From NCBI GenBank assembly GCA_943327105.2, contig CALPVV020000013.1, positions 1 to 36,294 of the forward strand: a stretch of DNA of 36,294 nt, given 5' to 3'. Both the position numbers and the translations under genes were made by a program. Each line of letters begins with the position of its first letter. The first letter of the stretch is position 1. The notes under the pieces are model-generated. The model was not told the origin of the DNA. It worked only from the letters and a program-made list of their open reading frames with translations, and did not search any database. Below are positions 1 to 36,294 of the stretch, piece after piece. Origin of the DNA: Nitrosovibrio sp. Nv4 (GTDB lineage: Bacteria > Bdellovibrionota > UBA1018 > CAIMNF01).

Positions 1-2225
1 ACCCCTCCTAAAGCGAATTGCTTGATCAGTGGGATCGAGAAATTGCTACCCGTACCGGCGGTGTTCGCAAAATTTTTCAGCCACCCGCCCCGAATACTCG
101 TAAACCACACCACCCGGGGAATAAAGTTGAGGTAAAAGTCGTTCCGGGTCTGGAATCGGCCATAGTTGACCGGAAACGGCACTTCCTGGGACCCAAGAAA
201 GTTATTCGCATACTCGAATGAAACTGAACTAAAAAAGCCTTTTTTCGGCGTTAACGGCTGGTCACGAAGATCCAGTCGCAACGACGGAGTAATGGTACCA
301 ATACGGATCTGCTGATTCTGGGTCTTGTCACTGGCGTTGAACTGACTGACCTGCTCAATTGCATAGCTCAAGGAACCATAAAGGCGAGGCCATTTCAGAA
401 GCATCCGATCAAGACTCGCGGAAAACCCGTAAGTTTCCGCATCAAACTCTCTATACTGCCTTCTTTCAGCTGAAAGATTCGGCCTGAAGGTCGTTTCTCC
501 CCATGCAAACCAAGGCCAGATATAACCCGCCTGTGCCGAGAACTCGGTGAATCGATAGTTGAAAACGCGTCGATTTCCACTAAGGTTGACGACCATCGAG
601 TGATTAAGCCCCCAAAGATTGGCGTAAGTCATTTCGGTAAAGAGACGAACTCCCAAATCACTTCGGAACCCGGCCCCGATACCCCAATTTCCAGGGATCG
701 CTTCAATCACCGAAACCTTGAGGTCTTTGAAATTCGGTCCCTTCTCACTTTGAACCAGCTCAATGGTTAATTGACTGAACAATCCAAGTTTGCGAAGGCG
801 ATCTTCGGTATCGAAAAAATCTTTTTCTGAAATGGGCTGGTCTGGCTTCAACAAAACCTCTCTAGCAATCACCAGCGACTTTGTTTTCTCAACACCATAA
901 ACACGCAAGCCGGAATATAAAGTCTGATCACCCTCTTCAATTTCAATATTCAGAAAAGCGAACTGGTTACGCTCGGAATAATTCACGAGACCACCTTCGT
1001 TTTCATTCACGATGCGAACATCAAGATAACCACGGTTTCGGTATTCCCTTTTCAGGTTCTCAAGCCCCGCTTCAAGACGGGCAAGACTCAAAGGCTGATC
1101 TTCATGAAGACCGACGAAGACTTTCAACTCGTCTTCCTTGAATACGCGATTGCCCGTAAAATCAATTGCCTGAATGGTGGTCTGCACACCCTCACTGATG
1201 AAGATTCTGACATCAAGGGTCTCGGGATTGACTTCATCTGTTTTGATCGCAATCAGCTTGGCTGAGAGATATCCTCTCTTTTTCAGCTCTTCAATCAAAG
1301 ACTTCGCTCCGTCTTCGATCATTTTTTCATTGTAGATTTTTGCCTTGATCCGATCACTGGCAACGGTGAAATAAATTTCTTCCAGGTCTTTTGCGCTAAA
1401 AGACTCCATTCCGTCAAAGATCATTCTGCGAATCTTAACCCGAGGGCCCTCATCAATTTCAAAGACAACTTTTCTAGGCTCCAGACCATTTGATTCAAAC
1501 GTGTAGGGAGTGATCTTCACCGATCGAAAACCATATTCAAGATAATGGCGGGTCAGACGATCCATTAAAACAGCAACGTAATCCCGACCAAGTCCGACCT
1601 GTCTTTGTTCATCAATAACCGTGGCAAGCTCGTTACGCGAAAAATATTTTGACCCAATCACTGAAAAAGCAATCCGCTGGCCAAGATCAATCTTAAAAAT
1701 CACACGATGTGAGCGGTTACCCAGAAACTCCGTTTTCAGGTCAACAACTTTTGAATCGATGAAGTTCTGACCGAGCAAGACCACTTCGATCGTTCTTTTC
1801 ATGTCTTTCAGACGATCACGATCTAGAAGCTCATTAGGTTTCAAATCGATTTTCTGAAGAATTTTTTGCTGAAGGTCTTCGTCAATCCTGCCAGTTTCAG
1901 CGACAAGTTTGATTTCAGAAATGCGAAGCGGTTCACCTAATTCAATATGATATTCCAGCACTGACTTTGAATCGGGACTTTTTGAAATCTTATCGCTGAT
2001 GCTGGCATCGACATATCCCTTGGTGATGAGATATTCGATGAACTTTTTCAGTGCGTGATCGTTCTTCGTTTTATCAAACTCATCGCCTGGCAGAAACTCA
2101 GACGCCGCCTTCAGGTTCTGAACCTGCTCTGCACCAAGCCCCTCAACATCGAAGCGAATCTCATCGATCGGTGCAGCGCGAGCAGAAAGCGTGATCAGGA
2201 AAATCCCCAGAAGGATCGCTTTCAT
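1..2225 (-). CDS. Omp85-family outer-membrane assembly protein (BamA/TamA-like), C-terminus beyond window
   Basis: The reading frame is open from an ATG at 2225 to the left edge, giving 741 codons with no stop. It begins with a signal peptide (MKAILLGIFLITLSARA, then APIDEIRF). About residues 20-505 are a chain of POTRA-like units, each ending in patterns such as VEGL, DEGPRVKI or IEEGDQ. My estimate is five or six units. From about residue 512 (PGNWGIGAGF) the alternating pattern of a surface-antigen beta-barrel starts. The window ends at the ALGG motif that normally comes just before the conserved RGF/Y loop-6 motif, so the last barrel strands are missing. Proteins of this family insert barrel proteins into the outer membrane. 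The POTRA count fits BamA better than three-POTRA TamA, but the ATGA overlap with tamB upstream suggests it works with TamB. The family is certain; the BamA versus TamA assignment is open. Confidence 0.88.
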   Translation of the reverse strand, partial: MKAILLGIFLITLSARAAPIDEIRFDVEGLGAEQVQNLKAASEFLPGDEFDKTKNDHALKKFIEYLITKGYVDASISDKISKSPDSKSVLEYHIELGEPLRISEIKLVAETGRIDEDLQQKILQKIDLKPNELLDRDRLKDMKRTIEVVLLGQNFIDSKVVDLKTEFLGNRSHRVIFKIDLGQRIAFSVIGSKYFSRNELATVIDEQRQVGLGRDYVAVLMDRLTRHYLEYGFRSVKITPYTFESNGLEPRKVVFEIDEGPRVKIRRMIFDGMESFSAKDLEEIYFTVASDRIKAKIYNEKMIEDGAKSLIEELKKRGYLSAKLIAIKTDEVNPETLDVRIFISEGVQTTIQAIDFTGNRVFKEDELKVFVGLHEDQPLSLARLEAGLENLKREYRNRGYLDVRIVNENEGGLVNYSERNQFAFLNIEIEEGDQTLYSGLRVYGVEKTKSLVIAREVLLKPDQPISEKDFFDTEDRLRKLGLFSQLTIELVQSEKGPNFKDLKVSVIEAIPGNWGIGAGFRSDLGVRLFTEMTYANLWGLNHSMVVNLSGNRRVFNYRFTEFSAQAGYIWPWFAWGETTFRPNLSAERRQYREFDAETYGFSASLDRMLLKWPRLYGSLSYAIEQVSQFNASDKTQNQQIRIGTITPSLRLDLRDQPLTPKKGFFSSVSFEYANNFLGSQEVPFPVNYGRFQTRNDFYLNFIPRVVWFTSIRGGWLKNFANTAGTGSNFSIPLIKQFALGG

Positions 2226-5200
2226 TTGAACCTTTTATTCAGTTTGAGATCGAGACCGAACGAAGTTCGGGTCTCACGCGTATTGGTTTCTTCAATGTTG
2301 TTCCAGACACCCATCAGTGAGACAGAGTTGTTCAATTTGTATTCGGCATTCACCTCACGCTGAACCTGATTGCCAACACCCACCGTGCTACCGAACGCAA
2401 TACCAACCTTACGGCCAACCTGGCGCTTAAGAACTAATTTGGGTGCAGCCACATTATCCGACCTGTTTTGCGGCCTGAAAATACTGGTTGCAGATTGCTG
2501 ATCGATAGCCTCTTCGACGTCGAACTGAAAACCGGTCTTGCTCTGGACATCTTTTCCGAAATCAAGGGAGTGCAAGACGAGTGATGCGGCTTCACCTTGA
2601 TTCACATAACTTCGATCACGTGATCTAAAGCGACTAGCATCAGCACTCGTTGTTCCAGATGCGAGAAGAGAGAAAATATCATTCTGTGGAAGGTATGGTG
2701 TACTGCTGAATTCGGCTTTCCAAGAACTTGATTTTCCGAAAGCTAAAACCCTTATTTTATATTGGTTGATTTCTGAAACCGCAGCCGCGTTGAACTTAGG
2801 ATTCATTCCATAAGGATCATCAAAAATCACTTTAACCGTTTCCAGAATGAATGGACGATCTCGAAAAAGCACCTTTCCTTGAACGAGCTGCCCCTCTCCC
2901 ATCAAATTCGGATGATCAGGTGCTCCCGACAATTTAACTTTTCCTCGGAATTCTCCGTCAAGCACTTCGTTTCTGACCATGAAGCCCTGAGGGGCATTCA
3001 CCTGAAGATCAAGTGTGAAAAGATTTCCATTCACTTGTTTTTCAAAATCTTTCGGGGCGTAACGTTCAGTACTGGATGCAGAAGCTGAGCTCGACTTACC
3101 AAAGCTTTTCGCCCATAGCGCCTGAACAACATCAAGAGCACCTGAAATGACATACGGAGGGTGATCACCACGAATAAATGCATTACCGCGAACCTGAACA
3201 AGATCGAGCGGTTCCATTTTCACCTTATTGTCTTCAAGTTGGGCTTTCAGATCAATCACCGGAAAACGATCGGAATAGGTTTCAATCTTGCCCTTCAATG
3301 CAAATTTATGTTCACCGAGGTAACCATCGACGCTTTCAACATTGATCGTGTTTTGCCTGATCTTCAATCTTCCATCAATCTCTTCAAAAGGAGTCTGCAA
3401 CCAACGCATCAAACAATAGGCATTTGAAAAATCAAGATCGCCGTTGAATCGAAGGTCTTTCAATGGTCCGGTAATTCGCAAATCAATCTGTCCTTCGCCG
3501 TTCACTTTTTGGATCGTCGAACTGAATATCTCTGCAACACCAAGATCGAGGTCACCCTTCAACTTAAGGTCGACCTCACCCATCTTGCCACTACCTGACA
3601 GAGTCATCAGACTTGAGTTCGATTTGATCTGTGCCGGATTGATTTGAAAATATCCCAGTTGAACGTTGGTCTGCACGGGCTCTACCAGATTGAGCTGAAA
3701 ACCTGTCTTGCGAAGCACATATTTACGCAACAGAATTTCGCCCTTTGATAACTCGGATTGAGTACTGAGAAAATCAAACTTGAAGTGACCATCAATTTGT
3801 CCAAGCAAATTGGGATCATCAAGAAGCTTCGGGTTCAAGATCAGGATCAACGGAGTGAAATCTAAATTGGTAAAATCAACATTCAGGTTGGAAGGTTGTT
3901 TTGGTGTGAGTGAATACTTGAGCCCAGCCTTGAGTCTACTACCAAAAACTTCGAGATTGGCACGCAAGGTGCTCTCACTCAAATCAAGACTGAATGAAGT
4001 CGGATCAAGGACCTCACCTTTTACCATGGTTTGAAAAAACCGACCCTTGGTTGATGAAACCAGATTTCCTAATTTGCCTGTCCCGGTGCTAGCAACATCT
4101 ATTTTAGAACGAGCAGGTAATTCAAGCCGATTGATGAAATCAATATCATTCAACGAAAATTGCTCGGTTTTAAAGCTCCAAGTGAGTTGATCTTTTTTTG
4201 AATCGAAATCGAGCATTCCATTGATATTGCCACTGGTTTTGTACAGTACAACATCACGGGCATAGTAGGTTCCACGATTGTACCCGACTTCCATTCTGAT
4301 TTTTCTGGAACGTTCTCCGAAATATTTCCAATCAGCTCCTTCGATCTTTCCTTCAATAGCCATCTCTGGAAAAGAGGTTTTGCCCGAAATCCCGACCGTT
4401 CCGTGAATTTCTCCATTCAATTCATTCGGGTACCAGGAAATCTTCTTGGTGTAATGCTCAAGAATACGATTCAAATCTTCAATTCTTCCGTTATGAATAG
4501 TAAATGGCAGTCTGATTTCAGCAGCATTACTCAGATCAACAAAACCTTCCGACAAGGAGTAAAAAGTTTTTTCGTTCTTGGCGTGAATTTTGGTAAAGCG
4601 CAGCTCATCCGCAAGCTGGTCATAAGTGATTCGCCCATCGAGATCGCCGATATGGAGATTCACATATTCAGCATTTTTCAGTACCGGATCAAAATCAATG
4701 ATCACACCATTGGTGTCACCGTGTATGTGGGTGGCCAAAGTGCCTGTACCGCGAATCGGAATCTCGGCAATTTCACCCATCTCTGCAAGATCAAGATTCC
4801 CCTTCACTCGAAGATCAAACCCATCTTTCGGACTGATGCTGCCATTCGCTTCGTAATGGGTGTTTTTCATGCTTACGAGCATTTGTTGAAAATCTAGTTT
4901 GCCAGAGCCAGCCTTGGTCACCATCAAGCCTTTTACTTTTAAGGTTTCACGGGGCTTCAAGATGTAAAACATCGGCCGGGATACTTTATATTTTTGATTA
5001 GTGAATTGAAAACCCTTGATCTCAAGATCCGGCTTCAGCTCAAGACGGCCACGATTGGCGTTAATATCAACTGACCCATTCAGGTCTGCCCTGAGTGGGT
5101 AAATGGCATCGATGATCGCGCCTCCGGCCCAAAGAAGAGGAGCTTTTTTCAATCTCACTCTGGCCTTCATTCCATCAAGGATGGAACCAAACGGAATCAC

Positions 5201-6316
5201 ACCATCACTCACTTCAATTTCACCACCAGTCTCGATATTTTCCTTTTCATACAAACTGATTTTTTTGACCGAGACTTCTTTTTTCCTTAAATCGAGCTCT
5301 CCCTCACCCTCAAGCTTTGCTACCGTTGCATCCTTCCATTTTAGCTTTTGTCCGTTGATTCGATACGAACCCTTCATCGTTTTTACGATATCACTGAGAT
5401 CACCCCGAACATTCATCTCTGCCTGAACCGAGCCACTCACTTCATCACTGATCTCATTTGCATAAAAAAATGTTTCAAGATCTGACTTCAATTTTCCATC
5501 AAGCTCAAACTGCAGTGGGTTGCCTTCATCCAGAACATTCCCCTTCAGCTTCCCTTTAGTGGTGAACTCAAGCCCCTGAAGTTGAACTCGAAGCTGATCA
5601 AATAAAATACCTTCATCGGTCAGGGATAGATCCCATTCCAACTCGGTAGCCATCTTCACAGGGAATTCAGCAATCGATTTTGGAATGTCGAATTTTACAG
5701 CGTTCACTAATGCCGATGAACGAAAGACACCCTTGTTGTCTTTTTTTACCTTATAAGCCTCAAGATGTTTAACGACCAGTTCAGTGTGAATCTTCTGGGC
5801 GGGATTCTTCGGTGATTCCACGGCGACATCAAGAAGAGTATTTTCAAATTCAACACTGTTGATTTGAAGCTCAAGAAGTTCTTGCCAGCTGAGTGGTGCG
5901 GTTTTTTTCTTTACCGGTTTTGGCTTGAAAACATCCGCACCAACAACCCCACGTAAGTACCCCTCATGAATCAAAACTTTTGAAGCCTGCAATGTTCCAG
6001 ATAACATCTGGATCGGTTCAAAGTTCATGCGTAATTCTTTGGCTTCAATTTCGGCTTCGATTGGTTGCTTTGAAACGTTGTTTCTCAAAACACTTACTTT
6101 TGCATTCGATACACCAACGCCCGGGGGGAAAAAATAAAGTTTTAGATTACTAAAGTCAGCGGTGATGCCCAATGTATCAGGAGATCGATCGCGAATGAAT
6201 TTCTTAGCCATTCCCGCAAAGCGTTCACTTTCCAGAAACGTGACACCCAGGGAAAGGCTCGCTGCCACGACTCCGAAAAAGAAACCAAACGCAAATTTAA
6301 GCTTATTGGTTTTCAT
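2222..6316 (-). CDS. tamB: TamB/AsmA-like translocation and assembly module protein (DUF490)
   Basis: This 1364-residue protein has an N-terminal membrane anchor (about residues 7-27, FAFGFFFGVVAASLSLGVTF). A very long, mostly beta-strand body follows, of the AsmA/TamB type with many short GxLxxxG and DLxLKG-like repeats, thought to form a lipid-carrying groove across the periplasm. The C-terminal 350 residues carry the TamB (DUF490) hallmarks: an NLMGEGQL-type strand, an FDDPYGMNPKFNAAA stretch and a LPQNDIFSLLASG motif. TamB proteins bridge the inner membrane to an Omp85 partner and affect outer-membrane lipid transport and protein insertion. The stop codon overlaps the start of the Omp85 gene (ATGA), and the start overlaps the TPR gene upstream in the same way, so the three are probably co-translated. 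The length is typical of the family. Confidence 0.9.
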   Translation of the reverse strand: MKTNKLKFAFGFFFGVVAASLSLGVTFLESERFAGMAKKFIRDRSPDTLGITADFSNLKLYFFPPGVGVSNAKVSVLRNNVSKQPIEAEIEAKELRMNFEPIQMLSGTLQASKVLIHEGYLRGVVGADVFKPKPVKKKTAPLSWQELLELQINSVEFENTLLDVAVESPKNPAQKIHTELVVKHLEAYKVKKDNKGVFRSSALVNAVKFDIPKSIAEFPVKMATELEWDLSLTDEGILFDQLRVQLQGLEFTTKGKLKGNVLDEGNPLQFELDGKLKSDLETFFYANEISDEVSGSVQAEMNVRGDLSDIVKTMKGSYRINGQKLKWKDATVAKLEGEGELDLRKKEVSVKKISLYEKENIETGGEIEVSDGVIPFGSILDGMKARVRLKKAPLLWAGGAIIDAIYPLRADLNGSVDINANRGRLELKPDLEIKGFQFTNQKYKVSRPMFYILKPRETLKVKGLMVTKAGSGKLDFQQMLVSMKNTHYEANGSISPKDGFDLRVKGNLDLAEMGEIAEIPIRGTGTLATHIHGDTNGVIIDFDPVLKNAEYVNLHIGDLDGRITYDQLADELRFTKIHAKNEKTFYSLSEGFVDLSNAAEIRLPFTIHNGRIEDLNRILEHYTKKISWYPNELNGEIHGTVGISGKTSFPEMAIEGKIEGADWKYFGERSRKIRMEVGYNRGTYYARDVVLYKTSGNINGMLDFDSKKDQLTWSFKTEQFSLNDIDFINRLELPARSKIDVASTGTGKLGNLVSSTKGRFFQTMVKGEVLDPTSFSLDLSESTLRANLEVFGSRLKAGLKYSLTPKQPSNLNVDFTNLDFTPLILILNPKLLDDPNLLGQIDGHFKFDFLSTQSELSKGEILLRKYVLRKTGFQLNLVEPVQTNVQLGYFQINPAQIKSNSSLMTLSGSGKMGEVDLKLKGDLDLGVAEIFSSTIQKVNGEGQIDLRITGPLKDLRFNGDLDFSNAYCLMRWLQTPFEEIDGRLKIRQNTINVESVDGYLGEHKFALKGKIETYSDRFPVIDLKAQLEDNKVKMEPLDLVQVRGNAFIRGDHPPYVISGALDVVQALWAKSFGKSSSASASSTERYAPKDFEKQVNGNLFTLDLQVNAPQGFMVRNEVLDGEFRGKVKLSGAPDHPNLMGEGQLVQGKVLFRDRPFILETVKVIFDDPYGMNPKFNAAAVSEINQYKIRVLAFGKSSSWKAEFSSTPYLPQNDIFSLLASGTTSADASRFRSRDRSYVNQGEAASLVLHSLDFGKDVQSKTGFQFDVEEAIDQQSATSIFRPQNRSDNVAAPKLVLKRQVGRKVGIAFGSTVGVGNQVQREVNAEYKLNNSVSLMGVWNNIEETNTRETRTSFGLDLKLNKRFK

Positions 6317-7038
6317 GATGAATGATTGAGGTGCCTGAGTCTTTGTTCAACATCTTTGAAGTTCGGTTCGGTATCCTTTACCTTCTGCAACCATGCCTTC
6401 GCACTGATTTTGTTTTCTAGCGCCTGCTCGGCAAGCCCCATCGTGTAATACAAAATGATTTTTTGTTCGTGAGGGATGTCCGATTCGAGCAATATCGGTT
6501 CAAGGTAAATTCGAGCATCAAATGGCTGGCCCAATTCAATCAACGCTTGAGCCTGAAGAGCGACAATCGAAACACCCAACTCGCCCAGAAAAGTTTCTTC
6601 TATTCGAATTCTTTTTTCAGCTTTTTTCAATTCTCGAATCGCATCACCATAACAACCCATCTCGAAGAATGCGACTGCAAGATCTAAAAGTTCACGCGCA
6701 GTTAATCGTTCTCCGACAACGCTCCATTGCTCCACTTCCATGATGGGCATCTCAGAATCGATCGGTTCCATACTGAGATCTTTTTCAAGACTATGAATCA
6801 AGCGAGTAGGGTCTTCGACGCGTGGGGTTCTTTTCCCTCGAGGCGCTTTGTTCATCAATTCATCGAGTTCAATTTTTTCAATCTGTGAAAGCATCTCGCG
6901 TGCTCGACGATATGATATTGAATTGGTGTCACTGATGCGCGTGAGCATGCGAAAAAGAATGCGCTTGGACTCATCAAGAAGGTTTTCTTGAATGAGAATT
7001 CTGGCTGATTCGAGATCGTCGTTTTCGTTGCCCGACAT
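6313..7038 (-). CDS. TPR-like protein upstream of tamB, function unknown
   Basis: This 241-residue soluble protein has no signal peptide or membrane segment. The first part is acidic and helical (MSGNENDDLESARILIQENL), with a basic spacer near residues 65-73 (APRGKRTPR). About residues 110-235 show TPR-like helical pairs, for example LLDLAVAFFEMGCYGDAIRELKK split across two helices, then ALIELGQPFDARIYLEPIL and YTMGLAEQALENKISAKAWLQKV. The stop overlaps the tamB start by 4 nt, and accC ends 24 nt upstream. TPR units usually bind other proteins, so it may be an adaptor for the downstream envelope-assembly pair or for the pilus, but nothing in the sequence decides this. I do not recognise a named family. 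Confidence 0.8.
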   Translation of the reverse strand: MSGNENDDLESARILIQENLLDESKRILFRMLTRISDTNSISYRRAREMLSQIEKIELDELMNKAPRGKRTPRVEDPTRLIHSLEKDLSMEPIDSEMPIMEVEQWSVVGERLTARELLDLAVAFFEMGCYGDAIRELKKAEKRIRIEETFLGELGVSIVALQAQALIELGQPFDARIYLEPILLESDIPHEQKIILYYTMGLAEQALENKISAKAWLQKVKDTEPNFKDVEQRLRHLNHSS

Positions 7039-7062
7039 ATCCTTTAAGGATAGTCTAATTGC

Positions 7063-8436
7063 TTATTTTTGTGAGGAATTCTTGGATTTTTCTGCGAAAA
7101 ATTCTTCAATAAAGCGTGTTGTATAATTCGACTCGACAAAAGCCTGACTGGTGAAAATTTCTTTAAAAAGAGGAATCGTGGTCTTGATTCCATTCACCTT
7201 GAATTCGTCGAGGGCTTGACGCATTTTCGCAATTGCATCGTCACGAGTACGCGCATGAACGATCAGTTTCGCCAACATGCTGTCGTAAAATGGCACCACT
7301 TTGTACTCATCATAGATGAATGAATCGATGCGAACACCGAAACCACCAGGAAGATGCAATGCAGTGATTTTTCCAGGACAAGGATGAAAAGTTTCAGGAT
7401 CTTCAGCGTTGATACGCACTTCGATTGCATGGCCCGTGAGAACGATGTCTTTTTGAGAAACACTCAATTCTTCACCTGCAGCAATACGAATCTGCTCTTT
7501 GATGAGATCAATACCGGTGATCATTTCAGTCACGGTATGCTCAACCTGAATACGGGTATTCATTTCCATGAAGTAGAACTTGCGGTCTTGATCTACGAGA
7601 AACTCAACAGTACCAACGCTTTCATAGCCAACATGCTTACAAAGTGCGAGAGATGCCTCACCCATTTGTTTGCGAATTTCAGGCGTCAAAACAGGTGATG
7701 GAGCTTCTTCTACCAGTTTTTGGTGACGTCGCTGAACTGAACAGTCACGCTCACCAAGGAAAACCCGGTTACCGAACTTGTCACAGGCAACTTGAATTTC
7801 AACGTGTCTTGGAAATTCGCAGAACTTTTCAACATAAAGCGAACCATCGCCAAATGCTGCTCGAGCTTCTTCACTACAACGTTGGAACGAATCGGCAAGA
7901 TCGGCTTCAGAGCGAATAATGAAAATACCACGTCCGCCACCGCCGGCAGCCGCCTTCAAGATCACTGGATAACCAATTTCATTGGCCGCTTTAACTGCAG
8001 ACTCAACACCATCAACCGCAGAAAGCGTACCTGGCAACATCGGGACGCCTGATTCACGAGCTTTCGCACGCGCACGGGTTTTTTCGCCCATGGCTTCAAT
8101 GTTTTCAGGAGTTGGCCCAATAAAGGTCAAATTGCATTGGCGAACCAAACGCGCAAACTCTGCATTTTCAGAAAGAAAGCCATAGCCGGGGTGAATTGCA
8201 TCGGCGCCCGTTACTTCAGCAGCTGAAAGCAGGCTCATCATGTTGAGATAGCTGAGTTTCGGAGCCGGAGGCCCAATACAGATCGCCTCATCAGCGAGTT
8301 TCACATGCAAAGAGCTTTCGTCAGCAGTGGAATACACGGCAACGGTCTTGATGTTCAACTCGCGACAAGCACGAATGATTCGAAGAGCAATTTCTCCGCG
8401 GTTAGCGATGAGGATTTTCTTGAACGGTGGTTTCAT
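7063..8436 (-). CDS. accC: Acetyl-CoA carboxylase, biotin carboxylase subunit
   Basis: AccC carboxylates biotin on AccB using ATP and bicarbonate, the first half-reaction of malonyl-CoA formation for fatty-acid synthesis in the cytoplasm. The 457 residues match the family length. The N-terminal domain opens with KILIANRGEIALRIIRA (about 7-23) and has HPGYGFLSEN near 82-91. The ATP-grasp glycine loop AAAGGGGRG is at about 162-170. The catalytic strand EMNTRIQVEHTVTE is at about 291-304, including the conserved Arg and Glu. The C-terminal domain ends normally. It follows accB by 14 nt with only a weak ribosome site (GAAG), so coupling to accB is likely. Confidence 0.97.
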   Translation of the reverse strand: MKPPFKKILIANRGEIALRIIRACRELNIKTVAVYSTADESSLHVKLADEAICIGPPAPKLSYLNMMSLLSAAEVTGADAIHPGYGFLSENAEFARLVRQCNLTFIGPTPENIEAMGEKTRARAKARESGVPMLPGTLSAVDGVESAVKAANEIGYPVILKAAAGGGGRGIFIIRSEADLADSFQRCSEEARAAFGDGSLYVEKFCEFPRHVEIQVACDKFGNRVFLGERDCSVQRRHQKLVEEAPSPVLTPEIRKQMGEASLALCKHVGYESVGTVEFLVDQDRKFYFMEMNTRIQVEHTVTEMITGIDLIKEQIRIAAGEELSVSQKDIVLTGHAIEVRINAEDPETFHPCPGKITALHLPGGFGVRIDSFIYDEYKVVPFYDSMLAKLIVHARTRDDAIAKMRQALDEFKVNGIKTTIPLFKEIFTSQAFVESNYTTRFIEEFFAEKSKNSSQK

Positions 8437-8450
8437 TCTTCAGTTTCTTC

Positions 8451-9008
8451 TTAGCGAGCTGTATCAATCACAAAAAGAGGTTCACCGAATTCGACCGCTT
8501 GGCCGTTTTCAACGAGCATCTGAACGATTGTACCAGCAAAATCAGCCTCAATTTCGTTCATAAGTTTCATCGCTTCAACAATACAAAGAGTGTCGCCAGG
8601 TGAAACGCGCTTACCGACTTCAACATAAGCAGGAGAAGTGGGTGAAGGTGAACGATAGAAAGTTCCAACGAACGGCGAGTTAACCTTTTTGTAGCTTGCT
8701 GGCTCAGCACCGGAAACGCTTACGGTTTCAGTAACGGTTGCAGAAACAGAGGAAGCAGGAGCCGATGCAGAAGGACTGATCGAGGTTGAAATCAAGCTTG
8801 ATGCAGAAGCCACGGTTTTCACCATGATCACTTGGTCGCCTTTAGCCCATTCAAATTCAGCAATACCTTTTGATTTCAAAAAATCAAAAAGATCGCCAAA
8901 ATCTTCAGGCTGAAATGGAAGTGGCGACTTTTTTGAAGGCGCTTTAACTTCTTTTTTAGCTTTTGCTGGTTTTGCCGCTGTTTTCTTACTTGTTGACTTT
9001 TTCGACAT
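8451..9008 (-). CDS. accB: Acetyl-CoA carboxylase, biotin carboxyl carrier protein subunit
   Basis: AccB carries the biotin that AccC carboxylates. I chose the ATG at 9008, giving 185 residues starting [13 protein letters not shown] 36 nt upstream would add an unlikely tail inside efp. The N-terminus is Lys/Ala-rich. A short acidic helical part ([15 protein letters not shown]) follows, then a flexible Ser/Ala/Pro/Thr-rich linker (about 67-105), then the biotinyl domain. The biotinylated lysine is in VEAMKLMNE, near residue 148. The start codon lies inside the last codons of efp in another frame, with a 23-nt overlap, so the two genes are probably translationally coupled. The efp-accB-accC order is common in bacteria. 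Confidence 0.95.
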
Positions 9009-9558
9009 ATGCAGAATCCCGTGTATCGACTTTGATTTTATCACCTTCAGAGATGTGGAACGGAACGCTTACGACTGCGCCTGTTTCAAGAGTTGCCGGC
9101 TTAGTACCACCAGTAACAGTATCACCTTTGAAAGCTGGAGCTGTTGAAGTCACTACCAATTCTACAAAGGTAGGTAGATCAACGTTGATTGGTTTATCAT
9201 TATAAAGCAAAACTTTCACTTCCATGTTGTCTTGCATGAACAACGCAAGATCACCAATTTGTTCAGCACTGATTACGATTTGCTCGAAGTTTTCAGTGTT
9301 CATGAAATTGAAACCGCTTCCGTCTTTAAACAGGAAGGTCATGTCTTTCATTTCAACGTTTGCCGCAGGAATACGGTCACCTGATTTGAAGGTTCTTTCG
9401 ATCACGTTTCCGTTCAACAAGTTTTTCAACTTGGTACGGGTGAATGCGCTTCCTTTGCCTGGGCTCACATGTTGAAAATCAACAATCGAGTAAGGGATGT
9501 TGTCGATTTCGAGTTTAACGTTCTTTTTGAATTCGTTTGTTGGATATACCGATGCCAT
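8986..9558 (-). CDS. efp: Translation elongation factor P
   Basis: EF-P binds ribosomes stalled on polyproline and promotes peptide-bond formation. The 190 residues are the standard size, with the KOW-like N-terminal domain and two OB domains. The tip loop reads VSPGKGSAF, with the modifiable lysine at residue 35. The PGKG form fits beta-lysylation-type (EpmAB) modification, although no modification gene lies in this window. The C-terminal end ([19 protein letters not shown]) is canonical. It sits 21 nt after a TPR gene and overlaps accB by 23 nt. Pairing with accBC is a common arrangement. Location downstream of the pilus genes suggests read-through from the pil operon or an internal promoter that I could not identify. 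Confidence 0.97.
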
Positions 9559-9579
9559 AGTTCTCTTTGATACCCCTGA

Positions 9580-10185
9580 TCAGGTGTTATTCGCAAGTTT
9601 AAAGCGTTGAACCCTCAGTAACATCGACTGAAGACCTTCAATTTTTTTCATCCATTCCCGCTTCTTCACAATCGGATCATCGGAAATAGCTTTTAACGCA
9701 CCCTTTACAGAATACGATTTTAGTTGAACTGGGTCATTTTGAAGTACAAGTGCACCATCTTCATAGGCCTTCAATTCAATTTCTTTCACCATCTTTGCAA
9801 GCTCTTCGTCTTGTGGCGTGAAATATAAAAGCACTTTATACGATGTGAGCGCCTGCGCGATGCGGCCAAGAATTAAATAACTGTCAGCCAAAAGGCGCTG
9901 AGCAACTAAATTGTCGGGAGCATCGAGTACAACAGGCTCAAGTTCTTTAACTACATCATCGTAATATCGTTTATCAAAAAACGCTCGAGCCAATGCCACC
10001 CTGCCTCCCATAAAATGGGGGTGAACTCTTAGGCCATCACGGCAAATGTCGATCGCCTCATCAAGCAGCCCTGCTTTACGATATGCCTCAGCCAAAGGAG
10101 CAAACACCCGAGAAGTCGGGTCTTCCTGATAGCGTTTCAAATAATGGTATATTTGGGGGTTACCCTTGATTGGTTCCTTGCGCAT
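9580..10185 (-). CDS. TPR protein immediately downstream of pilQ
   Basis: This 201-residue protein has no signal peptide. It is built almost wholly of TPR helix pairs: about 19-50 (RVFAPLAEAYRKAGLLDEAI), 53-85 (PHFMGGRVALARAFFDKRYY), 86-120 (LVAQRLLADSYLILGRIAQA) and a final helical tail to about residue 195. It starts only 6 nt after pilQ and has a GAGG ribosome site, so it belongs to the pilus transcript. TPR proteins help secretins assemble in other systems (PilF/PilW, Tgl), but those are lipoproteins. This one lacks a lipobox, so it is more likely a cytoplasmic scaffold. Function is not determined. Confidence 0.82.
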   Translation of the reverse strand: MRKEPIKGNPQIYHYLKRYQEDPTSRVFAPLAEAYRKAGLLDEAIDICRDGLRVHPHFMGGRVALARAFFDKRYYDDVVKELEPVVLDAPDNLVAQRLLADSYLILGRIAQALTSYKVLLYFTPQDEELAKMVKEIELKAYEDGALVLQNDPVQLKSYSVKGALKAISDDPIVKKREWMKKIEGLQSMLLRVQRFKLANNT

Positions 10186-10191
10186 ACAACC

Positions 10192-11538
10192 TCAAAGCCT
10201 CTTCATGTCTTCTTCTGAAATCGGTTTACGCTGATTCAGAATTCGCGGGGTCACGAAGAACATCAATTCACTTTTTTGTTTCTTAAAAGTTTCATTTCCG
10301 AACAAAGCACCTAGAATTGGGATTTTTCTCAAAAACGGCATCCCGCCTGACGCTTCCACTTCGTCAATATTCAAAACTCCGCCGATGACGAGCGTGTTAC
10401 CGCTTTCAACGATCACTTCAGTGGTCATGTTGCGTGGCTCTGCTGATGGCGTACCATCTGCTTCAAAATGAAGAACATCACGAGTTAAATCGAGCTTCAA
10501 AAACACCGAACCTTCGTTGGTCACTCTTGGGGTCACATTCAACTTGGTATTGGCCGTAATAGTTACGATACTTGAAGTTGCCGGTGAAGTATTCGTCGCC
10601 GGAGTCACCAACGTTTTTGCCGTCGTCTGCGCTTGAGTGATATTCGCCGTTTTTCCACTAAGAACAACCGTTTTTGGTGTGGAAATTACTTTAACTTTGT
10701 TTTCACTTTCAGCTATTCGAAGGGTGGCATTCAATCCGGTTGTGATTCCGGCAAATGCCCCTGCGGCAGGCGAACCCGATGAAGGTAGATTTAAAGTGGT
10801 TCCCAACAAATCTTGCGGACCATTGAAACCCGTTTGAAATCTACTACCACCCAAACCAAATGAACCATTGATGTCTTTGGTGAATTGCTCGGTAGCTTCG
10901 AGAACTTTCGCCTCGATCAAAACCTGAGGTGTCTGCACGTCAATCAGCTCGATCAATTTTGCAATTTTATCAAGATTCTCTGAAGTGTCTCTGACGATAA
11001 TACTTTGAGATTCCTTATCGATAATCACTACGCCAGTTGAGCCCTTATTTTGGTCATCAGTGAAACGCGATATGATGCCGGCAACGTCTTGAAGCTGCGC
11101 ATAGCTGATTGGGAAAATACGGGTGACTCGTGGAGCAACTGTTTCTGAAAGTCGCTTAGTTTCCAACTCTTCCCGCTTTTCAGCAATCAACATTTCTCTT
11201 GGCAAAACTCTTACTACATTTTCTTTGCGATCTGCTCCCAATTTTAAAGTAGTCAAAACTACATTCAAAGCCTGATCCCAAGGTACTTGCTCAAGCGATA
11301 AAGTGATCTTACCTTTAACGCTTGGGTGAATGACTACGTTGAAACCACTTGTTTCACCAATCAATCTGAAAACCTCGCCGACATCAGCATCTTTCAGTTT
11401 CAAGGTGATTGGTGAACCGGTGAATTTGGTCTCGCTGTTCACGGTTGCACTATTCACCACTTGATCGACCGTACTCGATTCTTGGGCAAATGCACTGATT
11501 CCCGCCAAACCCAATGCAAAAACATGACGAAACTTCAT
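10192..11538 (-). CDS. pilQ: Type IV pilus outer-membrane secretin PilQ (short form)
   Basis: PilQ forms the ring through which the pilus crosses the outer membrane. A signal peptide (MKFRHVFALGLAGISAFA) is followed by an N0/STN domain at about 40-110 (ITLKLKDADVGEVFRLIGET, then KGKITLSLEQVPWDQALNVV). A secretin N1 domain covers about 135-205 (IFPISYAQLQDVAGII to DKIAKLIELID). The secretin channel domain runs from about 205 to the end, with the late signature NTLVIGGVLN, the tip LRKIPILGALFG and the closing ELMFFVTPRIL. At 448 residues it is far shorter than most PilQ proteins because the peptidoglycan-binding AMIN domains are absent. It has an AAGGAG ribosome site and a 4-nt overlap with pilP. 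Confidence 0.94.
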   Translation of the reverse strand: MKFRHVFALGLAGISAFAQESSTVDQVVNSATVNSETKFTGSPITLKLKDADVGEVFRLIGETSGFNVVIHPSVKGKITLSLEQVPWDQALNVVLTTLKLGADRKENVVRVLPREMLIAEKREELETKRLSETVAPRVTRIFPISYAQLQDVAGIISRFTDDQNKGSTGVVIIDKESQSIIVRDTSENLDKIAKLIELIDVQTPQVLIEAKVLEATEQFTKDINGSFGLGGSRFQTGFNGPQDLLGTTLNLPSSGSPAAGAFAGITTGLNATLRIAESENKVKVISTPKTVVLSGKTANITQAQTTAKTLVTPATNTSPATSSIVTITANTKLNVTPRVTNEGSVFLKLDLTRDVLHFEADGTPSAEPRNMTTEVIVESGNTLVIGGVLNIDEVEASGGMPFLRKIPILGALFGNETFKKQKSELMFFVTPRILNQRKPISEEDMKRL

Positions 11539-11972
11539 TGTTGCTCCTTATCGGTATCTTCATTCGCCGATTTGCCAGCGATGGTCAGATTCACATACTC
11601 AGGCACCAACTTGCCCTTTTCATCTTTTTCATATTCTACGACTTTGACCGTATCACCTGAAATCGCGACCACACGTCCATCACGCACACCGAGCTTATCG
11701 CCTACTTTAATGAAAAATGTTTTTGAATTCGGGAGCGTAATCATCGCCTTTGGTGACTTCACACCCGCAATCAAACCATTTAAAGCCATTTCAGAAACCG
11801 AAAATGATTCCAGTTCAGGCTTTTTTGATGCCTCTACCATTTTTTGCGCACTCTCACTGGCCCGAAACGGGTCACGCAATGATTTGATCTCTTCTTCGGT
11901 CAACATTGATTCAATGGGTGATTGTGCCTGAGCAGGCTGCAATCCTAATGCTGCTAGAATCAGAAGCATCAT
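11535..11972 (-). CDS. pilP: Type IV pilus inner-membrane/periplasmic protein PilP
   Basis: PilP links the PilNO inner-membrane complex to the N0 domain of PilQ. The protein has 145 residues. The N-terminus is a signal peptide (MMLLILAALGLQPAQAQ) with no lipobox cysteine, unlike the lipoprotein PilP of many species. A helical linker follows that includes the typical LRDPFRASES segment (about 33-42). The C-terminal small beta-domain (about 60-135) has the family pattern LNGLIAGVKSPKAMITLPN and KVGDKLGVRDGRVVAI. It overlaps pilO (ATGA) and pilQ (ATGA) by 4 nt each. Position and domain layout make the call secure. Confidence 0.92.
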   Translation of the reverse strand: MMLLILAALGLQPAQAQSPIESMLTEEEIKSLRDPFRASESAQKMVEASKKPELESFSVSEMALNGLIAGVKSPKAMITLPNSKTFFIKVGDKLGVRDGRVVAISGDTVKVVEYEKDEKGKLVPEYVNLTIAGKSANEDTDKEQQ

Positions 11973-12571
11973 TTGAATGCTCCTGCCATCGTGTCTTCTT
12001 TACTGTTGGTATATCGATAGGCCTTGATTGAAAAAATCCCGCTTAATTTCTGACTCGAAACAGAAGTTGAATTTGAATTGGCAGTCAACTCAACTTCGTT
12101 GACTCGCATCAGGCGTTGCATTTGTGCGATTCTTTGTAAAAACAGAAGCATCTTCGTGTAATCACCGTTCAGCTTCATCTTGAATTCCTGCTCAACGTAA
12201 AATTCCTTCAACGACTGAGATACCGGTTCAATTTTTTCAAGCTTCAAATCAACCCGTTTTGCCTCAGTCAACAACAACTTCATCAAGCTTGGAACATCGA
12301 TGCGTTCTGAGAACATCGACTCATACTCGAACATCTTTTTGACTTTTTTGCGTAAATCTTCCTTATTCGTGTCGAGTGATTTTTCAAACTCTTTGGCCTC
12401 GACCACTTTTTTCTTCAAACTAGTAATTTCATTTTTGAGTGTATCGATCTTAATTTTGTGCGTCTCTACAGCTCCATCGGATGAAAACTCGAACTGATAA
12501 GCCTGAACTCCAAGCCATCCCAGATAAATGATAAAAAGCAGGAAAAATGGAATGTTTTTTAACTTCTCCAT
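11969..12571 (-). CDS. pilO: Type IV pilus alignment-complex protein PilO
   Basis: PilO dimerises with PilN in the inner membrane and periplasm. The 200-residue protein has a short cytoplasmic end, one membrane helix (about 7-25, PFFLLFIIYLGWLGVQAY) and a coiled coil (about 38-85, rich in Lys and Glu). A ferredoxin-like periplasmic domain follows, with FKMKLNGDYTKMLLFLQRIA near 135-155, the usual PilO core. Start and pilN stop share one base (TAATG) and the site AGGAGG lies inside the end of pilN, so coupling is strong. Length and order are as in other pilMNOPQ operons. Confidence 0.93.
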   Translation of the reverse strand: MEKLKNIPFFLLFIIYLGWLGVQAYQFEFSSDGAVETHKIKIDTLKNEITSLKKKVVEAKEFEKSLDTNKEDLRKKVKKMFEYESMFSERIDVPSLMKLLLTEAKRVDLKLEKIEPVSQSLKEFYVEQEFKMKLNGDYTKMLLFLQRIAQMQRLMRVNEVELTANSNSTSVSSQKLSGIFSIKAYRYTNSKEDTMAGAFK

Positions 12572-13170
12572 TAATTCCTCCTCGCTGTCAGATCAAAAGC
12601 CGCTTGCTGAGAGTTTTGTTCAATGCTGGTTCCCTTCAACACGACATCTTTGAAGATCTGACTCGTAGTCATTTTTTCCATCACTTCGCTCACAAGACCG
12701 ATATCGAAAGACTTACCGCTGATTTCATAGTCAACATCTTTGATATTCACTTTAGTCAACCAGACATCTTTTGGGCATGACCGGGCTAAGGCCACCAATG
12801 ACTTCAAGGTGGCGTCTTTACCCTTTAACAAATCATCGAAGGCAGAAACCTTGGCACTGAAAAAATTCATCATGCCGACCAATTCAGCTTTCTTTGCCTC
12901 AAAACCGCTGAATCTTGACAACTCAGCGGATATTTTATTTTTTTCACTCTCAAGAACCACGGTTTCCTTGTTCAGTTCTTCGTTTTTGAACTCAACATAA
13001 TAGTCAAAACCGAAGTTTGCTCCCAATGCGAGCAATACCGGTAAAAGCACTCTTGGAAACAATGAAGTCAACAACTCTGAACTAGAAGCACCAGAGAGCA
13101 TGCTTTTACCTGCAGATGCTGATTCGGCGTAAGTCGCTTGTTTTTTCAAAGCAAGATTGATTTTGATCAT
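12571..13170 (-). CDS. pilN: Type IV pilus alignment-complex protein PilN
   Basis: PilN anchors the cytoplasmic ring protein PilM through its N-terminal tail. The tail begins MIKINLALKK, a variant of the conserved INLLP peptide that docks in a PilM groove. A membrane segment spans about 37-57 (LFPRVLLPVLLALGANFGFD), followed by a coiled coil (about 60-100). A ferredoxin-like domain covers about 105-185 and contains the CPKDVWLTKVNIKDVDYEIS strand-turn region typical of PilN. The protein has 199 residues. It overlaps pilM by 4 nt and has a GGGAGC ribosome site. The extra 20-25 residues between the PilM-docking tail and the membrane helix (Ser/Ala-rich) are slightly longer than usual. Confidence 0.93.
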   Translation of the reverse strand: MIKINLALKKQATYAESASAGKSMLSGASSSELLTSLFPRVLLPVLLALGANFGFDYYVEFKNEELNKETVVLESEKNKISAELSRFSGFEAKKAELVGMMNFFSAKVSAFDDLLKGKDATLKSLVALARSCPKDVWLTKVNIKDVDYEISGKSFDIGLVSEVMEKMTTSQIFKDVVLKGTSIEQNSQQAAFDLTARRN

Positions 13171-14270
13171 GCGCCAGCTCCCGCTCTCAAAGCCAATCCC
13201 ATGGGAACCACGACTTCTGGAGAAAACGATGAAGCATCGCCTTGAAAGTTTTTGATTTTAACTTCAACCAGCTTGAATGGATTTAAATAATCACAGGGCA
13301 TCGTGGTCATCGCATTCACCGTGGTAAGCAACATTTCCACACGAGAACCCCCGCCGGAAAAAAAGATCTTTGAAACCGGAGGCCCAAGCGATGAAGCACT
13401 GTAAAAATCAATCGCTTTCTTGATTTCAGAAGCAAGACTCTGACTTGTTCTACTCAAAACATCCCTGACTTCTTGTGGGAGATTAGATGAAACCTTGAGT
13501 GCTTCTGCATCTTGCGGGCGAGCAAGATTCAATTCGCGTTGAATCTCTTGGGTGACGTAATTACCCCCAAACGGAGTATCCTTGGTGAAATACGGAATCC
13601 CACCTGCACATACAATCATCTTGCTGCTGACCGCACCGACATCGACAAGCAATACCGATTCGGTTTTAGAAACTTCATAGTTCGCTTCATAAACATTCTG
13701 AAGCGCGAACAATTCGGCATCCATGATTTTTGGAACCAACTTCGCATCAGTAATCAGTGACATGTATTGCTCAAGAAAATCTTTTTTCACTGCAACCAGA
13801 ATCACTTCGACCTGATCTCCGCGAGATTCACCGATCACCTGAAAATCAATCACCACTTCACTGATGTCGTAAGGAATGTATTGCTCAGCTTCCCAGAAGA
13901 CTTGCTCTTGAAGTTCTTTGATGTTGCTGACAGAAACAGTTAAATTTTTGATGATCAAACCGCTGCCCGCAAGTGCTGAGCAGACATTTTTCGACTTGAT
14001 TCCAGCTTCTTTATGGGCTGTTTGAATCAAGGAAACCATTTGTGCCGGGTTCAATACTTCACGAAGTTCGGTGAGCTGTTCAGGCAGTGGCATGGAAGAG
14101 AAGGCAACCAGCTGCCATAATCTGTTTTTTCTCTTCAATTCCACTATCTTGATACTGGAAGCACCAATCGAAAGACCAACAGCAGAGTCGCCGCCTAACA
14201 ATGAAAAAATTGTTCCGGATCGAAGTAAATCGAAAAAACCGCCAAATGCCCTTCCTTGAGCTGATGCCAT
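13167..14270 (-). CDS. pilM: Type IV pilus actin-like ATPase PilM
   Basis: PilM is a cytoplasmic actin/FtsA-like ATPase that forms a ring beneath the PilNO complex. The 367 residues include the phosphate-1 strand AVGLSIGASSIKIVELK (about 30-46), the characteristic PilM segment EAEQYIPYDISEVVIDF (about 126-142), the phosphate-2 strand VLLVDVGAVSSKMIV (about 206-220), the TPFGGNYVTQEI region (about 234-245) and the adenosine motif IFFSGGGSRVEML (about 304-316). It starts 38 nt after the unknown gene and has no clear ribosome site. The gap contains a 5-bp hairpin (293-308 of the 14-kb line) that might be a processing site. The call is firm. Confidence 0.95.
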   Translation of the reverse strand: MASAQGRAFGGFFDLLRSGTIFSLLGGDSAVGLSIGASSIKIVELKRKNRLWQLVAFSSMPLPEQLTELREVLNPAQMVSLIQTAHKEAGIKSKNVCSALAGSGLIIKNLTVSVSNIKELQEQVFWEAEQYIPYDISEVVIDFQVIGESRGDQVEVILVAVKKDFLEQYMSLITDAKLVPKIMDAELFALQNVYEANYEVSKTESVLLVDVGAVSSKMIVCAGGIPYFTKDTPFGGNYVTQEIQRELNLARPQDAEALKVSSNLPQEVRDVLSRTSQSLASEIKKAIDFYSASSLGPPVSKIFFSGGGSRVEMLLTTVNAMTTMPCDYLNPFKLVEVKIKNFQGDASSFSPEVVVPMGLALRAGAGA

Positions 14271-14308
14271 CTAGGAATTATTTTAATTACGTTCGACGCG
14301 GGTGTCGA

Positions 14309-14896
14309 CTAATTTATTGAAATTCTTGCAGTAGCTGACTCAACTTCGACATACGATGCGCGATCGAGCTTCGATTCCGCCAAATCCTTGACGGGCAATA
14401 CAACGAACACTTTCTTCATTTTTGACTGAGCTAACCCGCTCACCGGATCAAAACAGAGATGATCTACCACAAGGTTCAACTTCATTTTTTTTGCCTCTTC
14501 AACAGGCAAAATTGAAAGCTGTTCTTCTACATCACGCCAATTTTTAACATGTAGTTTTTCAGTTTGAACAGGTACTGAGACTGCGGCTGAAGCAGCCTCA
14601 CAATCCGTCACCGCTTCAATTTGTAATTCACCATTTGCTAGCAAACTCATTTTTAACGGTTTTTTAAGTTGAATTGATTCCGTTTTAAGCTTTTCTATCT
14701 CAACGGCAATTCTTCTTGCGGCCTCAAGACTTTGCCATTTGAGCAGTCGCTCTTGATAAACCGGAATTCCGCTTAAAAACAAGAACAGCACCAACGCCAA
14801 GGAAACCAAGATGCGCTTACGGCGACGTTCGCGAATGACGATTTTCTCATGCAACTCGCCTTCCAGGAAATTTCGATCGTCTAAACGTTCATCCAT
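14309..14896 (-). CDS. Unknown single-pass membrane protein inside the pil operon
   Basis: I do not recognise this 195-residue protein. It starts with a charged cytoplasmic tail (MDERLDDRNFLEGELHEKIVIRE), followed by four or five Arg/Lys residues and one membrane helix (about 28-45, ILVSLALVLFLFLSGIPVY). A short coiled coil covers about 48-75. The periplasmic part has two cysteines (TDCEAA near 99 and HLCFDP near 148) and is predicted to be mixed alpha/beta. The layout of tail, helix, coiled coil and small domain resembles PilN and PilO in outline, but there is no INLLP tail. The start has a good GAGGT ribosome site and lies inside the end of pilD (16-nt overlap). The gene sits where M. xanthus goes straight from pilD to pilM. 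A role as an extra alignment-complex subunit is my inference. Confidence 0.75.
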   Translation of the reverse strand: MDERLDDRNFLEGELHEKIVIRERRRKRILVSLALVLFLFLSGIPVYQERLLKWQSLEAARRIAVEIEKLKTESIQLKKPLKMSLLANGELQIEAVTDCEAASAAVSVPVQTEKLHVKNWRDVEEQLSILPVEEAKKMKLNLVVDHLCFDPVSGLAQSKMKKVFVVLPVKDLAESKLDRASYVEVESATARISIN

Positions 14897-15648
14897 TTTG
14901 ATACCTCGTATAACATTTCAATCAATGCGCCCACCACCAGAAATGGCCCATAAGGGATTGAAGTTTTCAGTAATTCACTATTTTTTTGCAGTCGACCAAC
15001 GATAACTCCAACCAGTACGCCGAGCAAGGAACTGATCATCAGACTCGACCAAATTCCGCCAAATCCGGTGAAGACGCCGATGGTGCCCATGAACTTGATG
15101 TCACCACCACCCAAACCCACTCTGCCCGTCATTTTCTCGTATGCAGTCGCAAACAGAAAGAACACGCCAAAACCAACAAAAGAAGCCAAAGCTAGATGAC
15201 CAAATCCGTTTCGAAAATCCCAGTAGGCGGTTAACAGGCCAACAGCCCAACCACCCAGACTCAGCTCATCAGGAATGATGCGATGATCTAGATCGATGAA
15301 AGTAATCGCCACCCCGATAGCTATGAAAAACCAAATTCTGAATTGGGCGATATCAATCGACCCTCGAAAGGCGATTAAAAACAAAACGGCCGTAATGAAT
15401 TCAACCATCGGATATCGCCAGTGGATTTTGGCTCCACAATCAGCGCATTTTCCACGCAAAAACAAGTAACTCAAAAGAGGCACATTGTGCTGCCAACGAA
15501 CAGCATTGCCACAAGAAGGACAATGGCTGCCAGGCCTGACGATTGATTGTTCCAAAGGCAATCGATGTATGACCACATTTAAAAAACTGCCAATCACCAA
15601 ACCAAATAGCGCTATCATTATCGTCATCATCATCGGTGGCATCATCAT
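14881..15648 (-). CDS. pilD: Prepilin peptidase / N-methyltransferase PilD
   Basis: PilD cuts the leader from prepilins and methylates the new N-terminal residue. The 255-residue inner-membrane protein has the N-terminal SFLNVVIHRLP motif (about 21-31). Two zinc CxxC pairs (Cys43/46 and Cys68/71) lie in the methylase domain. The two aspartate motifs of the peptidase are FIDLDHRIIPDEL (about 117-129) and GLGGGDIKFMG (about 178-188). There are about seven membrane helices. The start overlaps the pilI stop (ATGA). The N-terminus has two runs of three methionines, so the exact initiating codon could be any of several ATGs. Confidence 0.95.
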   Translation of the reverse strand: MMMPPMMMTIMIALFGLVIGSFLNVVIHRLPLEQSIVRPGSHCPSCGNAVRWQHNVPLLSYLFLRGKCADCGAKIHWRYPMVEFITAVLFLIAFRGSIDIAQFRIWFFIAIGVAITFIDLDHRIIPDELSLGGWAVGLLTAYWDFRNGFGHLALASFVGFGVFFLFATAYEKMTGRVGLGGGDIKFMGTIGVFTGFGGIWSSLMISSLLGVLVGVIVGRLQKNSELLKTSIPYGPFLVVGALIEMLYEVSKWMNV

Positions 15649-16373
15649 AAGTTCTTTCTTGAGAATACTGCATTACCGATCAGAGTAAAAAAGAAAACCC
15701 AGACCCCACCAAATAGCAGGCCATTTAAAAACAGAGCTACAGAAAGTGATTCTTCATAATAGATGCGGTCGCCCATGAGTAGCGCACTGAAATTAGGGGT
15801 GAGAACAGTCAACACACCCACGCCCGACTGCATGGAAGCTATCAGAGCATGATTATGACCCAAAAACACCATGGCAGTCATGATCATGAATACCAGTGCT
15901 GGCCTGAACCAAAATCCAAACAAGATGCTCGCCGCCAACAAAATCAACGATTCAAGATAGGTCAGAAAAAACGATTGTAAAAATGCCACTGACAAGTCAC
16001 CTAACGCAAGAGTGACCGCAAGCCATAACACCAGCGATAAAATCGTATAGTTCAACAACAGAAAAAGTGCCATGCCAGCAAATCGGGAAAAATAGAATTC
16101 AGTTCGCGAGATGGGACGCACCAAAAAAAGGTAGATCGTTTTTGTTTCGATTTCTTGCCTGAAAAACCGGGCTCCGACACTGATTGCAACCAGAAACACG
16201 GAGATGGCATTCACCATCACGCCGATATCGAGCATCACCCGGTGTTGAAAACCAAATACCAATTGCGATGCAAGGTAGCCAATAAACAAGAATAAAACAG
16301 TCACTCCAAAAACATTGTAAATGATCTTTTCCCGAAGCAGCGAACGGAACGTATGAAGAATGATTGCCTTCAC
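15645..16373 (-). CDS. pilI: ABC-2 type permease, PilI-like
   Basis: This inner-membrane permease of about 242 residues has six predicted helices and the ABC-2 pattern, including an amphipathic coupling-helix segment (EIETKTIYLFLVRPISR) before helix 3. I favour the GTG at 16373. GGAGGG lies 5 nt upstream, and this start gives a 4-nt GTGA overlap with pilH, the same style as other junctions here. An ATG at 16385 without a ribosome site would add four residues. In M. xanthus the pilG-pilH-pilI genes sit between pilA and pilD and are needed for pili. The identical position here supports naming it pilI. The transported substrate is not known. Confidence 0.82.
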   Translation of the reverse strand: MKAIILHTFRSLLREKIIYNVFGVTVLFLFIGYLASQLVFGFQHRVMLDIGVMVNAISVFLVAISVGARFFRQEIETKTIYLFLVRPISRTEFYFSRFAGMALFLLLNYTILSLVLWLAVTLALGDLSVAFLQSFFLTYLESLILLAASILFGFWFRPALVFMIMTAMVFLGHNHALIASMQSGVGVLTVLTPNFSALLMGDRIYYEESLSVALFLNGLLFGGVWVFFFTLIGNAVFSRKNL

Positions 16374-16993
16374 GACGCCCTCCATTCAGCGGTTGGGCCA
16401 AAAAACTTCTGTTTGCCATGATCAAGAACCAGCACCAAGTCAGCAAGTGCGGCAACATCTTCCATCACGTGCGAGGTGAATACTAATGCCACGCCCTGAT
16501 CACGAAGAGCCTGAAGGTGATTCATGAGTTCTTTTCTTGATTCTGGGTCAAGTCCACTCATCGGCTCATCCAGAAAAATCAATTTAGGCGAGCCCAACAT
16601 CGCCTGAGCAAGCATTGCCTTTTGCAACATCCCTTTTGAATAGTGTTTGAATTTTTTATCGAGCTCGTTTTGAAGCCCAACCAGTTCGGCAACACGGTTC
16701 ATTTCAGCGCTCAACCCAGTCTTTGGAAAACTAATCAGGTTCAAATGCATTTTCAAAAAATCACGAAATCGCTCATCCATTTCAAGATAAGGGCGTTCGG
16801 GAACATAACCAAAGTTTGATTCATGAATTGAAAATCGCCCGTTTGAAGCAAATTTAAGTCCAAGTAGCACATGAAAAAGTGTCGTTTTACCTGCACCATT
16901 ATGACCAACCACTGCTAGCGTTTTGCTTTCTGGCAATTGAAAAGAAATCTGATTCAAAATGTGTATAAACGATAGGTTTTCAGCTTCGATCAT
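16370..16993 (-). CDS. pilH: ABC transporter ATP-binding protein, PilH-like
   Basis: This 207-residue nucleotide-binding subunit has Walker A GHNGAGKTT (about 30-38), a Q-loop region near 62-67, a signature helix YSKGMLQK (about 118-125), Walker B LIFLDEPMSGLDPE (about 138-151) and the H-loop TSHVME. The signature reads YSKGM rather than LSGGQ, a form common in ABC-2 exporters such as the CcmA and NatA types. It overlaps pilG by 4 nt (ATGA) and pilI by 4 nt. Gene order matches M. xanthus pilH, which is required for pilus formation. Family assignment is sure; the role in pilin or pilus export rests on synteny. Confidence 0.87.
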   Translation of the reverse strand: MIEAENLSFIHILNQISFQLPESKTLAVVGHNGAGKTTLFHVLLGLKFASNGRFSIHESNFGYVPERPYLEMDERFRDFLKMHLNLISFPKTGLSAEMNRVAELVGLQNELDKKFKHYSKGMLQKAMLAQAMLGSPKLIFLDEPMSGLDPESRKELMNHLQALRDQGVALVFTSHVMEDVAALADLVLVLDHGKQKFFGPTAEWRAS

Positions 16994-17679
16994 AAGTTAT
17001 CCAATTTCTTCTGATACTCTACTTTCAGTTTTTCATTTTTGGTCTGACGGATCATCATGGTGAGCACTTTTTTGCCAAGTTTTTTTTCAGCACCGTCTTC
17101 TTGCAACCAGATTTTCATGTTCTGCAGATATGATGGCGCTCCGGGCAGTTCGCTTGCCCGTAGGTATTGTTCTTTTGCTTTTGACCAATCGTTTTTTTCA
17201 AAAGAATAGTAATAAGCCAAAATCAAATAAAGTAGATGCGGATGCTCCCAGTGTGCATTTGTATTTTTAATCCCTTTTTCCAGAAAGTAGATCGCCTCAT
17301 CGGGTGAATGATACAAAAACCCGAACATCGTCGAAGCTTGCAGATAGAGTTCATGAAACCGAGGGTCAAGATCGGTTGCCAGTTCGTAAAAACCAAACAC
17401 AGAGGGCTTAAACTCAATCGGATGGTTTTTGGAGCCAATAATTTGTAGCGTCTGAATCCAAAACCAATCTACCGCTGCAGGCCAATAACCCATCATGACA
17501 AACTTAAAAAACTTCGCCGAATATGGTTTAGGCTTAGGGTCTACAAATGCGGGTGCAACCGGCAAGTGCGATTGAATCAAAAATAGAATGGGGCACAATA
17601 AACCAGCGAACCAAAAGGCGCCAATCGGTCGACGCCTGAAATTCAACTGAATAAATTTAAAAAAATTACTCGACCCCAT
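16990..17679 (-). CDS. pilG: PilG-like membrane protein with TPR-like region
   Basis: The protein has about 229 residues from the ATG at 17679. A TTG at 17685 is also possible. It has a basic cytoplasmic end, one membrane helix (about 19-35, AFWFAGLLCPILFLIQSHL), then a periplasmic part with an unusual aromatic stretch (KFVMMGYWPAAVDWFWIQTL). TPR-like helices with ELYLQASTMFGFLYHSPDEA and LILAYYYSFEKNDWSKAKEQ follow. It heads the pilG-pilH-pilI-pilD set, in the place held by pilG in M. xanthus, where it is thought to work with the PilHI ABC exporter. No ribosome site is visible and the candidate promoter is very close, so initiation may be leaderless. The name rests on position and topology, not on a distinctive motif. 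Confidence 0.75.
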   Translation of the reverse strand: MGSSNFFKFIQLNFRRRPIGAFWFAGLLCPILFLIQSHLPVAPAFVDPKPKPYSAKFFKFVMMGYWPAAVDWFWIQTLQIIGSKNHPIEFKPSVFGFYELATDLDPRFHELYLQASTMFGFLYHSPDEAIYFLEKGIKNTNAHWEHPHLLYLILAYYYSFEKNDWSKAKEQYLRASELPGAPSYLQNMKIWLQEDGAEKKLGKKVLTMMIRQTKNEKLKVEYQKKLDNL

Positions 17680-17697
17680 TTTCAACTACTGTACAAT
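17670..17697 (+). promoter_or_regulatory. Candidate sigma-70 promoter for pilA
   Basis: TCGACC (17670-17675) and TACAAT (17692-17697) are 16 bp apart. Transcription would start near 17704, giving a leader of about 26 nt that contains the AGGGGAG ribosome site (17712-17718). I found no GG-N10-GC pair of sigma-54 type in the 130 nt upstream of pilA, although pilA genes elsewhere usually depend on sigma-54 and PilR. Confidence 0.42.
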
Positions 17698-17724
17698 ATT
17701 AATTAAGAATAAGGGGAGTCTCAA
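17696..17724 (-). promoter_or_regulatory. Candidate sigma-70 promoter for pilG operon
   Basis: On the minus strand TTGAGA (17724-17719) and TAATAT (17701-17696) are 17 bp apart. Transcription would start near 17689, leaving about 10 nt before the ATG at 17679 or about 4 nt before the TTG at 17685. The -10 box overlaps that proposed for pilA. This is pattern matching only. Confidence 0.4.
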
Positions 17725-17729
17725 ATTTT

Positions 17730-18296
17730 ATGAAACTGTTAAAAAACAACAAGTCTGGTTTTACCTTGGTTGAATTGATGGTGGTCGTGGCGATCATCGG
17801 TATTCTTGCAACGATTGCAATTCCTCAGTACAGCAAATTTCAATCAAAAGCACGTCAGTCAGAAGCGAAAGTGGTTCTCACTGGTATGCACACTACACTT
17901 CAATCTTTTGCTTCCGAGAATGGAACTTTTACCGGTTGCTTGGCAAATATTGGTTTTGCCATCAGCGGTAACAAAAGTTTTTACACCACCGGCTTCTCAG
18001 TAGCTGGTGCAAGCAGCGGAACTTCTTGTAGAGCGAATGGTGCGGGTGTATCTTGTACTGCCATTACGGGTCTTGCAGCAGGTGTTTGCACACCTGGTGC
18101 GGGTGTAAGCCATTTCGCATCAAACATGGGTGGTGGCCCAATTACGATACCTGCATCTTTTCTCGGAGGTTCTGCAACTGCAGTTTCAACTACAAACTTT
18201 ACAGTAGGTGCAGTTGGCCGTATCGGCGGTTCACTTGATGATCAATGGACAATCACTGATTCTAAAACATTGCTCAACGTACAAGTTGGGATTTAA
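17730..18296 (+). CDS. pilA: Major type IVa pilin PilA
   Basis: This 188-residue prepilin has a 10-residue basic leader ending in Gly and the class IVa cleavage site [17 protein letters not shown], with the conserved Glu at mature position 5. After the long N-terminal helix comes a globular part rich in Gly, Ala, Ser and Thr, with four cysteines (CLAN, SCRA, SCTA and VCTP) that could form two disulphides. The C-terminus [18 protein letters not shown] is typical of pilins from deltaproteobacteria. It is the only pil gene on the plus strand, lies divergent to pilG and ends at a strong terminator, so it forms a single-gene transcript as expected for an abundant subunit. PilD would process it and PilB and PilT would drive its assembly and retraction. 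Confidence 0.96.
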
Positions 18297-18313
18297 TTCT
18301 ACTTAATCCAATA

Positions 18314-18351
18314 TTAAAAAAGCCGGGGTGGCGACGCCCCGGCTTTTTTTG
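18314..18351. terminator. Bidirectional rho-independent terminator between pilA and pilR
   Basis: The stem AGCCGGGGTG (18321-18330) pairs with CGCCCCGGCT (18335-18344), with one T-G wobble, around a GCGA tetraloop. It is flanked by an A-run on the left and a run of seven T on the right, so it can stop both pilA (plus) and the convergent pilB-T-C-R transcript (minus). Confidence 0.93.
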
Positions 18352-18368
18352 TTTCAATCTGAAGCTCC

Positions 18369-19316
18369 TCACTGGCCCAGAAGCTTTTTGGCCGCCTCTT
18401 CGTCATTCTTGGTATAAAGCATGGCTTCGCGTTTATAAAAAGCACGCACTTCTTGAAGTACTTTTTCAAGATCAACCGGCCCCATAATGAAATTCGCTCT
18501 TAGGGTCAATTCGCGTGGAATGCCCGCTGCTTTTCTCGCCGAAGCAACCATTTCGGGTGGCAGGGTGTTCACCTGTATTTCATCGCTTGCTTCCAAGGTC
18601 ACTACCCGCTCAATCACATTTTCAAGCTCGCGAATATTACCCGGCCAACGATGATGAAGCATGACTTCCATCGCAGCCGGAGCAAACCCTTTGATTGATC
18701 GCTTTTGCTTTTCGTTGAACTTTTTCAGGAACACTTCAATCAAAAGATCGATATCACCTACACGTTCACGCAGTGGTGGTGTTTCAAGCATGATCACATT
18801 CAGGCGGTAATAAAGGTCTTCTCGGAAGGTTCCTTTTTTTGCGCCTTCTTCCAGATTCTTGTTCGTTGCGGCCACAATGCGCACATCGATTTTGATCGTG
18901 TCATTTGCTCCGACCCGTCTGATTGCGCGGTCTTGAAGTGCTCTTAATAATTTAACCTGCATCGAAAGTGGCAATTCACCGATTTCATCCAAGAACAATG
19001 TGCCACCATTTGCAGCCTCAAAAAGACCAGGCTTATCGACATGAGCACCGGTAAAACTACCCTTTTTATGCCCAAATAACTCACTTTCAATCAGGGTTTC
19101 AGGAATCGCTCCGCAATTGACCGCAATGAATGGTCCATCCGCCACCGGGCTGAGTTCATGCAGCGCTCGCGCCACCAGTTCCTTACCCGTACCGCTTTCG
19201 CCGATAATCAGTATGTTCGTTTTTGAAGGTGCCACCCGGACGATCATCTTCTTCAATGCTTCAACCGATTGAGATTGCCCGAAGATCGGGCGCTTGATTT
19301 CGTTAATGTCTTTCAT
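18369..19316 (-). CDS. pilR: PilR-like sigma-54 activator core lacking receiver domain and complete HTH
   Basis: This 315-residue AAA+ protein of the bacterial enhancer-binding family starts almost at once with the ATPase domain ([15 protein letters not shown], about 11-25). It has Walker A GESGTGKE (39-46), the sigma-54 contact loop as GSFTGA (86-91, usual form GAFTGA), Walker B GGTLFLDE (104-111) and [16 protein letters not shown] near 225. There is no N-terminal receiver domain, and none is possible because the start shares a base with the pilC stop (TAATG). The C-terminus stops at [11 protein letters not shown], after helix 1 of the Fis-type helix-turn-helix, so the recognition helix is missing. 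Neither other frame downstream restores it. It lies where pilR lies in M. xanthus, but pilS is absent. It may act on sigma-54 without binding DNA, or be a decaying gene. The name is by position and homology. Confidence 0.82.
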
Positions 19317-20542
19317 TAGCCCTGACTCCCTGCCATTTGGAAAATAGGTAGATACATTGCAATCAATAAACCACCGACGATGCCACCTAAAAATACAAGC
19401 ATGATGGGCTCGATCAATTTCATCATTCCCTGAACGACGTTTTGAACTTCTTCTTCATAGAATTCGGCGATCTTTTCTAACATCTTATCCAGACTTCCCG
19501 TGTTCTCACCGACCGAAACCATCTGGGTTGCCATTTTAGGGAAAATCTTCTGACGAAACATCGCCGTTGCAACCGTTGAGCCCAATTCGATTTCTTTTTT
19601 CATCTCACTGATGGCATCTTCGAAAGCGACATGGTCAGATGCATTTTTACAAATATCAAGAGAATCAACCATCGGCACACCTGATGACAAAAGTGTAGAC
19701 ATGGTTCTTGAGAATCGGGCGACACCTGATTTTTGAATCAATTCACCGAATAATGGCAATCGCAGCATCGCTCTTTGAAGAACAACTCTTCCCTCAGCAC
19801 TACTGATATAAAGCTTGCCGATATATCCACCAATTGCAAATATAGCGGCCAATAAAAAGAAATTTCCGGTCACCCAATGAGAAAGATCAAGAACGAATTG
19901 AGTGATGGCAGGTAACTCACCACCCGAGCCCTTGATCATTTCTTCAAATTTCGGAATTACAATCACCAACATGAGGGTCACTACCAAAAACGAAATGACC
20001 AAGACAATGATCGGGTACATCATCGAACTCTTAATCAGTTTTTTCATCTTATAAGAGTTTTCCATGTACTTTCCACAACGCATCAGCATGACATCAAGAG
20101 TTCCAGATCCTTCACCCGCCCGAATCAAGGAAACAAAAACTTTTTCAAAAATTTTCGGGTAAGCCGAGAAAGCTTCCCACAAAAATGACCCCGACTTGAT
20201 CTTCTCTTTTGATGTTGAAAGAATTTTCTTCATCATTGGATTTGATTCCTGATCATGAAACAGATCAATAGCCTGAATCACCGGCACACCAGAATTAATC
20301 ATCACATGCAATTGCTTGATGAAGTTCATGATCGTTTCAGGCGGTACCTTATCGCCTTGACCTGTGAATTCTAAAATGAACGCCCCGATATCAATTTGAG
20401 ACATCGACGGTCTTGTGATTTTCACCGGACGCAGGTTCTGACCGCGAAGAAACATCCTGAGTTCGCCCTCATTGACGGCGACCATTTTTCCTTCGATTTT
20501 TTTCCCTGCTCGATCAGATGCTACATAAAAGTATTCAGGCAT
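19316..20542 (-). CDS. pilC: Type IV pilus inner-membrane platform protein PilC
   Basis: PilC is the polytopic platform that couples the PilB and PilT motors to pilin. The 408 residues hold two T2SSF repeats: the first at about 70-195 (TIMNFIKQLHVMINSGVPVI) and the second at about 270-400 (RFSRTMSTLLSSGVPMVDSL). Membrane helices are near 172-195, 222-242 and 375-400, and the end is GGLLIAMYLPIFQMAGSQG. The N-terminus (MPEYFYVASDRAGKKIEGKM) is standard. A ribosome site AGGA lies 8 nt upstream, and pilT ends 9 nt before. The stop overlaps pilR by one base. Confidence 0.96.
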   Translation of the reverse strand: MPEYFYVASDRAGKKIEGKMVAVNEGELRMFLRGQNLRPVKITRPSMSQIDIGAFILEFTGQGDKVPPETIMNFIKQLHVMINSGVPVIQAIDLFHDQESNPMMKKILSTSKEKIKSGSFLWEAFSAYPKIFEKVFVSLIRAGEGSGTLDVMLMRCGKYMENSYKMKKLIKSSMMYPIIVLVISFLVVTLMLVIVIPKFEEMIKGSGGELPAITQFVLDLSHWVTGNFFLLAAIFAIGGYIGKLYISSAEGRVVLQRAMLRLPLFGELIQKSGVARFSRTMSTLLSSGVPMVDSLDICKNASDHVAFEDAISEMKKEIELGSTVATAMFRQKIFPKMATQMVSVGENTGSLDKMLEKIAEFYEEEVQNVVQGMMKLIEPIMLVFLGGIVGGLLIAMYLPIFQMAGSQG

Positions 20543-20551
20543 TTTTCATTC

Positions 20552-21613
20552 CTAGATCATTTTCATTAATTCATCTGGCAAAAGGCTATAAGCAAGACCA
20601 TCGGTCTTCGTCAAATTTCCTTTTCTGATATTTTCAAGCAGACTCTGGTTCATCGTTACCATTCCCGACCCCACCTGCCCTGATTGCATCGAACCATAAA
20701 CCTGGTGAATCTTGTCTTCCCGAATCAAGTTACGAACAGCCATATTTGGAATCATCAGTTCCATTGCCAGACAACGCCCCGGCTTACCAGAAAGTGGAAT
20801 CAATTGCTGAGTTACAACCGCTTGGAGCGTCGCTGCCAGCAGTTGCCTGATTTGAGGTTGTTGGTGAGGCGGAAACACGTTCAGCACCCTTGAAATGGTT
20901 TGTACCGCACTGTTTGTATGCAGGGTTGCAAAAACCAAGTGTCCGGTTTCTGCTGCGGTCAAAGCCATTTCAATTGTTTCAAGGTCTCGCAACTCACCCA
21001 CCAAAATATAATCGGGGTCTTGTCGAAGGGCTCGTCTTAGCGCCTCATGAAATGATTTACTGTCTGAACCCACTTCACGCTGGTTCACCACACAGCTTTT
21101 GTGTTGGTGCACATACTCGATCGGGTCTTCAACGGTAAGGATGTGACCATTTTCTTCACGATTCAAAAAATCAATCATTGCCGCCAAAGTAGTCGACTTA
21201 CCGGAACCCGTTGGTCCGGTCACGAGAACCAAACCATTGGGTTGTTTCATTACTTTTTTCAAAACTTCAGGAAGCTTCAAATCATCAAAGTTCGGCACGC
21301 CCATCGGAATTTTTCGAAAAACTGCACCCATGCAACCACGCTGAAAAAACATGTTTCCACGAAAGCGGGCGACATCTTTCACGCCAAATGAAAAATCAAG
21401 TTCCTGGTCAGCAAGGTATTTTTCACGTTGACCTTCATTTAAAACTTCAAACAAAAGTTCTTGCGTCTGTTCAGCCGTCAACGGCTCCGACTTGGCCTTG
21501 AATAAACGGCCGTGAATCCTGAATTGGGGTGATGACCCGACAGAAATGTGCAAGTCAGATGCATCCTGGTCAACCATGGCTCTCAATAACGCAGTCAATG
21601 TGATCTTCGACAT
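20552..21613 (-). CDS. pilT: Type IV pilus retraction ATPase PilT
   Basis: PilT is the hexameric motor that depolymerises the pilus and powers twitching. The 353 residues include the N-terminal PAS-like domain with ASDLHISVGSSPQFRIHG (about 18-35), Walker A GPTGSGKST (133-141), the acidic and Walker B region LRQDPDYILVGELRDLET, the His box TGHLVFATLHTNSA, and the PilT-specific C-terminal motif AVRNLIRE, a close variant of AIRNLIRE that is needed for retraction. A strong AGGAG site sits 7 nt upstream of the ATG. It lies 11 nt after pilB. Confidence 0.97.
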   Translation of the reverse strand: MSKITLTALLRAMVDQDASDLHISVGSSPQFRIHGRLFKAKSEPLTAEQTQELLFEVLNEGQREKYLADQELDFSFGVKDVARFRGNMFFQRGCMGAVFRKIPMGVPNFDDLKLPEVLKKVMKQPNGLVLVTGPTGSGKSTTLAAMIDFLNREENGHILTVEDPIEYVHQHKSCVVNQREVGSDSKSFHEALRRALRQDPDYILVGELRDLETIEMALTAAETGHLVFATLHTNSAVQTISRVLNVFPPHQQPQIRQLLAATLQAVVTQQLIPLSGKPGRCLAMELMIPNMAVRNLIREDKIHQVYGSMQSGQVGSGMVTMNQSLLENIRKGNLTKTDGLAYSLLPDELMKMI

Positions 21614-21624
21614 TTCTTATTCTC

Positions 21625-23340
21625 CTATTCGTCATCAGCAGTCATCGAGACCGCTTCTTCGAGTGATGTAAACCCTTCAATCGCTTTCTTGATTGCTGAA
21701 ATGCGTAGGGTCTGTAAATTGAATTTTTTAATCGCATCGCGCTTGATCTCAATCGCGGTCTTGCCCTTCAAAACCATTTCTTTCAAAGTGGTATTGAAAT
21801 CAAGAACCTCATAAACAGCTACGCGCCCTTTGTAACCGGTCTTATTGCAGGCATTGCAACCCACCGGTCCGTAAAACATTGCCCCTGAAGCCATTTCTCT
21901 GATTCCGAGTGCGAACAATTGATGCTCAGGAATCTCAATTTGGGTCATGCACTGCTTGCAAAGGGTTCGAAGCAACCGCTGCGCGATAATCGTGTTCACC
22001 GAAGCGGTTACCATGAAGGGTTCACAGCCCATGTTCACCAATCGGGTGATGGTCGCGACGGTGTCGTTCGTGTGAAGAGTCGATAAAACCAAGTGACCAG
22101 TCAATGCTGCTTGAATGGCGACTTCAGCAGTTTCCAAATCTCGAATTTCCCCGACTAGTACCGTATCCGGGTCTTGGCGAAGCAAGGCACGCAAAATGCT
22201 AGCAAAAGTAAGCCCTACATCTTTATTCACCTGAACCTGATTGATGCCTTCCAGGTTGTACTCGACCGGGTCTTCAACAGTCGAAAGGTTATCTGAAATT
22301 TGATTCAGTTCCATCAACGCTGAATAAAGGGTCGTGGTTTTTCCTGACCCGGTTGGTCCGGTCACCAAGACCATGCCGCTGGGTTGATGAATTCCCTTTT
22401 GAAAAATTTCAAGCTGACCTTCTTCAAAACCAAGCTTCTTCAGATCAAGTTGCAGGTTTCCCTTACTCAATAGTCGGAGCACCACTTTCTCGCCAAACAA
22501 AGTTGGCAGGGTGTTCACACGAAAATCCATTTCCTTGCCGCCGATTTTGATCTTGATACGACCATCTTGCGGTACGCGCGATTCGGCAATATCCATGCGT
22601 GACATGATCTTGAAACGAGCAACGACGGCGCGTTTCATTTCGCTCGGAATGTGAGTGATATCAAGCAAGGTTCCATCTACGCGAAGTCGGACTCGAAAAT
22701 CTTTTTCATAAGGTTCAACGTGAATATCACTTGCACCCCGCTTGATTGCTTCACTGAGAATACCGTTCACCACCGCGATTACCGGCGCATCATCCGTTGA
22801 GCCTGAAGAATCGACTTCATGAACCTGAAACTGGTCAATTTGCTGGATTTCTTCGCCCTTTTTCATCTGGGTCTGGGAATCCTTGATGAACTGGTCCATC
22901 GCCTTACCGAGACCTTGAGTACCACCGTAGTATTTGGTCAGTGCGTGATCAAATGAACTGAAGGTCGTTAATACGGCTTCAACATTCAACTTGGTTGCAA
23001 ACTTGATATTATCAAGAAGACTGAGCTGAGTGGGGTCAGGAATGGCAACCACGATAATGCCTTTTCCTGATTGAATTGGAATTGCCTGGGTCTTTCGCAC
23101 CACTTCGGGTGGAATCATCGCAATCACTTCTGGTTTGATTTCAAATTTAGTCAGGTTCAAGCTTTGCAATGAAAACTTCTGGCTTAGGAAAAACACCAAT
23201 TTTGAATCTTGAAGAACCTTGCGCTCGATGAATTGGCGAACGGCATCGCCACCCGCTCTCAAAATTTGATCGGCTTCTTGCAATTGAGCATCGGAGATAA
23301 GTCGTTCTTTATGAAGGAGCTCGACCAGTTTTCGAGACAT
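21625..23340 (-). CDS. pilB: Type IV pilus assembly ATPase PilB
   Basis: PilB drives pilus extension. The 571 residues have an MshEN-type N-terminal domain (about 1-150), an N2 domain with SEAIKRGASDIHVEPYEKDF (about 196-215), Walker A GPTGSGKTT (328-336), Walker B VLVGEIRDLET (about 394-404), the His box GHLVLSTLHTND, and a zinc tetracysteine made of CKQC (461-464) and CNAC (495-498). It starts the pilB-T-C-R transcript, 41 nt after ribF. The ATG has no Shine-Dalgarno sequence, and the best promoter ends only 9 nt upstream, so leaderless initiation is possible. Confidence 0.97.
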   Translation of the reverse strand: MSRKLVELLHKERLISDAQLQEADQILRAGGDAVRQFIERKVLQDSKLVFFLSQKFSLQSLNLTKFEIKPEVIAMIPPEVVRKTQAIPIQSGKGIIVVAIPDPTQLSLLDNIKFATKLNVEAVLTTFSSFDHALTKYYGGTQGLGKAMDQFIKDSQTQMKKGEEIQQIDQFQVHEVDSSGSTDDAPVIAVVNGILSEAIKRGASDIHVEPYEKDFRVRLRVDGTLLDITHIPSEMKRAVVARFKIMSRMDIAESRVPQDGRIKIKIGGKEMDFRVNTLPTLFGEKVVLRLLSKGNLQLDLKKLGFEEGQLEIFQKGIHQPSGMVLVTGPTGSGKTTTLYSALMELNQISDNLSTVEDPVEYNLEGINQVQVNKDVGLTFASILRALLRQDPDTVLVGEIRDLETAEVAIQAALTGHLVLSTLHTNDTVATITRLVNMGCEPFMVTASVNTIIAQRLLRTLCKQCMTQIEIPEHQLFALGIREMASGAMFYGPVGCNACNKTGYKGRVAVYEVLDFNTTLKEMVLKGKTAIEIKRDAIKKFNLQTLRISAIKKAIEGFTSLEEAVSMTADDE

Positions 23341-23349
23341 TATTCATAA

Positions 23350-23378
23350 ATTTTAATTGTTTAACTGCGTTGTCGCAA
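23350..23378 (-). promoter_or_regulatory. Candidate promoter for pilB-T-C-R
   Basis: On the minus strand TTGCGA (23378-23373) and TAAAAT (23355-23350) are 17 bp apart, between the ribF stop and the pilB start. The expected start site would be about 23343, two or three nt before the pilB ATG. Confidence 0.42.
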
Positions 23379-23381
23379 CCT

Positions 23382-24332
23382 CTAATGCAAAAGGCTTTTC
23401 GCCAAATTTACATCGCTTTTGATCTGTGCTTTCAATTCGTCAATCGATGCGAATTTGCGTTCATCACGAATGCGGTGATGAAATCTGACTTCAAGGATTT
23501 CGCCGTAGAGATCAAATGTCTGATCGAGAATGTGCGTCTCGATTTTAAGTGGAATCAAACTCAACTCTTCAGTTTGCTGAAAGGTGGGCCTTTTGCCGAT
23601 GTTCGTAACACTCGGATAAACCTGACCCTGCCAAATTACTGACGTTGCATAAACGCCAGGAAGAAGCGGAAACTTTTCTTCACACTTCATGTTCGCCGTA
23701 GGAAACCCAATCGTGCGCCCCCGCTTGTCGCCATGGACAATTTCACCCTTATAAAAGAAGGGGCGGCCTAAAAGATCTTCTGCCTCTTTCAGTTTTCCGT
23801 GAGAAAGCGCCTCTCGAATTAACGAACTAGAGATCACCAGTCCATCCTTTACTACTGGAAGGGCAAGCTCGAGTTTAACGCCCGCTTTTTCACAATATTC
23901 CTTCAAAAGCTCGGTATTCCCCTCTCGCTTCCGTCCAAAAGCAAAGTCTTGCCCGACAATAATCACCTGGGCATGAAGGGTTTTGAGGAGAAAGTCCTGA
24001 AAAAACTCGTCGGCCGACCTGGCGGCAAACTCAGCATTGAAGGGTTCCTCAACACAAAAATCGATACCCAATTGATCGAGTTGTATCCGCTTCTCTTCAT
24101 AAGTCATGAGTAACTTCATGGGTGACTGGGGGCGGAGCTCGAGGGTCGGATGCGGGTTAAAAGTCAGTACAACCACCGGCAAGTCCATTTTACTGCCGTA
24201 ATCTTGGGCTTTTTTCAAAATTGACTGGTGCCCAAGGTGTACGCCATCGAAGTTTCCGATCGCCACAACTGCTTCAGTCGGGTAGCCACTTTGTGGTTTT
24301 AGGGTTTCTTTTGCTCCAAAAAAGGTTCGCAT
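23382..24332 (-). CDS. ribF: Bifunctional riboflavin kinase / FAD synthetase
   Basis: RibF converts riboflavin to FMN and then to FAD. The 316 residues have the N-terminal nucleotidyltransferase domain with GNFDGVHLGH (26-35), VVLTFNPHP near 56 and QDFAFGRKREGN near 128. The C-terminal flavokinase domain (from about 180) carries GRTIGFPTANM (about 204-214), where the PTAN motif binds flavin and ATP, and ends with the normal helix (RDERKFASIDELKAQI). No ribosome site precedes the ATG at 24332. A weak promoter (TTGGAG, 18 bp, TAAAAT, at 24388-24359 on the minus strand) is possible. It is upstream of the pil genes in the same direction but is functionally unrelated. Confidence 0.96.
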   Translation of the reverse strand: MRTFFGAKETLKPQSGYPTEAVVAIGNFDGVHLGHQSILKKAQDYGSKMDLPVVVLTFNPHPTLELRPQSPMKLLMTYEEKRIQLDQLGIDFCVEEPFNAEFAARSADEFFQDFLLKTLHAQVIIVGQDFAFGRKREGNTELLKEYCEKAGVKLELALPVVKDGLVISSSLIREALSHGKLKEAEDLLGRPFFYKGEIVHGDKRGRTIGFPTANMKCEEKFPLLPGVYATSVIWQGQVYPSVTNIGKRPTFQQTEELSLIPLKIETHILDQTFDLYGEILEVRFHHRIRDERKFASIDELKAQIKSDVNLAKSLLH

Positions 24333-24433
24333 AGGGGGATTGCCTGTTTTTACACTGGATTTTAACTTTGTGACAGACTAAACTCCAAGGAGTTGATACG
24401 AAGTGCCTTAGCTTTGTGTCATTAACTTACGAT

Positions 24434-24518
24434 GCGCGCGTGGTGAAATTGGCAGACACGCCAGACTTAGGATCTGGTGCCGTAAGGTGTGGGGGTTCAA
24501 GTCCCTCCGCGCGCACCA
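24434..24518 (+). tRNA. tRNA-Leu (anticodon UAG)
   Basis: Acceptor GCGCGCG (24434-24440) pairs with CGCGCGC (24508-24514), followed by the discriminator A and an encoded CCA. The anticodon stem CCAGA/TCTGG encloses CTTAGGA, with TAG at 24468-24470. A long variable arm (about 24478-24490) and the T-loop TTCAAGT confirm a class II tRNA-Leu. Confidence 0.96.
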
Positions 24519-24540
24519 ACAAGTTGTCATCAACTTGTTG
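24517..24540 (+). other. Perfect 10-bp hairpin in the spacer between the two tRNA-Leu genes
   Basis: CAACAAGTTG (24517-24526) and CAACTTGTTG (24531-24540) are exact inverted copies around a TCAT loop. The left arm begins in the last two bases of the tRNA CCA. No T-run follows, so it is not a typical terminator. It may mark the 3' trailer for RNase processing. Confidence 0.7.
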
Positions 24541-24585
24541 AGAAATACCCTTGAATCTGTAAGTTTTTCTACTTCTCATAAATGT

Positions 24586-24669
24586 GCCCAGGTGGCGGAA
24601 TTGGTAGACGCACTCGTTTCAGGGGCGGGCGCCACAAGCGTGCTGGTTCGAATCCAGTCCTGGGCACCA
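24586..24669 (+). tRNA. tRNA-Leu (anticodon CAG)
   Basis: Acceptor GCCCAGG (24586-24592) pairs with CCTGGGC (24659-24665), followed by A and an encoded CCA. The anticodon stem CTCGT/GCGGG (with wobble pairs) encloses TTCAGGG, with CAG at 24620-24622. It has a long variable arm and the T-loop TTCGAAT. A T-rich stretch (TTTTTTACTTTTTTATC) follows directly and probably ends transcription. Confidence 0.96.
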
Positions 24670-24703
24670 TTTTTTACTTTTTTATCAAATTAAATAAATT
24701 CTA

Positions 24704-24732
24704 TTTACAGATTAAACGCAGTGCGTTACAAG
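24704..24732 (+). promoter_or_regulatory. Candidate promoter of the exported-protein gene
   Basis: TTTACA (24704-24709) and TACAAG (24727-24732) are 17 bp apart, giving a start near 24739 and a leader of about 70 nt. The leader ends in GGGAGGT (24796-24802), which overlaps a small hairpin (CCGGC 24784-24788 with GCCGG 24793-24797, loop CATT) that could partly mask the ribosome site. Confidence 0.4.
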
Positions 24733-24810
24733 TTTAAAACTCGAAGCTCGAGCAACCAAATCAAGCTTTGTAGAGTTAAATTGCCGGCCATTGCCGGGAG
24801 GTAAGTAGTC

Positions 24811-25365
24811 ATGAAAAAGATGAGTAAAAAATTAAGCGCTGCTCTCGTTGCAATCAGTCTTATGGTAGGTGCCGTAAGCTACCCAACCAAAGAAGCAAAC
24901 GCAGGTGTAGTTCTCATGTCAATCGGCGGCGTTGCCGGCGATGGAACCGGAGCAATCATTCTTCCCGTCGGAGTATCGATTGCAATGATTTTTGGTGGCC
25001 TTAGCCTTGTTGGAATTACCAGTTATATCTTTCTTACCGACATCAATCCGGGCGACATGAAAAAAGCAGCAATTGCGTTTTCACTACTCACTCTGGATAA
25101 AAATTCATCTGAAGAATCAGTTCAATCCGAACTTCGAAACAGACTCATGATCAGTTACAAATCAATGAACATGAATGAGAACGATGCAGATTACCTTGCA
25201 CAAATTATCATGAAAAAAACGGCGAATACTCAAGTTGCAGCAAATAGCGGTGTTGAGGTTTTATTCACCGATGAAGAGATTTCTCAGGTAGTGAACTCGA
25301 TCGCTGAAAACAATCCTGAATTGGCTCAAAAAATCACAAACGACTTCACTAAGTCATCAATCTAA
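24811..25365 (+). CDS. Unknown exported protein with signal peptide and hydrophobic segment
   Basis: I do not recognise this 184-residue protein. A signal peptide (MKKMSKKLSAALVAISLMV) ends near residue 31 at a likely EANA/GV site. A glycine-rich hydrophobic stretch follows at about 32-75 (SIGGVAGDGTGAIILPVGVS, then a helix IAMIFGGLSLVGITSYIFL). The remaining 100 residues are soluble, acidic and helical, with Asn and Ser and no cysteines. The mature protein may sit in a membrane through the hydrophobic stretch. The strong ribosome site and single-gene layout suggest good expression. Neighbours (tRNAs, lysA) give no functional hint. Confidence 0.82.
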   Translation: MKKMSKKLSAALVAISLMVGAVSYPTKEANAGVVLMSIGGVAGDGTGAIILPVGVSIAMIFGGLSLVGITSYIFLTDINPGDMKKAAIAFSLLTLDKNSSEESVQSELRNRLMISYKSMNMNENDADYLAQIIMKKTANTQVAANSGVEVLFTDEEISQVVNSIAENNPELAQKITNDFTKSSI

Positions 25366-25379
25366 TTTAATCACTTACT

Positions 25380-25420
25380 GAAATAGCCTCAGCTCGAAAG
25401 ACCTGGGGCTATTTCATTTC
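25380..25420 (+). terminator. Terminator of the exported-protein gene, overlapping the lysA stop
   Basis: GAAATAGCC (25380-25388) pairs with GGCTATTTC (25407-25415), extended inward by CAG/CTG across one mismatch. The downstream tract ATTTCATTTCT is only moderately T-rich. The right arm contains the lysA stop codon (minus strand). Confidence 0.65.
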
Positions 25421-26728
25421 TAATTCAGGTGAAATCAGGTCTTCAAAAGTCTGGCGCCTGCGAATCAATTTCGTTTTTCCCTGATCAACCAGCACCTCGG
25501 CCACTTGAGGGCGAGTATTGTACGAATTGCTCATCGAAAAACCATAGGCACCCGCCGATAAAATGGCCACTCTTTCACCAGGTAATCCTTCAACTTGAAG
25601 GGGGCGATCACGAGCAAAATAATCAGAGCTTTCACAGATTCCACCAACCACATCCCACTTCGCCATTTTCACATCGCGTGACTGATGAAGAGCTACAATC
25701 CCGTGATAAGCATCATAGAGCGCAGGACGCATCAGATCATTCATGCCCGAATCAAGAATCAAGGTTCGATGATTTTCACGAACCTTTGAATACACCACTT
25801 CAGAAATCAATACTCCTGCATTTGCCATCAGACTTCGACCAGGTTCGAGCAGGATTTTCTTCATTTTGCGGCCACCCTTCGCACTGGAGTGGAAATACTT
25901 TTTCACCAAGGCTGCATATTCACTCAATGAAAGTGATTCCTCGCCCGGCCGATAGGGCACCCCAATGCCGCCACCGAGATCGATATAATCCAGTGGTCGC
26001 CCAAGATGTGCTTCAACTTCATCGCATAGATTGCTCAATATCCGGAATGCTTGTTCGTATGGCTTCAGACTCAAAATCTGGCTGCCGATATGAATACTGA
26101 TACCAGCGATGCGCACATATTCGTCTTGAGCAAAATTCACACTCAAATCAAGAATCTCTTCCCGTGTGAGACCGAACTTGTCTTTTCGGCGACCTGTAGA
26201 AATTTTTTCGTGGGTTTTGGCATCTACATCGGGATTATATCTAAACGCGACAGTTACCGGTTTTTTCCGATAATTGGCGAGCAATTGAATCAACTCGAAC
26301 TCCATCACCGACTCAACGTGGATGGAACCCACACCGGCATTCGGTAATTGCAACAACTGATCAAGCTCTTCGGCTGTTTTCGCAACGCCTGAAAGCACGC
26401 GAAGGCCGCGAGGGACACCAGCCTGCTCAGCCCGTCGCCATTCGCCATGGGAAACAAGATCACAACCCGCACCCAAATTACGAATCAATTTCAAGATCGA
26501 GAGGTTTGAGTTCGCTTTGACCGCATAACAGATTTGAACCGGCATGCCTTTTAAAGATTTCTTCAAACGGGCGTACGATTCACGAACGGCTTTTCCCGAA
26601 TATACATAAAGAGGCGAACCATATCGATCCATCAGCTCTGTCAATGGAATGCCTTCAACACAAAACTCATTTTTCTTATAATTAAATGCGTAATCTGGCT
26701 GAATCAATCGATCTTTCATATTTTTCAT
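25409..26728 (-). CDS. lysA: Diaminopimelate decarboxylase
   Basis: LysA converts meso-diaminopimelate to L-lysine using PLP. The protein has 439 residues. The alanine-racemase-like barrel contains the PLP lysine in CYAVKANSNLSIL (Lys71). HIGSQI lies near 214-219, the phosphate-binding loop GGGIGVPY near 252-259, and LLEPGRSLMANAG near 293-305. The late motif GGICESSDYFARDR (about 361-374) holds the Cys/Glu residues that complete the active site from the other subunit. MKNMKD offers two start codons (26728 and 26719); neither has a ribosome site. It is divergent from a TerC gene with only 20 bp between, so promoters must lie inside the 5' ends. Confidence 0.96.
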   Translation of the reverse strand: MKNMKDRLIQPDYAFNYKKNEFCVEGIPLTELMDRYGSPLYVYSGKAVRESYARLKKSLKGMPVQICYAVKANSNLSILKLIRNLGAGCDLVSHGEWRRAEQAGVPRGLRVLSGVAKTAEELDQLLQLPNAGVGSIHVESVMEFELIQLLANYRKKPVTVAFRYNPDVDAKTHEKISTGRRKDKFGLTREEILDLSVNFAQDEYVRIAGISIHIGSQILSLKPYEQAFRILSNLCDEVEAHLGRPLDYIDLGGGIGVPYRPGEESLSLSEYAALVKKYFHSSAKGGRKMKKILLEPGRSLMANAGVLISEVVYSKVRENHRTLILDSGMNDLMRPALYDAYHGIVALHQSRDVKMAKWDVVGGICESSDYFARDRPLQVEGLPGERVAILSAGAYGFSMSNSYNTRPQVAEVLVDQGKTKLIRRRQTFEDLISPELEMK

Positions 26729-26748
26729 TCTTTGATTAGACTATCACC

Positions 26749-27477
26749 ATGGAAGCTCTTTTTTCGATAGAAAACCTCACAGCCTTGATTACCTTGACCG
26801 CAATGGAAATCGTTCTCGGCATTGATAACATTATTTTCATTGCCATTCTTGTCTCTAGAGTCGAAAGGCCTTTACAGCAAAAGGCTCGCACCATCGGGCT
26901 GATGCTTGCATTGGTTTTCAGGATTGCGCTCCTTATGTCGCTCAATTGGATCATGGGCCTGACCAACACTCTTTTCTCTCTTTCTGATCACGCTTTTACC
27001 GGTCGCGACCTGATCTTGCTCGGGGGCGGACTTTTCCTCGTCGGAAAATCAACTCTCGAAATTCACCATAAAATTGAAGAAGCGGCTCACCCTGAATCAC
27101 ACGATGATTCGAGCAAGAAAAAGAAATCTAAATTCAACGCCATCGTACTTCAAATCATGATGATCGATATCGTTTTCTCTCTTGATTCAGTGATCACCGC
27201 AGTTGGAATGGCCCAGTCAGTAGCAATCATGATTTCAGCTGTGATTGTATCAATGCTGATCATGCTGAAGCTCTCTGGCCCGATCAGTGACTTCGTTGAC
27301 CGAAACCCAACAATCAAGATCCTGGCACTTGCTTTCTTGATCTTGATCGGCGTCATGTTGATGGTTGAGGGTATGGGCGGACATGTTTCAAAGGGATACA
27401 TCTACTTTGCAATGGCGTTCTCACTCGTAGTTGAACTACTCAATATGAATTATCGCAAAAAGGCAGGCCGTTCTTGA
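26749..27477 (+). CDS. TerC-family integral membrane protein
   Basis: This 242-residue protein has about seven membrane helices. The first contains MEIVLGIDNIIFIAIL and the fourth IMMIDIVFSLDSVITAVGMA, the paired acidic motifs of TerC/Alx proteins that are thought to bind metal. A cytoplasmic loop (about 104-125) is rich in His, Glu, Ser and Lys (HHKIEEAAHPESHDD, then KKKKSK) and could sense or bind metal. The family is linked to tellurite resistance, manganese export and metal loading of exported enzymes. The stop overlaps the TTG start of the arginase-family gene (TTGA), so the two are probably one unit. A second TerC gene lies at the right edge of the window. Confidence 0.92.
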   Translation: MEALFSIENLTALITLTAMEIVLGIDNIIFIAILVSRVERPLQQKARTIGLMLALVFRIALLMSLNWIMGLTNTLFSLSDHAFTGRDLILLGGGLFLVGKSTLEIHHKIEEAAHPESHDDSSKKKKSKFNAIVLQIMMIDIVFSLDSVITAVGMAQSVAIMISAVIVSMLIMLKLSGPISDFVDRNPTIKILALAFLILIGVMLMVEGMGGHVSKGYIYFAMAFSLVVELLNMNYRKKAGRS

Positions 27478-28583
27478 AGCTGCTTGAGACACTTTCAAAT
27501 ACTTTTTCAGCTCCGGGTTTTGGAATCTATACGGTCCATGCCGGAGCTGAAAAAAGGAAAAAACTCTCCAGACTGATATACCCTTCCAGCCAGACAGAAC
27601 CTGATGTGATTGAAGCATGGCATGAGTCTTTAAAACAAATTTCCAACCATCAAGGCATTTTCATTTACGGTATTCCATCCGACAGCGGGGGTGGTATTCA
27701 ACGGGGCGCTAACTGGGGCCCGCTTGCGATCCGCGAAAAACTCTATGCTGAATTATCATCAGCTGAGCGGACTAAAATTCTCGATCTGGGCGATGTAAGA
27801 ACCAATCCTCATTTACTTCTTGATGAATATTTGAATGATGCCACTTTGAGTGCATGTAAAAAATCGATGCATGGAAACGAGCATAGCACTTACAGTGTCT
27901 CGCCTCTTTCGATCGCAAGTGACGTACTCACTCTGTTTCATCATCAATACCCTGAAAAGAAAATCTTCATGATCGGCGGAGACCACTCGGTAAGCTATCC
28001 TGCTGTGAAAGACTTTTTAAGACAGAAGAAAATTGACGGAAAAAAGGCCGCCGTCATTCATTTTGATGCTCACACCGATCTTCTGGACGAACGACTTGGA
28101 ATTTCAGTCTGTTTTGGTTCTTGGGCATCTCACATGATTCCGGAACTATCCCATCCTTCACTATTGGTCCAGGTAGGCATTCGCTCGAGTGGCAAAGACA
28201 AGTCATTTTGGGAAAAAACCAAAGGTGTTACCCAATACTGGGCAAAAGAAGTGAATGAACATGGCCCACAAGCCATAGCTTTGGCAATTTCAGCAAAGCT
28301 TCGAACTCAAAATGTAAATTCGCTCTATGTTAGTTTTGATATTGATGCACTTGATGAAAGTGAAGCCGGCGCAACCGGTACACCTGAAAAAGGCGGCATC
28401 ATGACAGATGATTGCATCACCATCATCGAATTACTTTCGAAAGAGTTTAATATCGAAGGTGCTGACCTGGTTGAGGTGGCACCTTTTGTCAGTCACCCTG
28501 AACTAAAGACAAACGAGCCTGAGAACACACTCAACAATGCAACAATGATTGCAAAAACACTGATCATCGCCCTTACAAAGTAG
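27474..28583 (+). CDS. Arginase/agmatinase/formimidoylglutamase-family metallohydrolase
   Basis: Ureohydrolases cut guanidino or formimino groups with a two-manganese centre. The 369 residues contain all three metal motifs: GGDHS (168-172), FDAHTD (197-202) and SFDIDALDES (287-296), with TGTPEKGG (about 301-308) after the last. An N-terminal extension of about 60 residues precedes the usual GIPSDSGGGIQRGAN strand-loop. The start is TTG, in a TTGA overlap with terC. An upstream ATG in frame is not available. I cannot tell arginase from agmatinase or a formimido-acid hydrolase by eye. The 3' end overlaps the convergent pnp gene by 11 bp. Confidence 0.88.
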   Translation: MKLLETLSNTFSAPGFGIYTVHAGAEKRKKLSRLIYPSSQTEPDVIEAWHESLKQISNHQGIFIYGIPSDSGGGIQRGANWGPLAIREKLYAELSSAERTKILDLGDVRTNPHLLLDEYLNDATLSACKKSMHGNEHSTYSVSPLSIASDVLTLFHHQYPEKKIFMIGGDHSVSYPAVKDFLRQKKIDGKKAAVIHFDAHTDLLDERLGISVCFGSWASHMIPELSHPSLLVQVGIRSSGKDKSFWEKTKGVTQYWAKEVNEHGPQAIALAISAKLRTQNVNSLYVSFDIDALDESEAGATGTPEKGGIMTDDCITIIELLSKEFNIEGADLVEVAPFVSHPELKTNEPENTLNNATMIAKTLIIALTK

Positions 28584-29463
28584 TCTCGGCAACGGTCAGA
28601 ATACCTTTTAAAATACCGACCGATGAATTCTTGCATGCATCAAGAATTGAAAAGTGATCAAGTTCGACAGCTGAACCATCTTGGGCACGTTCGATTCCGG
28701 CCCCAAGATTGCTGATTAATGAAAGCGCATTGACTTGTGCTCCCGAATGCTTAAGCGCAATGGTTTCCCACACGGTCGACATACCCACCGCCTGAGCCCC
28801 GATCATGCTATAAAATTTAATCTCAGCAGGTGTTTCAAACACTGGTCCAAGTACACCAATATACACACCCTCGTGAACTATGAGACCTTCAGACTTGAAT
28901 GCCTTCACTAGTAATTCGTTTTTTTCACGGTGAAACAAATTAGCAACATCCGGGAAGCGAGGACCCCACTCTTCACCATTTGGTTTTTTTGGGTTTTCAC
29001 CAAAACATGGGTTTTTGCCGGTTAAATTAATCTGATCATTAATGATCATCACATCACCGGGTTTTTGTCCTTGGGCAATTCCACCCGCGGCATTGGTAAT
29101 GAAATATTGATTTGCGCCCAGCTCCCGGGTGAACATCACGGTGCGAACTACTTCGCGAGGGTCAAGTCCTTCATAGCCATGTAAGCGTCCAACCTGAATA
29201 ACTCCGGTTTTTTTCGTTTTTGTGTGTTCAACAATGACATACTTGCCCGAATGTCCTGGTGCAGTTGAAGGAAACAAACCAGGCACCTCGGTAAACTCAA
29301 TCTCGCCTTTGACCTGGTAACCACTTGGAATGCCACCCTGAAGGGAGTCTTTAAAACCGGAACCCAAAATGACGTGAAAAGAAGGTCTAGCAACACCGAA
29401 AGATTTTAATTTTGAATCGATTAGTATTGCGCCATTGGATAAAATTTCAGGATGAACTGACAT
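28573..29463 (-). CDS. Purine nucleoside phosphorylase (trimeric, NP-I family)
   Basis: PNP splits purine nucleosides with phosphate for salvage. The 296 residues show the trimeric-type motifs: the phosphate loop GSGF (34-37), APGHSG (68-73), GRLHGYEG (92-99), TNAAGG (123-128), GPVFETPAEI (206-215) with the purine-contacting Glu210, AVGMSTVWE (225-233), and SLISNLGAG with Asn252. Asn at this place in the family indicates 6-oxopurines (inosine, guanosine) as substrates. AGGA lies 7 nt upstream of the ATG. Its coding end overlaps the arginase-family gene. A terminator separates it from ftsZ upstream. Confidence 0.93.
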   Translation of the reverse strand: MSVHPEILSNGAILIDSKLKSFGVARPSFHVILGSGFKDSLQGGIPSGYQVKGEIEFTEVPGLFPSTAPGHSGKYVIVEHTKTKKTGVIQVGRLHGYEGLDPREVVRTVMFTRELGANQYFITNAAGGIAQGQKPGDVMIINDQINLTGKNPCFGENPKKPNGEEWGPRFPDVANLFHREKNELLVKAFKSEGLIVHEGVYIGVLGPVFETPAEIKFYSMIGAQAVGMSTVWETIALKHSGAQVNALSLISNLGAGIERAQDGSAVELDHFSILDACKNSSVGILKGILTVAETTL

Positions 29464-29495
29464 AGAATTCCTATCCTACTCGCTTGAGGCTAACT

Positions 29496-29535
29496 TTCAA
29501 TAAGAAAGCCCCCTGACAATGAAGGCAGGAGGCTT
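29496..29535 (-). terminator. Rho-independent terminator downstream of ftsZ
   Basis: Read on the minus strand, AAGCCTCCTG pairs with CAGGGGGCTT (29535-29526 with 29515-29506, one T-G pair) around a 10-nt loop, followed by TCTTATT. It ends the ftsQAZ transcript before pnp. Confidence 0.8.
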
Positions 29536-29559
29536 TTCTTTGATTTTTTAAAAAATCAA

Positions 29560-31005
29560 TTACGCGTTTTCAGTGTTGTCCTGATTACGGCGCATGAATG
29601 CAGGAACATCAATCCCTTTTCCATCACCTTCATTCATCATGCCTAGACGGCGAGCGATTTCACGCGCGCGATCAAGACCTGGGTTATTGGCGTTGGCGTT
29701 ATTGTTGTTCGCATTATTGTTATTATTGGTGTTCGTATTTGTATTCGTATTGTCGGTTGAAGGATTAGCAAAAACCGGAATACTGTTACCCGCACTAGTC
29801 GCACCCAAACCGTTATTCAAGTTTGAATTATTGTTCGTATTGGTGTTGTTATTCGAATTAGTGTTGTTATTGCCATTAGTAGCATTTGTGCCAACAGAAT
29901 TCATGTTTACCGGATTGTTATTTCCAAGATTGCTCTTGTTTGCATTGGCATTCAAAGAATTGTTGTTGTTTGTTGAATTGTTTGCAGTCGTCGCGCCAGC
30001 TGTTGGTTTTGTCGGAGACAAAGTGCCTGGTGAAAGCAACAAATTTGCATCGCAATCAAGACCAGTTGCTACCACTGTCACTTTTACGCGTGCGTTCATT
30101 GATTCATCAAGAACGGTACCGAAAATGATTTGTGCATCTTCATCAGCCGCTTCTTGAATGATTGAAGTCGCTTCATTCACTTCGTGAAGGGTGAGGCTGG
30201 AAGCACCAGTAATGTTGATGATGATTCCGGTTGCACCGTTGATCGAAATGTCTTCAAGAAGTGGTGAAGAAATCGCAGCAGTCGCAGCTTCAAGCGCGCG
30301 ATGCTCACCTTCACCAAAACCGATACCCATGAGTGCAAGACCTTTGTTTTGCATGATCGTGCGAACATCGGCGAAGTCACTGTTGATGTAACCAGTGTGG
30401 TTAATGAGGTCAGAAATACCTTGAACCGCGTTCAAAAGAACATCATCGGCTTTCTTGAATGCATCCATCATAGAGAGAGATGCATTTGAAATGTTAAGAA
30501 GACGATTGTTAGGAATGATGATGAGTGAGTCAACGCATTCACGAAGTGAACTCATGCCTTCAATTGCCTGACGCATGCGTTTTTTACCTTCGAACAAGAA
30601 TGGCTTGGTCACAACACCTACGGTGAGTGCTCCTACTTCTTTGGCGATTTTTGCGAATACCGGTGCGGCACCGGTTCCAGTTCCACCGCCCATACCAGCA
30701 GTGATGAACACCATGTCTGCACCCGCGATCAATTCAGAAATTTGTGCGTAATCTTCAAGGGCAGCCTTACGGCCGATGTCCGGGTTTGCACCGGCGCCAA
30801 GACCACGGGTCAATTCTTGACCAATCGCGATTTTGGTCGGAGCTAGAGCACTTTCAAGAACTTGTTTATCGGTGTTTGCACAGATGAAATCAACGCCGGT
30901 AAGACCAGCACGGATCATGGTGTTTACCGCATTACAGCCACCGCCACCGACCCCGATTACCTTGATTTTCGCGCCTAAAGTTTTTTCAGATTGAATTTCG
31001 AACAT
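29560..31005 (-). CDS. ftsZ: Cell division GTPase FtsZ with Asn-rich linker
   Basis: FtsZ polymerises into the division ring. The 481-residue protein has the GTPase core at about 1-320: [15 protein letters not shown] (17-31), the tubulin signature [10 protein letters not shown] (107-116) and the T7 synergy loop NSDFADVR (208-215). A linker of about 120 residues follows, nearly half asparagine in its middle. The conserved tail is [10 protein letters not shown] (464-473), the peptide that binds FtsA. It lies downstream of ftsA (40-nt gap) with a GGAGAGGG ribosome site and has its own terminator after it. The long linker makes the protein larger than the usual 380-400 residues. Confidence 0.97.
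29680..29985 (-). repeat. Low-complexity region encoding asparagine-rich FtsZ linker
   Basis: This part of ftsZ codes for residues 341-442. By my count 49 of the 102 residues are Asn, mixed with Thr, Ser, Ala and Gly. The DNA is built from AAC/AAT codons in short runs (up to five Asn), with both codons used, so it is not a pure triplet repeat. Confidence 0.9.
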
Positions 31006-31045
31006 ATGTACACCCTCTCCTATGGTTGTTTCTGTTATTAATCCC

Positions 31046-32311
31046 TTAAAACAGGTCTTTCATGAATGATCTGACCGAAGCTCCCATTTTTCCGATCACA
31101 CCGTCCAAACTTTGCAAACCGTCGCCAAGCACTGAATGCTGTTGTGGATGGCTTCCGAGCCTTTCCGCTCCATACTTCAGTAATCCCACTGCGGTTGAAT
31201 ATTTTGGTGAATTTACAACTTCTTTCAATCCGCCAAGGCGGATCGGCACTCCGCGCTTGAGCGGAATTTCAAACAAGAAGTCTCCGAGCTCCACCATGCC
31301 TTGAAGCAAAGTGGTACCACCGGTTAGAACGATTCCTGCAGCGAGCATTTCGGCATAACCCGATTTTGCAATTTCCTGCTGAATCAACGAACACATTTCT
31401 TCTACACGTGCTTCAACGATTTCTGCCAGGATTTTACGGGAAACAAAACGAGGTTTTCCTTCCCCTACTGCCGGAACTTCAATGGTTTCGTCTTCATTTA
31501 CCTGTGAAGCGATTGCCGTAGCATAGGCAACTTTGATTTTTTCTGCATTTTCAATAGAGCAACGAAGACCCACCGAAATGTCATTGGTGATGTGAGTTCC
31601 GCCAATTGGCAAAACACTAGTATAGAGAAGCGCACCCTCACGGAAGATCGCGATGTCTGTAGTACCGCCACCGATATCAACCAAGGCTACACCCAGTTCT
31701 TTTTCGTCTTGAGAAAGAACGGCAGCAGAAGAGGCTATTGGCTGAAGGCAAAGCTGGGTCACGCCCACACCTGCTTTATTGGCACACTTGATTAAATTTT
31801 GTGCTGAACTGATCGAACCGGTCACAATATGCACCTTGGCTTCGAGTCGAACGCCGTTCATTCCGACCGGTTCACGAATACCATCTTGATCATCAATGAT
31901 GAACTCTTGTGGAATCACATGAAGAACTTCGCGATCTTGAGGAATCATTACTGCCTTTGCAGCTTCGATCACGCGTTGAATATCCTGTTGCTGAATTTCT
32001 TTGTCTTTGACTGCAACTACACCGGATGAATTGAATGACTTAATGTGTGTACCGGCAATTCCGACATAAGCGGAGGAGATTTTAATTCCAGCCATATTTT
32101 CGGCTTCTTTTACCGCTTTTTTAATACTTTCGACAGTGGAGTCGATATTGATCACAACACCTTTTCTCATGCCTGAAGAACCGGATTGTCCGAATCCGAT
32201 GATGTTGATCTCAGAAGGCTCAGTAGGAGTCGCAGGTTGATATTCACCAACGATGCAACAGATCTTGGTAGTGCCAATATCCAAACCGACAATAATTTCT
32301 TTTTTAGACAT
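31046..32311 (-). CDS. ftsA: Cell division protein FtsA
   Basis: FtsA is the actin-like membrane tether of the Z ring. I chose the ATG at 32311 (421 residues, [16 protein letters not shown]). The ribosome site AGGAGGG (32324-32318) is 6 nt before it, and no longer start makes sense against ftsQ. The core has the phosphate-1 strand GLDIGTTK (9-16), the phosphate-2 strand [14 protein letters not shown] near 205, and the adenosine motif [12 protein letters not shown] near 335. The C-terminal end [14 protein letters not shown] is the amphipathic membrane-targeting helix. It follows ftsQ by 53 nt and precedes ftsZ. Confidence 0.97.
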
Positions 32312-32317
32312 TCTCAT

Positions 32318-32324
32318 CCCTCCT
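32318..32324 (-). promoter_or_regulatory. Strong ribosome binding site that fixes the ftsA start
   Basis: AGGAGGG on the minus strand is directly followed by ATGAGAATG. The first ATG touches the site and is too close to be used, while the second lies 6 nt away. A longer open frame back to 32416 has no support. Confidence 0.85.
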
Positions 32325-32364
32325 ATGGACAAAAAACTGCCTGACGCAATCCTTATAAAAAAGT

Positions 32365-33171
32365 TTAAGAGTCTCTCGACATTTTTACAACGATTTTCTT
32401 GCCGTTGCCGAGCCAAATTTTTGACGCCGGCAAGGATTTCCCTGACAGATACTCGAAGACTTTACGAAGGGATGACTGGGTGATCAGGAGGGCCTCATCA
32501 AGGTTCAACCCTAATTCAATTACGGGTCTCATGAATTGACCGTTTTTAAGCGGATACACTACAACAGCTCTCAAGCCCATCTTTGAGTCGTAACTGAGGG
32601 ATGAAAGCCTTAAGCCTGGAAAATTGCCTTCTTTAAACCACTCAAACATCAATGAATGAAGCTGCTTCATCATGACTTCATCTTTAACCGAGAACCCCTG
32701 AAGTATCGGAAGGTCTTTAGAATAGACGATCGAGCTGTCTTCAAAAACAGTCCCATCAGACTCAAGATAAACCACCTTACCCCGGGACTCATTCAACAAA
32801 GCGATCGGTTCGCGCTCGACAATTCTTAGTGATATGGTGTCAGGAAACTGTTTGCCAATCACCACTCCCTTAACCCAAGGATTTTTGACGAGTCTGGCCT
32901 CAATCGGTTTCATGTTGAAGTCAAATAGACTTTGACTACCGATTTGAACCTTAGCCATCTGAAGCACTTGCTCTGAACTTAAGGGGTACCCTTGACTAAG
33001 CGGTTCAACAGTAAAGCTCTTAAGCTTGAAAAGCGATGAACTCATTGCACGTGCAATCCCAAACCCCATCAAAACAAGTACGAAAATGGCCGCCAATAAA
33101 TGCAACGCATTCTTTCCTGATGTCGAACCTGAGCTTGAAAACGAATTCACTTTGCCACTGACATAAGCCAT
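32365..33171 (-). CDS. ftsQ: Cell division protein FtsQ
   Basis: FtsQ links early and late division proteins through its periplasmic domains. The 268-residue protein has a Ser/Gly-rich cytoplasmic tail and one membrane helix (about 23-43, LHLLAAIFVLVLMGFGIARA). A POTRA domain covers about 50-120 (FKLKSFTVEPLSQGYPLSSE to ISLRIVEREPIALL) and an FtsQ C-terminal domain extends to about 262. It is first in the ftsQAZ cluster; the ddl and murB/murC genes often found upstream are absent. The ATG has no ribosome site, and only 21 bp separates it from the divergent M16 peptidase gene. Confidence 0.92.
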   Translation of the reverse strand: MAYVSGKVNSFSSSGSTSGKNALHLLAAIFVLVLMGFGIARAMSSSLFKLKSFTVEPLSQGYPLSSEQVLQMAKVQIGSQSLFDFNMKPIEARLVKNPWVKGVVIGKQFPDTISLRIVEREPIALLNESRGKVVYLESDGTVFEDSSIVYSKDLPILQGFSVKDEVMMKQLHSLMFEWFKEGNFPGLRLSSLSYDSKMGLRAVVVYPLKNGQFMRPVIELGLNLDEALLITQSSLRKVFEYLSGKSLPASKIWLGNGKKIVVKMSRDS

Positions 33172-33192
33172 CTATTTAGGGATAATCTTTTT

Positions 33193-34551
33193 ATGCGAAA
33201 AATTCCACTTCTATTGTTGATCACAACCGGCATGATGGCCATTACATCGTGCAGCCATCACCACTCGGGCATCCACATTGACGAGAAAAAAGAAAAAATG
33301 GTCGGCTCATTCGAGGTAAAAAGGGTCAAATTTCAAAATGGGCTTAAGCTTCTCATTTTGAAAGATGAATCATCGCCTACTTTTGCATACCAAACCTGGT
33401 TCGAAGTCGGTTCGCGCAACGAAGTGATTGGCAAGACCGGGCTTGCACACCTTTTCGAACACATGATGTTCAAGGGAACAAAAAAACATCCGGATGGAAA
33501 ATTTGATTCGATTCTGGAACAAGCAGGGGTTGAGGGTGAAAACGCCTTCACCAGCAATGACCATACGGTTTACATCCAGGAACTTCCAAAAGAACACCTT
33601 GATTTGATCGTCAATCTTGAAAGTGATCGCATGGTCAACCTTGTGGTTGATGACCAGTCATTCAAGACTGAACGCGAAGTCGTTCAAAATGAACGTCGCT
33701 ACAGAAAAGAAAACTCTGCTGAAGGCACGCTTTATCAGATCATGTTCGAAACGATTTTTACCGATAGTCCTTATCACTGGCCTGTAATCGGTTACGAAGA
33801 AGATCTCAACAGCATGAACGCGCAGGATGCTCGTGAGTTTTATCAACGCTATTACAGCCCCGACCGTGCGACGATTGTCGTAGTGGGCGATGTAAACGAG
33901 AATGAAGTCATCAGGCTTGTTGACAAGGCATACGGTTCGATTCAAGCAAAGAACACTCCTAACGGAATCATTAAGCGAGATACAGAGCAAACAGCTCAAA
34001 AACGCAAAAAAGTTCCACTGAATATACAAAATGATAAACTATGGATGGCATACCGAATCCCTGAAGCCACTCACCCTGACGCTCCTGTTTTCGAGTTGAT
34101 CCAGGGTCTGCTTTCGGATGGAATGAATAGTCGTCTGAATCGCGCACTCGTAAATACGGGAATTTCAACATCAGCAAGCTCAGGTTCGTTTTCAATGAAA
34201 GACCCTGGCATTTTTGTTTTCATGACCGATTTGCAAAAAGGAAAGAATGCAAGCCTTGCCGAGGGAATCATTCTTCGTGAAATCGAACAACTGAAGAATA
34301 AACCGGTTCCGGCTGATGAATTAACAAGGGCAAAAAACGTGATTCGTTTTCATTTCTACGAACAACTCTCAACTGCAAAGGGTAAGGCAAACTTTCTTGG
34401 TGATAACGAGACTAAATTCGGGAACTTCGAAGCAGGACTGCGCATGCGTGAGGAAATCATGAAAGTCACCCCTGAACAAATCATGAGTGCCGCTAAAAAA
34501 TACTTCAATACCACCAACATGACTGTACTCACAGGAGTGCCTAAAAAATGA
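33193..34551 (+). CDS. M16-family zinc metallopeptidase, lipoprotein, active subunit
   Basis: This is a periplasmic or envelope-attached peptidase of the pitrilysin/processing-peptidase family. The N-terminal signal peptide ends in a lipobox (ITSC, Cys20), so it should be lipid-anchored. The zinc motif HLFEH (86-90) is followed 76 residues later by the third ligand Glu167, matching the family rule HxxEHx76E. The protein has 452 residues, consistent with two half-domains. The stop overlaps the next gene (ATGA), which encodes its inactive partner. The pair resembles bacterial heterodimeric M16B peptidases. The natural substrate is unknown. Confidence 0.93.
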   Translation: MRKIPLLLLITTGMMAITSCSHHHSGIHIDEKKEKMVGSFEVKRVKFQNGLKLLILKDESSPTFAYQTWFEVGSRNEVIGKTGLAHLFEHMMFKGTKKHPDGKFDSILEQAGVEGENAFTSNDHTVYIQELPKEHLDLIVNLESDRMVNLVVDDQSFKTEREVVQNERRYRKENSAEGTLYQIMFETIFTDSPYHWPVIGYEEDLNSMNAQDAREFYQRYYSPDRATIVVVGDVNENEVIRLVDKAYGSIQAKNTPNGIIKRDTEQTAQKRKKVPLNIQNDKLWMAYRIPEATHPDAPVFELIQGLLSDGMNSRLNRALVNTGISTSASSGSFSMKDPGIFVFMTDLQKGKNASLAEGIILREIEQLKNKPVPADELTRAKNVIRFHFYEQLSTAKGKANFLGDNETKFGNFEAGLRMREEIMKVTPEQIMSAAKKYFNTTNMTVLTGVPKK

Positions 34552-35882
34552 AAATCGCATCCATAATTCTTTTCATCTTATTTTCAATCAATACGAACGC
34601 ATCTGAGTTTTTCTTCGAGAAAGACCAGTCTTTGCCACTAGTGAATATCAATATCGCTTTGAAGGGCGGTTCGACACAGGACCCTGAGGGCAAAAATGGC
34701 GTTACCGATCTCATGTCGAGGCTGATATTGCGCGGAACCAAATCAAAGACCAAACAACAAATTGATCTCACACTAGATCAGCTAGGTGGCCAACTTGGAA
34801 CTGAAACCCGCGGCGAATTCATGGTCATCCGTGGGAGCGTCCTCTCTGAAAATCTTCCAGCTTTCTTGAATTTAATAGAAGAAATCCTGATCACTCCATC
34901 GTTTAGCCAGAAAGAGTTTGAAAAACTAAAAAAAGAACAAATTTCAAACTTGATGGAAAACCTGGATAATGATCAAAAATTGATGCGAACCAAGTTCGAT
35001 AGTATTATTTTCAAAGGCCACCCATTCTCAAAAATCAATCATGGCACGATCAAAGACATCACATCACTCACCATTACTGACATTCAAAATCAGTATAAGA
35101 AAATCATCAATCAGTCGAGAATGCTCATTCTTGCCTCGGGTGACACTGAAAAAACGGCATTCAGTGCTTTCCAAAAAAAGGTTGATGAAAAACTGAATTC
35201 AAATACTCAGATCGATGTCATCGAGCCATTCAAGAACTATCCACATAAAATCAAAGTCGTACTGATCGACAAACCCGATCGAACTCAAACCCAAATCTCA
35301 ATCGCACAGAGGGGCAGCAGCTTTACCAACCCATCACTCGATGCGATTCAAATCGGAAATTTCGCATTTGGGGGCGGCACTTTTCTTTCCAAATTAATGG
35401 TAGAGCTTCGAGTAAAGCGTGGATGGACTTATGGTGCCGGCAGTGCATTTAAAATGGCCAGCCAACCCCACAGCTGGAGAGTTTCGTTTTTTCCAAAAAA
35501 TGCCGATACTCCTGCGGCCATTAAAGAAACACTTCGCCTACTGACCGATCTGCGTGACCACGGCATCACCCAGGCCGAATTTGAAGCAGCAAAAAGTAGC
35601 ATGATCAATAGCGCAGGTTTTAATTTCAACACTCCTGAAAAGAGAATTGAAAATCTGATGGTTGAAAAAATATTCAATCTTCCTGAGGGCTACCATAAGA
35701 ATTTTGCCAAGCGTATTTCCGATATCAGTCTCGAAGATGTTAATCAGGCATTGAAAAAATTCATCGAGCCAGATCACGTGATTATCGGTTTAGTGGCAAC
35801 AGCTTCCATTACCAAAGCCGCTCTTGCAAAAGAACTGGGCATCAAGGAAGCCAATATTGAAATAGTTGATTATACTTTTTGA
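34548..35882 (+). CDS. M16-family peptidase-like protein, inactive partner subunit
   Basis: The 444-residue protein has a signal peptide (MKIASIILFILFSINTNA) without a lipobox. It aligns with the M16 fold, but where the active subunit has HLFEH it reads DLMSR (Asp54, Ser57, Arg58), so it cannot bind zinc. The C-terminal half keeps the Arg/Tyr substrate-binding motif (VKRGWTYGAG, about 289-298). This matches the non-catalytic subunit of heterodimeric M16B enzymes and of the mitochondrial processing peptidase. It overlaps the active-subunit gene by 4 nt and converges on a TerC gene with a 13-bp overlap. Confidence 0.9.
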   Translation: MKIASIILFILFSINTNASEFFFEKDQSLPLVNINIALKGGSTQDPEGKNGVTDLMSRLILRGTKSKTKQQIDLTLDQLGGQLGTETRGEFMVIRGSVLSENLPAFLNLIEEILITPSFSQKEFEKLKKEQISNLMENLDNDQKLMRTKFDSIIFKGHPFSKINHGTIKDITSLTITDIQNQYKKIINQSRMLILASGDTEKTAFSAFQKKVDEKLNSNTQIDVIEPFKNYPHKIKVVLIDKPDRTQTQISIAQRGSSFTNPSLDAIQIGNFAFGGGTFLSKLMVELRVKRGWTYGAGSAFKMASQPHSWRVSFFPKNADTPAAIKETLRLLTDLRDHGITQAEFEAAKSSMINSAGFNFNTPEKRIENLMVEKIFNLPEGYHKNFAKRISDISLEDVNQALKKFIEPDHVIIGLVATASITKAALAKELGIKEANIEIVDYTF

Positions 35883-36294
35883 TTCTTTTTCAAGCCGAAT
35901 ACGATAGCGACAGCCATCAAAATCCACTGCCCCCAGAACCAAGGGCTGTCGCTGGAATGAAAATCCACTCCAGAGAATGAGAACCCCTCTAAAACAACCT
36001 TGCCACCTACAATGGTAATCAACAAATACGCCGTTCTTTCAAGGTTGGGATAAATACCTAAAAACTTGATGAACTGATTCGCCGCAAATCGCATCATGAA
36101 GGTACCGATCAGCCCACCTGCTACAATGACCCAATATCGATTCGTCAGTGCCACTGCTGCAAGAATCGAATCAATCGCAAAGGCAATATCAGTCAATTCG
36201 ACAATCAACACCGTTGCCCAAAACCCTCTTGAGACCATTTCTTTTTCTTCTTTTTCTTCAGTAAAAAAGAAATACTGAACCGCTAACCAAAGCA
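35870..36294 (-). CDS. TerC-family integral membrane protein (C-terminal part, gene cut by window edge)
   Basis: The frame is open from the right edge to the stop at 35870, so at least 141 codons lie in the window and the N-terminus is outside. A TEEKEEKE loop is followed by VELTDIAFAIDSILAAVAL, the second acidic motif of the TerC family, and then three more helices (WVIVAGGLIGTFMMRFAA, TAYLLITIVGGKVVLEGF and WGQWILMAVAIVFGL). The ATG at 36238 is internal and not a likely start. It is related to, but clearly different from, the TerC gene at 26749. Its 3' end overlaps the M16 partner gene by 13 bp. Confidence 0.88.
   Translation of the reverse strand, partial: LWLAVQYFFFTEEKEEKEMVSRGFWATVLIVELTDIAFAIDSILAAVALTNRYWVIVAGGLIGTFMMRFAANQFIKFLGIYPNLERTAYLLITIVGGKVVLEGFSFSGVDFHSSDSPWFWGQWILMAVAIVFGLKKNQKV

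Follow-up and report, generated by a model that had tools for sequence, protein, structure and literature searches.

Gene X, on the reverse strand at positions 14309–14896 of the window (the whole stretch of DNA analysed here, 36,294 nucleotides), encodes a pilin-like membrane protein of 195 residues that lacks a prepilin-peptidase site; the assignment combines its open reading frame, profile comparisons and an AlphaFold2 model with the FimU/GspH fold. Computation establishes that X is conserved, that it is linked to the prepilin peptidase gene pilD, that its predicted fold is that of a pilin, and that the cutting motif is absent. We consider it probable that X is a GspH/FimU-type descendant that the peptidase no longer processes and that acts as a fixed, pilin-shaped base subunit in the inner membrane.

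Gene X and its product

The coding sequence of X begins at an ATG that follows a GAGG ribosome site after 7 bases, and it shares 16 bp with pilD (14881–15648, reverse strand; PF06750, E 3.8e-36; PF01478, E 1.2e-14), in keeping with the first-pass annotation of this DNA, which had noted both the overlap and a good ribosome site. Upstream of the ATG the reading frame is open for 7 codons only and holds no leader-like motif. X is clearly a real gene. Upstream of X on the same strand lie pilD and, beyond it, the genes for an ABC-2 type permease at the pilI position (15645–16385; PF12730 at 3.1e-5, under the cut-off; recovered by tblastn at 37 of 48 loci), an ABC ATPase at the pilH position (16370–16993; PF00005, 8.3e-22) and a protein at the pilG position (16990–17685) that has no Pfam match and is possibly TPR-like by eye. 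The position names follow a gene order that we take to be that of Myxococcus-type clusters. pilGHI are reported as members of such pilus clusters (PMC6060248). Downstream of X lie pilM (13167–14270; PF11104, 2.6e-60), pilN (12571–13170; PF05137, 4e-11) and pilO (11969–12571; PF04350, 9.7e-17), all on the reverse strand, and then pilP and pilQ; the divergent pilA (17730–18296, forward strand; PF07963, 5.2e-10), named by position and motif, encodes the class III major pilin of the locus. We also note that the sigma-54 activator gene beside pilC, at the PilR position (18369–19316, reverse strand), encodes only 315 residues; the AAA domain begins already at residue 11, so that a receiver domain could not fit ahead of it, and there is no DNA-binding domain among its Pfam matches at E≤0.01.

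Alignment and model together divide X into three parts. Residues 1–28 (14813–14896) form a charged, helical cytoplasmic tail with nine Lys/Arg and eight Asp/Glu residues and a motif of the type W...EL(W/Y)EK, represented in the window by F10, E14, L15 and E17. Residues 29–48 (14753–14812) are the membrane part of helix α1 and include P45, the counterpart of Pro22 in pilins. Residues 49–195 (14312–14752) comprise the periplasmic remainder of α1, which runs to residue 77, and a β-rich head of the GspH/FimU type containing C99 and C148. These are the only two cysteines in the protein, and both are invariant in all 46 aligned homologues, which would suit a disulphide bond between them in the periplasm. 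Conservation of at least 90% is found at E14, L15, E17, P45, W54, D150, G154, D171 and R179, and also at the alignment position of residue 10, where almost every sequence has Trp and the window protein has Phe. Over the 46 homologues, the segment ending 17 residues ahead of the proline has a mean length of 34 residues, with eight basic and eight acidic.

Much of the anatomy proposed in the first-pass annotation survives this comparison. X is, as it had held, an unrecognised membrane protein; it is conserved, unnamed, tied to the type IV pilus (T4P) locus and apparently bitopic in the inner membrane, a topology judged from charge; there is a single hydrophobic stretch at about residues 29–48 followed by a soluble domain, in agreement with the one membrane helix and the two-cysteine periplasmic domain that it had described. 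The cytoplasmic tail is charged as claimed, but at 28 residues it is moderate and not long, and the supposed coiled coil is in the model a section of an unbroken helix spanning residues 7–77.

Distribution and gene neighbourhood

The genome carrying the locus is 2.31 Mb in 137 contigs and 92% complete. A search with the single X sequence (E≤0.001) finds one copy, free of internal stops, in 48 of 97 genomes including its own, and within the order in 48 of 55. A profile built from 46 sequences extends this to 54 of 290 genomes of the phylum, comprising 49 of the 55 in the order, all three others listed in the class, and two members of a more distant family, f9; a second profile detects X in three of the four genomes in the order to which one f9 genome (G058) belongs, all three of them in f9. 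In four of the six genomes of the order missed by the 46-sequence profile pilD itself is undetectable (G021, G023, G044, G052), and in the other two (G049, G053) it runs off the end of a contig. Such conservation is far beyond chance, at identities to the window protein that range from 19 to 60% across the homologue alignment. That alignment, A1, was built from 46 of the 48 homologues, one locus close to another (L039, near L038) and one cut by a contig end (L044) being left out; a second, A4, has 34 members, of which 28 are among the 46 of A1 and six are distant. Public records of relatives, covering 30 loci, are all metagenome-assembled, and among their labels are Bdellovibrionales, Oligoflexia, Bacteriovoracaceae, Bdellovibrionota, Bdellovibrio sp., Bacteriovorax stolpii and Deltaproteobacteria. 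No relatives of X were found in the viral collection that was searched.

In all 48 loci fetched from the order X lies directly after pilD on the same strand, so the position is kept in relatives, a check that the first-pass annotation had proposed. With start codons picked by script, the two frames overlap in 45 of the 48, by 28 bp in 31 loci, by 16 bp in 12, and by 22 bp and 4 bp once each. The next gene after X is pilM in 44 of the 48; in three others the sequence runs out no more than 548 bases beyond X, and in one a different gene follows. In that last locus (L048, from G014 in family f3) the gene in place of pilM appears to encode an ATPase, with a P-loop recognised by eye.

The position between pilD and pilM, together with a bitopic plan like that of PilN and PilO, favours a reading that builds on the first-pass annotation, in which X is an additional subunit of the PilN/PilO kind in the alignment complex, with its tail touching the PilM ring. 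However, three families (f7, f8 and f9) keep X right behind pilD and have their PilM matches on separate contigs, in assemblies that are fragmentary. The constant partner of X is therefore PilD and not PilM, and we dropped an earlier description of X as always standing beside pilM. With the profile and fold comparisons given below, membership of the alignment complex seems improbable.

Among 27 pilD loci from class and phylum members, an X relative is next in six (one of which, G056, was read from L080 since its own stretch is truncated), 14 have pilM immediately afterwards, and the remaining seven have another gene or no legible one there. These pilM and pilD surveys cover 28 class and phylum genomes chosen by us among those listed, with our own genome outside the sample, and in 27 of the 28 there is a single PF06750 match. 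One prepilin peptidase match in each of these genomes suggests that T4P and the type II secretion system (T2SS) share the enzyme.

Because PilD is its constant neighbour, the strongest rival to a base subunit is a reading in which X acts as a partner of PilD or regulates it, for example as a non-cleavable pseudo-substrate or a chaperone of prepilins, possibly on behalf of T4P and T2SS alike. The overlapping frames, which suggest coupled translation, the single peptidase match per genome, and the presence of T2SS pseudopilins in the genome carrying X all speak for it; against it, PilD manages alone at the 21 of 27 class and phylum pilD loci where X is not the next gene. We regard this reading as unlikely, though less so than the other rivals, and it overlaps with that of a base subunit such that both can hold.

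Predicted fold and related families

The structure prediction and profile searches that the first-pass annotation had suggested as checks both point to pilins, the former more strongly. The AlphaFold2 model of X, made from the alignment, has a mean pLDDT of 90.3 and a pTM of 0.77, and in the model the long helix and β-rich domain have the "lollipop" shape of a type IV pilin. In a Foldseek search of the PDB all five matches at E≤0.001 are FimU chains (2.7e-5 to 1.1e-4), and EpsH, GspH and XcpH come next. VIA-align Z-scores are 12.1 for FimU (rmsd 2.7 Å over 122 residues), 11.4 for XcpH (5.4 Å over 136 residues), 10.6 for EpsH, 8.3 for GspH and 7.1 for FimT, and the next unrelated row scores 4.2. 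In the alignment with FimU the first pair joins residue 46 of the model to residue 23 of FimU. A second model, of the f9 relative L083, has a pLDDT of 91.9 and gives Z-scores of 11.3 for XcpH, 11.2 for EpsH and 11.0 for FimU, with 3.8 for the next unrelated row; its best Foldseek E-value is 0.012. L083 is only 9–19% identical to rows outside f9, and the two models are not independent, as 28 X-family rows stand in the alignment used for L083. Both predicted models combine a long α1 with a β-rich head of the GspH/FimU subtype. PilN, PilO and archaellin (ArlF/ArlG) folds are unlisted in the Foldseek and VIA results for X, an absence that excludes nothing.

Sequence profiles point the same way, at modest strength. 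Against eight profiles from its own lineage, hhalign pairs X best with a cleaned GspH profile (E 0.0016, probability 16%), followed by PilO (0.039), PilA (0.12), GspJ (0.27), PilP (0.35), PilN (0.38), GspI (0.39) and GspG (0.42). Earlier versions of the GspH, GspG and PilA profiles shared members through their common N-terminus; the cleaned versions have 10, 10 and 20 rows respectively, one row in each duplicating the query, and cleaning moved the E-values from 8.5e-4 to 0.0016 for GspH, from 0.024 to 0.42 for GspG, and from 0.028 to 0.12 for PilA. GspH thus stays the best, if weak, profile partner of X, and the alignment with it pairs P45 with the Pro22 position of GspH. Kinship with PilN and PilO, to whose plan that of X had been likened earlier, is consequently not supported: the E-values for PilN and PilO are poorer than that for GspH, and the predicted fold is that of FimU/GspH. 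PF05137 and PF04350 match neither the window protein nor the 46 A1 members, although they do match the window's own PilN and PilO.

The f9 proteins match X profiles at E 2e-8, and none of the eight own-lineage profiles matches them significantly (best PilA 0.015 and GspH 0.029, obtained with the earlier mixed profiles and an f9 alignment of three rows, one of them partial). Two of the three f9 members have weak matches to the Pfam GspH family (PF12019; E 0.0042 and 0.023, or 18.0 and 15.6 bits against a cut-off of 21), and NCBIfam ComGD is the commonest match in A4, again weak (4 of 34 members, best 0.0055). Neither Pfam nor NCBIfam yields a GspH match for the window protein, and PF12019 at E≤1 finds none of the 46 A1 members and, in a census, none of 58 relatives. 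The same model misses the prepilin at the GspH position of the T2SS in this very genome, and its census therefore says nothing about the absence of GspH. A search of known families gave nothing convincing, in Pfam for the window protein and the 46 A1 members or in NCBIfam for the window protein and the 34 of A4, and PDB sequence searches returned only a chance helix match. Two candidate families were set aside, DUF1361, a weak match over the membrane helix region (residues 21–59), and OppC_N, seen in 5 of 46 members with a best value of 0.019.

The genome carrying X has a T2SS cluster on another contig (L202, on C56, 753–5686). Pfam identifies GspG and GspJ in it and, weakly, GspK, while GspF, GspH, GspI and GspK are assigned from their positions. 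X could serve this system, given its pseudopilin cluster, and as a T2SS component would merely share the pilD operon; its head is about equally close to XcpH/EpsH and FimU. However, the T2SS cluster already has a separate, canonical class III prepilin at the GspH position, the X locus is a T4P cluster, and the f9 genome G058 (80% complete) has X together with just one PF07963 match. A component dedicated to the T2SS is the least probable of the readings considered here, and we think it very unlikely.

The prepilin-peptidase site and a proposed role of X

A prepilin-peptidase site is the defining feature of type IV pilins, a proline at mature position 22 is typical of them, and GspH, EpsH and XcpH are class III prepilins. 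In X the equivalent of Pro22 is P45, with the register taken from structure and from hhalign; it is a proline in 45 of 46 homologues and a threonine in one. Counting ungapped backward from this column, we find that position -1 is never Gly in the 46 homologues (three have Ala), position +5 is never Glu, and position +1 is Arg or Lys in 39. The class III signal, as described in two reports, consists of Gly at -1 and Glu at +5 (PMC4471445, PMC7541494). In none of the 46 does the sequence as far as Pro22 contain a class III-like motif. In the same genome PF07963 recovers PilA together with four class III prepilins encoded in the T2SS cluster, and because these canonical prepilins exist the loss of the motif is specific to X.

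The three f9 relatives (L083, L082 and L167) take this further. They start 18–19 residues before the proline, which corresponds to about mature position +3 or +4, use GTG, TTG and ATG starts, and overlap the pilD stop by a few bases. A stop codon immediately before the start of L083 closes its frame, and no leader is therefore possible there; the starts assigned to the other two are putative, being deduced from the overlap with the pilD stop. The f9 branch thus appears, on these three sequences, to be without a leader altogether.

These observations bear on whether X might be a working minor pilin, a substitute for FimU that is cut at an unusual site and enters the pilus or a tip complex. Its predicted fold is what such a protein would have, and PF07963, in a census of 11 genomes, finds in our genome (92% complete) no T4P minor-pilin cluster separate from PilA and the T2SS prepilins. 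On the other hand, the Gly/Glu site is missing from every homologue, +1 is mostly Arg or Lys, L083 starts at about +3 with a stop just ahead, and a charged helix of about 20–40 residues would need to be removed. We therefore doubt that X is an incorporated pilin, a little less strongly than we doubt that it belongs to the alignment complex; trimming by another peptidase, or by PilD at an atypical site, is possible. PilY1 (PF05567) was matched in none of 21 genomes, but the control genomes were equally without a match, so this census carries no weight.

Comparison with known proteins sharpens the picture. X resembles FimU, a type IVa minor pilin (PDB 4ipu, 4ipv), in predicted fold and helix register; unlike FimU it has neither a Gly/Phe cutting site nor Glu5, it carries a charged cytoplasmic tail, and its gene is fixed behind pilD outside any minor-pilin cluster. 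It is like GspH, EpsH and XcpH (PDB 2knq, 2qv8, 4dq9, 9a1f) in predicted fold, in its profile similarity within its own lineage and in the Pfam matches of the two f9 relatives, but it fails the class III signal that they bear, and the T2SS of its genome has its own GspH-position prepilin. FimT, the DNA-binding minor pilin of Legionella (PDB 7qyi), belongs to the same fold class, yet it is a weaker match than FimU, and X has no class III signal. PilN and PilO share with X a bitopic plan and a gene cluster, but their profiles are unrelated, and the solved structures that X matches best in fold are those of pilins.

That X descends from a pilin, stays uncut in the cell, sits at the platform and seeds or anchors the pilus are steps that we infer. 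The ancestor would have been a minor pilin or pseudopilin of the GspH/FimU type that lost its Gly(-1)/Glu(+5) site. The head would stand in the periplasm on a pilin helix that extends into the conserved, charged cytoplasmic tail, or, in the f9 variant, begins at about +3 or +4 without a leader. The tail would keep X in the membrane, and because of this anchor X would not be drawn into the filament. X would then most probably work close to PilD and PilC, on the platform of the inner membrane. There its tail could dock on a cytoplasmic component of the machine, and its head could offer contacts to PilA or minor pilins that start, hold or end the pilus, as a seed, an anchor or a retraction stop. 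In Myxococcus, PilY1 and the minor pilins are reported to make up a priming complex, which may in addition bring retraction to a halt (PMC7541494). A more specific version of the base-subunit reading, which we put forward tentatively and hold as somewhat less probable than its general form, is that a minor pilin was recruited as a permanent component of the inner membrane and a static base or stator for the filament, losing its site through a docking tail or a dropped leader while its gene stayed translationally coupled to that of a peptidase it no longer needs. The likelihoods attached to these several readings overlap and do not sum to one.

There is a precedent for such a change in archaea, by analogy only. 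ArlF and ArlG are described as duplications of the filament protein ArlB that make up a putative archaellum stator, ArlF being reported as secreted at full length and ArlG as trimmed by an unidentified protease (PMC8667602). The likeness to X would be one of logic, in that a subunit of the filament was converted to a fixed component of the machine. Theirs is an archaellin fold in an archaeal machine; X is predicted to have a GspH/FimU fold and fails the class III test. Fixed-word literature searches, mostly without subscription papers, returned no recognised description of X or of an uncleaved bacterial pilin of the GspH/FimU type.

The presence, next to the peptidase gene, of a conserved pilin homologue without a peptidase site suggests that a protein of the filament has become a fixed part of the machine. 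If so, X might be the bacterial counterpart of the pilin-derived archaellar stator, an analogy that is attractive and that we would still rate slightly below an even chance. How a pilus is seeded and stopped is, to our knowledge, an open question for type IV filaments, and X, if this reading is true, could reveal the first contacts of PilA at the platform and the way in which these steps occur. X also gives the pilus cluster of this uncultured lineage, publicly recorded under Bdellovibrionota and related labels, a further component that has no name yet.
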